Source: Branchiostoma floridae (taxonomy: Eukaryota > Chordata > Leptocardii > Amphioxiformes > Branchiostomatidae). Taken from it: DNA of 64,000 nucleotides. Below, piece by piece: positions 1-64,000 of this stretch. The position numbers and the translations under genes were made by a program. The stretch covers positions 6,499,731-6,563,730 of the forward strand of contig NC_049996.1 in assembly GCF_000003815.2 (NCBI RefSeq). The letters run 5' to 3'. The notes below the pieces were generated by a model, which saw only the letters and a program-made list of their open reading frames with translations, was not told where the DNA came from and ran no database searches. Positions within the stretch are counted from its first letter, which is position 1, and each line of letters starts with the position of its first letter.

Positions 1-1
1 T

Positions 2-109
2 CATTGGTGTGTGAATTACTACTCTACTGGTCGTGCCGATTTTCCTATGTGGAATGACCGTGTATGTACTCTCAGCCACAGGTTCATTTGTCAAAAGCCA
101 TTAGCCTAA
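2..109 (+). CDS. C-type lectin domain protein, last exon (partial)
   Basis: The plus-strand reading frame entering from the left edge encodes the C-terminal third of a C-type lectin-like domain and stops at 107-109 (TAA). It has the WND calcium-ligand motif, followed by Cys and the closing F-I-C-Q segment, the usual CTLD disulfide pattern. It is probably a secreted or membrane-attached sugar-binding protein, but the ligand-determining EPN/QPD motif lies outside the window. The upstream splice site is not visible. It is on the opposite strand from the lectin gene at 8752-18246, so the two are convergent. Confidence 0.8.
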   Translation, partial: HWCVNYYSTGRADFPMWNDRVCTLSHRFICQKPLA

Positions 110-185
110 ATCATCCTCCTTCGCAGGCGAAACCGCTTGTCTGGGTGTACCCTGCTTTCTCAACCGTCACCCTTAGTTCCTGACC
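110..185. repeat. Interspersed repeat segment downstream of the lectin stop
   Basis: The sequence right after the lectin stop (ATCCTCCTTCGCAGGCGAAA, then a CTGTCTGG-like run to CTTAGTTCC) recurs inverted at about 1930-2030, and its TCCTACGCAG-type core recurs at about 9885. It is therefore a dispersed repeat and not unique 3' UTR. Confidence 0.55.
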
Positions 186-194
186 GCCCTGTTT

Positions 195-700
195 ATTACC
201 TTCGCCAAGAAGGTCATGTTATGGTTAGAAATTTTTTTTGTGTCCCAGTATATAGGTCAATCTCAAATAACTTTGGTAGCTGTGGATGGAATGTCGCGAT
301 ATTTGGTATTTGAGTTGCGGTTGCGTATAGCAAGGTTTTGTACGAAAATGGTACTGTTGGCGCTTTCTGTCGTGAGTGCAGCGGGGTGAGTGTGTGTGTG
401 TGTATTTGCGTACAAGATAACTTTTGACGCTGTGGATCGTTTTGCATTATATTCGGTAGTTATTTAGGGGTTTGGAAAACGACGGTCAAGTTCGATAATG
501 GGCATCCTGGCGACAAGTTGCGGTACTGCAGCGGAGTGTCGAAGTTGGCGTTATAGTTATCCTGAAGTGTCAGGTTTGCGATTTTTGGGTAGTGGATACG
601 TCTCTGGGCAGGGATTAAGTAGTGCAAATTTTGGCCTCCTGGCGGCTTGTTTTGTACTGCACCGGGCGATTTTGTCATTATCTTTGGTAGAGTATAAGTC
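195..700 (+). repeat. ACCTTCGCC-family interspersed repeat, copy 1
   Basis: It begins ATTACCTTCGCCAAGAAGG and contains phrases shared with 1492-1821, 44795-46339 and 61900-62659: 'gtcaa..aact..gctgtggatgga', 'atatttggtatttgag', 'gcggttg' and 'ctgcagcgg'. A (GT)n run lies at about 389-404. There is no coding capacity. The right boundary is uncertain. Confidence 0.6.
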
Positions 701-730
701 TAGTCTCTTTACTCAAGTGAAAAATGAGTC

Positions 731-980
731 GTCCCTCGGATAGGACGTTAAATGGAGGTCCCGTGTATGGGGAGAGCCATACCCCATGCACGTTAAAGAA
801 CCCCCACACGTGCGATGGTGCGGTGTGCGTTGGTGCAAATCCTTCTGTCGGGAGTTGGTGATTCACTTCAAATCACCCGGATGGAGGCCTGGCGAACCTC
901 TGTCTCGTATCAGCCACATGGTGAATTACATCATTCACCCGGACGGGAGACCTGGCGCATCCCCGTCTTGTAATTAGCCT
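731..980. repeat. Repeat with a tandem ~60-bp duplication
   Basis: The segment opens with a GTCCCTCGGATAGGACGTTA run and a CACGTTAAAGAACCCCC run. Two imperfect tandem units follow (about 858-920 and 921-980), each reading GTGA-TT-CA ... TCACCCGGA-GGGAG-CCTGGCG. From memory, similar wording is common in marine invertebrate repeats. The element class is not assigned. Confidence 0.45.
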
Positions 981-1491
981 ACGAAAGGGTATGTCACCCC
1001 GTAAGGGGCGGTATAACCCCGTCGTGTGTAGACATGTGCGAACATGTCTACATTTGATCACGTCGACCGATGATGATAAGTCTAGGGGGGGGTTGGTGGA
1101 TTTGCATTATTTTTGGTATGTATATACCTTAGGTAATGATTAAAATCCTGAAATGTATTGTATGCAAATCGGGGCTTAATTTACATGATAATTAGAAGAA
1201 TGTGTAAATCCTTCAATCGACCTCTTTTCTGGACAGTCAGTGCTCAGTGTCGGTAACTACATCTGTGCTCCAGGCTTGTGGAGGTCATGACATATTTGTG
1301 TCAGCAAAACATAGATGTTATTGTTGCAAACACATTGTTTATTAGTTCTCACTTTGCAAGCGCCATGTTATTTGTTTGTGCACTATGGGAAGGGGTTTCT
1401 CCATTTTGATGTGAAGGGGTGTTTTCCCCCTTATTTTGGTGATGCTTATGTGGCAGGGAAAAGTGGAAGCTTGGTGGTTTGTGGCCTTTTC
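981..1491. other. Intergenic, no recognised feature
   Basis: There is a small palindrome around TAGACATGTGCGAACATGTCTA (1028-1049). Otherwise I see no gene or clear repeat, and the short reading frames do not resemble a protein I know. Confidence 0.5.
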
Positions 1492-1821
1492 ATTACCTTC
1501 GCCAAGAAGATTAAACTTTTGGTTAAGGCTTAAGCCATAGTGTTAGGTGAGTCTTTATGTAGGTCAACAGTATAACTGGAGATCTGATTGATAGATTTTC
1601 ATGATACTTGGTATTGAGTAGCGGTCGCAGAAACAAAGGTTGAGTTTGAAAATGGTTCGCCCGGTATCTTCCGTCGGTACTGCAGCGGGCTCTGTGTGAG
1701 TGTGTGTGAGTGCGGATAACATAACTTGAGAAGCTATAAAACCTTTAAGTCATTGACAAAGGCATTCTCCATAACAACCCTTGATTGTCTGGCGAAGGTA
1801 TGTGTTTCGTGGAACTCTAGT
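1492..1821 (+). repeat. ACCTTCGCC-family interspersed repeat, copy 2
   Basis: It starts ATTACCTTCGCCAAGAAG and ends GGCGAAGGTATGTGTTTCGTGGAACTCTAGT, here broken as GGCGAAGGTA (1791-1800) plus the downstream phrase. The ends are inverted relative to each other. The same end phrase closes the copy at 46312-46339, which supports these boundaries. Confidence 0.65.
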
Positions 1822-1879
1822 AAATATTAATGAGATTACCCTTATATATGCGGGACCCCTTTTGAATACTGACAGGCCT

Positions 1880-2030
1880 ATTCTCTGACTGGCTGACAGC
1901 TTTTTTGGGGGAGCTTTTTTTGGGTTCCATGGAACTAAGACTGACGGTTGTGAAAGCAGGGTACCCGGGTACATCCAGACAGGCGGTTTCGCCGTTGGAT
2001 GTCCCTGCGTAGGAGGATGGCCTAAATATA
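1880..2030 (-). repeat. MITE-like repeat (inverted relative of 110-185)
   Basis: It contains CTCTGACTGGCTGACAGC at the left and CCCTGCGTAGGAGGATGGCC at the right. A related piece at about 9885-9985 has TCCTACGCAG and CTGTCAGCCAATCAGAGA in the opposite orientation. Three copies in the window support a dispersed short element. Confidence 0.5.
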
Positions 2031-3154
2031 AAAAAGAAGTCCAGAAAAACATGTTGGCTCTTACTGAGCTTCCCCTTATTGAAATAATTTATCTGAATTT
2101 TTAATTGAAATGTGTGCATTTTAGATATCAAACACTTTCTGATCTCTGCCTTTTTAAAGTTTTTTACTATCTTATGTTGGGAGCAAAAAAAATCAAACGC
2201 CGTTTTGTTATTCGTAAAACGCCTCTTTCTTATAACATGACAACATCTGCATGTCATTTTTGTTGTCATTTTTTTCACAATCATTAACCCTTGCCTTTTT
2301 GAGAGTCCTATAGCTACAGGGTTGGTGAGTAAGGCTCCCATTCATAATCAAACTGTACGTTCGCAAAAGTTGCTGGGGATATGCCAGATACATGTACATT
2401 TATGATTAGTCAAGATCAGTCTTTTATTATACTGTGTGGTATACAAATTGAATATAAAGCATTGCATAGTCAATGTTGTAAGGGCTACTCTTAGTATGAC
2501 CAGATAGTGTCTGTCAGCAAGATCTGCCATAGATTGCCTGGATGGACTTGTTTGATATTAAAAGTATGTGGGTATATCTTTGGAAGACAATGAAATACTA
2601 TGAATAATTTTCTCTAGACGTTGTATAGGGGATGCTGTACTTGATTAAGTCAAGTGGATTGTGTCTATATCGTGTGCTTGTGCTATTCGTTAGTGGTTGC
2701 CTGGCTGTGGTGTCGTTTGTGTCAGAAGTTATGTCTTGGAAAAATAATATGTATGGAAGGAGACCACGAAAAGACCTGGCGAGCAAAGAATCATGAAAGG
2801 AGGGAGGTACAATAACTTTCAAGTGTCCATTCCAAGACACCGTGCGGATGTTTGTTGCCATTGTTTAGAATTGATTTTATAGTTTTGTAATTATATGTCT
2901 AGGACATTTGATACTTCAGAAATATTTTTAACACTAGTACTGTTTCAATTTTCTAAATATTTCCCTGGTCCTGTAAAACTTTGGAAATATTCATGGTGTA
3001 CGAGGGTAGGTCTTGATAAGACAAAGAAATGCTAAATTAAGATGAGGCCTGCTAGTTCATCGTGTTGTCGCAAATTTTTTTTTCGGTCGTGAACACAATG
3101 CTCTTTATGACATAGGGATGAGTTTAGTATCACTTCAAAAACGAAGGCATGCAC
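2031..3154. other. Intergenic, no recognised feature
   Basis: AT-rich sequence. Reading frames on both strands are short and lack recognisable motifs. I saw no repeat shared with the rest of the window. Confidence 0.5.
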
Positions 3155-3300
3155 TACTGTAAATGCATTTAAGTTTGCTGTGGTTTTAAGTTAGCGGTAG
3201 CGCCATAGTCTGTAGTCTCATACTATAATGGAACAATGTTTGCAAAGTTCGCGGTGAAGTGGCCACCGCGAAAACCGCGAACATTTCTGCATTTACAGTA
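3155..3300. mobile_element. MITE, TACTGTAAATGCA family, copy 1
   Basis: A 146-bp element. TACTGTAAATGCATTTAAG at the left faces CATTTCTGCATTTACAGTA at the right as terminal inverted repeats. The interior has GTGGTTTTAAG and ACCGCGAAAACCGCGAAC, which recur inverted in the copies at 63151-63368 and about 29584-29669. It has no coding capacity. Confidence 0.75.
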
Positions 3301-4213
3301 TCTCACTGTAGAATTTATAGTATGTCAATGTAGAATAATGTAATAAGACGTATACGTAGGTTACTTTGAAAAAAACGTAGAGGACCTAAACGAAAATGGT
3401 AATGTTTCAAAAGTCATAGCGGCCGCTGTCCGAGTGTATATGGAAATATATACACATTATGTAGGTCTAAGGTCTTTTTGTTGTGTCACAGACAGTTGTT
3501 TACACCTATGAAGCGAGGTCAAACCTGGCAGCGGTAAATCTTAAGATGAATCGAGCATCTTATTTTCATGTCACCTTCATCGCAGCTAATTTTCAAGCAG
3601 ATACGATCTGCTTTGAGATCACATCGCAGCAGCTGTCTGACTAATATGCACAAAAAACACAAGACAAACAGAAGTATTCATCAAACAAACGCCCAAAAGC
3701 ACTACGGCCCGTTCCGCAATAAGATGAAGCTTCGAGTAGAAATTAGGAACATTTCATTTAAATTTTATTATGCAAACAACTTCTCTGTACAAAAACAAAC
3801 AAATATTTTCTAAAAATCCATGAGAAAGTAACGACTTAATTAATAACGAAATGTATACTTCCTTTGTATTCTTATAGAAAAGTAACATCTTTACAACGAT
3901 TTAACTGTCTTTTGTATAAGAACTACTGTAAATCATGCATATAGGACGTATCCCAGTCACAAGTATAGCTCAAAAGCATTACTGCAGCCAACCAACTTGT
4001 AGTGAGGGAATATGTTATGTAATAAAATGTATTTAATTCTTTATTACTTTGAAAAATGTCACGCAAAGAGGCATAGCATTTTGAATAAAATTTGGAAACA
4101 CCAATTCTTCTGTTGATTCATTCATGTGTTAGCAATGTCATGTTTTATCCAGTGTTTACATAGTTAACAACATTCTAATGTGGGAGAAAATTAGTGGTCG
4201 AAAACCAGCAAAT
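3301..4213. other. Intergenic, no recognised feature
   Basis: AT-rich. One 81-codon frame (3568-3813, plus strand) lacks any family resemblance, and I take it as chance. No repeats are shared with the rest of the window. Confidence 0.45.
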
Positions 4214-4543
4214 TATGTACTTTGTACGTTTATGAAGGTTAGACATCCAGGTAAGCAATATTCAAATACAATTCAATCTCTACAACTGGATAAAAAACGG
4301 ATATTTACTTCCGGACGTTTCGAGTGACTTCTTCAGCAAAAAAGGAATGAACTAGTCAGAACAATTCGAGACCAGTACAGCTAACTAGAAAAAACTGGTT
4401 TAACCACTAAATTGTTAGGGTCATATGCAAAAGTTACAAAAAAACAAGAAGAGTGATGGATGTCACTCGAAACGTCCGGAAGTAAATATCCGTTTTTTAT
4501 CCAGTTGTAGAGATTGAATTGTATTTGAATATGTACTTTGTAC
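4214..4543. mobile_element. Long inverted-repeat element with hammerhead-like sequence (possible Penelope-type fragment)
   Basis: Two arms of about 70 nt, 4259-4328 and 4462-4532, are essentially perfect reverse complements, separated by a ~133-nt loop. Outside them a 14-nt direct repeat (TATGTACTTTGTAC) occurs at 4214-4227 and 4530-4543, as a target-site duplication would. Read on the minus strand, the left arm and its flank contain GCTGAAGAAGTCACTCGAAA, resembling the CUGANGA...GAAA core of hammerhead ribozymes found in Penelope-like retroelements. Stem II would be poor, so ribozyme activity is doubtful. The class assignment is inference. Confidence 0.6.
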
Positions 4544-4861
4544 TATCAAAACTGGATTGATTGATCGGCATTCAGTATAATGCATTTATAGCAACAAGTA
4601 AAAGTTTATAATCATTTCCCCTTATTCTACTTTTATATACTGGTTATTCTGAGATAAATTATTTTCGAATAGGGCAATGGGGTGATTTTGAATGAAGGAT
4701 TTTTCAAGCAGAGAGGATGTAGCGTTTCAAAACACGCCTCTTTATGGTGCAGAGAAGGATCCTTGTTTTGATAATTTAACCTAATCCACAGTGGGCTTCT
4801 ACCGGTAATACACGTTTGTGGTAAGAATCATATTAATATGACCTTTTGACTTTGCAAATAA

Positions 4862-5130
4862 GGTCCTCATTTTCCAAAATTGTCTCAGTTAATCATCTTC
4901 TCCACCCATCGAGCTGCTCAGCTGTTCGGTTGTTAAAACCTGAAAAGTTAGCAACTGGTTTAAGGACAGTTTATCAAAGACGCAAGGGGGGGCATTATCG
5001 AGCTTGACCTTGTTTTACGGAGCCGTATTCTCCTACAAAACATCGTCAGGATCCATCCAAGACTTATCTCGTTTTGCTGTTCACAGACATAACGTTACAT
5101 AAACACACCCATATCATAACCCTCTCGGCA
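4862..5130 (-). repeat. Degenerate ACCTTCGCC-family repeat
   Basis: The minus strand carries the family phrases: ATCGTCAGGATCCATCCAAG, the 'gcataacgtta'-like tail, and CTCATTTTCC near the start. Sequence matches are partial and the boundaries approximate. Confidence 0.4.
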
Positions 5131-5230
5131 AAAAAACAGGTGGCAAGAATGCCAAAATTTGTAATTTTCTAGGTCTAAACGTTATCGTGTTGCAGATCAA
5201 TTTACTGTTCCATAAGAGCCTTGGGTGTTG

Positions 5231-6046
5231 TTGCGCCCCGAACCGTGCTTTGCCACAAACCGTGCCCAGGCACGGTTTGGGGCAGACTCCGCGTGTCCCA
5301 AACCGTGCCTGGGGCAAAAGCACGGTTTGGGACACGCGGGGACTGCCCCGAACCGTGCCCGATCGCGCACAGTTCTAGGCACACAGGGGACCTTGTCCCA
5401 TACTGTGCTTTGGGGCGGAGCTTAGTGTTTTTAGGGGAGGAGTCTGTCCAACGTGCTTTTTTTCCTGCAGCCCCATCTTTGTTTTTCCGGGCGCTGTGAT
5501 GAGGAAGAATCAACGTGATTCAACGCTAGTCTTGTAGCAGTTACAGACTTAGAGTTGATGTGGCAAAAACAGACGGATGCCTTAGCACTAATTTCTACAA
5601 CAATGATATATATATATATATATCCAAGACTGTAGATTTAACCACAAGGCACGGTTCTGGGTAAAATACGGATTCAGTTCGTTGTGTCAGACCTCAGTGC
5701 ACAATCTGAAGCACAGTTTGTGCCCCGAACCGTGCTTTGCCCCAAACCGTGCCTGGGCACAGTTCGGGGCAGTCCCCTCGTGTCCCAAACCGTGCTTTTG
5801 CCCCAGGCACGGTTCTGGACACGCGGGGACTGCCCCAAACCGTGGCAAACTGCCAAACTTTTCCAAGTCTCGAAACAAAATCTCGCAAGATCAAGCCTTA
5901 TTTGGAAACATGGGCGTGAATAATTAGTTATCACTATCCCGTCAGTCATAGTGATTGACAGCGCTTCTGGGCACAGACCTGGGCAGTCGGGCTGTGCCCC
6001 ATTCCGTGCCTGAATGGGCACGGAACGGGGCAGGCACGGGTTGGGG
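5231..6046. repeat. AACCGTGC / GCACGGTT palindrome clusters
   Basis: Two clusters (5231-5411 and 5649-5850) plus a weaker third (5960-6046) are built from AACCGTGC and its complement. Each main cluster holds a hairpin. In the first, 5279-5308 pairs with 5320-5349 around an 11-nt loop; in the second, 5766-5795 pairs with 5807-5836. The arms run GGGGCAG..CC-CGTGTCCCAAACCGTGC. The ~240 nt between clusters lack the motif but contain an (AT)n run at 5602-5622. Overlapping reading frames on all frames are artefacts of the repeat. Terminal inverted repeats were not found. Confidence 0.75.
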
Positions 6047-6157
6047 CACGACAGGTGTGTTGTATTTGCTTTTTACGGTGAAGAACTGCCACCTAGCGAT
6101 TTCTAGGGAAACGTCATTGTATTTCGGAGGGTAGTGACGTATAACGACATTGTATAT

Positions 6158-7051
6158 TAGGCCATGTTGATTTGATTATATGGATGACATCTACGCTCGC
6201 ACCAATTTTCGGCCGTTTCCAAAAAAAAAAGTTTTCGACCCCACAATAAATTGTGCAAAGCAGCTGTAAAATGAGCACAAATATTCTGTAGATTGAAAAA
6301 AAGTATCAGAAAACAGATAACTTATCATAGTCTAATGCCATAGAATGCCAAAATAAATCTAAAGTCAAAGAATAAGATGTGAAAGGACAGAAAGAAAAAA
6401 ATCTACTGTTGGTAGGGGGAGGTACCAGTACAGAAAATTCAGGTCCAGTTCAGGTCCAGATGATCAATTTCAGGTCCGGATCTGAACCTGGACCTGATTG
6501 TCTGTGGAAACTTGAGAACTGGCATTACTCAAAACAATGGTAATTGGTCAGTTTTGCTACAAAGGAATCTGTTTGGTGGATTATTGGACTCCCACTGGCA
6601 TTCAAAAATCCCATCTCCAAGTAATTAAGGCTCACTGTCTCTGTACCTTTGACTGTAGAAACTTGGTACAATTGACTATAAACTCTACTTGACTTCCTCT
6701 TGTTGTCTTCTTGGCCCCCGGTAAGACCCAAAATGCCTGCCGACATAGTGTGTCCATTTTGTAATTGGTGAAACCTGTTCCTCTGATTTTTCCAGGTCTG
6801 TTTTTTTTTCGGATTGGTCCAAGAAGAAAAAAAAAATGTCTTGCAGCCGTATAATGCAGTCCCCGCGTGTCCTACACCTAACTGTTGGTATACCATACTA
6901 TGTGTGCTTAGTCCCATGTTCAACCTTCCTGGCCACTTTGATTTCATACTGGAGGCAACTTTTTTTGGCCAAACTTTTTTTATTCGCTCCCTCGCATCAG
7001 GTATGGAGTTCCCAGGGGATGTCATCCATATAATCAAATCAACATGGCCTA
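6158..7051. mobile_element. TIR element, GGCCATGTTGATTTG family, copy 1
   Basis: The left end TAGGCCATGTTGATTTGATT continues ATATGGATGACATC. The right end is its inverse (GATGTCATCCATATAATC ... CATGGCCTA). The TIRs are about 35 bp with almost no mismatch. The interior shares TTTTTTTGGCCAAAC and GCTCCCTCGCATCAG-like phrases with copies at 21785-22230 and 47954-48385. I found no transposase, so it is probably non-autonomous. Confidence 0.8.
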
Positions 7052-8640
7052 AACGTTACCAGAAAGCCTGGGACGGTTGACTGCAGGTCAATGACCCCGA
7101 GTGAACCTGACGTCGTCATGGAAACCAGATAGCCTCCGTAGTAGGTTTACCTGGCTTTTGGTCTTTTACGTTCTGTTTTCTAGTTCTAGCTGGTTATACC
7201 CGATCGTGCATGTGTATGTAGGGGGAGGGGGTGTTCTGACAAAATTGACAGTCGAAAAAGCTAAAACTATTCCAAACATCAAGCCTTCAACCAATTATCG
7301 GACGCAGGGCTGCACATTTAACTTACGACATGAACAACCTATCGTATGTCCGGATCGGGGTGGGGATGGGGGTGTGTGTGTGTGTGTGTGTGTGTAATAA
7401 ACAAACAAACAAACAAACGGACAAATAAAATTGAGAGCAGTTAATATATATTTGTGCATTGTCTAATACAGCTCCTAAATGCTAACTGTCTTGTTTGCTT
7501 TTCAAAACTGTTTAACAATATCTAGATCAAGACAGAAGTAAAGTTAAAAGTTACAAGTTGCAAGTGTATGGCCTTTTTTCATGTAATATACTCATACTTA
7601 CTATCACGCCAAACTCACTTTGCCGTGCAAAATGCTACATGAAGTAGGTTTCATTAGGGCAAGTACAATGTAGCCAATTCCTGACTCTGTACATGAATGT
7701 TTATCTCTTAAATACGAAACAGTGGTCATCATATCATCATCAGCATCACTGAGGTTATGCATTGTTAACAATAACACCGTTACAAAGTTCAAACATTCCA
7801 CTAATTCATAAACATTTTCATTTCTAGCTCTTTTCTTTTTCCACATTGGCAACGTAACTAACCACAGGGTACATGGAATTCTAATGTTATAAAAAGGCTG
7901 TTCCATAGGCATTGCGGAAGCTTTAATTTGTTGTCAGTCGCATGTTAGTAAATCATGTCAATGAAAAAAAATTGTTATAAGCTATCGGAACAAATCTACG
8001 AATACACCTCAGAAGATAGTGCATGACTAAGCCCCTCAGACACTAAGATACTAAGATAGCTAAAAATAGAAGTAGAATAAACATCAGGCAGCACACAAAT
8101 GCCTCAATAGTACCAGTATAAGCCATTTCAGACATTCCGGTTGAATCCTGCTTACCTCTGGACATTGCACTCAATGAGACTCATGATCAGTGCACCTGTA
8201 ACGTTAGGCTTCTTGACGCGCACTGCCCAGTGTCGTCCATTTGAGGAGTTTTTTTTTTCCAAATTCATGGCTTTAATGTGGACTGGAAAGAGGGAGACAT
8301 AGGGGAGTGACAATTTACTACCCTAACACCACGATGGTGAACGAAAATGAGAGAAATATTTAACTCTGGATTTGTAAATGGAGATCAAGATTTAAACATA
8401 ATCGTAATAGCAGGGTAACCTAGAAGCAGTGTTTGTAACCTAGGGCAGTTAGGGATACTAAGTCGACACAAGTTGGTTTAAAACTGCAATATTTTCAATA
8501 ACAAACCGCCACATTTTCAAATTTTCATTTTTTTTGCAGTTTAAAACCGCCGTCCGTCAACTTGGCATGCCTAGATTACCTGATTATATATATATTGTAT
8601 AGTGGTGACCTAGCGTTATAGGCTCGGTATAGTTTTTTGT
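7052..8640. other. Intergenic with (GT)n and (AAAC)n microsatellites
   Basis: A (GT)n run at about 7371-7396 is followed by (CAAA)n at about 7400-7419. No gene or shared repeat is evident. The 102-codon minus-strand frame at 7604-7912 has no recognisable motif. Confidence 0.5.
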
Positions 8641-8648
8641 AGAAGAGG

Positions 8649-8654
8649 TTTAAT
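8649..8654 (-). terminator. Candidate poly(A) signal of the lectin gene
   Basis: ATTAAA on the minus strand, about 100 nt past the lectin stop codon. It is the common variant of AATAAA, and no canonical hexamer was seen closer. This is position and motif evidence only. Confidence 0.35.
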
Positions 8655-8751
8655 TTTGTTCATTGGATTAAACAGTTTCTACAAAAGAAATCGGAAATTT
8701 GAACAAGTTGGACGACAATGGGTAGCGCTACGAAAGCCGACTCGTGTCTGC

Positions 8752-9167
8752 CTAGGGGGACCCTGCGTCGACTTCGCACACATATTTATGAACTGTAAAG
8801 CATCGCACATCGTTCCACTTGTAGCCATATTTTGCTCTCCACTCTACACAGTCCTCACGAGAGTGTTGATTGTTAGGTTCCCCTTGGTTCCAGTTGTTCC
8901 AGCCCGTGCCGAGTGGCGTCCCGTCCTCCCACACAAATGATCCCTCCTCCTCCCGATCTGCCAGTCCGAACCAGACCGAACCAGAGGAGCCATTAGGGTA
9001 CATGACGTTGATCTGTTCGACCAGGAAAGCGTTGGTTGCGTTGTCTTTAGGCATGGCCAGATGCCCACCGGCAGCCTTACAGGAAAGCCTGGCGTCATTG
9101 TAGTTCTTACTCTCGGTAGAGAAGTTGAAGCACCTGTTTTGGAACTGTACATAACCGCTAGGGCAGC
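8752..9167 (-). CDS. Lectin exon 4: C-type lectin domain
   Basis: Acceptor CCCCAG at 9168-9173, phase 1 entry completing a Gly codon, stop TAG at 8752-8754. It begins G-C-P-S-G-Y, a typical CTLD opening (long-form first Cys). It contains W-F-G-L-A-D, W-E-D-G-T, G-E-P-N-N (EPN, mannose-type calcium site) and K-W-N-D-V (second calcium-site motif), and ends Y-V-C-E. All residues normally needed for sugar binding are present, so calcium-dependent binding of mannose-like sugars is a reasonable family-based prediction. Confidence 0.9.
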
Positions 9168-12100
9168 CTGGGGAAAGAGTTGATAGAAATCCATTTATTA
9201 GAAGCTGCATCGAAATATTTTTCTATATTATCATATAGAATGTACTTGTATACACACTGTGATCATATTCCGAAGTTCTTATACAAATGGGCACATCAAC
9301 CATTACCAACGGCGGACGGTATAAACTTCTTGGTACTTTGGCAAAAGTCACGTGTCCGTCAGCTAACATTGGTACTATAGGAGAGCTTTGGTTCGTGTAT
9401 CTCTCATTTTGAACATGCAGTGGTTCTGATTTTTTTTCAAATATTTCATCGTGAGGAAAAATGTAGTAAAGGTTTAAAGCTGTTTTCCCTCATTATGTCA
9501 TTTATCAACACAGATGTTAAATATGTGATGTACAAAGTTGTATCATATTTGGACATTGTACTCACTAGTTTGTCTGCGTGTATGATTTGTTCAGACATGT
9601 TCAATGCTTGAAGTCAATGCTTCAATGCAGTAAATGCTTCAATTGTGTGGTTTTGACATCAAGTCGCGGAAACTACAGTAGACGGGTCCAATTAGTGTTG
9701 ATTAGGTAAAATTCAGTTGCAGTTTTTTTTTTTATAAGACCAATGATATATTGATAAACAACCAAGTCGTCACAACAATAATGCATCAGTCGAAAGATGG
9801 AATTTATAAGAACGACAACAAACTTTGTGACAGTACTGGCAAAGTCTAACCTGTGTTTTCATAGGACAGATGTAAGTCATTCTCCTACGCAGAAGGCCCA
9901 GTGTCGTTATATACTCATTCTGGCCACTCTGTTTTCTGTGGGTGTCGCCACAAATCAGCTGTCAGCCAATCAGAGAAGACACATTTGAGTTGTCTAAAAG
10001 GAAATCTTGTTTTCAAGACGGTTTTTCAATTCGTTGTCAAGACTTGTTAAGGAACCAATTCTGTGATCCGTCGATCTGTGGGTAGTAGTCGATCGCTGCC
10101 TTACCAAATACTACCCGAAAATACGCAGAAACCATCATGATCTTACTGCGTCAACAACAATACCGTCAGCCTACATGCCCGGTATATTGGACATTCAAAA
10201 TCTCGGTGCTGCGCTCCGATTGGTTCATGTCGAAATAAGAAGCTCATTATTTAGTTTATATTTCTCATGCGTTTTGACAAACCAACAATAGCTAAACCCA
10301 TGCAGTCCTACATTTTCACTATTACCAAGAAGCGAGAAGAAGCCGAACTCTTGTGTTAGACTAGCTAGATTTGTGATACTTTTATAGGTATATATCTTGA
10401 CTTGTTGTGACCTGTACTTAGCTTGGTTGGGCAAAACTGTACAATAAAGGTCTTCATTCATTCATTCATTGATACAGCATAACATGCTGCGCTGCATCTA
10501 CGGCTAATTAATCAGCCTACAGCTGATTGAAAGGCTATAGGACGAATGAATGAAAAAAATGAAAATGAATATTAATATTAATAGACAGACGGGTCAGTAC
10601 TGAATCTGGCCACCCAAAAGGCAGAGATGAGTTTTTAAGAGAATGACCCCAGTGTATATTTAGGAAACTGTTAATGAATTTTATAGATAATCAAAAAGAA
10701 TATTCCTTATATTAAGGGCTGACCTTGTTGAACATGACGGAGTTTGGTCAGATTTCCAACCTGCTTCTCCAAATCGACCTGTTTGTCCGTCAACTCAGCA
10801 ATCCTTGCGTCCTAGAACAGAGTCAATACATGCCCTAATTGAGTTATTCTATTCAACATCTTAAAGACAAATGGACCCACCTAGCCCACCATGATGAGAT
10901 GAGATAATAAGTGACGTTCTGCTGCGGTCTCCCAAACATGGTCATGCTAGCAGAGGTAGACCACGCAAAACATATGTACATCAAATTTGTGATGATTCTG
11001 GCTGCTCGGCTGAAGAACTGCCCAAGGCTATGAAAGATAGGGAAGGATGGAGGACGAGAGTCATGGCCATCCGTGCAACCAGCACGCCCGGATGGTGATG
11101 AGAGCCCACCATAAAAAGGCTAGTAGGTTGTTACATTCTAATGTAAGTCTATCCTAAAAGCGCTTTTATATATCATATATCAATACCATATATCAAAGAA
11201 TCCATCCAGACAATATCTACTTATCTTCCAGACAGATATACAAGTAAACGACAGTCACTACAATACTTATACCTCCGTTACACGGAGGTTACAAACTTTT
11301 GGAGTATGTCGTAACAGTTGGAGTATTCTATATACATACATATTTGTATAAGGATAATCCTACACACAGGACAAAGTGAGAATCCTGAACACAGAACCAG
11401 ACATTTTTGCTAGAAGAGGAATCAAAGAAGCAAGCTATATCAGGGCTTTACAACTATCCCTAAACCTGGACGAGAGGCGCCATAAACTCCCTGTAATGTA
11501 TGATAGACTGGTAACGTGTTCTATCTACATAACGTGACGTCACAGAAGCAGTGACGTCTATTCCTTGACAAAAGCTAGAATCGATTGAAAATCTGGGTCC
11601 AATTTTTGTGCTGTAATTTACAGTTAAGCCTTATCCATATGGATATAGATATAGATATCTAGACATCTACGTATACATGTTAGGCAAAGAACATGTCCTC
11701 ACCTGTTTCGCTTTGTCGGTCCTCAGTAGGTCCACCTGCCCCTGTAGCTGTGTCAGGTTAGCCTGGACCTGGTCCAACTAGAAGGGCGAACAAAGGGCAT
11801 AGATTTAGAATATATCAGACACTGCAACTCTCTGCGCCTAAGCAACAAAACAAAAACGACGTATTTCCGATCAAGGTCCTAAAAAAGGAGGCTGTTGATA
11901 CATGAACCCTCAGTCCATTTTCTTCTTCTTCCGATATTGTCCAACTGCCAAGGGATTGGCAATAATTGACAAGTCGGGTCAAAGGTCGCCACTGTTCATT
12001 AGGCTAGATAGAAGATGGAGTACGGGTCAGCTTTGAGGTAAAAGTGGTCAAGGACGGGGATTCGATGATGTCTTTGGGCAGAGTGTTCCATTCGCGGATA

Positions 12101-15100
12101 GTCCGCGGGAAGAATGAATTGAGTCTGTAGTTAGTACGGCAGGGAATGTGTTGGAGTTGTTGGTTATGTCCTCTCCGGCTTCTGTACACGTTGTTGTAGG
12201 GCAGGGGCTTTAAGGCTACGCATCGCACACTTGCTAGGTTGTGGACAATCTTGTACATCATCGCCAGTCTGGTGTGGCGGCGCCGATCTTGAAGAGAAGC
12301 CCACTGAAGTTGGTTTAGCATGTCAGAGACACTAGAGGTGTTTCTGTGTCGGTTCTGGACGAAACGCGCAGCCCTGCGCTGGATCTTTTCTAACTTGCTA
12401 ATGTCACGGCTGGTGTGGGGATCCCAGACGGAGCTGGCGTACTCCACAACTGGACGGACCAGTGCTTTGTACGCCAGCTCCTTGGTCTTGCTGGAGCAGA
12501 CTCGTAAGTTGCGTCTTAGGAAGCCCAACATTCTATTTGCCTTTGAGTAGGTGTTCTCAATATGTGTGCCCCAGGAAAGGTCGGTCTGCAGTGTAAGTCC
12601 AAGGTACTTGGCTGTGGGAACTCTTTCAAGGGTGTGGTTGTGAAGTTGGTAACTGGAGTGAGCATTTAGAGGCTTTCTGGCACGCGTCAAGGGCAGCTGG
12701 CTGCACTTGTCTGGGTGGAAGGCCATATCCCACTCGCTCTCCCAGACTTCTAGCTTGTCTAGGTCTTCTTGCAACTTTGATGTATCTTCAGGGCAAGTAA
12801 TCATCCGGTATACAGCAGTGTCATCAGCAAACAGTCGGGAGGGGGAGGAGATCCTCTGCGGAAGGTCGTTAATGTACGTGAGGAATAGACACGGCCCCAG
12901 CACCGTGCCCTGTGGGACTCCCGACCTCACGTCCACGTAGCTTGACTGGGAACCGTTGACCACCACAGCCTGCTTACGATCACTGAGGAAGTTCGCTATC
13001 CAGCTGTTGGTGTGTCCTCTGATCCCATAGTGGTCTAACTTGTGTACGAGGAGGCTGTGATTCACTCTGTCGAATGCCTTTTGAAAGTCCATGATGATGA
13101 CATCAGTAGCAACGCCGCTCTCCATGGCTGAGGAGGCTTCCTCGACGAACTCGAGGAGCTGAGTCTCGCAGGAGCGGTGTTTGCGGAAGCCGTGTTGTTG
13201 AGTGGACAGGATGCTGTTCGATTCAAGGTGATGCATGATGGCACTGACAAGGACGTGTTCAAGGATTTTGGCAGGAACGCTGGTGAGGGAGATGGGGCGG
13301 TAGTTGGACGCCTTGTAGTGTTCTCCCTTTTTAAACACTGGGGTCACCAATGCTTCCTTCCAGTCCTTGGGTACCTGGCCTGTGTGTAGCGACGACTTGT
13401 AGATGGTGGTGAGTATGGGGGAGAGTTCTGTGGCCAGCTCTTTCAGCACGCGTGGAGTGATGCCATCTGGGCCTGCTGCTTTGGTGGGGTTGAGTCTTGC
13501 CAGGAGCTTCTCAATGCCTTTGGTACTGATCGTGATGTCATCCATGGAGGGAAAGTCATCACGGAAGTCAGGCATTGAGCACCGATCCTTGAACTCTGAT
13601 GCTGTGTATGCGGTACCTTCGCTGAACGCAGTGTAGAACTGGTTGTTCAGTAACTCAGCCTTTTGTTTAGGGTCGGTGATGAGCTTACCGTTAGACTTTA
13701 GGGCAGGTACGCCAGTGGTGGTGGAGCGCTGGTGCTTCACGTAGGTCCAGACTCTCTTCTGACTAGATCTGGGGCTTTCTTCTGAGCTGGTGGGAGAGAA
13801 CAGGTGTTCGGTGTATCTCCAGTAGGAGCGCCGCATCTGCTTCCTGATCTCTCTGCTCAGTTTCTTGACTTCTCTCCGCATGTCCAGGTTGCCACTTTTC
13901 TTCATCTTCCTGTAGAGCCTGTCTCGCTTTCTAATGAGACGACGGATGTCTGGGGTCAACCAGGGAAGGGATTCCTTTTGTCTAGGTTTCTTGGTTGGAA
14001 TGTGTTTATCCATACTACCTTTCAGTGCTAACTTGAACTTCTGCCACAGTTCTTCTGTCGATGTGTCTTCCGAATTTGTAAAGTCCTGCTGAAGTGTTTC
14101 CATGTCTTGCTTCATGGCTTCCCAGTTGGCACGCCCATAGAGAGGGATGGGACGGCTGGCATTCTTCAGCACGTCTGGCTTGATCTTGTACTCGAAGTAC
14201 ACGATACTGTGGTCGGAGATACCAGGGATGACTTCAACACGGGGGATGAGGGATGGAGAGTTTGTGAGGACTAAGTCTAGTGTGTTTTCTCCGCGCGTTG
14301 GTTCCTGTACTATCTGGTCTAAACCTGTATCATACAGGAGGTCGACAAACTGCTGGTGGAGTGCCGTGTAGGCCGGGTTTGGTTTCAGCGTCATGGCTTG
14401 CCAGTTCCATGATGGAAAGTTGAAGTCACCGGCGATGATCAGTTGGGCGTTCTTCATCGCTGAAGCTCTGCGCAGTGCTGTATCAAGCTTCTCAAGGGCT
14501 GCTTTGTCAGAGGAAGATGGACGATAGAACACACAAAGGTAGAGTGGGCGCTGGTTGCGTGTGAGTAGCTTCAGCCACAGAATTTCACCGCCAGGATCAA
14601 GCTCGGGGACCTCTGTGCATTGCAGGTGATCCCTAACTGCGATGAGGACTCCGCCGCCGCTCTTGTCGATGCGGTCTTTTCTGAAGACATTGAAGCCGTC
14701 AGGGAAAAACTCTGTGGTCTTGATGTCTGGGTTGAGCCAGGTCTCTGTACCAAAGACAACATCTGGTTTGGTGCTATGCAACATGTTTGCTATCTCTGCA
14801 GGTTTCCCAGAGGCTGACTGGAAGTTGACATTTAGCAGCCTCAGTGGTCGGTTTTGCTGTCTGCCGAGCTGACTGTTGCGGGTGGGAGTAGAGGAGTGGA
14901 GAGGCTTGAATCCAGATTCACTTTCTGGGAGGGAGGAGGAACTAAGATTTCTGCTGTACTCCTGCTCGACACCATGTAGGTCAAAGAGGGTGCTGCTATA
15001 GTTGTCGTTGGCGCAAATGACACATCGCCATGTTGTGTCAAGGGTGATGTCCAGGTAAGTGTCGGATCCAATGTGCTGGCAGGATGCGTGGAACCAGGTT

Positions 15101-18100
15101 CCACATGTCTCACATTCTACTCCTCTGTCAGACCAAGTGACTGGTAGATCACAAATCCCACAAGGGGCACTTGAAGAATCATTGCTGGACATACTGATGG
15201 TAAGAAGGGCAATGAAAACAAAAGAAAACGTTCGCAAACTCAAAAGATAAGAATCGCCAGTGTGGGAGGGGGGTGCCATGCCAATGTCACATTGAAGTGA
15301 AGTTTTTCCTCCTAACTAGCAAAAAGAAATTATAAATGAGAACAAAAAAGAACTCTAAACCCTATCTACCACTTATCTAGCGTAGATGGTGCCCTCCAGG
15401 AGCCTCCACCGCTGAAGATTGAGTTGGATTGGAATCCCCAGGGCTGGAGGTCCTGAGAGGACAGCCATCTTGGCTGGTGACCTTTGACCCCTCATGTCCG
15501 TGTATGATCATTTTATATGTGCCGTTAACTTTTCTGGAACGTGCGGTGCTCATAATCCGCGGTTCTGCCTCGTTTTCTCCTGTGAGATTCCCAGATTTTA
15601 TCTCGTTAGGGAAGGGCTGTCCGTGTATGATCATGAGTTATCCCAACATTTATGTAATGTCCACAACCAGCACCATATGTAAGATAACTAATGCAACACC
15701 AGTACATTCCAATCTCCGGTTTTTAGATAAGATTCTGAATAAGTTTGAATTACTTTGAATAGAATTATATTCTATTTGCAATCGTTCAAATAATCAATCT
15801 AAAGTAAATTAGTCTGAATATCTAAGATATATTTCGAATTAATGTGCAAAAATTTTAACAAATATTTGTAACATTGAAAAATGTTTGGATTTCTAGTTTT
15901 TCACATTTCTAGATTTCTTTCCGAGGATATATAAATTGTATTCCTTCTGACTCGTGGACCCATTTATAAAATGTTACAAATTGGTAGACATTGTCAATAA
16001 CTGTAAATGCTGTAACTATTATTTAGCAAAACATCTCCATTCCATAGCGTGGATATTTCAAATGTTGTACAACATTAAGGAACTCAAAATAACATGATAA
16101 CAATTTCTAAGGTATCAGACGAACGATTACAAAGAATTTAAAGTATCCTAATAATGACAATGACAACCATTTCGGCGACTTGGAATTGACTGTAATACAT
16201 AATCTATGGTGCACTTTATATATCCAGCTGTTCCGGATAATCCAGACGGTAACATATATGACAGACGATGTTGCAGACTAAGCAGAACCAAAGGGTAAAT
16301 TAACACGTCAATAACAAAGTGGCAAACGGCATGTTGTATATTAAGACAACATTCTAGTCTCCTTCTGTAAATAATCTCTAAACACACTCAGCTTTTAGTC
16401 TTGAGTGAGGATATAAATAGCGTGTTTACATAATTCAGACGTATCATTAACAAACCATTTTTCTCCTGGTAAAATGATAACTGAAACATGTACGTTTTGT
16501 AGCTTTCATCTAATCTCCTAGCAGATGTGAGGATTAAAGTTTTTCAACTTTGGTACTGTTTTCTACTCTTGTGTAATTAAAGAGTCAGCTGTAGAAGTGA
16601 GGAATCCCGCCAGTGTACTTTGCACGTAATTTGTTATGGTCACGGGGTGACAAAGTTCGACGTAGAACGCCGTACGTTGCGATTTTGAGGTCGAAGTATT
16701 TTCAAGCAGGCTGTGACAGAATCAACCACCAATTATGGAAACAAGGATCCATGGCAGACTGTCTCGTTACAAGAGAGTAGAACAGATATGAATGGCTATC
16801 ACTAAAATGCCTTAAGTTTGCGATCGCATGACACTTTAACCATGTATGTGAATGTCCATCTTACACCATCTTACAAAACGCGAAAACTGATCGGGCACCG
16901 AATCCGTGAACTTAAAATGACATTTTCTGACACTGTCACAGTTATACGTCCTGTGTTTTTCCGATCAATGCGAGATTTCTATCATACAATTCCCTTTTCC
17001 TATGATATTTTTTTTAAATTCTGCCTAGGCGCTCCATCATGTGTTAAAGCAACTCTCACATATGGACAAATTGATTGTGGTTATTGTCTTCTTTAAATGA
17101 TTTACTAATCTTTACGTTAGGTCGCCAAGTTCACTACAGGCAGAGACTCGAGCTCATTTCGCACCTACAAAGTTATTCCATCAGAATAGGCGAAGCTCCA
17201 GGTATGCAAACCCCAGCCACCGATGGCCATACGAGTCACCGCATTGCTGCCGAAAATGTTATAATGTGACGTTGCGCGAAAATTGTTCGGACGACAAGTC
17301 TGCGGCCTTTAAATGACATTCTTGAAAGTAAGATTGGATGACTTACGTCCATCATAAGAAGATAAGTTGCAACCGAACGCATATTGTGTAAGCCAACACA
17401 TTGATGTACACATGCTGAGCGACCCTGACTAACCTACACAGAGACTTGCTCAGAACTTGCTCAAAATGTGGGGTACGGTTGCAGATTGAGGATCTAAAGA
17501 ACGCTATTGGAACAGGGAGAGAGAGAGGACTTGGTCCATGTAACTCGTCCAAGATGATGATAATTTGTAAGTTCTGGCCAAAGGCAGAGTTACTCATCCT
17601 TAGAACACAACTGCGCTAATCAGTGAACCATGACCAAAACACAAGCTGACTGAAATGACTCGTTCCCGTCACGTTTCTGACAAACGCACCGTATCTACAA
17701 AGATAGGTAGATGTCCTTATCGACATGACTGGATCTAATAAATCCGTACGGACCTGAGGAATGTGTGTTACATCTCCGTTAAAATAAAACAAATATACTC
17801 CCTTTATAATCCAGTCTATCAGGTACTCCCGTAAAATAGTTACTGTATCTATAATAAATACATCTATTCTGTTAAAAAGCAGATGAATAAAAATCCACAA
17901 GATACAAAGGCAGCCTTACCAATCCTTACAAAACAAGTAGACTGATCAGTAAGTTATTAGCCAAGAAAAGCGGACTGACCTGGCTAGTTCCCGTCTCCTT
18001 GGTGCACACGAACCTTTCCTTCGTGCTGGGACGGCAGGAGTCAGCAGTCGTCTCTACCGAAGGCTGCCCTGGGAGTTGTCGCCCCTGGCCCTCTGCTACG

Positions 18101-18246
18101 GCCTGCCGGTCCGAGAATGGTCCCTCCACTACCTGCTGCAAGGAAATACTCGTGGGGAAATCTTCAGCTTGGTCTGTTGTTTGTCCAAAAGCTTGCTGTA
18201 GGGGCAGAAGCACAGCTAAGACCACGATCACCGCAGGCACACCCAT
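8752..18246 (-). CDS. Secreted C-type lectin with coiled-coil-like neck
   Basis: Four exons with matching phases: 17980-18246, 11703-11777, 10724-10811 and 8752-9167 (stop included), giving 281 residues. Residues 1-21 form a signal peptide (hydrophobic AVIVVLAVLLPL, then Ala-Phe-Gly). A polar, Cys-poor stretch follows, then two short heptad-like exons and a CTLD of about 137 residues. The CTLD has the Cys framework, an EPN motif and a WND motif, the calcium and mannose-type sugar ligands. The order signal-neck-CTLD resembles collectin-style or other oligomeric pattern-recognition lectins, but there is no collagen repeat. The start is the second in-frame ATG (18244-18246), which has a strong GCCATGG context and lies a normal distance below a TATA box. 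A 3.3-kb retrotransposon ORF lies in intron 1 in the same orientation. Extra exons in the long intron 1 cannot be excluded. Confidence 0.8.
9168..10723. other. Lectin intron 3
   Basis: It contains a short MITE-like piece at about 9885-9985 (TCCTACGCAG ... CTGTCAGCCAATCAGAGA) and, at about 10370-10470, the 3' end of a plus-strand retroposon: AATAAA at 10443-10448, then an (ATTC)n tail. The rest is unremarkable AT-rich sequence. Confidence 0.5.
10724..10811 (-). CDS. Lectin exon 3: heptad-like neck
   Basis: 88 nt, phase 0 entry, phase 1 exit. It encodes D-A-R-I-A-E-L-T-D-K-Q-V-D-L-E-K-Q-V-G-N-L with Ile/Leu/Val at heptad spacing, as in a short coiled coil. Acceptor CTAG at 10812-10815. The donor is GTCAGC, a weak match to consensus. 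The split Gly codon joins exactly to the CTLD exon, which supports the model. Confidence 0.75.
10922..11098 (+). pseudogene. LINE ORF2 C-terminal fragment
   Basis: A plus-strand frame of 58 codons ends at TGA 11096-11098 and reads R-G-R-P-R-K-T-Y-V, C-D-D-S-G-C, E-E-L-P-K-A-M, D-R-E-G-W-R, then V-M-A-I-R-A. This is the typical last segment of non-LTR retrotransposon polyproteins. The reverse transcriptase upstream is missing, so it is a severely 5'-truncated copy lying antisense in lectin intron 2. Confidence 0.7.
11703..11777 (-). CDS. Lectin exon 2: heptad-like neck
   Basis: A 75-nt, phase 0/0 exon encoding 25 residues with hydrophobics at heptad spacing (L-D-Q-V-Q-A-N-L-T-Q-L-Q-G-Q-V-D-L-L). 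Acceptor CTAG at 11778-11781, donor GTGAGG. With exon 3 it forms a 50-residue neck that could drive trimerisation. It is too short to be found as an open frame on its own. I support it by splice sites, phase and heptads. Confidence 0.75.
11920..15640 (-). mobile_element. Non-LTR retrotransposon (CR1/L2-like), near full length
   Basis: The element surrounds the intact ORF at 12004-15279. Its 3' end lies near 11920-11935, where the minus strand shows a GAAGAAGAAGAAAA run, the kind of short simple tail that ends CR1/L2/Jockey-type elements. The 5' limit is unclear. Upstream GC-richer sequence up to about 15640 may be 5' UTR. It contains a 16-bp direct repeat (TGTCCGTGTATGATCA-type) at about 15495 and 15619. 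Target-site duplications were not identified. It lies in lectin intron 1 in the same orientation as the lectin. Confidence 0.7.
12004..15279 (-). CDS. Retrotransposon polyprotein: PHD finger, endonuclease, reverse transcriptase
   Basis: 1091 codons with no stop or frameshift. Residues 40-89 form a PHD-type zinc finger (C-x2-C-x12-C-x2-C-x4-H-x2-C-x18-C-x2-C). An APE-type endonuclease follows at about 146-360 (N-V-N-F-Q-S, E-T-W-L, G-D-F-N-F-P, S-D-H-S). The reverse transcriptase centres on Y-R-P-I-S-L-T-S, G-F-R-K-H-R-S, P-Q-G-T-V-L-G-P and F-A-D-D-T-A, followed by the usual LINE thumb and C-terminal region. Nicking and target-primed reverse transcription are the family functions. Met30 is an alternative start, because residues 10-29 look like readthrough of upstream sequence. 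The intact frame suggests recent insertion. A separate ORF1 was not recognised. Confidence 0.9.
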   Translation of the reverse strand: MAPPSHTGDSYLLSLRTFSFVFIALLTISMSSNDSSSAPCGICDLPVTWSDRGVECETCGTWFHASCQHIGSDTYLDITLDTTWRCVICANDNYSSTLFDLHGVEQEYSRNLSSSSLPESESGFKPLHSSTPTRNSQLGRQQNRPLRLLNVNFQSASGKPAEIANMLHSTKPDVVFGTETWLNPDIKTTEFFPDGFNVFRKDRIDKSGGGVLIAVRDHLQCTEVPELDPGGEILWLKLLTRNQRPLYLCVFYRPSSSDKAALEKLDTALRRASAMKNAQLIIAGDFNFPSWNWQAMTLKPNPAYTALHQQFVDLLYDTGLDQIVQEPTRGENTLDLVLTNSPSLIPRVEVIPGISDHSIVYFEYKIKPDVLKNASRPIPLYGRANWEAMKQDMETLQQDFTNSEDTSTEELWQKFKLALKGSMDKHIPTKKPRQKESLPWLTPDIRRLIRKRDRLYRKMKKSGNLDMRREVKKLSREIRKQMRRSYWRYTEHLFSPTSSEESPRSSQKRVWTYVKHQRSTTTGVPALKSNGKLITDPKQKAELLNNQFYTAFSEGTAYTASEFKDRCSMPDFRDDFPSMDDITISTKGIEKLLARLNPTKAAGPDGITPRVLKELATELSPILTTIYKSSLHTGQVPKDWKEALVTPVFKKGEHYKASNYRPISLTSVPAKILEHVLVSAIMHHLESNSILSTQQHGFRKHRSCETQLLEFVEEASSAMESGVATDVIIMDFQKAFDRVNHSLLVHKLDHYGIRGHTNSWIANFLSDRKQAVVVNGSQSSYVDVRSGVPQGTVLGPCLFLTYINDLPQRISSPSRLFADDTAVYRMITCPEDTSKLQEDLDKLEVWESEWDMAFHPDKCSQLPLTRARKPLNAHSSYQLHNHTLERVPTAKYLGLTLQTDLSWGTHIENTYSKANRMLGFLRRNLRVCSSKTKELAYKALVRPVVEYASSVWDPHTSRDISKLEKIQRRAARFVQNRHRNTSSVSDMLNQLQWASLQDRRRHTRLAMMYKIVHNLASVRCVALKPLPYNNVYRSRRGHNQQLQHIPCRTNYRLNSFFPRTIREWNTLPKDIIESPSLTTFTSKLTRTPSSI
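15641..17979. other. Lectin intron 1, 5' part
   Basis: AT-rich, with no clear gene. The short minus-strand frames at 16148-16387, 17352-17597 and 17616-17900 have no recognisable domain and no supporting splice signals that I could tie to the lectin. Confidence 0.45.
17980..18246 (-). CDS. Lectin exon 1: signal peptide and N-terminal region
   Basis: 89 codons from ATG (18244-18246) to donor GTCAGT at 17974-17979, phase 0. The first 21 residues are a signal peptide. The mature N-terminus begins Q-T-T-D-Q-A-E-D and is acidic and polar, with two Cys residues near the end that could form inter-chain disulfides next to the neck. An upstream in-frame ATG at 18274-18276 would add 10 residues in front of the signal, but it lies at the predicted transcription start. 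Confidence 0.75.
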
Positions 18247-18303
18247 GGCTGGTCCGTCTATCACACAAGAACCCAAGACTGCTTCGGTTAGGATATGCCA
18301 GCC

Positions 18304-18309
18304 TTTATA
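18304..18309 (-). promoter_or_regulatory. TATA box of the lectin gene
   Basis: TATAAA on the minus strand, 58-63 nt upstream of the chosen ATG. This predicts initiation near 18275 and a 5' UTR of about 30 nt. A TATA-driven promoter fits an inducible or tissue-restricted secreted protein, but that is inference. Confidence 0.55.
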
Positions 18310-20050
18310 TTGTTGTCTGGGCGTTTTCCGATTCGTCAGCTGTACATTAAAGTTAAAACTAAGATAATGTTATCAGCTTTTGTGCTGACAGCAGCGGTTC
18401 TACAGATGTTTATGTGTGGTGATATTCAAATTAAGGAACTAAGTCAGCAAACGTTGCAGACAAGTTTAAGAGCAAAACTGTTCGCCTCAGCAGCTAGAAT
18501 GCCTGTTGTTTACATAACATATTGTTTACAGCTAAATACACTCATTACATGTAAATATGTGAGATAATTCACACATGTGCACTCATAGATATCATAATGT
18601 TGAATGCAAAAGTACAATTACACGCACGCACTCACACACGAACACACACACACAAACACACACAAACACAGGCAAACACAAACACACTAGTTTCATTCCT
18701 ACGACCATGGATAAATGTAACTCACTAAAACCGTTTCTATAAGTTCAGTCAAGGCTTCCACAAGGGAAATGTTCCAATTTTGGTACTTTCCCGTCATGTT
18801 GGCAGTGAAATTCTTCCTTTCTTTGAAAATCATCATTAGCGCACAATGTAATTTGCTTGCTGTGACCTTATGTGCAAAATTAGTTATGAAGAATGACGTC
18901 ACCAGCTGCTAAAGTCCCAGGACTATACGTGACACGGCTATTTGCTGTGTGACAAGGCTTTTTGTAGCGTTTGCTTTTCTACATCTAAAACTAACATCAT
19001 GCTGACAACTCTGTTATTCCCTGAAACTAGCCTGTGGTATAGTGAAAGTATAAGATCAACATGCTCAACTGCTGACAATATTTACGTGGTGTTGTGGTTG
19101 GTAATGGTTCGGTGAAGTGGTGTTTGTTATTTTGACTTGGTCACAGCGTATTTAAAAGACGTTGGCTAGGATTCCTTGGTAAAGGTCATTTTAGGCCAGA
19201 GCATTTTTTTCCGTTTGTTTTCAGATGTTCAAAGCTAAACATCGGGCATGAAAACTCGGTTATTCTTAAACTTTAACTCTCAAACGAAGGAGTAAAACCT
19301 TTATCGGCCTTTATCTAATACTTAAGCTGTAGGCCCCGTAAGTCGTAGCGACTTCACTTAACCATTGATTTAACGCTGATCTTATGTTTGACAATGTTAA
19401 CTTATTGTGATAAGAATGCGTAATGGGGAGTCCAAGCAAGACCAGAACCGGGCTTAAGCTGAGACCTTAAGGAAAACTGTCCTACACCTGTCCAGTGCTT
19501 GAGAACTAGTAATGAACTTGTTAAAGACTGCAGTTGATGATGTTTCAGTTTTCGGCTGACATTTCTGAGAGCAGGTATAACCCGGCATTCCAGACAGAAT
19601 GTTCAAAAGACATTGACGACGGAAGAGCGAAGTTCGGTTACATTAGAGACATTTCGAAAGCGAGATTGGCAGTTTAAAAAAAAAAGGTATTTAGGTACTT
19701 AGAATTGCTTTAATGTTTCCCTTCTTTTCCCGTTCTTTGATCAGTCGACAAATTGATGCCGTGCCTGTAGCAGGCGGCTCCCCTGAACAGTGTGGTGTGT
19801 TACTGTGTTGGTATCTTGGGGAGGTACGAGGTAGTTTAATGCAGAAAATGCAATTTCTAGCGTTTGACGAAGTCATTAGCGTGAAATTCACTTTCTGCAT
19901 TAACACAATATGTGTTTGAGTTATGCACACTCAGGTGACTGTTGATTAATATGGACAGCAGATGCTGTGACACGTCAGCTACTACGGAAGAACTTCTCGA
20001 GATTATCGTTGTTTAATTTTAGCAAGAAATCCCAGAGGAGATATTGTTTG
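18310..20050. other. Intergenic upstream of the lectin
   Basis: It contains an (AC)n-type microsatellite at about 18622-18685. No gene is supported. The longer frames (18699-18902, 19691-19930) lack recognisable features. Confidence 0.45.
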
Positions 20051-20052
20051 CT

Positions 20053-20320
20053 TTATTCATTTATTTGGATTCTCCACACTGGAGGCTTTGGGCTCTGGTG
20101 TACGTCCCCTATTTTTTGGCCTTTGTCATGGAAGGTTTTATTGGGGGTTGCGTAGCCGGCAAACAATTTACTGTTTTCATGTAATGAAAGTCTATTGTAG
20201 CATGTTTCAATACACTGTATGTAGATGTGAAAGTCATTTGCACAATCAGAACATTTCATCGAGATATGAGGTCTCCGAACTCTTGTTTGATGAGGATTCC
20301 CTTTGTCTTTCAACTACAAA
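20053..20320 (-). repeat. Interspersed repeat shared with 39428-39510
   Basis: The minus strand from about 20300 reads CAAGAGTTCGGAGACCTCAT, then ATGAAATGTTCTGATT and GCAAATG. Nearly the same words occur on the plus strand at 39435-39500. The end near 20053 has an AATAAA-like hexamer and a short TTTATTCATTTATT run. The class is not known. Confidence 0.5.
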
Positions 20321-20639
20321 AAGTTTGTGTGTGACTTTAAGCTGAGCAAGTTGACCAGCACACATCAGGACACAGCTGTTTTTCCTTCTCCCTCACCCAC
20401 ATGTAACATGTGCAAAATGATCACAATGATTTCAAGTTTGGAAGACATTCAATTTACCCTTGTGTCACAAAAATGAGCTTGCTGTGAAACTACATGTGTA
20501 CTTGCATTACTTTTGGTCTCACACTCCTGGCACTGATTCTGCACTATCTGTTCCTCATAGCTGGTGTGAGGTCATGTATCTAATGGTATGCACCTTTCTG
20601 GTATAGTGAGCATTCACAAAAGTATATATCAAATATTAG

Positions 20640-20645
20640 TTTATT
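20640..20645 (-). terminator. Candidate distal poly(A) signal for PTPN23
   Basis: AATAAA on the minus strand, about 1.9 kb past the PTPN23 stop codon. Nothing canonical was seen closer, and ATTAAA occurs near 21217. If used, the 3' UTR would carry the TIR element at 21785-22230. Weak evidence. Confidence 0.25.
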
Positions 20646-21784
20646 TCATGCATGTGTATGTATGGCAGAACAATCAGCATTCCAATCCTGTCATGGCACA
20701 GGATTGTAACTTGTAACAGGGAACTGCAGACAGCGAGTGATGTGAACTTCTGCCTGGCATTCAAGCCTTTGGACAATACAAGTTACATTACAAATGCATA
20801 TTGTATCTGCAATCATGTATTCATACAAAATTTCCAGCTTTACCACGAGTATACATATCAGTTAACATGTACATATCATAGATCATTACCAATCTAAGAT
20901 CTAGCATGTACATGTACTATTCTGTCAACCAACTGAACAACAGCTTCTCAAAACTGTTAAGTCTGAATATCAATGAAAGGGGCGATCCACATCACAAATC
21001 AATTGCCACTGACCAAAAAAATTAGGAGTCTATTGTTGCATTATCACATCGAAATAATTATACCATGATAATAACTTTTTACATATCAGCTTTCAAAGCA
21101 GAAGTGGTGCCATTCATGTAAGTGTAAGTTAATAACAAGGTGTGCATTATTCAGCATATCTAACTTGAGCAATGAACATGTAAGTGTCTAAGGTTCAAGA
21201 GTAATTTTACTGATTTTAATTTAGCTGACTGCTGCCTATGCCTGTGTTAATGATCCCAGCAGCAGTATAAACAAATACTGGATAGTACCACTTAATGTTG
21301 AAGCTCCTTTTACACAATACATGCAAACCATTACAAATGTACACCTTATTAGCATATAACCTTCTGATGATCATAGTGTTATCTTCCTCCTAAGGCTCAT
21401 AATCAAGCCACTCTCAAATCCTGAATGAGAAAATGATAATGTCAAAGTTGAACTGATCACTTTCAGCATGTTCATTTTCTTATATATGATGTCCAGCCTG
21501 CACATTCCGTGTTTTCCTCCTTCTGTAACCCAGGAGATGATGGTAAAAGAGAACTGGAATCAATTCATGTAGGACAGGAAGAGTTTGGCCGAGAGTAGCT
21601 CAATTGTCAGGTATTAAATTATTGAAACACGTTTTTGAGGAACAGAAATCTTATTGATTATATATAGATATTATTGATAATCTTCTTAAACAAACATTGC
21701 CACAGGAATAAGCATATAAGTACATTGCATATCCACTAACTGAATGCAGGGAAAATGCATCATGTAATACTTTTAACTTTTAGT

Positions 21785-22230
21785 TAAGGCCATGTTGATT
21801 TGAAAAAGTTATGGCCTTATGTCTCTCCAGGGACGAAGAGGATAAGTAAGTAACTATGTTGATTCATTTATATAGATGAAATTCTCTGTGAAGCCCAAAA
21901 CTGATGCGAGCGTGTAAATAAAAAAAGGTTGACCAAAAAAAAGTTGCATTCATTATGAAGTCTAAGTGGTCTGGAAGATTCAACAAATGACGAACACCAC
22001 TTTGAATACCAAACAATAGATTCTTCATTTTCACAGTCTTCTTCTTTGACATTGGAATTGACAGTTTCCCGATATATTTTTTGTTTAATCCATGACATGT
22101 ATTTGCTCCTTTTGCAGATGTTTTGTACAATTCAAAGCATGGTTAAAACTTTTTTTTAATTTCTGGAAAAGGACGAAAATTGATGCGCATGCCAATATCT
22201 GATCCAAATAATCAAATCAACATGGCCTTA
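21785..22230. mobile_element. TIR element, GGCCATGTTGATTTG family, copy 2
   Basis: TTAAGGCCATGTTGATTTGA at the left and AATCAAATCAACATGGCCTTAA at the right. The 4-bp TTAA flanks on both sides suggest a TTAA target site. The interior carries AAACTGATGCGAGCGTG, as in the 47954 copy. It lies just downstream of the PTPN23 stop, probably within the 3' UTR. Confidence 0.7.
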
Positions 22231-22547
22231 AACCTGTAAAATCTATATAATGCTGTGTATACCGTCTGATACCTTTAAATAACTTTTGTTTATCAAACAA
22301 TGAGGCCTTTTTCTGGGATTAATGTAGTAGAACTAGATAGGGCAGTCTGAATTTCTATGACTGACACATACAGCTGTACAATGCATGTAGTTGAAGCAGA
22401 AAGAATTTGATATAATTTGACAGATACCCATCTAAAGGCACAGAAAACTTTTTCAGATGTTAAAATTATTTCAGTCTAATGAGTTGAGTTTTCTGTCACC
22501 TTTTCACTTAACACTTCAATCTGATTGGTTGCTATGGCTGATCTCAT

Positions 22548-23068
22548 CTATTCTGTCTTCATTGTCCAAAATGGGTCCAGTAGGCTGAAAGGGTCAGCTG
22601 GGTCTTTTTGTACATCAAGACCCCCTTTTCTCTGCTCAAAATCTGTCTTCCTACTCAATTTTTGGGAAGGAACATTTACCAAAAAATCTTGCAGAACTGG
22701 GGTATTTCTGTCACATTTGCTTAACATAGTCCCTTCAGATCTCCTACTAATGAGACAATCCTGGTTGCCTTGTACTTCATGTTGCATGCTGATCCCTGTC
22801 GTGTTCTTCGATTTAACACCATGTACAGTACCCTTCTCAGGCAGCGATGGAGAAGGCTGCATATGTGGTGCAGGTAGCTGCTGCTGTGCAGCTGCTGGGC
22901 TAGGAGACATTACTGCTGGGCTAGGGGACATTACTGCTGGGCTAGGGGACATTTCTGCTGGGCTAGGAGACATTGAGGGCTGTGCTGCCGGTGGAGAGCT
23001 GTGGACTGCCTCCAGCTGTGGATCCGTATTAATGGCAGCAGGAATAGAGGGAGAAGAGGTGGTGAGGG
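22548..23068 (-). CDS. PTPN23: PTPN23 exon 27 (last coding)
   Basis: Residues 1494-1665, phase 1 entry, stop TAG at 22548-22550. It is a Pro/Ser-rich, PEST-like tail with four tandem 7-residue units (M-S-P-S-P-A-x). It closes with D-P-F-S-L-L-D-P-F-W-T-M-K, matching the last residues of the human protein and confirming both identity and stop. Confidence 0.95.
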
Positions 23069-26000
23069 CTGTTAAGGTGCAATGAAAAAGAAGATTGTAA
23101 ATGAGCATCTTACAGGTAAATTCTTCATAATGCATGCATTTCTGTAAGCTCTTACTTACATTAGGTAATCTTTCTCCTCCAGCATTGCATTTTACTATAT
23201 TTTAGTGAGTCAGTGAGTATACAAGACGTATACTATTACAAACTTAAGGTCACTTCTGCAGCAAGCATCTGGTCACTGAGTTTGGACCTCGATTTCAGGT
23301 ATCTTTTCACATTGGAAGTGATGCCTCAATAATATTTCCAGTGAGAAAAAGTGGCAAAATCTGTCCTTCATGTTAACATACCTGAAAGGCTGATATCCCT
23401 TTCTTGTTTGGTATTTCTGAGGCCCAGTGTCTGTTGTAGGTCTGCTGATGGAAGACAAGTAGAGCCACTGAAATCTGTCCCTTCTCCTTTGCTCAGCTTC
23501 TCCAGAGATGACTGGACTTTGGTCAACGGAGCATCTTCAGAAAGGGGATCAAAGGAATCCAGTCGTGTATATCCAACCTTTGGGGCTTCTGTAGCTGTAT
23601 CTGCTGTTTGCATCTCTGGACTTTTGTTTCTCAAGATTCCACCTGATGAAATGAAATTCAAGATCATGCTCACATTCAAGGTGACACTGTGACATGCAAA
23701 ATGGAAACTTCTGTCACTTTACTGGTAACTGAAAGGAATATGACTTTTCTGTCATATGCAAAGAGACCAAAATTACTTAAACTTACACCTTTGGGTGCAC
23801 TTATCTGCTGTCAAAAGCAAATCACATTACAATCTTTCTTCACAGGGAATCTATTATCCCTAAAACATTAATTACTATCTATATAATGTACTATATTGTA
23901 TATTGTCTTATTTGTATGTACCTACATTATATTGTATATATGGGTGCGTACAGAAATCTTTACTTTACTTTAAAGTAAAGATTTCAGTACTTGAAACTTC
24001 TGAGGCTATCCTAATGTACCACTTGTGAAGTACAAATTTTGTACTTCACAAATGGTACATTTAGGATAGCCTCAGAAGTTTCATTCACTTTCCCTAGAGC
24101 TTTGCTGTTCAGAAATTAATGGTTAAAAGTTGACACCATATGACATAAATGTACATGTCACTGGGAGATTGGAATCCAGGGAATTTGGAATTCTCCTAGA
24201 GGGAATTGGAATTCCAATCTGCTCTAGGGGAGATTGGAATTCTGACCAGTCCTAGACGAATCTGGAATTCTCCTAGGAGAGTACTGAAATTTCAACGTCT
24301 CCAAGGAGAATTCTGTCAGGACAATCTTTGATTTTACCAGGAGTGGCTTTAAAGTTTCAAACAATACAACAAAGGATTAAATGTGCTGTATACTACTCAC
24401 TTAAGTGTATTTTATACTACTTGCTGAATTACTAACAAATTAAACTGAGGTCCTGACAATTAAAGTTTAAGAATATGCTGTGTATTGCTCACTAGAATAG
24501 TACTACTACCTTATCCCATATCCGATAAACTTAGATTTAAATATAATAAAAAACAAATCAGAATCCAAATTCTACCTGGAGTGGACAATCTTTGATTTTA
24601 CCAGAATTCAGACATGTGAAATTGTCTTGGAAAATCATAGACTCAGTCATTTAACAATTCTAATTTAGCTGCCAAGTGGCACGGCAAAAAGTACTGTTTT
24701 AGATACATGACTTTGTATGAAGTGATTCACCTAGAATAGTTTGTAATTTAGGCTTACCTCTTATGGTAGAATTGATTAAAAGATTCAGTCTATTTTCCCA
24801 AATAATTTCACCTGGTAGAATCAAAGATTGTCCTGTTAGAATTCCAATTTCCTCCTAGGGAAGATTGGAATTCCAATCTCTCCTAGGAGAGCATTCCGAG
24901 TTCCCCTGGATCCCAATCTCCCCTGTAACAATCATAAACATGCGCCAAAAATGTATAAAAAATGTATCAAAACATGAATCAAACCTACATGTATACAGTT
25001 AGGGAAAATGTAACTATTTCAATACAAACAACTGTAAATCACCACTGCTTGATCCAAGATAATGTCCCCAGCCTAATGTAGACTAGTGTTTGATTAACAA
25101 CTCACGTTTGATAAGAAGATTCTCTATATGTGCCAGCACAGCTTTGTAGCAGAACTGGAGATGAGCCTGCCAAAATATCAATATTACAGTCACAAAAAAC
25201 TGTATGATATGAACAACAAAGTTTTTTTGCAAACTATTATCGTAGAATATCAGTACATTTCAACACCAGGTAGCAAGCACGCATAAAAATCCACAAAGGC
25301 TTGGTCTACTAACAACTTGGTTGGGGAAAAAGTCTAGAAGGTTCTTGAGTGGCCATCAGAGCCTTAAGACTTAAACTCAATTGAGAATCTTGGGTGGGAT
25401 CTGAAGAAAGCTTTGTGGCATGTAGACTTCAGAAAATTGCTGAACTGGAGACCATTGGCTGAGGTGAATGGGTCAAAAGTCAAAAAAATATACTTTTATC
25501 CAAATGTCCATCAATAAATCAATCATGAGACTGCCCCTTGATATCCAAATTACCTTCTCAGAGATCATGTATTTTCTCTGCATGCGGAGCTGGTGCACCA
25601 GGGAGACCAGGTCTGGAGTGGGTCTCTCTGTGTTGATATCTGAAACAGCAGCAGCCAGTAGACAGAACACTCCTGTCCTCCCAACACCATCACTGCACAC
25701 AATATATGGCATGTTCAGCTTTAGTGTACAAAATGTAGCTGCTAGCATTGGCAGTGTGCCTCAATACACTTCTAATCATTGCAAAGCATCACACTTCACC
25801 TCCATCTAATGACAGAACAGGGTTGTCTCCAAGACCCTTCACTCTATCCTGGGATGAAAATTTGCTTGTGTCTGTCAAAAAAATCAGAACTTCATGACAT
25901 GAAATTTCTGAAAATGCATTTATTTGTAAGCTTAAATGACAAAGATTATATGGGCTCCACAACAATAAGTGGGACAGCCCTGACATGGAACAGTTGCTAC

Positions 26001-29000
26001 CTTTCACAGGTCTGGATTAAAAAAACAGGCAACACAAATTATGATTTAATGGGCTGATCCTGATCGAATGCCATATCAAACAAATAGCACCAGGTAGAAC
26101 CCCTATTCTTTTTCGAATATTGCCAAAACAGCCCAAGTGGGACAGAAATGGCCAAAGAAAAATGCTATGCTATTCTTTGTTGAAGACTACACCTACGGAG
26201 TATATATACACATAGTTGTTTGGGAGGGAGAACCACCTCATAGCATTACATTATTAGGGGGCTAGATGCACGAGTAGGGTATTATAAGACAGGGGTAACG
26301 GGACTCTGCACTAGCAGACATTGTAAAAGGGACTCTTAGTAGTTGGCGTATAGTACAAACCCCACGAGTGCCCAAGCTGCTTTCTTATCAATTTCGTTTT
26401 TGTCATGAGGATGTATGCAGCCGTTATGCATACAACAAACTCAGTAGAAACCCTGTCACAGATATATGTACACAGTACCCTGGTTTTCACTTGCATCAAC
26501 CGCATGTCAGAAACACTCCTGCCCACCAACTCCTGCCCACCTTGTTTCTACTGTTGTGTGACACTTGTCCTGCGGTGCCTCCCACTTCTGCTTTGACTGA
26601 AATTGTAACACCCTATATTTTTTTTTAATATTTTTTTTTACATCCGCCCCCTCTTCAAATGACCATACCCAGTGGATGTAGCCTTCAACAAAGAAGGCCC
26701 GGTCGGAGAGGATTTCAGGGCAAAAAAAAAGCTAATTCACCAAAGTTAGTCATCATTATCAGTTCTGTCTGACAATCTGTTTTTGACGGAGGCGTTCGAA
26801 ATATAACATGATTGAACAGGGGGCAAGGCTTAAGGATCAGTCCATTGATACACAAAGCACTAACCTTAAGTCTTAATGCATAAAAACAAAAAAGTTATTA
26901 ATAAGTATACAATCATGTAAAGTTAAAATTTTTGTTGAGCACAAGTTTGCACAGGGGCCTGCAATAGTAGTGGGATACTACTCTATCAATGTTTGACTAG
27001 CCTTAAAGTTATAGAAGTTATCAGCTCCCATTGTCAGGTCTACGCTCCCACCTTAACTGGGGGTGCAAATTGAAAACATATACATGTCAAAAAGCAAATT
27101 GCCGCTTGGATCTACCACAAAGCTACTGATGGACTGGCACAGAAAATGTCACCTGCAGTGAACCACCATGGGTGTCTGCAGGCTCCTCTGTTGTCTGTGA
27201 TATTCCAGGACTTCTTTCTGGAACTGCAAAAATGCATCTGGGCTGTCTGGAACACTCCTACAACATAAAGAATACATGTATCATATATCAGTCACAAACC
27301 AGTATGTATATACCAGTCACAATCTTGTATGTAAGCCTACAATAACACGTTACTATGAAACCCTAATTGACAAAACTTACATAAACTCACCTAGTACCGA
27401 CTATAGAGTAGGCATCCTTATCACTGATATATCCATTTTATGATTTTCCGATATTCCTAATATTTGATGTGGAGACGCCAACCAAGGAAACAGAAAAAAT
27501 ATCTTCTCGCCAAAAAAACAAAAGTTCACAGAATTCCTATTGGGAGTAGTCTGGAACAACTTTATAAATAAAACTGGCAGAGAGAAAGCTTACAATTGTT
27601 TTTTCTTGAAAGATATACAAAAAATGCTTCCAAAGAAAATCACAAAAATCTCCCAGGACAAAAAAATGGTTGACCAGTTGACTGTTGAGGTGATTACATT
27701 TGTCCAGCAGGAGATTCTTAGCAAAGGCATAGAAATGTGGTTATGATAGAATATTCTCATTGATTGTGCAAATGTATTCCAGTTTTGCATAATTAGTACT
27801 TTATTTTTACAACATTGTCTAAGGTACAGTCAAACCTGTCTATAGTGGCCACTCAAGGGACCGGACAAATGTTGCCATTATAGACAGGTGGCCTCTGTAT
27901 AGAGGTGGCAACTTGTAGATAAAATACCCAAAGGACCGACAAAAAATGGCCACTATGGGCAGGTGGCCCCTCTGTAGAGGTGGCCCCTAATACAGGTTTG
28001 ACTGTACCTACATACCAAAAATCTTGTAGGGATTGACTAATTGTACAAAATTTTAGTAGCAGTTACTGTTATTAGTAGTATCTAGTATTTGGGTAGGCAG
28101 CAGTTGTCTTCACACCACGCTAAAATGTGTAGTTTGTAATTGCTATAAACAAGAAATGTAATGGGGTCTGGTCACTGGCAATTTTTCCCCATTACACGTG
28201 TAAACGTGCTCAACATAGATTGAATAATGAGGTTAAAGCATAATAAGAAGTTTATTTGCAAGTTCGTGCCCGAGGGCTAATTGCAAGTACATGGTATACA
28301 CATAGTGAAAATAATATTCTAATCTAATACTAGTGTTGGCTATTTCTAAACAGGTTGGGTTTGACTTCTTTTTTGGAAGCAGAGGGAGACGAAAAGCCCC
28401 ACCTTTTCTAAAATTTGTGGGTTCTGCGATTTCAAGAGAAAAGTAGCTTTCTGTTCGTCTGTCAATGTGGGGAAGTTGGGATAATACTTTGTGACTTCTC
28501 TAAACAGAGTGATTCTTTCGGTTTTGTTGAATGGACATTTGCTGTAGCTTCATATGAAAGCGACCACATGAAACACATATTATAACAAAGAAGTCTATGG
28601 GAAGAAAAATGAGACTTTAAGCCGTAGCCTAATAGGCTTCTCCCTCTCTCCTGCATGGTATTTTTATTTTACTTTGAAATTCTTTATTTTGGATTTTCAT
28701 GCCTTATAAATCAAATCAAATCAAATCAAATCTACACTAAATAAAACCTGAGATATCTTCTACATTGACTGCACATGCACATATATTCTGTCTTTGTATA
28801 ATATGCAAAAGTCAGTAGTATCATAAGTAAATAGATACTATGTGAAATCTTGTTCTTCAACTTATCATTTCTTATTATCAGCTTTCTTTTTATCAATGAC
28901 ATTTGAAATACATAATATTTTTCCTACACCAATGTATCATGTATCATGGAGTTAGAAGCTTACTTTCCATCTGGCCATCCTGTAAACTGCAGATGAACTA

Positions 29001-32000
29001 CAGACCTCATCAGTCGGGTCTGAAACAGAAAACACAATATTAGGCATTAATTCCTTAGTTTTGTACCTTAATCTCAGTCTTAGTGTAACATGTACTACAT
29101 GTTTTGTAGGGTCCTGTATGTAGTGTTGAGGCAGGGTGTTTGGCCCCAATCCCAGATGTCCCAGCCATGGGTTTGAATCCGTTTGTCACTTCTCTTGGAT
29201 AGAACTTATAAGGTTTCAGGGTTGGCTAAATTGGCATTTTGACTTTCCATTGTTTTCTAATTAATCAATTAAGAAAGAATGGAACTGTAACGAATATTGA
29301 TAGATTGGCATGAAAGAATTCTAAATCTGATTTTTTTGGGCCATATGGATAACGTCATCAGGTTTTATTGCCCCCAAATATTATTTTTTCTATGGGAAAA
29401 TACAGCACTTTGGTACACACCACTGCAATGAAACTATGTTTTTCATGTGCATAATGATGAAGGCTACAAGCTCTTGTTTGCGCCAATCGATATCACTTGT
29501 GAACAGTCTTACCGCCCCTACGGCTTCCTGAGCTACGGGACTGATGGATGGATGGAAGAGACTACAGTGCATAGTGCAACCATGAACTTAAAACCACCGC
29601 GAACAGTCCTTTTCCCTGCTACGGTAACTGTAAAATTAAATCCCTGCGAACTTAAATGCATTTACAGTACTAGTAGATCAAAATACATTGTAAAATGAAT
29701 CATTGCAGAACTAACATTTCAACCAGTATTCAGCATACTACCTGCATTTAAAATTACTAACTATTTTAGGTGTATAAGTTCTTAATTCATAATGGATAAA
29801 TTTAATTTGAGTATGTTCTTTTACAATATAGAAGTTATTTCTGATCAAGAAGTGGCAAAAATCTAATAATATGGAGTGAAAGACACCAAAAGTTGATCAA
29901 ACAATGTGTCAGTATGCAAATTTTGAGGTGTCAAGATATTACAGTTTCACACCTATCAGTATATCATTTCAATAGTCAAACGACATGTACTGATTTTCAG
30001 AATCATTTAGCAAGTTTGGAAGAACAATAACAACTGTAAAGTGATCAAACAGGTGTCAATATATCAATCACAGCTTCAAGATATTACTCAGTTGCACACC
30101 CATTCAGCACATTTCACTACTCAGAAATGTGCCAAATCATTTCACAACTTCGAAATGGAGTTTGTCACATAATCCAGATCAAGAGAAAATCCCTCACTCC
30201 AACATAACAACTCAAACTGAAGCAAGCAAAACAAGTTCCAATTGCAGTAGCGACAAAAATAAGAAAGTTGTGCATACCTCCTTGTGTGAGATGTTGAACA
30301 TCCTTTCTATGTGTGTAGGAAGAGTCTTAATGCTGTACAAGCTGACAGTCACTTGACCATAGTTCACAGCAACACCTCGTTCTGCTGGCCAATAGCAATG
30401 CCATTTCTAAAAAAGGTGACACAAGAATTTTATCTACATTTAACAACATCTTCAAAGGGAGATTGTCTAGTACAAAATCAAGATCTATAAGTACTATTAA
30501 CCGTGAAAAAAGTGCATCATCGCACAACTGCGTGCAGACGGCGTGCAACGAAACCGTCTCCGTGGAAATAATCATTATTGCCACTTATTATATGTACATG
30601 TGTGCAGATAACTGGGAAGATATGGACGAGAAGTCATATCAGCTAATTAGTAGACATCCTCTGAACCCCAGCTCAGCAAGGAGGCCAGTCGCTTTAATCA
30701 GCTCCCGACACATGTAGCAATATGTGTTTTTCCTACCATGGATGTATTAGTGATTCCACTCATCAAAGTTAACATGCTTTGTCAGTATCGTGGACATTCA
30801 TCTGTGCTGGTAGTCCGATCATAGTAGTGATCATCATCAATGATTGATCCTGAAGAATGTGACTGTGATTGTTGAACATTTGATCCATTAAAAAAAAAAT
30901 TATATACCTTTGTGTTTAAAGGAAGTTTAGCATTGTACTAAAATACTTTGTTCATCACTCATGTACATGTGCGAAAGTAAGAGTGCAGAAAATTATGCAT
31001 TATACTAATCTACATTATGTACACAATAACTGTCCCTCTGTATGCTGTGTGATATATTATCTACATGATTGTATACACTGTTCCTCTGCTGTGTCAATCT
31101 TTTAAGTCTATCACTTGAGGTGGTCTGTCAGACACCATAATCAGGTTAGAATGGCTGGATCTGATTGGCATTAAGTACTATTTTGGTTGTGTTTGAAGCA
31201 CCTTACTATATGAGTACATTTTACCAACCTTATGAAACTATTTCCAGATGATGAGTTCTATTTTCCATACCTTTCCACTTTCCTCCTGGTTGAGTAGCAT
31301 GATGATGACAGAAACTTGCTGTTCATACACCATTGTCCAGAACTCAGCATATGTGGAGGGGAGGGGGGCTTGTGTAGCAATTATCCTTGGACAGGAAGGA
31401 TTCTCGTAATGCTAGAACAAGAAGTTTAGGATATGATTCACATGTACCATGACACTGTCACACACATTAATAAAAATCACTCCTTGGTAATGCCTAAAAG
31501 ACCCTAAAGACCTCATGACATAGCAAACCTGATGAATGATGAAAAGATGTCACTTTGATTCAATGAAAACTAGAAAGGCAACATTTTTAAACAAGGACAC
31601 TCCCTGGGCAAGTTGTAACAATATAAGCCAGTCTAGCCAAAATATGGCATCCAAGAAAGCCAATAGTCTTGGCTTGCCACATGGGAGGGCAAAAAACTTT
31701 TCGGCACTATGGAAGAGGAGTTTATGGGCAAAAACCTACTTTGCTTGTTTTGGGGATGTTACTATGAGTTTTATTTGGGATAATATCTAGAAATATGATT
31801 TTGATATCTGATGATTTTGATCATATGTCAGTAATTATAAATAATAATGTCCTTGATCACCTGCTTTAAGTTCCACGTAGAAAATGCATGTACATGTGTA
31901 CCATGTACATTTTCACTTGTTGAATATGAAAGCCGGTTATGGGTCAAAGCGGAGAACCTACATTGTGTATGCCCAATTTTTTTTACAAACTGAAGATTAT

Positions 32001-35000
32001 AATTTGAACAAGATATCTATGGTTATTCTGCTCTTTGTATGTATATAATAAACTGGTATGGCATAACTAATAGAATAAAAAGAATCTACCTGCTTATCAT
32101 CTTTTTTCCTTCAGACAAACGTAGCAACACAGTTTATCCTTTAATTTGGTAAGTTTCCAGTTTAGATTTTGAAGATTTGTTGGGGGATGTTTACATGGAG
32201 GTTATATGTGTTTATTTGGGAGATGAGAGTAAAGATACACAGTGAGTACTTAGTGATCAGTGAACGTTTGGAATACATAGTACTAGATCAAAAGAAGCGA
32301 TTTGTTGCATGAAATATTCCAAGGAAATCTGAAAACACGTTTAACTTATTTGTTAAACCTGTTGTTATTTTTGTTGTGCAACTTGAGTAAGCCCCTCGAT
32401 CTCTCCACACCAGACTTTTGGCAAAAAGAACTTTATCTTTAAAATTCTTTACCTTTTTTTTGTGCTGCCAGTCGAACCAATTTTTCTCAGAAAAAAATTC
32501 GAGAAGCGACAAATCAAATTGGTGTGGCCTAACCCAAGGATGTGACAAAACCCAGGTTTGAGCAACTGTTTGTTAGGTGGTGCCCAGGTCAAAAAATAAT
32601 GATCAGGTGATTTGGTCACACAGTTATCCAAAACTCCTTATTTTTTACTCAACACTAGTACTCTCGTTTCTGGACAATCTTCTATGATGTGGTTAATGTA
32701 AAAAAAAAAAAGAATATTGGCTCTTGGATACATGTACCATTACATCAATTTTGAGTGACTGCTTGAATATTAAGAACAAAATTTGGTATGTTTCCCGATT
32801 AAAAAATGGTTGTAACATTGTCAGGCCTGGGTTTGCTAAGACATCACCAGACATCAGGAGTAATGCACGAGTGCAGAATTAGACCACATGCGGTGCCTCA
32901 CTGGTTACTGGCAAGTAATGCAATGAGTATTTGAAAGTTGGAATATGTGTGGTCATATCTTGGCACTGTCTGGGGTTCTGTGTGATTCATGCCAAGGTTA
33001 AGCTCTCAGGCGAGTCCTTGATGACTGGTGACTTACAAAAGTGTAGAACCAAGGCTAGCATTGTTATTGGTGGACCGACTACTCTTTTTTTGGAGCTAGG
33101 AGTGAATAGGATGTTCAGCTTACAATATACATGTATAGGCGGGGCTGAATTGCAAGCTAGAGTCTGGAGCAACTGCCATTCAGCGCTTATTCAGGTGGCC
33201 TCAATCTGAAAGCAAACCCATGTGTGGCCGATGAACTAGGTTTTGAATCACTCACACTGCAAGGACCCCTACTCTACTATGGCTACCTCTTGTACCCAGA
33301 CAGAGCTTTCGTCTGGGTAAAAAAAATGATAACTATTACATTCAGTCATCATTCAAGCACACTTTTGTTGTTCTTTAATTTTCTTTTTCATCAACTCCTG
33401 CGAAAGGCAGTGCATGTGCATGAGACAACCTCAGAGTTTACATACAAATGTACTTAGTGTACACAAGGCTTACCACTATATGGCTGGCATTGATGTAATC
33501 ATCCTTTAGGCTGGAAAGCTTTACTCTGTTTTGATCATCTGAAACACAAAGAACAGCATATTTAGTCACTGTGTTACAGTAACAAATTGCGGATAGGACT
33601 TCTTGTTAACATGTGCTTACATACATGTAGTAACTGTTAGCATAATACATAACAGAGCCTCACAAACAAAAGTAAATATTGTACATTTTGTGTATGTGAC
33701 ACTATTGAAATAGGTTATAAAAGTTTATTTGCGAGATCTTGCCCAAGGGCTAATTGCAACATGACTTTTTTGTAGAATAACAGAATAAATGGTAAACATA
33801 CAAAAAATAAAGTACAATAATCTACAGTTCAATCAACAAAAAAGGGCCAGCAATTTGTTTTGATGTTCTCCCCAATAAATGGTAATGTCCACATCATGGA
33901 ATGCAAGCATGTTTACCATACATGTTTATACAACATGTTTTGCAAGGTTAGCACAGACGAACCTAGCCAAAGAAAGACCTAACCAAAGAATGGCTGTAAG
34001 GTATTTCAATATCATTTTTGCCTCATGGCAATTGTGACATTTGTGATCATCTTTGGTATTTTTTTTCCAAACCAGAGGAAATCTGATAAGCAAGAAATCA
34101 AACATGATCTTATAATAAAATTTTAAATCTGAAAAGATGCTTACAGGGCATGATGTCTGGATGTCTGTTTTTCATGGAGTAGCAGCGAGCAACAGAAATG
34201 GACTTTTGTCTTGACTCCTTCTCCTGGGCCTCCATCATACTCTGTACAGGACAAAAGGCAGGAACACAGCTTAATATCTACAGTTTTTCAAAGAAACCAC
34301 CTTGTTCTGGCGTCAAAAATTACCTGCTACCCAAATGTCAAGACCATAGCATGACTTGGACAAGAGATAAATTGAAAAATCTGATATGATATAATTCTCT
34401 CATTAATTATGCAATTAAATATGCACATGACCTCCTAACATGTGCAATTTCTATTTCATTTTGTACATCTTTGTCAAAGCTACCCAGATGCCAAAAAATC
34501 ATGAAAATCTGTTAATATTCCTATCTTGAGTTATCCTCTTCAGAATGTTTTTACAAAATTGTCCCTGCAATTCCAAACCTAGTTGCTAGGGGGTCCAAAC
34601 TCACATCACTTCTTCCTGATCAATAGAGCCATCTAACACCCCAATATTGTGACTATAGCTTGTTAGGAACCTGAGATATCAAAACCAGAAGTTCTGCTGC
34701 AGTACCAACGGAAGCTGCTAAAGGGCGCAATATCTATTAGTAAACATTTCCAGCTTTTGTAACACCCAGCAACACACCAAGTATGAAACCAATCCATTTA
34801 GCCATTCACACAAAAGCTAGTGAAAATATAACCATGGAGGTAATGAAACTATTTATAGTACATCCTTTCTACCAGGTAGGAAGGTCTTTTCCAATTCTAT
34901 GCCGCTCTTCCAGTAAAAGATGAATAAAATTCCTAAACATTTATAACATGTAGCCTGGGTAAAAATATTTTGTTAGGGCAGCAAATGTAAGGAGAGCCAG

Positions 35001-38000
35001 TAGAAATAGGATGGTACCCAGGCTTCTAACAGTTTCTATGAATGGTTCAATCGATGCCCCAGCTCAATCAATGTTGAGTTCCTATTGTTCAGCAAAATCT
35101 TGGCAAAATACAATGTCAGTAGTATAAAAACCCTCCGTTTCACAGACTGAGGTAATAATCATTCTGTAGACAAGTTAAGACTGCATATTAAAAAAAAAGA
35201 GACACAAGCCATACCTTCCAGTCACTCTCAAGTTTGGTCTGGCCACTCAGCATCTTCTTCTCCAAACCCTCAACTATCTTCTCAAGTTTGTTGACTTCTT
35301 CTAACAGCTTGTCTAAGGATGACTGGTCATTATAAGGCTCGTGGAGTAACTTGGTTTTCTCAGTCTTCCTAAGGAGCTCCTGTTTGTCTTCATTGGTCAG
35401 AACTTTTGGCATCAGAACCTGAAGTATATATGATTTGAATTTGAATAGAATTTTGAAGATGACATTATTGCATATAGAACTATTGCCAGGCCGGTTTGTA
35501 TTGCTCCTCTGATTGGTCAGAATGAATCGACACCAGCACCGGGAATCCACACCGGCAACGATGTCGATTTGCATCTAGATCTACACCGGCATCAATGCAA
35601 GGAGCGATACACACAAGAAAGTAAGAGATATGCAGGCATTGGCCAATCAAAAGGAGCGAAACATACATGTATGCCAGAGTAGAGGGAATAAGTACAGACT
35701 GCAAGGGGGAATGGCTCCTTCTGTTAACATTGATGATGAGTTGTTCTAAAAAGCCAAAGACTGCAATGTTTCAAATATTTCACATGGAAATTTTGGTTTC
35801 AAAATGCAATCTGTAATCTTCTTTATACAAATGTATGTACCAAAGAACAAATGTGAATCTTCAGAAATTTGACAAAGGAATTCACACGTATAGCATCTAT
35901 GCGTCATAAAGGAGTTCTCAAAATTGTGTAGGCTATATGATAATAACGTTAATGACCCGCCTGTTCCTCGGTGTACATGGTGTCATAACGCCTGGTCCTT
36001 TGCCATAACCACCTCATAAAACCACCTCGTTCGCTATTCGGTGGTTATAGCAAAGGACCAGGCGTTATGACACCATATACACCTCGAGGCAGGTCATTAA
36101 CCCTTAATTATAACTCAGACCTTACCACAAGACTAGCATATATATTTCACCAGTTCTCATTTTGTTAGATTTATGCTAAAAAAAATTGTGAATCCCATGT
36201 ATCCTCAATCCTCATTATAAAACCTGGAACAGCTCTAAAGTTAAGACTTGATGGATGAACTTCATGATGAAACTACAATGTACCACCCACAACTTCTCAA
36301 GTTATGCAGTGCACATGCAAACACAAACAAAAAACAACAACAAGAACAACAAAGGATATTGGAGTTTTCTTAACACAACCAGATCTCAAAAAAGACAGGC
36401 ACAAAAAGAAGAAATCTGTAGTAACAGACCCCATTGCCAGGAATTGACTGTTGACTAGGAAGAACAATTGCCATTGACTATGTATGAAGGGGCCAAGCTT
36501 TTAGACCAAGAAGACAACAGACATATCCAGGAGATTCAAGAAGTCATCTTGATACATAAGTCAGCCCCAGTGATGAACCGGGACGAGAACTTAGCCATCA
36601 TTGGTACTGTGTCTCAGCACAAAAATGCCACCTAGATCTGCTACATATAGTGGTGAGAAGCAGCATTAACTGGTTAGAAGCTCTGAGGAAGATGTCTGAC
36701 ACACATCAAAACGTCAGCAAGTTAGAAAAACTAGTTGTGTAAAAGAAAACTCCAATATTCTATGATCTACCAACCTGATAAGATTATTTTGAGAAGAACA
36801 ACAAAGTGTACACGTACCTGATGAGAGTCTTTGAGAGCCTGGTGTTCACCCTCTGGACTTGATGATAGCAGGTCATCAGTACCAGTGTTGCCTGTGGAGC
36901 TCATGACAGGAACAGGCTGCAGAATAGACCCACCACCCACCATACCAGCTGAAGGTCCAACTGCAGGGAAATGCTGATCATGACTGGCAATAGCAGCTGA
37001 TGGATTGATCTGAAGAACATTCTGATTGGGCAAATTTGTCTCCTTCCGTCCTGGAGCAGCATTCTGGTTGGCCAGGAAAGTCACCGGATGTACATTCTGA
37101 TTGTCTACATTAGAATCCTGTTGATTAATTGGTTGAGTGCTTTGGAAAGGCAGTTGGGATGTTGGTACCATTTGGTGCTGAGGGATACTCTGTGGTAGTA
37201 ATGGAAGCTGACCTGAAGGCAGCAGCTGGGGATGAACACCATGAACGGTACCATCGGCCGTCTGATTAGTGACAACATGCAAACCTGGTGATTTGATAGT
37301 TTGAAAGTCTTGACCCGTCCCAGGGTGAATAGTCATAAACTGCATTTCTGATGATAGATTAGGAGGAGCATAGGCTGGAACTGAGTTGTTCACATTCAGA
37401 TTTGCAGTAGGGAAATGAAGAGCTGAGCTATGTTGAACAGATTCACAACGGTCACTGACAACCGTTTGAGGAACCTGAATTCCATAAGCACTGTCTTCCT
37501 GCAAATGTGCTTGCTGCTGGCTGTTGCTGGCGACAGGAAACCTCCCCTGATGATGAGTGGAGCTGATTGTTGTCTGGTCATACTGCTGACCAGGGTTAAA
37601 TTTGTGAGGAAGTTCCTGGGTTTGTCCTGCAGACGGAAAAGCTGGGCCTTTCTCCTGCAGCTGCATGGCTGGCAGAAGGCTTTCCTGTTGTTTGTGGGTA
37701 ACAATAGGGGTGCTGAGAGTGTCAACTGTCTGGGCCATTCCACTGCCACCCCACTGGAAGTGATTCCCATGCATGTGTCCTCCTGTGTGCTGCTGTACAG
37801 GACCAGGCTGCTGCTGTATGCTCTGGTATGGCTGTGTGTGGAGGTTACTCATCATCACCCCTTCTCCACATGACATGTTGTCTTCTGAAGAGCCTTTTAG
37901 GAAACTCCACTGTGGAGGATATGTTTGTCCGTTATTCACAGATTGAGGCAAGGTTGTGGATGACAGCTGACCTACTGACTGGGCTGGAGTATTCTGATGG

Positions 38001-41000
38001 TGTGACCAACTGGAGGGGGGGCCTTGGAAATCTGTCTGAGTTGGTGCAGTTAAAGGATCATGCACTGGATTGATGTCAGCACTCCCATATGCCAGACTTC
38101 CATCTGTACCAGTGGATGACATAGTGTTGTCCAGGTTTGTACTTGGCCTCAGATTGGACTGCACGGACAATGCAGCTGGGATATTTGAGGTTCTGACAGA
38201 GTAAGGAGTGGAGAACTGTGGAGGATTAGGTGGTACAACTGTGTGGAACACACCAACAGCTGGTTCCTCAAGGTTATAAGGTCCTCCAGTGGTGATGGGC
38301 GTCGGCAGGGGAGCCATTGATGCAGCTGTAGGGCCAAGGTTAGGTTTTGGTGCAGTGGGACGGGCTGGTGGCTTCTTGGGGCGTCTGCTTTTTGTCCTAC
38401 AGGAACAGGAAAAAAGTCTGTTAAGACTTTTATCTACTGAAGTCTAATGAAGCTGTATCAGTCACGGTGTTTGCTACATGTACATGTATGCAGCAGGGAC
38501 ACGTAAATTTCCTTATATATAGAATGAATAATGAAAATGAAGTAAGGATAAGCTGATACTAAATGTATGCTTAGTGTATTGTGCTACTGCAAACTCAAAA
38601 CCTCTGCTATTACTCCATTTATCCAGCAACAGGACTGGTGTTTCAAAATGAATTGTGTTGACAACTTGGCAGTGAGTCACAACAGGTGATACTGCAACGA
38701 TTGGCAGATGACCCACCTGTCCATAATCTGCTGTCTTTCCTCCTCCTGTACCTTACACACACCTCTGGTTCTCTGGAGAAGTTTGCTGACATTGGTCTGC
38801 AGCTTCTGGTAGAAGTCCACACCTTTCTGACACTTGGCCAACAGGTCTTCATTTGCATCATAAGAGGCAATCAGTGACTGGACCATATTTTGTCTCCTAG
38901 AAAAATGTAGGTACATTATATAAGCTCAGTGCAAGGAATAAAAAATTCACAACGATTATACGATATACACAAGTCATGTGGTACATTAAACCAGTTTAAC
39001 CAGTACCAGTTTAACCTTACTAAACTTAGTACAGTCGGGAAAATGTGCTCTCTTATAGTAAAAGAGTGTTGCGGGAGGATCTAGGGTAAGGTATAGTAAA
39101 TGCATGATTGTGTTTCCTCGTCGTCGTTCACCATGTTCTGCCTTTACAGTCTTTGAAAAGTCCTGCAGCTACATTCAGTCTTTCTTTATCTTTCTCCACA
39201 ATGCTCTGCATCATGAAATCCTCCTTGGCTCTTGGACTTTCAAGCTAACCTGATATACCCAAGTGTAGCCACAACTTATTCCTCCACTTTTCAATATTTT
39301 TGACAAAAGTAAAAAAAAAGGCAAGAAAACAGCCACAAACCATACTTTTTACACTTAAGAATGCACCCCAATTAAACTACCCTTGATTTGGGGTAAGTCC
39401 CAGACAAATCTGTGTCTGTGGAACTGAAATGGAAAATGGAAACAAGAGTTCGGAGACCTCATACTACCATGAAATATTCTGATTATGCAAATGTCAACCA
39501 CATTTGCATAATTTATGATTGGTTACTTACACAGGTCACAATGTTGACGATCCAATCATTTACTAGATTGCACTTAGATGAATTAGGACACTTTCACATT
39601 AATTATGCAAATTAGGGACTTGTGTGCATAATTGGTATCTGCTAATCTTCCACCTGCCACAAACTACACGGTACATGTATTTGAGTCCTATAGTGGAAAA
39701 CACCAGTCTGTAAATATAGATTGTGCTCATTAAGTAATGCAAATAAAGTAAAAATTTGCATAATTTGCACTTTATAATGTACACATCTGCCAAAGATACT
39801 TCCATGCTAAATATCATGGAAATCCATCTGTCCTATGTTCCATTATGCTCCTTGAAAGATTTTGACAAAGATGCCCCTGCAGTTCCAGAGCAAGCCACTA
39901 GGGGGCCCAACATAATCACTTCTTCCTTACATCACAAGCTATCTGCCACCAAAAAATTAAGACCAAAGCATGTTGAGCTCAAAAGATGCAAAAAATTGTA
40001 CTGCAGTCCAAGGTCACACACCAGGGGGCCCAAAGTCGACCCTGAACTTTGTCTAATAGTATGCAACACCAAATATCATTACAATCCAGTTATGGTGACC
40101 ACAAATATCCAGACACACAAACAGACACACACACAGACAGACACACACAGTGACACACAGACAGACATACCAAAAGCTATACCTCCATTTCTTAATGGAG
40201 GTAATAATCAAGTTAAGTATGCGTCCCTCTCTGCCAATTTTTAACACATCTTGAACCAAACAAATTCAATTTATTATGTTTTCTATTCTTTCCCCTTTGC
40301 ACAAATCAAGGATTACAGCAGGAGTATAATCAAACAACAGATAGTGAGTGAGTGACAAATCAGGGACCTCTTTGTCCTTGTTTAAATTTGTAAATTAAAA
40401 GTGTTCCCCAAAGGCATGATTGTCTCTACAAACTTAAGGAATGACCTACTGCAAGTAACAATTTAATCACTGTATAGTGCTGAACCAAACAAAAACATGT
40501 ACTATAGTTTTGCATCTTTCCTAGAACTGTAGCAGCCACCTTAAGCACATTCATCCATGCAATACGTTAAACCTCAATTATACAATCTGACTTTGGCAAA
40601 AAATTACAGCACCTTTGATGTTTGAAAATTTTTAAAAAGTGTACTTCATCTGAGAAAATATGGCAACTTCAACACATTTAATTAGTCTGCATGTACTTGT
40701 GATAGACACAAGCCCAAAACTGCCCTGATGTAGACTGTTCTCATCAGGCCTGTGATTTGGGTCCCAAAGCTGTGGTTTGCCTATGCAGTGTTACAAGCAG
40801 CAAAGGGTTGTTTTGTGACAAACTAAATCGTAAAATATGTTGGATTTTTTCCAAACAAATTTGGCCCTGAAAATGCAGGAAATAGTGTTACTGAGGGTTA
40901 TAGATTTGAACATTTTCAGGGAGAGGATTCCCACAGACCCCATACTACAATTGCAATGTACATTAATTTTGTACATGTGCTCTGGTATCGCTTAGCACAT

Positions 41001-44000
41001 GGCTTTGTTGCACTAAGATGCCCCTATGCTGTGACAAAATCCTTCTGAGAAAACTGTTATGGAGAGGTGCTTCATGCACATGTACAAATGTACCTTTGTT
41101 CAGTCTCTATGCTGGCCTTCCTCGTAGCTGCATACTTGGCATTGACCTCAGTGAGTGCCTTTAGGATATTGTCTTGAGCAGCTAGGTTCTGGTGGATGTA
41201 TGCTATCACCTGGTCATACTTCTTAAGCTCCTGTTTGAACAAATCCTACAAAGAACACAGAACATAAAAAGTCATGTACATACTTCAAGTCATTCAAGTT
41301 CACCACAAAATATGAGGAAATCGCTCAAAATGACCTTGACATTTTCTTGCTGCATTTTTGGTGTTATTTCAAGTATCGTTCATGTTGAGGTCCGTGTACA
41401 ACACGCTTCCGTAACCAGTAAACCTGTATAGATGGAGATTAAGAGAAGACCCAGCTTGCAAGCTCTGTGGTGAGACGGGAACAATGGCACACATCCTTTC
41501 CAGCTGTTAAGTAGTCCTCTCCTAGGGAAGGTATTGTTAGCGTCATGATAAGGTGTTTTCAACAACTGCAAGCATCCTAGAAGTACTAGTAGAATGGAAG
41601 AGAAAGCGCCACATGAAGGTGAAATAGCCAGCTATGGTGCTTGTTAGAGAGTCATCTTCCTGCAACAGAAAGAGCAGCATTCAGCACATTACAGGATGGC
41701 AGTCCTGGCTGTTCCCGGTAGAAGTAGGGTGCAGAGGTTTCCCAGCTTAGTCCATGTGGAAGCTATTAACAGCAGGAGGAGCGACAGGAAGAGCAAGAAA
41801 GAATGCAGTGCACAGGATAGGGGAAGCAGTGGAGGCTGCCTCATGTTGGCTGTGGAGGAAGAGGGAGGAAGTAGGCTGTAGGAAGTAGGAGCAGGTACAT
41901 GTAAGTAGTAGGTTGCCGCCACTGCTGGACCCGACAGAAAGCGGATGTAATGGATAGGGTCAAAACAGATAATGAGAGCTGCTCCATCTGAAGACGTCCG
42001 TGACCTCACAGAGCGATGGCACTCCATTCATCACTACACGTGAGTGGAGTTATGAAGGCATCATTGATGTATTTACCAACTGCTCGAGGAACCTCCTCGA
42101 ACACAGGACCCACATTTTAAGGTGCAGTCCCAACCAAGATGCCCTACCCATGATTGAACCAGGGGCTCCCAGGTACCAATTTTAGTTAGAGACGTGAGCT
42201 CAACTGTAATTTGCTACCATTTGAGCTACAGGGACATCCCTGGAGAAAAAAGTACAACATACTTATTACAAATTAAATGTAAATTGTGATCTCTGGAAGC
42301 TCTGACCCCCAGAAGAAGGATGTGTGGATTACTGTAGTGTGGGGTTGCTGGAAACTGCTGCCCAGTCCGGTCGGCGGAAACTGCTGCCTGGTCCAGTCAG
42401 GGTGTGGTTTGGGGAGGTTAGAGTATTGCTCACGGCAGAGCAAGCTGCACTCAAGATACCTTGCTCTGCTGTATGCAACACTCAAAACCCCCAAAGCCAG
42501 TCCCAAAACTGGACCAGGCAGCTGTTTCCGCCGACCAACCAGGCAGCATTTTCTGCCCACCACTAGAGTGGGAGAGTGAGGCAGACTGAAGTGGTGACCC
42601 GAGAAGAATAAGAATGTGAACCAGACAGTGAGTGAGTGAGTGGACTCTGTTTGAGGGTGTTTCATCACCTCTAAATTGCCTTGATCCCGTGTGACCAGTA
42701 CTTGGGTAATGTCATCATTCTGGATCTGCTCCCTTAGCTGGTTCTCCAGCATCTTCCTCTGCTGCTGCATCTCTTCTACTTTCTCCTTCAACATCTTCAG
42801 GTTCTTCCTCACATTCTCATCAACTGGTGCTGTAGCAGACAGGAATGAAGCAGAATGAAGATGCAGGGTTAATCAATGTTACCAAATTGTGTGGATGGTG
42901 ACTGTGATGATAGGTTGTTTTAAGAGAGCCACAGCTCCAGCATATGGAAATTCAAGATGGTCACCACAATTGGGTTCATTTTTCAAAGCTAAAAGTGGGT
43001 AACAGACCATTCCAGCTCAGGGTGCTATGGACTGAAGGCAACAGTTTGGCCAATTTATGGTTTATAGCAATGAACAAACATGAACTGTACACATACTCTA
43101 AGGTTGGGTCTCTAATTTCCTTGTTGAAAAATTTGGTCAATGGTAATCCAAGACATACATGTAAGACAACAGTTGCTCCTTTGTGATGGAAGGGGATTAA
43201 CTGATCGACTTACCCACCACTAGAAAAAAAATGTACTGGAAATGTTACAATTGATGGGGAGGCACCTAGTGTTAACAGGCTTCTATACCTCTGCTGACAG
43301 GGAATAATCAAGCACACACACAGAAGTATAGAACAATGTTGTATTCAGATGAGTCGCTAGATCCAGACTAAATTCCCAGAGGCCTCAGTCCGCATGCATG
43401 GACTGTTCCATTGGTGTGTGGGGAAACTAAACTATTCTACGTAATCTAACACCTACATTTTGTAGGGGTAAAATGAGAAGTAAAGAAAACTGGCAGGATG
43501 GGCCAGGCAATGATAGGAACCCCCATGCACACCCTTTGGGCCTAAAAAAGGTAGCCTAGGCAAGCTTTTCTGCAGACCCCATCACAACTGGCACACTCCA
43601 GTTTATTTAGGGACATGCAGCCTGGAATTGAGACTTACATGTAAAACAAACTATATTACTCCTAACTGCTTTCCCCTTTAGGAGATAAAAATAATAATGT
43701 ACAGACCATCCATGATGTTCTGTGAAGGCAGCGCTGCCTGTAGAACATCCAAAGGTCCAGACAGAAGTTTAAGGTTGTTGACATGGGTGCTCATGGATGT
43801 ACGTAGGTCTGTGCTGGTCTGGGAGGCCTTAGCGTGTGCTTCCTTGTACTTGTCCAACTCTCGCGCGATTTCACTGCAGATAATGGAGGTTGACCTTGGT
43901 CCGTATGCATCCTGTGAGGAATACAACACCACTGCCAAATGAAATGAAACTACAAAGTTTTACATCTTCCTTGTTAAAGTCTTGCCATTGCCAATGCAAC

Positions 44001-47000
44001 TGTTACAATTCCTGTAATATTTTGTATACGCTGTTGATCTACAGTACATGTACAGTGGAATTTAAAATCATTGATCTCTTTCAGAGGTGTCAAAGACAAA
44101 ATTTGCTAGGTGATTACTGTAACAGGGTTTACCATTACGTCAATGCAAGCTCTGATTTGCAGGTGTTAACATTAAGGCTTGATCTACGATAAGGCCCCAG
44201 CAAGTAAATGTCATTGATCAGCACATTGAAAAGAAAATTGTTTTACCTTTCGGCAATGGTCAACATACTGAGAATGGGAATATAAAATGCTGCTTGCTGT
44301 GCCTGAGGGAGCCAGCCCAGCCAATGATATAAAACATACCTGGAAGTCTTTTTCCTTCACCTTCTCATCCCCTACCAGCTGTTCCACTTCTGTCAGCCCT
44401 TCCTCCACATCCAACCTCACACTAGATAATACTGGACACAAACAAATATTAGTGTTGCACAACGACTGCATTGGTGACTATGTAAGGCAATGTATGGACA
44501 CAAAGTTTGAACACATCCAACACACTGTTACAGTAGCAGACCCTATTTCGATACAGCAGCCATTTTGCCTCATCTCATGCACCAAAATGAGGCTGTAGGT
44601 GGGTAGCTGTTAGTCCCTAATTGAAAGCCTGTATTACAGCATACTAATAGGTAGATCATCTTCATTGTGGTACGTTTTGCCCCTCTAATTTGAAACGCTG
44701 CAGAATATGTGCTTGCAATGTGTAGAAAATATTGTTTAAGTCTGAAAAGAGGGTCTTCATAGGTATAAATTGTAAGCTAGTATACAATAATATTATTACC
44801 TTCGCCGAGAAGGATATATTTTCGGTTAAGGCCTCGTGTTGTGTCCCTATATGTAGGTCAACAGCATATAACTCAAGAAGCTGTGTATGGATTTTAATGA
44901 TATTTGGTATTTGAGTAGCGGTTGCGGAAAGGAAGGTCGTGTTCGAAAATGGTTGGCGTAGCCTTTTTCCGTCACGACGGTATCGGGCCAAACGTGTGCA
45001 TCCGCCTTCTCGTAAACAGTATAACTCGAGGACCCTTGAATGGATCCTGATAATATTTGGCAGGTGGGTAGGGGTCAGGAAAACGAAGGTCAAGTTCGAT
45101 AATGGGCCTCCTAGCGGCTCCCTAAGGTACTGCAGCAAAACTTTTAATTTTGACATCTCGTGTTCTAGACATGCTGTGGTCATGATTCTTAAGTGGTAGA
45201 TAGCCCTTGGGGCAGAGAGTAAGTGCTGTGAGTTTGAACCCCCTAGTGGCATTTTTAGAACTGCAGGCACCAATTTCCTTTCAAACTTTGGACGAGAATA
45301 ACTCGAGAACGTGTTGACGGATCATCATGATTTTTGGTATGTAGATAGAATGAGTGATGACTTACATAATGTAATACTAATCATGCAAATCAACAGCTAA
45401 TTTGCATAATTGATGAGGAAAGTTCATAAATCCATGCCAACAGCATATAACTCAAGAAGCTGTATATGGATTTTCATGATATTTGGTATTAAAGTAGCGG
45501 TTGTGGAAAGAAAGGTCGAGTTGGAAAATGGTTGGCGTAGCATTTTTCGCCAGGACGGTAGCAGGCCGAGTGTGTGCGTCCATTTGTTTGTGGAATGCAT
45601 AACTCAAGAAGCCTTGAACGGATCCTGATAATATTTGGTAGGTGGGTATGGGTAAGGAAAACAAAGGTCGAGGTCGATAATGGGCCCCCTAGCGGCTTCC
45701 TAAGGTACTGCAGCAAAACTTCAATTTTTGACATCTCGTGTTCTGAACATGCTGTGGTCGTGATTTTTGAATGGTAGTACATTGGTACATAGCCTAAGTG
45801 ATGACGTACATAAAGTAATACTTATTATGCAAATCAACAGCTAATTTGCATAATTGATGAGGAAAGTTCATAAATCCACTGAATTCCATGATAGGGCTTT
45901 CAAACTTGCACCATGTAGCAGAAATGTAAGAGAAATGTGCAATACATATCAATTATGCAAATGATGACCTGATTTACATAATTGATGAGAAACATGAACA
46001 TGTTGATGGATCATCATGATTTTTGGTATGTACATGTAGATAGCCTAAGTGAAGAGTTACATAGTGGGATACTTATCATACAAATTAACAGAAAATTGAC
46101 ATGATTAATGAGGAAAGTTTATGAAAGTTGCACTGGAAAGTATCACAACAGTGTAAATAATTTCATTGTCACCTCTGCCAAGAAGTTAATGTTTTTGTGT
46201 TTGTGGGGAACACACGTTCATGCAGCCGTTTGCTACTGGGGTAGGTCCTCTTTAGTGATACTAGTACATGAATAATACCATAAAGTCTTGAATAAAGGCA
46301 TGAATATTTGGCGAAGGGATGTGTTCGTGGAACTCTAGTTTTCTAAATCTTATGCACAGAAATAACGACTTTAAGTGTGACCCATGTAGTTCCACCCTGA
46401 GATTCGTGTGGGGAATTAAAAAGGAAGAGAAGTGAAGAGAGGGGCGCTAGCTGGGAGAGACTGGATGATGATGGGAGAACAAGACTTAGTGTATAATAAC
46501 TCACAGTGTAATGTGGTTCTTCTGGACCCCTCCCACAAGAAAAAACTGTTTAGTACTGGTACAACATACCGTTACCCACCCCTATCAATATCTGAAAAAA
46601 AAAAAATGAATGAAAATTTTGCCAAAATCGAGGTAAAAAAATATTTTCTACACAATCATGGCAAGCGCATATTCTGCTGCAGTATTTCAAGTTAGAGTGG
46701 CAAAACTTACCATTGGAGATGGCCCACTTATGCTGTAATACACCAGATCATGTCCTTTGATATAGGGACTAACAGCTATACAGCTACAGCCTTGTTTGGT
46801 ACATGACCCAAATGGCTGCCATTTGGACCCTATCTGGAATCAACTTCTGAAATCAAGAAGGGGCCTAGACCTGCCTAAATACCCCTATCACAATAATTCC
46901 AAATTCAGCAGGAATCAATTAAACCATAATGAGCCTGAATGAAGAATTTCAAAATTCCAGCCACATTTGGCAAGAATTTCAAAACAAGTTCAAGGAGTAC

Positions 47001-50000
47001 ACAGCTATAAGGCTACTTTTTGTACATACTGGTACTGGTAGCTACAATGTACAAAATGTATATTAGCTAGGAGTACAGAAGATTAAAGAAAAAATGAATG
47101 TTTCCAACACATTGCTACTTGACACCCAGGTGTGAAAAATATTAAACTCTTCAAATATGCCAGTGCAGGACATCACAGACACAACACAAATAACAATCTT
47201 AGGCCCACTTCAGACAGACAACAATTACATAGTCGCGCGACTGTTATTGTCTATCGTTGTGGGCGACGGTTCTCTTTAGACATGCGTTCAGAGTATTGCC
47301 GGACACCCGCGGCGCAGGATTTTATTGCGTGCGTGACCCACAGTGACCTCTTACTCGCAAATTAAAAATGGCGGGAGAATTCTTTATTTTCGTCATGCAG
47401 CAGATTACTATTTTTTGCTTACAAACAAACATTGTCCCCGACAAAGAATGACACAGAGACGGGAAAATCTGGAATTAAACCCGGCATTCGTTCCCGCCGG
47501 TGGTATTACAGATTATCATCAAGGAATAGGGGCATTCGAAGGATGTAGCCACTGGTGGCGGGGCATTGCGCTGGAAAAGGCAGTTTCTGATGACAAAAAT
47601 ACGTTTCCATTACTGACTGACTGCATGTATATTTACGGAGAAAAATGCCTTTTCAAATGGAAAAAAACACGCTGCAGACTTATTAGCATATGATCCAGTC
47701 CCGTCGCCGGCGACGATTTCTCTTTAGACATGTGAGGAATAGTCGCCGGCCCCCCGCTGAACGCCGCGCGACTGGGTCCGAGGTGGTCGCACGATGATTA
47801 AAAAAAAAACCTTCGCACGACTACTTTGATCCTCTTTAGACAGGGCTAAAAATACCGTCGCCGGCGACGTTGTTGACAACAACAGTCGCATGACTACAAA
47901 AGTGTTGTCTGTCTGAAGTGGGCCTAAAGTGTATTAGATTTTCTGGTGGCTCATAAGGCCATGTTGGTTTGATTACATGGATGACATCTTCCGGGAACCC
48001 CAAACCTGATGCGAGCATGCAAGTTGCAAAAAAGTTTGGCCAAAAAAAAAAAAGTCGCCTTTATCAAGAAATCAAAGTGGTATGGAAGGTTGAACAAATG
48101 ACTGAACACAGAAAATGGTACTACCAAAACAATTATAGATTCTTCATCTTTGTTCTTTCATACCCTTTTCTTAGACCTTGGAATTGACCTTCTTGGCATT
48201 CTATGACATTAGTACATGTATAATATGTTTTCTGATATTTCTTTTCAATCTACATTTTTGTGTATTTGCTCATCTTGCAGCTGCTTTTAACCATTTACAG
48301 TATAATTGAAACGTTTTTTTGAGCAGAGGAAAATTGATGTGCCACCAGTTGACTGTCATCCATGTAATCAAATCAACATGACCTACATTTGTACATGTAA
48401 GTACCTTGCATGGATGCAGACAGGGTTTTCATGGTATCCTGCCTCACACTCATGGCTGCACACTTCTCCAGCAGTGACTGCGGGAGCCGGTTGGACTCTG
48501 GTGTCTCCAACAGCTGAGTCAGATCCAGGGACTCTAAATATTGGCTGGGTAGAAGACAGACAGGGATGTAAAGGAAGCATTGCAAGTGTTATTATAGTGA
48601 CTATAGGAGTATTAGAATTACTACTACAAAAAGTTGTCTCAACAACTACAAGGTACTGTGGTTGGTTATGTACTTAAGAAATCCAAAATAAGTAATGTTC
48701 ATCCATGTCCAAACTTACAAAGTCAGGAAATGGAATTTCAGACTTTTTCATGGTGCACAACCAACACGGTAAAAAGCTCACTTTTCCAACCACGTACCAC
48801 AGACAAAAAGGGAAAAAAAAAAATACACAATAGGTCTACGGACACCCAATACATTTCATGCAGGCCTGAGGTCTACGACTTGTTATTATTGTGTGCAGTC
48901 TGCAGGAATTCTAGGAAATGAATTGTACAGGAATGCCAATTATTTTTATTTAAAATTCAAGTCAGATCAGAGAGTCAATATTGGGCAGGGCCAGTGGAAT
49001 TCCAGTCTTTGGTAGAACATGGGTCATGCAGACTCCCTTTGGGGCTGGTCCATTCAGCATTGGCCAAACGCCCGCCCGGACATCACAGTCCCTCATGGGA
49101 CGAACGGTTTTTGTTTTCATTTCCTTCAGTACTTGGTGTGTTTTTGCTCTCCACAGGACCATATTGTAGCCGCCTAGACCAAGTGGGCTGATGACCTCTA
49201 CATCACTACAGAAACTGCATTGTTTAGTACAACTGTGGTTCATCAGAATTATGTACTGTCTATCATTCATCTTTAGCAAAATGATAAAGGATGTCACAAC
49301 TTTTTCTTCTTCAAGATACTTTAGTTCACATGCAACCAGGTTATCTATTACATGTATAGTATGAGATAGCATATATTCACATGTAGCATCTACACTGGTA
49401 TCTACAGCAATTATATACAGCCAGGGTCAGGGTCAGTGTACACAGTCATGATTGTAAGGGTCACCTAGAGTTTTCTAAGTGTGCACATGTGCCGTGGCGA
49501 GGTCGCAGTGTTCGAAATAATTAATGTAGTTGCAAGGGACAACTTAAAAGGGACACACAAATCAACAACATCTCCACAGTAGAGCTTCGCTCCCTCATGG
49601 AAGACAAGTCTGAGTGGAGGAAAAGGATCCATTGCGACCCGTGATGACATCCCTGATGTCCACGTTCAAGGTTCAAGGTTCAAGTTGCATGAATAGCTCT
49701 GAGATATTACCTGGGGTCACTATGTAGGAATATGTTTGCATTTCTTTTTTTTTTTTTTATTAAAAATGATAATACAGTACTAAGTAATGTGTACCAGTCT
49801 GTATCTAAATGTTCATGTATTATTATATTAGTACTTACTGTAACTGTTCATCTTTCAGTTCAATTTCTGCAACAACCTGCCGTAGGAGCTTTGCCTTCTC
49901 CTCACTGGAAATAAATGATGTGTGAAACTACAACTATCAATAATTATTGAAACTAAGTTGTGCCAACAAAATTATTCTGTATATAGCAGAACTGGTGAAC

Positions 50001-53000
50001 AAGGTATTTCACACCCTGCACATTGTAATTCTCCTGCTGAATGCTTCAAGCCCAAACTCAACCTAAGGTCTCTATCATTCCCATCATGTCCACACATAGG
50101 TGAGCATGGGGGAACTACATGAACAGTCTTGTAATCAGTTATAATTAGTACCAAAATGGTTTATTTCTTTGTTAATCTGTGATAAGATTTTACAAACATA
50201 TGAGAAATGTATATGGCAATAAGCAGTATGCAGTTGTAATACATGTACAAAAAATGTTGAATTTGTATTCATTAAAGCCCCCTTCACACGAGAGCACGAA
50301 TGAGCCTGAATGCCGTCAGAATGAATTTTTTTTCTATTCCTGGCAATTCCTGGCAATTCGTAGTGTATTCTAAACATTCTTACTGCATTCCAGATATTCG
50401 TCCCCATTCTTTTGGCTGGCTCAAATGTTTTTGGCATGTCAAAAACTTTCGAGCTGCATTTGAAGTGGAGAAATATCGAATGGCATTCAAAGTGTATTCG
50501 AAATGCAGTCTGACCGCATTCTACGGCGTTCCAACATTATTCGAGACATTCTGATCTCATTCCATGGAGAATCGAAACGGCAAGCCACTTTGAATCCTGC
50601 TCGAATGTGGACAAAAGAATATCTGGAATGCAGTAAGAATTTCTAGAATACACTACTAATGCACAGAATAGAAAAGACTTTTCATTCTGACGGCATAAGG
50701 TCCATTTGGAATTCCCACTCGGAATGGCCCCGAATGTGGCACAAATTTTACACATACTTCATTCCGGCTGGTTCTGCTTGATTCCTGCTAATTCGGTTTC
50801 CGTGTGAAGGCCCTATTAATGAGGTATTTTAGAAAATAACACCCACTTCTGGCGTTGTGTGACCCAGTGAGATTATAAGATATACAAATGTAATATTTAA
50901 TATGTAGTTTTGAAGGAAAGCCAGAGTGGTGTTACTAACCTGTACATGGAGGAATACTCGTGTGCCTCCATGGGCACTAGTCGCTCAAAGATATCTGGCC
51001 CTGTAACACTTGTATCGATTGGCTGGAAAGGAAGGGCCTTCACTAATGACGCACCTGTTGAATAATAAGAACCATTATTTCAACAGTATCAGCATGGCAT
51101 TGTGTGATCTGTCACATTTACAGGAGAATCAATGTAAAAGTGACACTCAAGTACAACACTTTCTTGGTCTAAATTCTTTCATTTTGGAGATTGAACCATT
51201 CAAAGACAATGGTGCATTCATCTTTGCATTGGCTCTAATTCCTTATTGGTTAAAATTTATCCTGTTACAGTGCCTCTATTGTCAACTACATTGTACATCA
51301 TGGAAAAAATCCTTTTCAAGAAAATCACAATACAGTAACAAATACTAGACAAATCTCATTCTAGCTTTACTGAAACCATCATTACCACTTAACGTTACTA
51401 CAATGTAAGACCAAAGAGCCAGAAGCAAATCTGTTTTCTTCCCCCACATTGACTTACCTTTTAGTTCTGGCATAGACTCGATTGGTGGAACTGTCTCGTG
51501 ATAAACAAAGTCATTATCTTTTTTAGCTCCTCCATACCTGCATAAAGATAGGCAAAATACAGCAGACTTCACACTCTCTGAGAGAACATACACAAACTGG
51601 AACTGCTCAGAATCAAATCAAATCAACTTTATTAAATCAACATGTAGCAGTCATCCAGACTGAATTGAGTCGATTTTACAGGCTGGGATAGTACTAATGT
51701 ATTGGCAGTTAAAATCAAGAGAAAGGTAGAATACAATTTCTAAAACCATTTCGTGTGTCAATCTTCTAACGACGTACATATCAACACAACAATAACAAAA
51801 CAACTGAGTACATGTATATTGCACATGATTGGGGCGAACGATATTGCACATAGTGACACGGGGCTCAGACTAGGTCTAGTAAGTCTCTCGCTACCCTCGC
51901 CACAAACGAGTTCCTATGTCTCTCAGTACGGCTGACTGGCTGTTTGTACGACTTTCTGCGTCTCAGTTCATGTGGTGATTCCTCATTTGGTTGAAGGAAG
52001 ACATGGCAGGGGTGCGAGGGATCTTTCAGAATCCTTTTCAACTCGCGCAGAGACGCCTCCCTTCACCTTGACTGAAGGGTTGGCAGTTGGTTACAGGGTA
52101 TGCCACATACATGTATCTTGAGGCATGTCTTTTGAACTTTTTCCAAGTCATCTGACAAACAACGTGGGAGGCCACCCCAGACAGGGGAGGCATACTCGAG
52201 CACCGGGCGGATGAAAGATATGTAAATTTGCAAAAGAGCATCTGAAGGTAACCCAGCACGTCTCGCTACACGCAGGTGATGTATACGTGGTTGAGCCTTT
52301 GATTGCATGTATTCAACATGGGAGCCCCATGTAAGATCATTGCTGACCATTACTCCAAGGAGCTTGAATAAAGAGACCCTCTCAACGGGCTCGCCCCTTA
52401 GCGTAAGTGGTGGGGGTATTAGCGGATTTCGACGGCAGCTGATGACCATATCTTTTGTCTTTTTTGCATTTGCCTTCATTCCATAATCATTTGCCCATAC
52501 ATCTACTCTGTCAAGTGAGAGTTGCATTTGCCCCGGTAAAGATGCCATGAGGAATTCGGAGGTAGTAAGATCGTCCGCGTATTTCACAGGTGTTATGCTG
52601 GGCGGTATTCCAGGATCAAGGTTGTTCATTGCGATGATTAAGAGTGTCGGTGAGAGGATTCCCCCCTGAGGTGTACCTGCGAGAACTGCTTTAGCTGAAG
52701 ATATGTTCGTTCCCCATTTTACACACTGAACACGATCACTCAGATAGCTGCTCAGACATCGCCATAGATCCCGTCTAATCCCGAGGTGTGACAAACTGCG
52801 GAGGAGACTTCCATGATCTATGGTGTCAAACGCGCGTGTAAGGTCAACAAACGCAACATGCACGTCCATCTTAGGATCATACCATCATACCACGATTGCG
52901 TTGTCTGGATGAGTGCTGATACTGTCGAGCGCCCCCTTCTGAAACCATGTTGAGAGTCATGAATCAGGTGATTTGTGTCCTGTAGCAACAAGTCCCGGAG

Positions 53001-56000
53001 AAACACCTCGTACACCTTTCCCAAACAGCTCGTTAAGGAGATGCGCCTGAAATCTTCAGGACCTTTGGGCCTGGTCGCCTTCGGTACAGGCACCACAAGT
53101 TCTTCTTTCCATTGTAAGGGGAAGATACCCTGTTGTAGGCATGCGTTATAGATATTGCACATTACAGGAGCAAGCTCTTCAAAAAAGTTGGATAGTAGCC
53201 ATGGTGGTATATGATCCCCCCCCAGTGGCCTTCCGAGGATTCACCTTCTTCATCTGAAGTTTCACTTGCCCTATACTTAATTCTGGTATGGCTCGTGGTG
53301 ATGGATTGTCAGATATTTCTGCAAAACTGGGTATGACTCTGTCCACATTTGACCACACAGACGCAAAGTGTTCACTTAAGTCTGTTACAGAGCACGCTGT
53401 ACTGTTTGCTCTTGGCTTTGCTCAGAACATAGTAACTGTTACAGAACTCCTATACATGTATAAGAAAGAACTATTTTCTCTTAGCCAGTTTATCCTTAAG
53501 CAATCATGTGAACATCCAGACTAGACAAGGCACTTAACACTTACTTTCCTCCCACCACATCCATAGTGAACTGCAAGGCTTCTGAAATGGTGTCTACTTG
53601 ACCCTACAGGGACAGGGAATATGTTTCAATTCAGTCCACATGTTAATATTTGAATGTGTTTATCCTAACATACATGTAAATATCAAGTATCATCAGTACA
53701 GGGCAATGTTTTAAGCATTGTTTTGAAGAACACATTTGTTTTGTATGGTCTGATTTGCATAATCAATCATTAATGATGACCTCAACCCACATTAGGTGGC
53801 AAACTGATGGGTTTTTCCTATTATTTACTATTAACACATTTATAGAAGCTGTCTCTTACTAAGTATGCAAATAAGGCCCTCATTTGCATAACGCAACTGT
53901 TTTGATGGTCTTCTCAAACCAAAGGATATTTTAGAATATGCGCCTTATGTATCAAATACATTTATGACATAGAGGGCAAGTTATGCATTGTACCATTCAT
54001 AATTATTCAGGTTTTTTTCTAGAAAAAAAAGCTGATCTGGAATTTGGTATTGGGGTAGCTTTAGCACCAGGAATGGAGAATGGGTCACATAGACCAGTCC
54101 ATTTTGCATACATAGGGGTATTCTAGAAGAGTCCATTCTTACATTGGGGGGAGGCAACTTTTTAAAACCTTCATTTTGGAGTGGGATGATGTTTTAGGAT
54201 AAGTTTATTTCTGCAAAAGGTTGATATGGAACATTATATTTTTGTATTGGGATAGAGATGGATTGAAATATGCTATATTTGCTTATAAGCAAATGTCGGC
54301 CTTTCTAGTTACATACCAAATCATCTTAAAGATCCAGAGGTTTTTTGACTGATCGAGGTACAATGTAATTAATGTAACTTCCTAAATGAACACATACAGA
54401 TAGAATATACAATGATATTTCATTAAGTGCATACTTACAATGTATTCCTATAAGAACATACCTTTGCTAGTTTAACTGCTTCAGTTAACTTGTCAAATGC
54501 ACTCTTGTAGTAAGTGACCTGCAAAGTATGTTGCAAGGTGAATCCTATTTCAAATCGAAAGGTTCTGAGAACTTATTTGATATGAATAATTACTGTCTCT
54601 TGAGAGCTCACGAGAAGCATGAAAACAAGATGCGTGTTCGGATGTTATCAGTAGATATCAAATTTTGTAACAGGAGTAGTCTTATAACTTTCATCACCAG
54701 CAGCTGCAGAATCTACCACCACCACCACAGTTCAGTACTGAACTGGTACAAGTGAGGGTTGATGCACCCTGATGTAAATTGTCTCGACTGTCTTCCTGCC
54801 AAGTTATCACACTATCAGTATCACACTATCAGTATCACACTCTGGAATGTCAGTGCAGTAAATCAGACATCTGATGATGTTGGTGGGATCAACAAAATTC
54901 ACCGAGTGTACAGTAACTCTTTGTGTTGGAACAAAGCTCAAACTTTGCAACTAAAAATGACTAACCTTTTCTCCAAACTTTTGCTGCTCGTCAGCTTGAT
55001 TTCCCATGAATAACTACAAAAGAAATAATGAAAAATCAGCTGTTCAAAAGAGCACACATGGCTGTGAATTTTTAAACCAAAAAGTGATTGTTCAAAATGC
55101 GTGCAAAACGTAGCACGACTTATAACACAATGATTATGTTGTAGACAAGGTTTAGAAGACAGTTGAGTCTAAGAAAAAATGTTGTGTTTCCGGTTACATA
55201 GCTTTCTTTTGTTGACTGCTAACACTGGCAAGGGAAATAAAATTTTAGATCTGACATCATGAGTGATGAAAATGTTGAGAATTGTTTCCTGGCATGTTCT
55301 CATTTATATTGGAATAGAAAACTGTGCTTGTAAAAGGAGATGCCCTACCATGCCACGCTTTGTCACGCACTCAAACTTATGGCGCTCCATTGCTAGGTAG
55401 TTTCCAGAGATTGGTCAAGTTTTGATACATGAATTTTTAACACATCACCAAGAACATGCTTGGATAAGAAATACATTCATACGGTCCATGAAGCCGGGTA
55501 AGGGGAAAGAGCGGTATGTGACTGTATAATGTACCCGTATATGTACACCAGTACACCCCCCTTTTGTGGCCCTACCAATCCAACATGCACCGAGAAGTCG
55601 CGCCTCCTGGTGTAATGCTCTAGAATCCCAGATTTACACATGCTTCCAGTAGAAACTTTCGAATATTATCAATAAAGGATCACATAAACATGACTTGTAC
55701 TTTCGTCCCTTATCTATTCCATGTTTGTAGAGTAAGTTAGTAGCATACTCTCACCTCTCAAATAGAAGTACCCCCTGGAATAAAAGTCCCCCCCGGACAA
55801 ATCTTCAAAATCTAATAAAAGTACCCCCTGGAATAAAAGTACCCTCCGGAAAAATACCAATTGACATGTAAACTGCGTCCATGGTTCTTCTGTCCAAGAG
55901 AAGATGATAACCAGGTAGGTTCTTTTTATTGTTTATGTCTGAATACCATATACCATATAAGTTACTAGAGAGTCAAATCAAAGTTAAGAATTAATTTCAA

Positions 56001-59000
56001 AAGTCTGTAATCATTTCTACATACATTTCAAAATTTGCTTAGACTTTCTCAATGTTCCTCCATTTCCATGCGATGTTCAGAATACAGTACTCAATGTCAT
56101 GGCAGTGGGAACAATGTTTACAATACTTCAAAACAAATGGCTACATCACACTGCCATAATCTTAAAATGTTTATCATTTTTGGCCATTTTAATTGGTTAG
56201 ATTGGGCCTTGAAAAATGTCATATAGAGTAAAATGTTTGACCTGTACAAGGCCCAAAATAAAGTGCACTTACCCAGTCAGTGAAGCTTTTTATGTATAAA
56301 GGCTAGCTACAAATATCAGCACCTAAGCCTCTCTGCATCTCTTGTTAATCAATTCCAGAAATTTATTGAGAGAAAGAACACAGAACACAATTGTTTCACA
56401 CGTCCCCCTACATGTCATATCGTATTGCTGATTCCTCTGCAGGCATTACCAGAAGATAGATAGAAAACACGTTCCTTGAGACCTGTGTAAATAGTGATAC
56501 ACACCAAATATGGTTTAATTTATGCATATGAGGCAGGTCCCTCCAGGGAAACACATTCCCACGGCTTGTATCCATAATGCTCCGCCCACTGCACCGGGGC
56601 CTGGCTAGCGGCAAAACTTTTTAGAGGCTCAAGAAACTTAGCCTGATTAAATCTCGCTTATAGCAGCCCGCCAAACATCCGCCGGCCCACTATCAGCTTG
56701 ATAGAGAATAGCCCTTAGTCAAGGGAACTGGGTTTTCCATATATGGATAATGTATGTAATTGCCGGGAGCCCACCAGAGCCTGGCTTTTGGTTGCTATGG
56801 ACTGGGGTGGGTTGCTATGTGGTGATTGTCAGCATCACACCTCTTATCTGTAGTTGATCTCTCTGATCTGTGCCACTTGTACTGATGGTGGGAACAGAGT
56901 TCTACTATTATAAAATGATGTCTTTTTAACAACCGCTACACCGAAGAACTAATGTGAAAATTACCCTTCAATACATAGAATAGCATTCATTTACTAATAG
57001 GTAGATGTGCCTGTGGCATAACTTTTGATGTGCCAATCATTATAGGAGGGACATATCATGTTCTGAGAAGTTTGACCAAGGAGGTTGACAGGCTTCAACT
57101 GTCACAACAACATGGCGCATTTTTGTGAACCAACTGTTTTTCTGCAGTTCTCTGCCTATATAGATTTTAAAAAATGTACTTTATGCCAAGCTTTCGTTGC
57201 TGGCCACATAAAATCTCACCACCAGGCAAAATAATAGTTCCAGGAAAGTCTGCGCTCCAAGATTCCTTCAAGTTTCTTGAAATCCCCACAACTGGCACAA
57301 GACGTTGTTTTCCTATTAAACACAAACATGCCTCTGCTCCCATGGGTCCTTCACACAGAGAACCACAGCCCAGCACAGACAATGGGAGAGGCAACTAGCC
57401 CGCCCACCGTCTGGGTGGTGGAGACATGCTAATATACGGTTTCCACGGTAATGGGGGCTTGACCAAAATCCTGGCTTGCCATTGGTGTTGGTATTTTCTA
57501 CAACAGTTCCCCCAGGTTATAGCTAGTGGAGCACAAACTCCGCGGGGAGGGGCCAGTTAGAGCCCTGGACAGCGGAGTTTGTGTTACACAGACTACAAGA
57601 AACTTGACTCCGCCCACTGCACTAGACACTGCACTGCACCAGCCTGCTGGCAGACTAGACTCCGCCCTTTTGGGGGTGTTGTCCAGTCAGGTTTACTTGT
57701 GGGGAGGACTGACGGCGTTGGGATTTTCCAAAACATAAAACTGAAATCAGACGGAAATGACAACAATCAAGTCTCGCGCTGTTTGTACCGACGAATTTCT
57801 GCCGTTTGGGAGAATTTGTGGCCTCAAAACTCATATCACAAGGGAAGCAAAGTTCTAGTTGTTGTTTTTATGTTCAATAATTCTTATGTGAACAAATGAT
57901 TCTTCCGCCTCCCTGCCGATAGCGCGCTTGAAACACGGCCAGAAATTCCCCGTGCACCATGTGCTGGTATGACGTTTTCTGATCAAATTGTTTTGGTTTA
58001 CAATGTAAACAGGGACTGTCAAAGTTGTTTAAATAAAAATTGCGTTTCAAAACGTCATTGTGGCGTCTTTTTTTTTCTCCCAATAACATCATTTAATTTA
58101 TAGCGTTATAGCAAGATCGACCGATATGTTACGAGTACCGGCAGCGCAAAACCACTAACATAGGATCATAGCGGCAGGGAAATCCGCACTGCCTCGTCCA
58201 AAAAATTCTTAAATTTTGAGCAAAAAAATCGCGGAAATATGGGCAGAAAACCCACACTTTTAATATTTCTGGGGTCCCTGGTTAGTAAAGAGAGCCCCAA
58301 TTTGACAAAAATAAAATAAACGTACCGTCTAAAATAAGGACGTACCGGGTGGATTTTGAGGCGGAAAAAAATAAACGTACCGGTACGTTTATTTGAGAGG
58401 TGAGAGTATATTATAGCATTTCATGGACGGCCTAGCAATCTTACAAGCCGCCATAACGTTACAGCGCAGCAAACACTGCGGTACGGATGGTTTTTGCTTC
58501 ATGGAACGTTCCATCATGCCCTATAAATCCCGAACTATGCGTGTGATTTTTGGACATAGTCAAGCATCTAAAACACAAAAACTACCATTGAAATACTTTA
58601 TAACTATCTTTCTGTTGCAAACAGCGCTCAGTCTTTTCATTCTGCCAACCAGTGCGGCACGATTAGTCCAAAATCGTATCAATGCCATGTTGTGTTTACA
58701 TGGTGGTGGTCACATGACTTGTGACAAATCACAAGTTCGATAAAAATGGCGGACCCGGGGGCAAATATACAAAAGTAACTGTCTCCTCTGTCAGCACTGG
58801 AACACTAGTGCTGAAGTGGTCGTCAGCACTGGAAGTCCAGTGCTGAGCCGGCGTCAGCACTGGAAATCCAGTGCTGAGGCAGCTTCAGCACTCGAAGCCC
58901 TCCTGTCAGCACTGGAAACCGAGTGCTGAGACTACAATCAGCACTGGATTTCCAGTGCTGAGGACATTTCAGCTCTGGAAATCCAGTGCTGACAAATATT

Positions 59001-62000
59001 CCGCACTGGAAACCGAGTATAAAATGTATGAAGTTGGTGAAAAGAACTTTGTAAAAAAAAAAAAGCGATCTCTTTACCACACAGATAGACCAACTGTTAG
59101 TTGTCTAACTCTGACTACCTATTGTTTTTTAAATGATGCCACTTTGCCGCACAAGAAGAATGTGTCGTCCACCTGTAACTACCTATTCTTTGTTTTGTTA
59201 AAAAAAAAAACAAGCGATCTCTTTACCACACAGATAGACCAACTGTTAGTTGTCTACCTCTGACTAAAAAGACACTACTTTGCCACAAGTAGAATATGTG
59301 ATTTGTTGATTTGAAATTTTCGTATCAATTGACCAAAAGAAACGAAACTTGAGTGCCATTAACTGTATACACAATTAACAATATCACAAGTGTCTACTCT
59401 AGTCTAAAGCTAGTAAAAGCTAGTGCCACGCAATATCTGCTTGGAAATAGAATAACACGCACAGATATATCTAAGTCTAAAGGAAATAACTCAGACAGCC
59501 GTACGGACGCATGCTACACGAATATTACATTCAGCACTGGAACGTTCCAGTGCTTTATAAACGTCAGCACTGGAAGCCCAGAGCTGAAGTTTTTACAGCA
59601 CTGGTGTTCCAGTGCTGAAAAGTTCCCGAGCACTGGTAAATCCAGTGCTGAACCCGTTACTTTTGTATATCAGCACTCGGTTCCAGTGCTGACGGCGGTT
59701 TCAGCACTGGGTAACCAGTGCTGAATGACCTTTGCACTGGCTCGCCTCCTCTCCGCCGCGAGTTCAGCACTGGTACCCGAGTGCTGATGGCAGTTCAGCA
59801 CTGGAAAACCAGTGCTCGAAGAAGTTCAGCACTGGAAATCCAGTGCTCGCATTGGTTTCAGCACTGGAATTCCAGTGCTGAGGGAGCTTCAGCACTCGAA
59901 CAAGGTCGTTCAGCACTGGAAAACCAGTGCTGACGTTTCTTCAGCACTGGAAAACCAGTGCTGAGGCCGATTCGACCCATTGATTCAGCACTGGAACACC
60001 AGTGCGGAACCCGTTACTTTTGTATACTTGCGACCCGGGGAGTGTGTGAAAATGGCATGCCGTGCACATGTTAGCCCCAATTATCCAGCAAGAAAGACAC
60101 TGTTTCTACTGTGGTGTCATGCAGGGATATTATGAATTTTAACGTTACACTGAATAATTCTTCCGTGTTGAAGGCCATGTTCGTAAGCTGTTCGATCGTC
60201 AATAAATTTCCCATCAGAGCGGTAAACTCCAAGCAAATTTACAAGTCGTGTTTATGTGATCCTTTATTGATAATATTCAAGAGTTTGTACTCGAAGCATG
60301 TGTAAATCTGGGATTCCAGAGCATTACGCCAGGAGGCGCGACTTCTCGGTGCATGTTAGATTGGTGGGGCCGCACAAGAGGGGTGTACTGGTGTACATAT
60401 ACGGGTACACATACATATATATATATACCGCTCTTACCCCATGAAGTCTTCGCGATGCACATTACAAACGGTGAACACTGTGAGACATTTTAGCATAAGC
60501 ACCAGCTGATTTTGCGCTATGTCAGACAGTGTGCTGTAACTTTTTTTTATTTTATTCTCATTAGCAGTTTTAGGCCTCGACAATTTGATTAGTTGGTTGT
60601 TATGTAATGTTTTACTGGGTAAAGATCTCGCAGGCGACAAAAGTACCCCCGAATTTCGTCCTCGTTTCAAAATTTTTTACCCTTCAGTGCCACCTATTTT
60701 TGGTGAACACATGCGGCGATCGTGATTCAGCCCCCATTCTCAATTTTGTGCTGCCATCTCTGAGAAGCATCTCTGAAACAGGAAACTACACTAACTGTAA
60801 TTCACTTTGTCTTCTCGGTGCCAAACTTTCACGGTCTGAGAAAATTTAAGTTCTTCTCGGAACTAAATGTTCACGGTGAAAGAATTATTTGTTATAATGG
60901 TCACCAAGACGAATTATCTGTTATCGGTAATGATAAATTCATGTTACAGTCGTCACAGTGAAAACAGTGAACATAAAAGTACATTGAAAAAATCAGGAAT
61001 TACAGTTGTAACTAATGTGATCAGTGACACTGACAGTTGACTAATGTTACACAATTGACAACTAAAACATAAAAAATGAATACATATCAAAGTAAACTTA
61101 CATGTGCAATACATGTGAAGTAGTTGATTTTGATCTGTAAAAGCCTTTTCCACTCCTTGTGATGTTTTGTTCCAATAATCTGTGTGGCATCAGGAGTGTC
61201 AAGAATTCTCAAACCTTGTGTGTAGAATGCCACAACCTGCAACATGCAGTGATATTCAGGTGTCAAAAATGTCATAACAACTACAGCACTAATCATACTA
61301 CATGTAGGTTGCACATTGTACAAGCATCCGACAATTTTAGAGCGTCCTCAAGGCTAGAGATATTTCCCAACTTTCCTGTTAAGGGATGAAGAATATTCAA
61401 TGTACAAATGAATAAGGCCATGTTGACTTGATTATATGAGTACAATGTATATCAATGAAGCTATGTTTTTCATATGCATAATGATGAAAGCTGCAAACTC
61501 ACAGTTGCGCAAACTGATATCTTCTAATGATCTGTTACAGTACAGTAGTAATTAGAAAATAATAGTTTTCATCTTATCAAAAAAATCATTTTCTGACAAC
61601 TACAGATCATTAGAAGATATCAATTTGCGCAACTGTGAGTTTGTAGCTTTCATCATTATGCACATGAAAAACATAGTTTCATTGCAGTGGTATGTACCAA
61701 AGAGCTGTGTTTTCTCATAGAAAAAAATAATATCAGGGGCAATAAAACCTGATGACATCATCCATATGGTCCAAAAAAATCAGATATAGGATTCCTTTAT
61801 GCTCATCTATCAAAATTCGTTACGGCTCCATTCTTTCTTAATTCACTAATGAGAAAACAGTGGAACATGAAAATGCTAACTTAGCCAGGTGAAATACCTG
61901 CAGTTCCAAAAAAAAGTGCAGGGGACCCAAACCTTACTCTTTCAGTTACATATGTGACAACTTTGAAGTCCTATCATGTGATGCAAGAAAAATCTGGCAA

Positions 62001-64000
62001 ATATGCTGTTAATTTGCATAATTAGTATGCCATCGTGCCAAAAAATCATGATGATCCGTCAACATGTTCACATATTCCAATTAATTATGCAAATGAGATC
62101 TTCATTTGCATAATTGATATCTATTTATATTTCTCTCTTTCTCAGCTACATTTTGTATATGTGAGAAGATTCAAATTCCTATCATGGAATGTAATGCATT
62201 TATAAACTTTTCTCATCAATCATGCAAATTAGCTGTTTATTTGCATAATTAGCATTTTATTATGTAAGTCGTCGCTTATGTTATCTTCATACCAAAAATC
62301 ATGACGATCTGTCAACATGTTCTTGAGTTATTCTTGTCCAAAGTTTGAAAGGAAATGGGCACCTGCAGTTCCATAAAACCGCTAGGGGGTCCAAACTCAC
62401 AGCACTTACTCTCTGCCCCGAGGGCTATCTACCACACAAAAATGGTGACCATGTTCAGAACACGGGATATCAATAATAGAAGTTCCGCTGCAGTACCTTA
62501 GCAAGCCGCTAGGGGGCCCATTATTGAACTTGCCCTCCATTTCACGGCCCCTATACCCACCTACCAAATATCATCAGGATCCATCCAAGGCTTCTTGAGT
62601 TATTGTTAACAGACAGACACGTCTAAAAAATACCCTTCCACCATTCTGGCGAAGGTAATAAAAATGTATCACAATTTTTTCATTGTGAACATGGGGACAA
62701 TTTTTAGATTTAAAAAATAATTATCCTTTCTAGTGATGTTGGTGGTGAGGAATTATAGATCCTACAATAGGCTTGTGTCTAGCACAATTTAACACTGTTC
62801 AAATATGCTTTTTTTTGTCATCAAAGATCAACCATCATTTGAACAAGTAGTTCAGCTACAAATTCGAGTCTGGACCTGTACCTAAACCCATGTACCTTTA
62901 CCTGTAAATAAGACTTGTTTAGGTACACAGCTCTAAGTACAGTAATACTGTTCCCTCATGAAGGTTTGACAAGAGACAGTCTGTACCTGCATACTGATCC
63001 TGGCAACCAGGGAAGGTTTTCTGTTGTCCTGCATTGACTTTTCCAGCAGACATTCTTGTGCTTGTCCCTACAGATACAAATATAACAACATGCAGGGTCA
63101 ATCAGCACTGTCTGACAGCTGGGATGATGCTTCATGATATTTCAAAGTGATACTGTAAATGCAGAAACTTTCACTGTGGTTTAATATTCGCAATTTTTGT
63201 GGTGGCCGTTTTACAGCGAACTTAAAACCACCGCGAACATTTTTCCATGGCAGTAAGAGACTACATGTATTGAGCATGGTGTTACCGCAAATTGAAAACC
63301 ACCGCGAAAAGTCCTTTTTCCTGCTACCACGAAATTAAATCCCCGCAAACTTAAATGCATTTACAGTATCTTAATGAAGAAGGCTATTCTAGCATTTTTT
63401 ATCCATTCTGCAAGGAATAGGAGGCCAATTATCAAAGCTGCCTTTGTTTTCCCAAACTCTACCTACCCAAGAACCAAAATATCATATCAAGGATCCATTC
63501 ACAGCTTTTCAAGTCAAGCTACATTTCTATCAATAGACATGCAAACAAATGAAAACATGACCTACATTCTGTATTTGGCAAAGGTCATAACAGATAACAT
63601 CTGTGAAATATCTTAACATCATGAAAATCTATCCTTACTAGGTTTTCAACAAAAATGTCCCTGCAGTTCCAAAATTAGCTGCTGGGGGCCTAAACTTGGG
63701 AAGAACTGTCTGTATATAGCCACCATGCATCAGCAAATAATGCCTGTGATTGATTGATTGGCTTAAAGCTATCACCACTTTTTCCTAACATCAACGCTAC
63801 CTGCTACCAAAAACAAAACCGAAGCATGTCTAAAGGCATTGCATACAATTGTATGTTACACAAGTGCAATAAATTCTTAAGATACAGTTTTGAGTCTATA
63901 AATAGAAATTTAAACCTGGTAAGAGCTTACCAACATCAAGTTGATGTAAAAGTTCAGCATATCAAATGATGTATCAGGTGTAGGTAGGCTCCCGAAATGG
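22548..64000 (-). CDS. PTPN23: Tyrosine-protein phosphatase non-receptor type 23 (HD-PTP), 5' end beyond window
   Basis: Endosomal ESCRT adaptor that helps sort ubiquitinated receptors into multivesicular bodies. Twenty-seven exons with consistent phases give 1665 residues: BRO1 domain (C-terminal part) about 1-205, V domain coiled coils about 206-547, a Q/S/P-rich linker with PTAP at its start 548-1073, coiled coil 1074-1141, PTP domain about 1150-1405, tail to 1665. In family members BRO1 binds ESCRT-III (CHMP4), the V domain binds ubiquitin and adaptors, and PTAP binds TSG101. Alignment to human HD-PTP from memory is colinear throughout, including the final L-L-D-P-F-W-T. About 160 N-terminal residues lie outside. 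The nucleophile Cys1338 and Asp1302 of WPD are present, but the Cys loop is C-S-D-G-V-G-R, so catalysis is doubtful. Exon coordinates are given in the separate entries. Introns hold many transposons. Confidence 0.93.
22894..22977 (-). repeat. 21-bp tandem repeat in PTPN23 exon 27
   Basis: Four in-frame copies of a 21-bp unit (plus-strand GCTGGGCTAGGAGACATTAC plus one base) encode the M-S-P-S-P-A-x series. Units differ by 1-3 bases. Being a multiple of three, copy-number change would be tolerated. Confidence 0.9.
23382..23642 (-). CDS. PTPN23: PTPN23 exon 26
   Basis: Residues 1407-1492, entry completing Arg1406. Low-complexity Ser/Thr/Asp-rich linker between phosphatase domain and tail, including a Y-T-R-L-D-S-F-D stretch. 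Acceptor CATCAG, donor GTATGT. Confidence 0.9.
23955..24082. repeat. Two adjacent palindromes
   Basis: 23993-24082 is a ~90-nt near-perfect palindrome (GAAACTTCTGAGGCTATCCT ... AGGATAGCCTCAGAAGTTTC) with almost no loop. Just left of it, 23955-23985 is a second palindrome (AAATCTTTACTTTA / TAAAGTAAAGATTT). Such structures extrude cruciforms and are often foldback-element remains. Confidence 0.8.
24161..24925. mobile_element. Palindrome-array element, GGAATTCC/CTCCTAGGAG type
   Basis: 765 bp. The left end CTGGGAGATTGGAATCCAGG matches the inverse of the right end (minus-strand CAGGGGAGATTGGGATCCAG). Subterminal clusters (24161-24310 and 24838-24925) are full of TTGGAATTCCAA and CTCCTAGGAG palindromes. 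A second inverted phrase, ACAATCTTTGATTTTACCAG, occurs at 24322, 24583 and, inverted, about 24812. There is no coding capacity. The centre lacks the palindromes. Confidence 0.75.
25106..25166 (-). CDS. PTPN23: PTPN23 exon 25 (PTP Q-loop helix)
   Basis: Residues 1386-1405: A-H-L-Q-F-C-Y-K-A-V, the helix following the Q-loop. Acceptor GGCAG, donor GTGAGT. Aligned by hand to PTP1B numbering, the residue at Gln262 falls in the preceding exon as Ser. Confidence 0.92.
25554..25692 (-). CDS. PTPN23: PTPN23 exon 24 (PTP signature loop, 3' half)
   Basis: Residues 1340-1385. The acceptor GTGTGCAG completes Ser1339, then D-G-V-G-R-T-G-V-F. This is the phosphate-binding loop with Arg1344 present, but Asp1340 occupies the usual Ala position. 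It continues through the Q-loop region M-I-S-E-K. Donor GTAATT. Confidence 0.95.
25693..27152. other. PTPN23 intron 23
   Basis: No gene or clear mobile element was recognised. The intron interrupts the catalytic loop codon series one codon after the nucleophilic Cys. Confidence 0.5.
27153..27257 (-). CDS. PTPN23: PTPN23 exon 23 (carries catalytic Cys)
   Basis: Residues 1305-1338: S-V-P-D-S-P then a helix and T-P-M-V-V-H-C. Cys1338 is the nucleophile of the C-x5-R loop, and the exon ends two nucleotides into the next codon. Acceptor TTGTAG, donor GTGACA (weak). Confidence 0.95.
27823..28008. mobile_element. MITE, GGTACAGTCAAACCTG family
   Basis: 186 bp with perfect ~16-bp TIRs (GGTACAGTCAAACCTG / CAGGTTTGACTGTACC) and internal inverted GTGGCC / GGCCAC phrases around TCTATAGTGGCCACT. 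From memory, the CAGTCAAACCTGTCTATAG wording is widespread in invertebrate genomes. In PTPN23 intron 22. Confidence 0.8.
28240..28300. repeat. Dispersed repeat shared with 33720-33765
   Basis: AAGTTTATTTGCAAGTTCGT then GCCCGAGGGCTAATTGCAA. The copy at about 33722 reads AAGTTTATTTGCGAGATCTT then GCCCAAGGGCTAATTGCAA. Both are probably 3' ends of minus-strand retroposons (AATAAA complement present). Confidence 0.6.
28706..28735. repeat. (AAATC)n simple repeat
   Basis: Tandem AATCA units, the same simple sequence that ends the retroelement at 51611. It may be the tail of a decayed minus-strand retroposon. Confidence 0.6.
28964..29019 (-). CDS. PTPN23: PTPN23 exon 22 (WPD loop)
   Basis: A 56-nt exon, residues 1286-1303: R-S-V-V-H-L-Q-F-T-G-W-P-D-G. 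Trp1300-Pro-Asp1302 is the mobile general-acid loop of classical PTPs, intact here. Acceptor TTTCAG, donor GTAAGC, exit phase 2. Confidence 0.93.
29340..29669. repeat. Composite of two dispersed repeats
   Basis: 29340-29500 (ATGGATAACGTCATCAGG, AACTATGTTTTTCATGTGCA) matches the inverted repeat at 61457-61800. 29584-29669 is a partial TACTGTAAATGCA-family MITE (ACTTAAAACCACCGCGAACA ... AAATGCATTTACAGTA). In PTPN23 intron 21. Confidence 0.65.
30278..30406 (-). CDS. PTPN23: PTPN23 exon 21
   Basis: Residues 1243-1285: K-W-H-C-Y-W-P, then a beta-rich PTP core segment ending N-I-S-H-K-E. Phase 0/0, acceptor TTTTAG, donor GTATGC. Corresponds to the region after the E-loop in human HD-PTP. Confidence 0.92.
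31271..31411 (-). CDS. PTPN23: PTPN23 exon 20
   Basis: Residues 1196-1242: I-I-A-T-Q-A-P-L-P followed by E-F-W-T-M-V, the conserved A-T-Q-x-P and F-W motifs of PTP domains. Phase 0/0, acceptor TTCTAG, donor GTATGG. Confidence 0.95.
31412..33473. other. PTPN23 intron 19
   Basis: AT-rich, no recognised element. The frames at 31536-31790, 32288-32548 and 32931-33209 lack known motifs. Confidence 0.5.
33474..33538 (-). CDS. PTPN23: PTPN23 exon 19
   Basis: A 65-nt exon, residues 1175-1195: D-Q-N-R-V ... D-D-Y-I-N-A-S, the phosphotyrosine-loop and D-Y-I-N-A-S core motifs of classical PTPs. Acceptor TTTCAG, donor GTAAGC. Confidence 0.95.
34145..34241 (-). CDS. PTPN23: PTPN23 exon 18 (start of PTP domain)
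   Basis: Residues 1142-1173, ending A-R-C-Y-S-M-K-N-R-H-P-D-I-M-P. It aligns with the start of the human HD-PTP phosphatase domain. Acceptor GTACAG, donor GTAAGC, exit phase 1. Confidence 0.93.
34440..34860. repeat. Degenerate interspersed repeat ('ccctgcaattcc..gctaggggg' family)
   Basis: It shares 'atcatgaaaatctg', 'ttgtccctgcaattcc', 'gctagggggtccaaactcac' and 'cacttcttcct' with 39756-40205 and 62280-62530. It ends near ATGGAGGTAAT. Part of the large low-copy family seen throughout the window. Confidence 0.5.
35215..35418 (-). CDS. PTPN23: PTPN23 exon 17
   Basis: Residues 1074-1141, phase 0/0. A charged helical stretch with heptads (L-D-K-L-L-E-E-V-N-K-L-E-K-I-V) linking the disordered region to the phosphatase domain, equivalent to the human R-L-R-Q-L-Q-Q-E-L region. 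Acceptor CTTCAG, donor GTATGG. Confidence 0.88.
35485..35670. repeat. Inverted-repeat bounded segment (possible MITE)
   Basis: TTGCTCCTCTGATTGGTCA at the left faces GGCCAATCAAAAGGAGCGAA at the right. The GC-richer interior has ACACCGGCA and GCACCGGGA phrases. In PTPN23 intron 16. Confidence 0.5.
35948..36101. repeat. Foldback element, ~62-nt arms
   Basis: Left arm 35948-36013 (GTTAATGACCCGCCTGTTCC ... CCATAACCACC) and right arm 36041-36101 (GGTGGTTATAGCAAAGGACC ... GTCATTAAC) are near-perfect inverse copies around a ~27-nt loop. It is too symmetrical for chance and probably a MITE-like foldback. Confidence 0.8.
36818..38396 (-). CDS. PTPN23: PTPN23 exon 16 (large disordered-region exon)
   Basis: 1579 nt, residues 548-1073, uninterrupted. 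It opens R-P-K-K-P-P-A-R-P-T-A-P-K-P, containing the PTAP late-domain motif conserved with human HD-PTP. The rest is Gln/Ser/Pro/His-rich, where the vertebrate region is more Pro-rich. It ends D-D-L-L-S-S-S-P-E-G, matching human A-D-L-L-S-S-S-P-E. Acceptor CTGTAG, donor GTACGT. The donor choice excludes the reading frame that continues to 36767. Confidence 0.93.
38717..38896 (-). CDS. PTPN23: PTPN23 exon 15 (end of V domain)
   Basis: Residues 488-546: S-L-I-A-S-Y-D-A-N-E-D-L-L, then D-F-Y-Q-K-L and E-E-E-R-Q-Q-I-M-D. The last V-domain helix. Acceptor TTCTAG, donor GTGGGT, exit phase 2. Confidence 0.93.
38897..41093. other. PTPN23 intron 14
   Basis: It contains the repeat shared with 20053-20320 (about 39428-39510) and a degenerate interspersed repeat at 39756-40205 with a CACACAGACAGA-type microsatellite at about 40115-40165, bounded by ATACCTCCAT / ATGGAGGTAAT. 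The remainder (40206-41093) has no recognised feature. Confidence 0.55.
41094..41245 (-). CDS. PTPN23: PTPN23 exon 14 (V domain)
   Basis: Residues 437-486: D-L-F-K-Q-E-L-K-K-Y-D-Q and N-L-A-A-Q-D-N-I-L-K-A-L-T-E, nearly the human sequence at this point. Acceptor TTGTAG, donor GTACAT. Confidence 0.94.
41427..41890 (+). pseudogene. Retroelement C-terminal fragment, decayed
   Basis: Plus-strand pieces read D-P-A-C-K-L-C-G-E-T-G-T-M-A-H-I-L-S-S-C (a Cys-Cys-His-Cys zinc motif typical of LINE C-termini). After frameshifts they continue F-P-V-E-V-G-C-R-G-F and W-L-W-R-K-R-E-E. Stops and frame changes show it is dead. It lies antisense in PTPN23 intron 13. Confidence 0.6.
42669..42829 (-). CDS. PTPN23: PTPN23 exon 13 (V domain)
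   Basis: Residues 384-436: K-N-L-K-M-L-K-E-K-V-E-E-M and L-R-E-Q-I-Q-N-D-D-I-T, coiled coil matching the human Q-L-R-E-L-I-Q-K-D-D-I-T. Acceptor CTACAG, donor GTGATG. Confidence 0.93.
43707..43911 (-). CDS. PTPN23: PTPN23 exon 12 (V domain)
   Basis: Residues 315-382: E-I-A-R-E-L-D-K-Y, T-H-V-N-N-L-K-L-L-S-G-P-L-D and A-A-L-P-S. The L-L-S-G-P-L-D run is identical to human. Acceptor CACAG. The donor GTCTGT is weak but gives the only phase that joins exon 13. Confidence 0.92.
44340..44431 (-). CDS. PTPN23: PTPN23 exon 11 (V domain)
   Basis: Residues 285-314: L-S-S-V-R-L-D-V-E-E-G-L-T-E-V-E-Q-L-V, aligned with human L-S-G-V-F-T-D-V-E-A-S-L-K-D-I. Acceptor GTCCAG, donor GTATGT. Confidence 0.9.
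44795..46339 (+). repeat. ACCTTCGCC-family interspersed repeat, long copy with internal duplication
   Basis: Starts ATTACCTTCGCCGAGAAGG and ends with the GTTCGTGGAACTCTAGT phrase. Two internal blocks (about 44850-45160 and 45430-45780) repeat the same order: 'cagcatataactcaagaagctgt', 'atatttggtatt', 'gtagcggttg', 'gaaaatggttggcgtagc', 'gcctcctagcggc'. A third partial block follows. Short frames inside are repeat artefacts. In PTPN23 intron 10. Confidence 0.7.
47201..47925. mobile_element. Palindrome-array TIR element, GTCGCCGGCGAC type
   Basis: 725 bp with perfect 22-bp TIRs (AGGCCCACTTCAGACAGACA plus AC, and its inverse at 47904-47925). Subterminal zones are rich in GTCGCCGGCGAC, GTCGCGCGAC and TCTCTTTAGACA(T)G motifs on both sides. 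A flanking TA on each side is compatible with a TA target. Internal frames (for example 47343-47693) do not resemble a transposase I can name. Confidence 0.8.
47954..48385. mobile_element. TIR element, GGCCATGTTGATTTG family, copy 3
   Basis: TAAGGCCATGTTGGTTTGAT continuing TACATGGATGACATC at the left. At the right, its inverse GTCATCCATGTAATCAAATC ... AACATGACCTA. The interior carries AACCTGATGCGAGCATG and TTTGGCCAAAAAAA as in the other copies. Its right end is only about 20 nt from the exon 10 donor site. Confidence 0.8.
48405..48544 (-). CDS. PTPN23: PTPN23 exon 10 (V domain)
   Basis: Residues 238-283: Q-Y-L-E-S-L-D-L, L-P-Q-S-L-L-E-K-C-A-A-M-S-V-R-Q-D-T. Human has P-P-Q-L-M-E-K-C-A-A-L-S-V-R-P-D-T. 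Acceptor ACCCAG, donor GTACTT. Confidence 0.94.
49839..49904 (-). CDS. PTPN23: PTPN23 exon 9
   Basis: A 66-nt exon, residues 216-236: E-E-K-A-K-L-L-R-Q-V-V-A-E-I-E. The S-E-E-K-A-K-L-L-R run is identical to human at the BRO1/V junction. Acceptor TTCCAG, donor GTAAGT. Confidence 0.94.
50276..50814. mobile_element. Palindrome-array element, CATTC/GAATG type, with ATTAA target duplication
   Basis: 539 bp flanked by ATTAA on both sides (50271-50275 and 50815-50819). The ends are imperfect TIRs (AGCCCCCTTCACACG / minus-strand AGGGCCTTCACACG). Almost the whole interior is made of ATTC and GAAT words in alternating orientation (GCATTC, GAATGC, ATTCT, AGAATG), so it can fold on itself along its length. 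No coding potential. In PTPN23 intron 8-9 region (between 49904 and 50940). Confidence 0.75.
50940..51054 (-). CDS. PTPN23: PTPN23 exon 8 (end of BRO1)
   Basis: Residues 178-214: K-A-L-P-F, T-G-P-D-I-F-E-R-L-V-P-M-E-A-H-E. The T-G-P-D-I-F run is identical to human. Acceptor CAACAG, donor GTTAGT. Confidence 0.94.
51458..51537 (-). CDS. PTPN23: PTPN23 exon 7 (BRO1)
   Basis: Residues 151-176: A-K-K-D-N-D-F-V-Y-H-E-T-V-P, the most conserved BRO1 stretch. Acceptor ATGCAG, donor GTAAGT. Confidence 0.95.
51611..53390 (-). pseudogene. 5'-truncated non-LTR retrotransposon with broken reverse transcriptase
   Basis: A reverse transcriptase spread over three frames: about 53216-53385 (M-K-K-V-N-P-R-K-A-T-G), 52900-53210 (I-P-P-W-L-L ... 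H-G-F-R-R-G-R-S-T-V), and 52063-52869 (A-F-D-T-I-D-H-G, T-P-Q-G-G-I-L-S-P, K-Y-A-D-D-L-T). One frame change sits in a run of eight C at 53217-53223, another near 52870. The 3' end at 51611 has AATAAA and a (GATTT)n tail. It sits sense in PTPN23 intron 6, is inactive, and is a different family from the one at 12004. Confidence 0.8.
53545..53603 (-). CDS. PTPN23: PTPN23 exon 6 (BRO1)
   Basis: A 59-nt exon, residues 131-149: G-Q-V-D-T ... A-L-Q-F-T-M-D-V-V-G-G, matching human A-L-R-F-T-M-D-V-I-G-G. Acceptor CTGTAG, donor GTAAGT. Confidence 0.94.
53604..54461. other. PTPN23 intron 5
   Basis: No recognised element. AT-rich, with a few phrases such as 'atgcaaataaggccctcatttgcat' that echo the large interspersed family. 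Confidence 0.45.
54462..54518 (-). CDS. PTPN23: PTPN23 exon 5 (BRO1)
   Basis: A 57-nt, phase 0/0 exon, residues 112-130: Y-Y-K-S-A-F-D-K-L-T-E-A-V-K-L-A-K. Human: Y-F-Q-S-A-L-D-K-L-N-E-A-I-K-L-A-K. Acceptor TTGCAG, donor GTATGT. Confidence 0.94.
54966..55013 (-). CDS. PTPN23: PTPN23 exon 4 (BRO1)
   Basis: A 48-nt, phase 0/0 microexon-like exon, residues 96-111: M-G-N-Q-A-D-E-Q-Q-K-F-G-E-K. Human: M-G-K-Q-A-E-E-Q-Q-K-F-G-E-R. Acceptor TTGTAG, donor GTTAGT. Confidence 0.94.
55746..58408. mobile_element. Nested 2.66-kb TIR element (AATAAAAGTACC-type)
   Basis: Perfect TIRs of about 19-20 bp (TACTCTCACCTCTCAAATA / TATTTGAGAGGTGAGAGTA). Subterminal repeats follow: AAAAGTACCCCCTGGAATA (twice) at the left, AATAAACGTACCG variants at the right. 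From memory this wording resembles subterminal repeats of ISL2EU-like elements, but no transposase was identified. The frames at 57174-57398 (plus) and 57167-57394 (minus) are short and unassigned. Confidence 0.7.
58754..60037. mobile_element. Palindrome-array element, CAGCACTGG-N5-CCAGTGCTG type
   Basis: 1.28 kb bounded by imperfect TIRs (CCCGGGGGCAAATATACAAA-AGTAAC; right end inverse of CCCGGGTCGCAAGTATACAA-AAGTAAC). About 23 units of a 23-nt palindrome (TCAGCACTGG-4 to 6 nt-CCAGTGCTGA) lie in two clusters, 58790-59010 (8 units) and 59530-60005 (15 units), separated by irregular spacers of about 5-40 nt. The arms are conserved while loops and spacers vary. The ~520-bp centre lacks the motif and holds two near-identical copies of AAAAGCGATCTCTTTACCAC. 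No coding capacity. Confidence 0.85.
61102..61236 (-). CDS. PTPN23: PTPN23 exon 3 (BRO1)
   Basis: A 135-nt, phase 0/0 exon, residues 51-95: V-V-A-F-Y, I-I-G-T-K-H-H-K-E-W-K-R-L-L-Q-I-K-I-N-Y-F. Human: K-D-W-K-K-L-V-Q-M-K-I-Y-Y-F. Acceptor TTGCAG, donor GTAAGT. Confidence 0.94.
61413..61440 (+). repeat. Solo left end of the GGCCATGTTGATTTG family
   Basis: AATAAGGCCATGTTGACTTG continuing ATTATATGAG. No matching right end nearby, so a fragment. It abuts the inverted repeat at 61457. Confidence 0.55.
61457..61680. repeat. Inverted repeat with ~78-nt arms, related to 29405-29500
   Basis: Left arm 61457-61534 and right arm 61603-61680 are near-perfect inverse copies (AACTCACAGTTGCGCAAACT; GATATCTTCTAATGATCTG). 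The sequence continues right to a segment shared with 29340-29500 (CTGATGACATCATCCATATG vs its complement). A dispersed repeat inserted head-to-head. Confidence 0.75.
61900..62659 (-). repeat. ACCTTCGCC-family interspersed repeat, inverted copy
   Basis: Read on the minus strand it starts ATTACCTTCGCC (62648-62659) and follows the same order of phrases as 44795-46339. The right flank is clear, the left boundary approximate. In PTPN23 intron 2. Confidence 0.65.
62987..63067 (-). CDS. PTPN23: PTPN23 exon 2 (BRO1)
   Basis: An 81-nt, phase 0/0 exon, residues 24-50: G-Q-A-Q-E-C-L-L-E-K-S-M-Q-D-N-R-K-P-S. Human is identical over G-Q-A-Q-E-C-L-L-E-K-S-M. Acceptor CTGTAG, donor GTACAG. Confidence 0.95.
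63151..63368. mobile_element. MITE, TACTGTAAATGCA family, copy 2
   Basis: 218 bp with TACTGTAAATGCA and TGCATTTACAGTA ends. The interior repeats CGAACTTAAAACCACCGCGA and CACGAAATTAAATCC. Same family as 3155-3300 and the fragment at 29584-29669. Confidence 0.8.
63931..64000 (-). CDS. PTPN23: PTPN23 exon 1 of window (BRO1, cut by window edge)
   Basis: Residues 1-23: H-F-G-S-L, then D-M-L-N-F-Y-I-N-L-M-L, matching human D-M-S-R-Q-I-L-T-L-N-V-N-L-M-L. Donor GTAAGC at 63925-63930. The exon continues beyond 64000. Confidence 0.9.

What the first reader, a model, noticed from the sequence alone, without database searches (positions are those of the whole stretch)
58754..60037. CAGCACTGG hairpin array: about 23 conserved palindromes with variable loops inside one TIR element
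Each unit is TCAGCACTGG-N4-6-CCAGTGCTGA. Arms are nearly invariant while loops and spacers differ at every unit, so it is not a simple tandem satellite. The units sit in two clusters on either side of a motif-free centre and inside terminal inverted repeats. Arm conservation with random loops suggests selection or copying of a protein-binding or RNA-hairpin module. If transcribed it would form a string of about 23 short stem-loops within PTPN23 pre-mRNA.
Basis: partly seen in the sequence, partly recalled or inferred. Interest (0 to 1): 0.8.

Follow-up and report, generated by a model that had tools for sequence, protein, structure and literature searches.

The report
Phased palindrome array in lancelet transposon
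A small jumping-DNA element in what looks like a lancelet gene carries about two dozen copies of a short mirror-image DNA word, mostly spaced in whole turns of the double helix, and the sequence evidence points to docking sites for a protein that moves the element rather than to RNA hairpins.

Summary
The array is real. It belongs to a 1,271-bp non-autonomous DNA transposon (58761-60031) with 19-bp terminal inverted repeats (TIRs), 9-bp target duplications, 8 + 15 palindromic units or half-units and an internal TIR copy. The same genome holds many copies: 69 exact left ends, 66 exact right ends, 106 internal-TIR copies over all families. Two sister groups have different TIRs but the same array. 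Three results favour double-stranded binding sites over RNA hairpins. (1) Unit spacings are mostly near-multiples of 10.5 bp (21, 30-33, 42-44, 63). (2) Between families, right-array arms differ 7-8% but loops and spacers 27-29% (left array 4-5% against 43-53%), while copy-specific changes hit right-array arms and spacers equally. (3) Almost all arm changes are single-sided, with no excess of compensatory pairs. The TIR's inner five bases differ between families but agree at both ends and in the internal copy. Layout and 9-bp duplications resemble Foldback/Phantom Mutator elements, but no transposase domain was found in the copies read, so superfamily membership is unproven. New variant of a known kind.

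The parts
58752..58760 (.). left 9-bp target-site duplication GACCCGGGG
58761..58779 (+). left TIR GCAAATATACAAAAGTAAC
   Evidence: 69 exact left ends in own genome
58791..59018 (.). left array, 8 dyads (6 two-armed units, 2 lone or degenerate units), dyad spacing 32,31,31,21,32,31,31
59019..59530 (.). motif-free centre, AT-rich (GC 0.35), with a 65-bp direct repeat pair; the stretch that varies most among copies
59531..60008 (.). right array, 15 dyads (13 two-armed units, 2 half-sites), dyad spacing 32,31,32.5,42,31.5,30,33,31,31,32,31,21,31,44
59650..59669 (-). internal TIR copy (TATACAAAAGTAACGGGTTC) whose inner bases match those of the termini within each family
60013..60031 (-). right TIR GCAAGTATACAAAAGTAAC
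60032..60040 (.). right 9-bp target-site duplication GACCCGGGG

Best explanation
This is a non-autonomous cut-and-paste DNA transposon of Foldback/Mutator-like build. Its subterminal arrays are clusters of palindromic binding sites, probably for dimers of the transposase or of an element-encoded helper, set on one face of the DNA helix so that many dimers can bind side by side and mark or pair the ends. The 19-bp TIR is the cleavage and recognition site; its inner bases and those of an internal TIR copy have changed together, as expected if one protein domain reads all of them. Shown: mobility history (9-bp duplications, many copies), helical phasing, arm-specific constraint in transposing lineages, and matching inner TIR bases at three sites. 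Inferred: that the binder is the transposase, that binding is cooperative, and that the superfamily is Mutator (Phantom/Foldback).
For: Perfect 9-bp duplications in 17 of 26 family-1 copies examined, 19 of 26 allowing one mismatch, and in 2 of 3 family-2 copies. Spacing: best period 10.45 (left, R 0.99) and 10.50 bp (right, R 0.94) in the window; intervals other than 31-32 fit multiples of 10.5 with p 0.0004-0.004 against uniform spacing in each of six copies, which are related and not independent. Constraint: family-1 majority against three family-2 copies (two of them, L055 and L059, nearly alike), right array, arms 20/265 to 21/258 against loops+spacers 55/190 to 56/204 (p about 1e-8); left array, two family-2 copies, arms 4/100 and 7/140 against 24/56 and 42/80 (p 3e-9 and 6e-16). 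Copy-specific changes, right array, 22 copies: arms 40/5372, loops+spacers 29/3446 (p 0.62). Changes within arms are position-specific: in TCAGCACTGG the first G, both inner C, the second T and the last G are nearly fixed; the outer TCA, the middle A and the second-last G vary. TIR agreement: inner 5-mers GTAAC, GCTTC and ACCTC agree between right TIR and internal copy in the families read, and with the left TIR where read. By position, among the 16 of 106 internal copies whose letters were printed, 9 of 9 family-2 copies agree with the listed right end, judged by the first base of the 5-mer, and 5 of 5 family-1 copies (whose pattern itself contains GTAAC, so this part is weak); one more family-1 copy has a mutated right TIR and one had no listed end.
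Against: No transposase domain was found. Three long copies hold LINE sequence in the part read: C6 and C2 reverse transcriptase, C191 endonuclease. A 4-kb interior piece of a 9.9-kb left-right pair and 4.8 kb inward of two unpaired left ends (L029, L031) gave no Pfam match; inward of a third (L030) only zinc-finger models and one weak match below its cut-off. None of 27 MULE, 3 Merlin-like or 3 P-like matches in the genome lies within 10 kb of a listed family-1 end or of the first 100 internal TIRs (family-2 ends not in that test). No binding was measured. In the left array copy-specific changes are rarer in arms (34/2874) than in loops+spacers (34/1609, p 0.02), so strict neutrality after insertion holds only on the right. 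Tandem duplication of a 31-bp unit explains much of the 31-bp spacing by itself, and a few intervals in relatives (3, 9, 10, 29, 34) include some out of phase.
Confidence: 0.72

Rival explanations
1. The array is a cluster of sites for a host protein (a transcription or chromatin factor), carried by the element for its own expression, silencing or insertion near genes, not for end recognition.
For: Phasing and arm constraint fit any DNA-binding dimer. Family-2 copies carry AGGTCAAAGGTCA, which resembles a nuclear-receptor direct repeat (recalled), in the gap of the right array.
Against: The arrays hug both ends, the order of the right array is kept between families, and an internal TIR copy sits inside it, which fits a role in end recognition better.
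Confidence: 0.15
2. A minisatellite-like expansion inside the element, kept alike by slippage and unequal exchange, without function.
For: Unit number varies among copies by whole 31-bp units; 31-bp periodicity.
Against: Such exchange homogenises whole units, yet arms stay alike while spacers and loops differ between units and between families. Intervals of 21, 42-44 and 63 keep helical phase.
Confidence: 0.08
3. The units act as RNA hairpins in transcripts (processing signals or small-RNA precursors).
For: Very stable predicted RNA fold (z -12.2); the insertion lies between PTPN23 exons.
Against: No excess of compensatory changes, helical phasing, position-specific constraint, no Rfam match at gathering thresholds in the window, equal frequency of copy-specific changes in arms and loops+spacers of right arrays.
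Confidence: 0.04

Closest known systems
Muta1 and other Mutator-like elements of Aedes aegypti (type 2 Foldback; PMC5225508, passages read)
   Same: 8-9 bp target duplications, short subterminal tandem repeats at both ends, many non-autonomous copies that mostly share only the ends and have varied middles
   Different: Muta1 repeats are 12 bp with 3-4 bp spacers and lie within a 145-bp TIR; here they are 24-bp palindromes at about 31.5 bp in arrays internal to a 19-bp TIR, and no transposase is known
Tm1 Mutator/Foldback family of root-knot nematodes (PMC3169594, passages read)
   Same: mostly 9-bp duplications, composite ends with variable numbers of repeats, non-coding copies
   Different: 13-15 bp repeats; a Phantom-type transposase copy is known there
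Galileo of Drosophila (P superfamily; PMC3688188, passages read)
   Same: repeated subterminal sites; there shown to bind the transposase THAP domain
   Different: P-type transposase, 0.5-1.2 kb TIRs, three mapped sites in its G subfamily; no phased palindrome array mentioned in the passages read
Hermes (hAT; PMC10368747, passages read)
   Same: quasi-palindromic subterminal repeats bound cooperatively by transposase domains at exact phase
   Different: few repeats, used at the left end; hAT duplications are 8 bp (recalled)

Membership tests
Foldback-type transposon (structural class) | repeat-rich ends with copy-to-copy variation in repeat number | tested here: met
   both ends carry arrays, 22 to 27 dyads in the six copies parsed
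Foldback-type transposon (structural class) | long terminal inverted repeats that contain the tandem repeats | tested here: inconclusive
   the shared TIR is 19 bp; the arrays are inverted copies of each other only through the palindromic units
Mutator (MULE) superfamily | 8-11 bp target-site duplication | tested here: met
   9 bp, perfect in 17 of 26 family-1 copies
Mutator (MULE) superfamily | MULE-domain transposase encoded by an autonomous copy with the same ends | tested here: inconclusive
   27 MULE matches in the genome, none within 10 kb of listed ends; family-1 end lists cover exact matches only, family-2 ends were listed for 100 of 184 and are not in the distance test; the long C7 and C191 pairs are about half read or less
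Merlin superfamily | 8-9 bp duplication (recalled) and IS1595-type transposase with the same ends | tested here: inconclusive
   duplication fits; 3 matches, none near listed ends
P superfamily (Galileo-like) | P-type transposase with the same ends; duplications usually 7-8 bp (recalled) | tested here: inconclusive
   3 matches to one P-type domain, none near; duplications here are 9 bp
CACTA / En-Spm | CACTA termini and 2-3 bp duplications (recalled) | tested here: not met
   termini GCAA..., 9-bp duplications
Rehavkus | 9-bp duplication, minisatellite before the 3' TIR, PHD-finger transposase (PMC6446971, passages) | tested here: inconclusive
   duplication and repeats fit; no search was made for its transposase

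The most novel reading that the evidence does not exclude
The ends form a phased nucleoprotein filament: transposase or helper dimers load side by side on 6 to 17 dyads per end along one face of DNA, and the internal TIR, inside the right array, is a third functional site that must match the terminal TIRs for the synaptic complex to form. Each family is then defined by a switch of the inner TIR bases at all three sites, with the dimer site of the array left untouched.
Probability: 0.3. Interest if true: 0.72.

Novelty: new variant of a known kind. Interest (0 to 1): 0.52.

Why it matters
Whether the tandem repeats of Foldback and Phantom elements act as binding sites was described as untested in the Galileo paper of 2013 (PMC3688188, passage read). 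This family gives sequence-level evidence, with an internal control (copy-specific drift against constraint between families), that such repeats can be dimer sites held in helical register, and it names the bases to test. The matching changes at three TIR sites are a natural series for how transposon end recognition switches.

Tried and rejected
Search for an autonomous copy. The 4.2-kb family-1 copy on C6 holds a reverse transcriptase frame of 828 aa. The 4.2-kb family-2 copy on C2 has RVT_1 (interior only read). The 7.8-kb pair on C191 has an endonuclease-RT type frame in the 4 kb read. The 9.9-kb pair on C7, 4 kb of it read, had no Pfam match in six frames. The 11.8-kb family-2 pair on C5 was not read; an internal TIR 0.8 kb from its left end suggests an ordinary copy beside a second end. 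Of ten ORFs from family-1 loci, unpaired ends among them, eight had no Pfam match, one had Kelch and one EGF_CA. Six-frame scans of 4.8 kb inward of three unpaired left ends: L029 and L031 nothing; L030 zinc-finger models on both strands, host gene or cargo not resolved, and one weak match below its cut-off on a read-through frame. Rfam: nothing. A paper search for the 9-mer, its complement and the TIR string found 866 papers; the 10 listed had no TIR string and none looked related by title; none was opened. Other paper searches listed nothing that I recognised as this family; Repbase could not be searched, so it may be catalogued there.

A first run of the arm/spacer test included copies L035 and L053 in the wrong orientation, placed by a loose match (L043, also wrong, was dropped before those counts but stands wrongly oriented in the alignment). 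It gave copy-against-consensus drift of 194/5230 in arms and 268/3782 in loops+spacers and single-copy variants of 110/5220 and 101/3859, p 0.12. The copies were re-oriented and one search replaces it. L009, L015, L019 and L021 were left out (gaps, truncation); CpG columns and columns with under 60% occupancy were left out of its within-family counts. Drosophila FB 31-bp repeats and 9-bp duplications: recalled; one passage mentioning 31-bp repeats in FB elements was seen (PMC7642927). Likeness of TTCAGCAC to the REST half-site: recalled, not tested.
Full report
The object. The window contains a complete element at 58761-60031: 19-bp TIRs (GCAAATATACAAAAGTAAC left, GCAAGTATACAAAAGTAAC right) flanked by the 9-bp duplication GACCCGGGG, which occurs nowhere else in the window. 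Inside lie 8 dyads on the left, a 512-bp AT-rich centre, and 15 dyads on the right. Nineteen units have both arms at one mismatch or better; no other such unit exists in the 64 kb and none arose in 500 shuffles of the element. The insertion sits between two minus-strand stretches that match PTPN23.

A family. Forty of 69 left ends have an exact right end within 12 kb, whatever its orientation, median distance 1.45 kb. Perfect 9-bp duplications flank 17 of 26 family-1 copies examined. Middles vary most. No copy read showed a transposase domain; three long ones hold LINE sequence.

Sister families. Of seven loci fetched from the array pattern (L054-L060), four (L055, L057, L058, L059) have other termini: GCAAGTCTACGAAAR... 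and, where the far end was read, GCAAAACTACGAAAR.... A 15-mer pattern for these ends has 184 matches in the genome, 10 for the reversed control. L057 and L058 have perfect 9-bp duplications, L055 has not. Their right arrays align to family 1 unit by unit (L058 is a short copy and was not aligned).

Constraint. Columns were classed by the window copy. Between families the right-array arms differ at 7-8% of sites, loops and spacers at 27-29%; left arrays 4-5% against 43-53%. Within family 1 (22 copies) variants shared by two or more copies are also rarer in arms (right 6 in 252 columns against 16 in 164, p 0.0014; left 7 in 134 against 15 in 75, p 0.0016). Variants seen in a single copy, which I take mostly to post-date insertion, are equal in the right array (0.74% against 0.84%, p 0.62) but lower in arms in the left array (1.18% against 2.11%, p 0.02). 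So arms are kept in lineages that go on transposing and, at least on the right, not in dead copies: a cis-acting role in transposition rather than a host function of single insertions.

Helical phase. Dyad spacings are 21, 30-33, 42 and 44 in the window and also 63 in relatives. The best period is 10.45 and 10.50 bp for the two window clusters and 10.30-10.50 in ten further clusters from five copies. Leaving out 31-32, the remaining intervals still fit 10.5 (p 0.0004-0.004 per copy; copies share ancestry). Poorer cases: family-2 copy L055, left cluster, R(10.5) 0.50; L028, right cluster, 0.72; and single intervals of 3, 9, 10, 29 and 34 in relatives.

Not an RNA signal. In 549 units (5,490 arm pairs), single-arm changes number 518, double changes 3, against 12.5 expected if independent. 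Units in related copies are not independent, and units with more than 4 mismatches were left out, so the numbers describe rather than test; still, there is no sign of compensation. Constraint follows positions (core GCxCTxG), as in a protein site.

Three matching TIR sites. The inner five bases after the outer TIR are GTAAC in family 1, GCTTC and ACCTC in the two family-2 groups, and the internal TIR copy, which keeps its own TATACAAAA, carries the same five bases as the termini in each family. Among the 106 internal copies the letters of 16 were printed; 14 could be paired by position with a listed right end and all 14 agree. Nine of these, family 2, are judged by the first base of the 5-mer only; five, family 1, come from a right-end pattern that itself contains GTAAC, so they test little. 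One more has a mutated right TIR (GGAAC, L044) and one no listed end.

Mechanism. I read the TIR as the site of cleavage and family-specific recognition and the arrays as shared dimer sites that help load and pair the transposase. The binder is unknown. Galileo gives a measured precedent for transposase sites in subterminal repeats (PMC3688188), and Hermes for palindromic, exactly phased subterminal sites bound cooperatively (PMC10368747). Muta1 and Tm1 share layout and duplication length (PMC5225508, PMC3169594). All four were read as passages only.

Classification. Foldback-type layout and 8-11 bp duplications are met; the transposase is not identified. FLYWCH plus MULE frames typical of Phantom elements do exist in this genome (590 and 603 aa open frames on C9 and C19), but their MULE matches lie more than 10 kb from any listed family-1 end or listed internal TIR. 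A 2019 survey reports that it could not detect MULE transposases in Branchiostoma floridae (PMC6446971, passages read). I therefore file it as Foldback/Mutator-like, superfamily unproven.

Noticed in passing
window 12004-15315 (-): An open 1,103-aa LINE frame with endonuclease and reverse transcriptase domains and a weak PHD-finger match below cut-off.
   Followed up: partly
window 52063-53240 (-): Two overlapping frames that look like a second, broken LINE; the first has an RVT_1 match, the second was not scanned.
   Followed up: partly
window 8752-9222 (-): A C-type lectin domain exon.
   Followed up: no
window 59053-59117 and 59202-59266: A 65-bp direct repeat, 97% identical, beginning with an A-run, in the centre of the element.
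   Followed up: no
G000 C9:6720537-6721364 and C19:2136178-2137005: FLYWCH plus MULE in one open frame (590 and 603 aa): Phantom-like Mutator transposases in this genome, whereas a 2019 survey could not detect MULE transposases in B. floridae (PMC6446971, passage).
   Followed up: partly
L055, right-array gap; window 59726-59733 (-): Family-2 copies carry AGGTCAAAGGTCA, resembling a nuclear-receptor DR1 site (recalled); the window copy keeps only AAAGGTCA.
   Followed up: no
L040 and L042 (C5 and C6): The same truncated insertion with the same flank on two contigs, about 99% identical over 1.5 kb: a duplicated locus or assembly duplicate.
   Followed up: partly
G000 C4:12054631-12054707: Two family-2 ends only 77 bp apart: a possible minimal element made of little more than its termini.
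   Followed up: no
L030 (C1:4252013-4261013), about 4.0-6.7 kb in the locus: C2H2 zinc-finger stretches on both strands (a REST-like C2H2 model among those above cut-off) some 2-4.7 kb inward of an unpaired left end; host gene or cargo not resolved.
   Followed up: no
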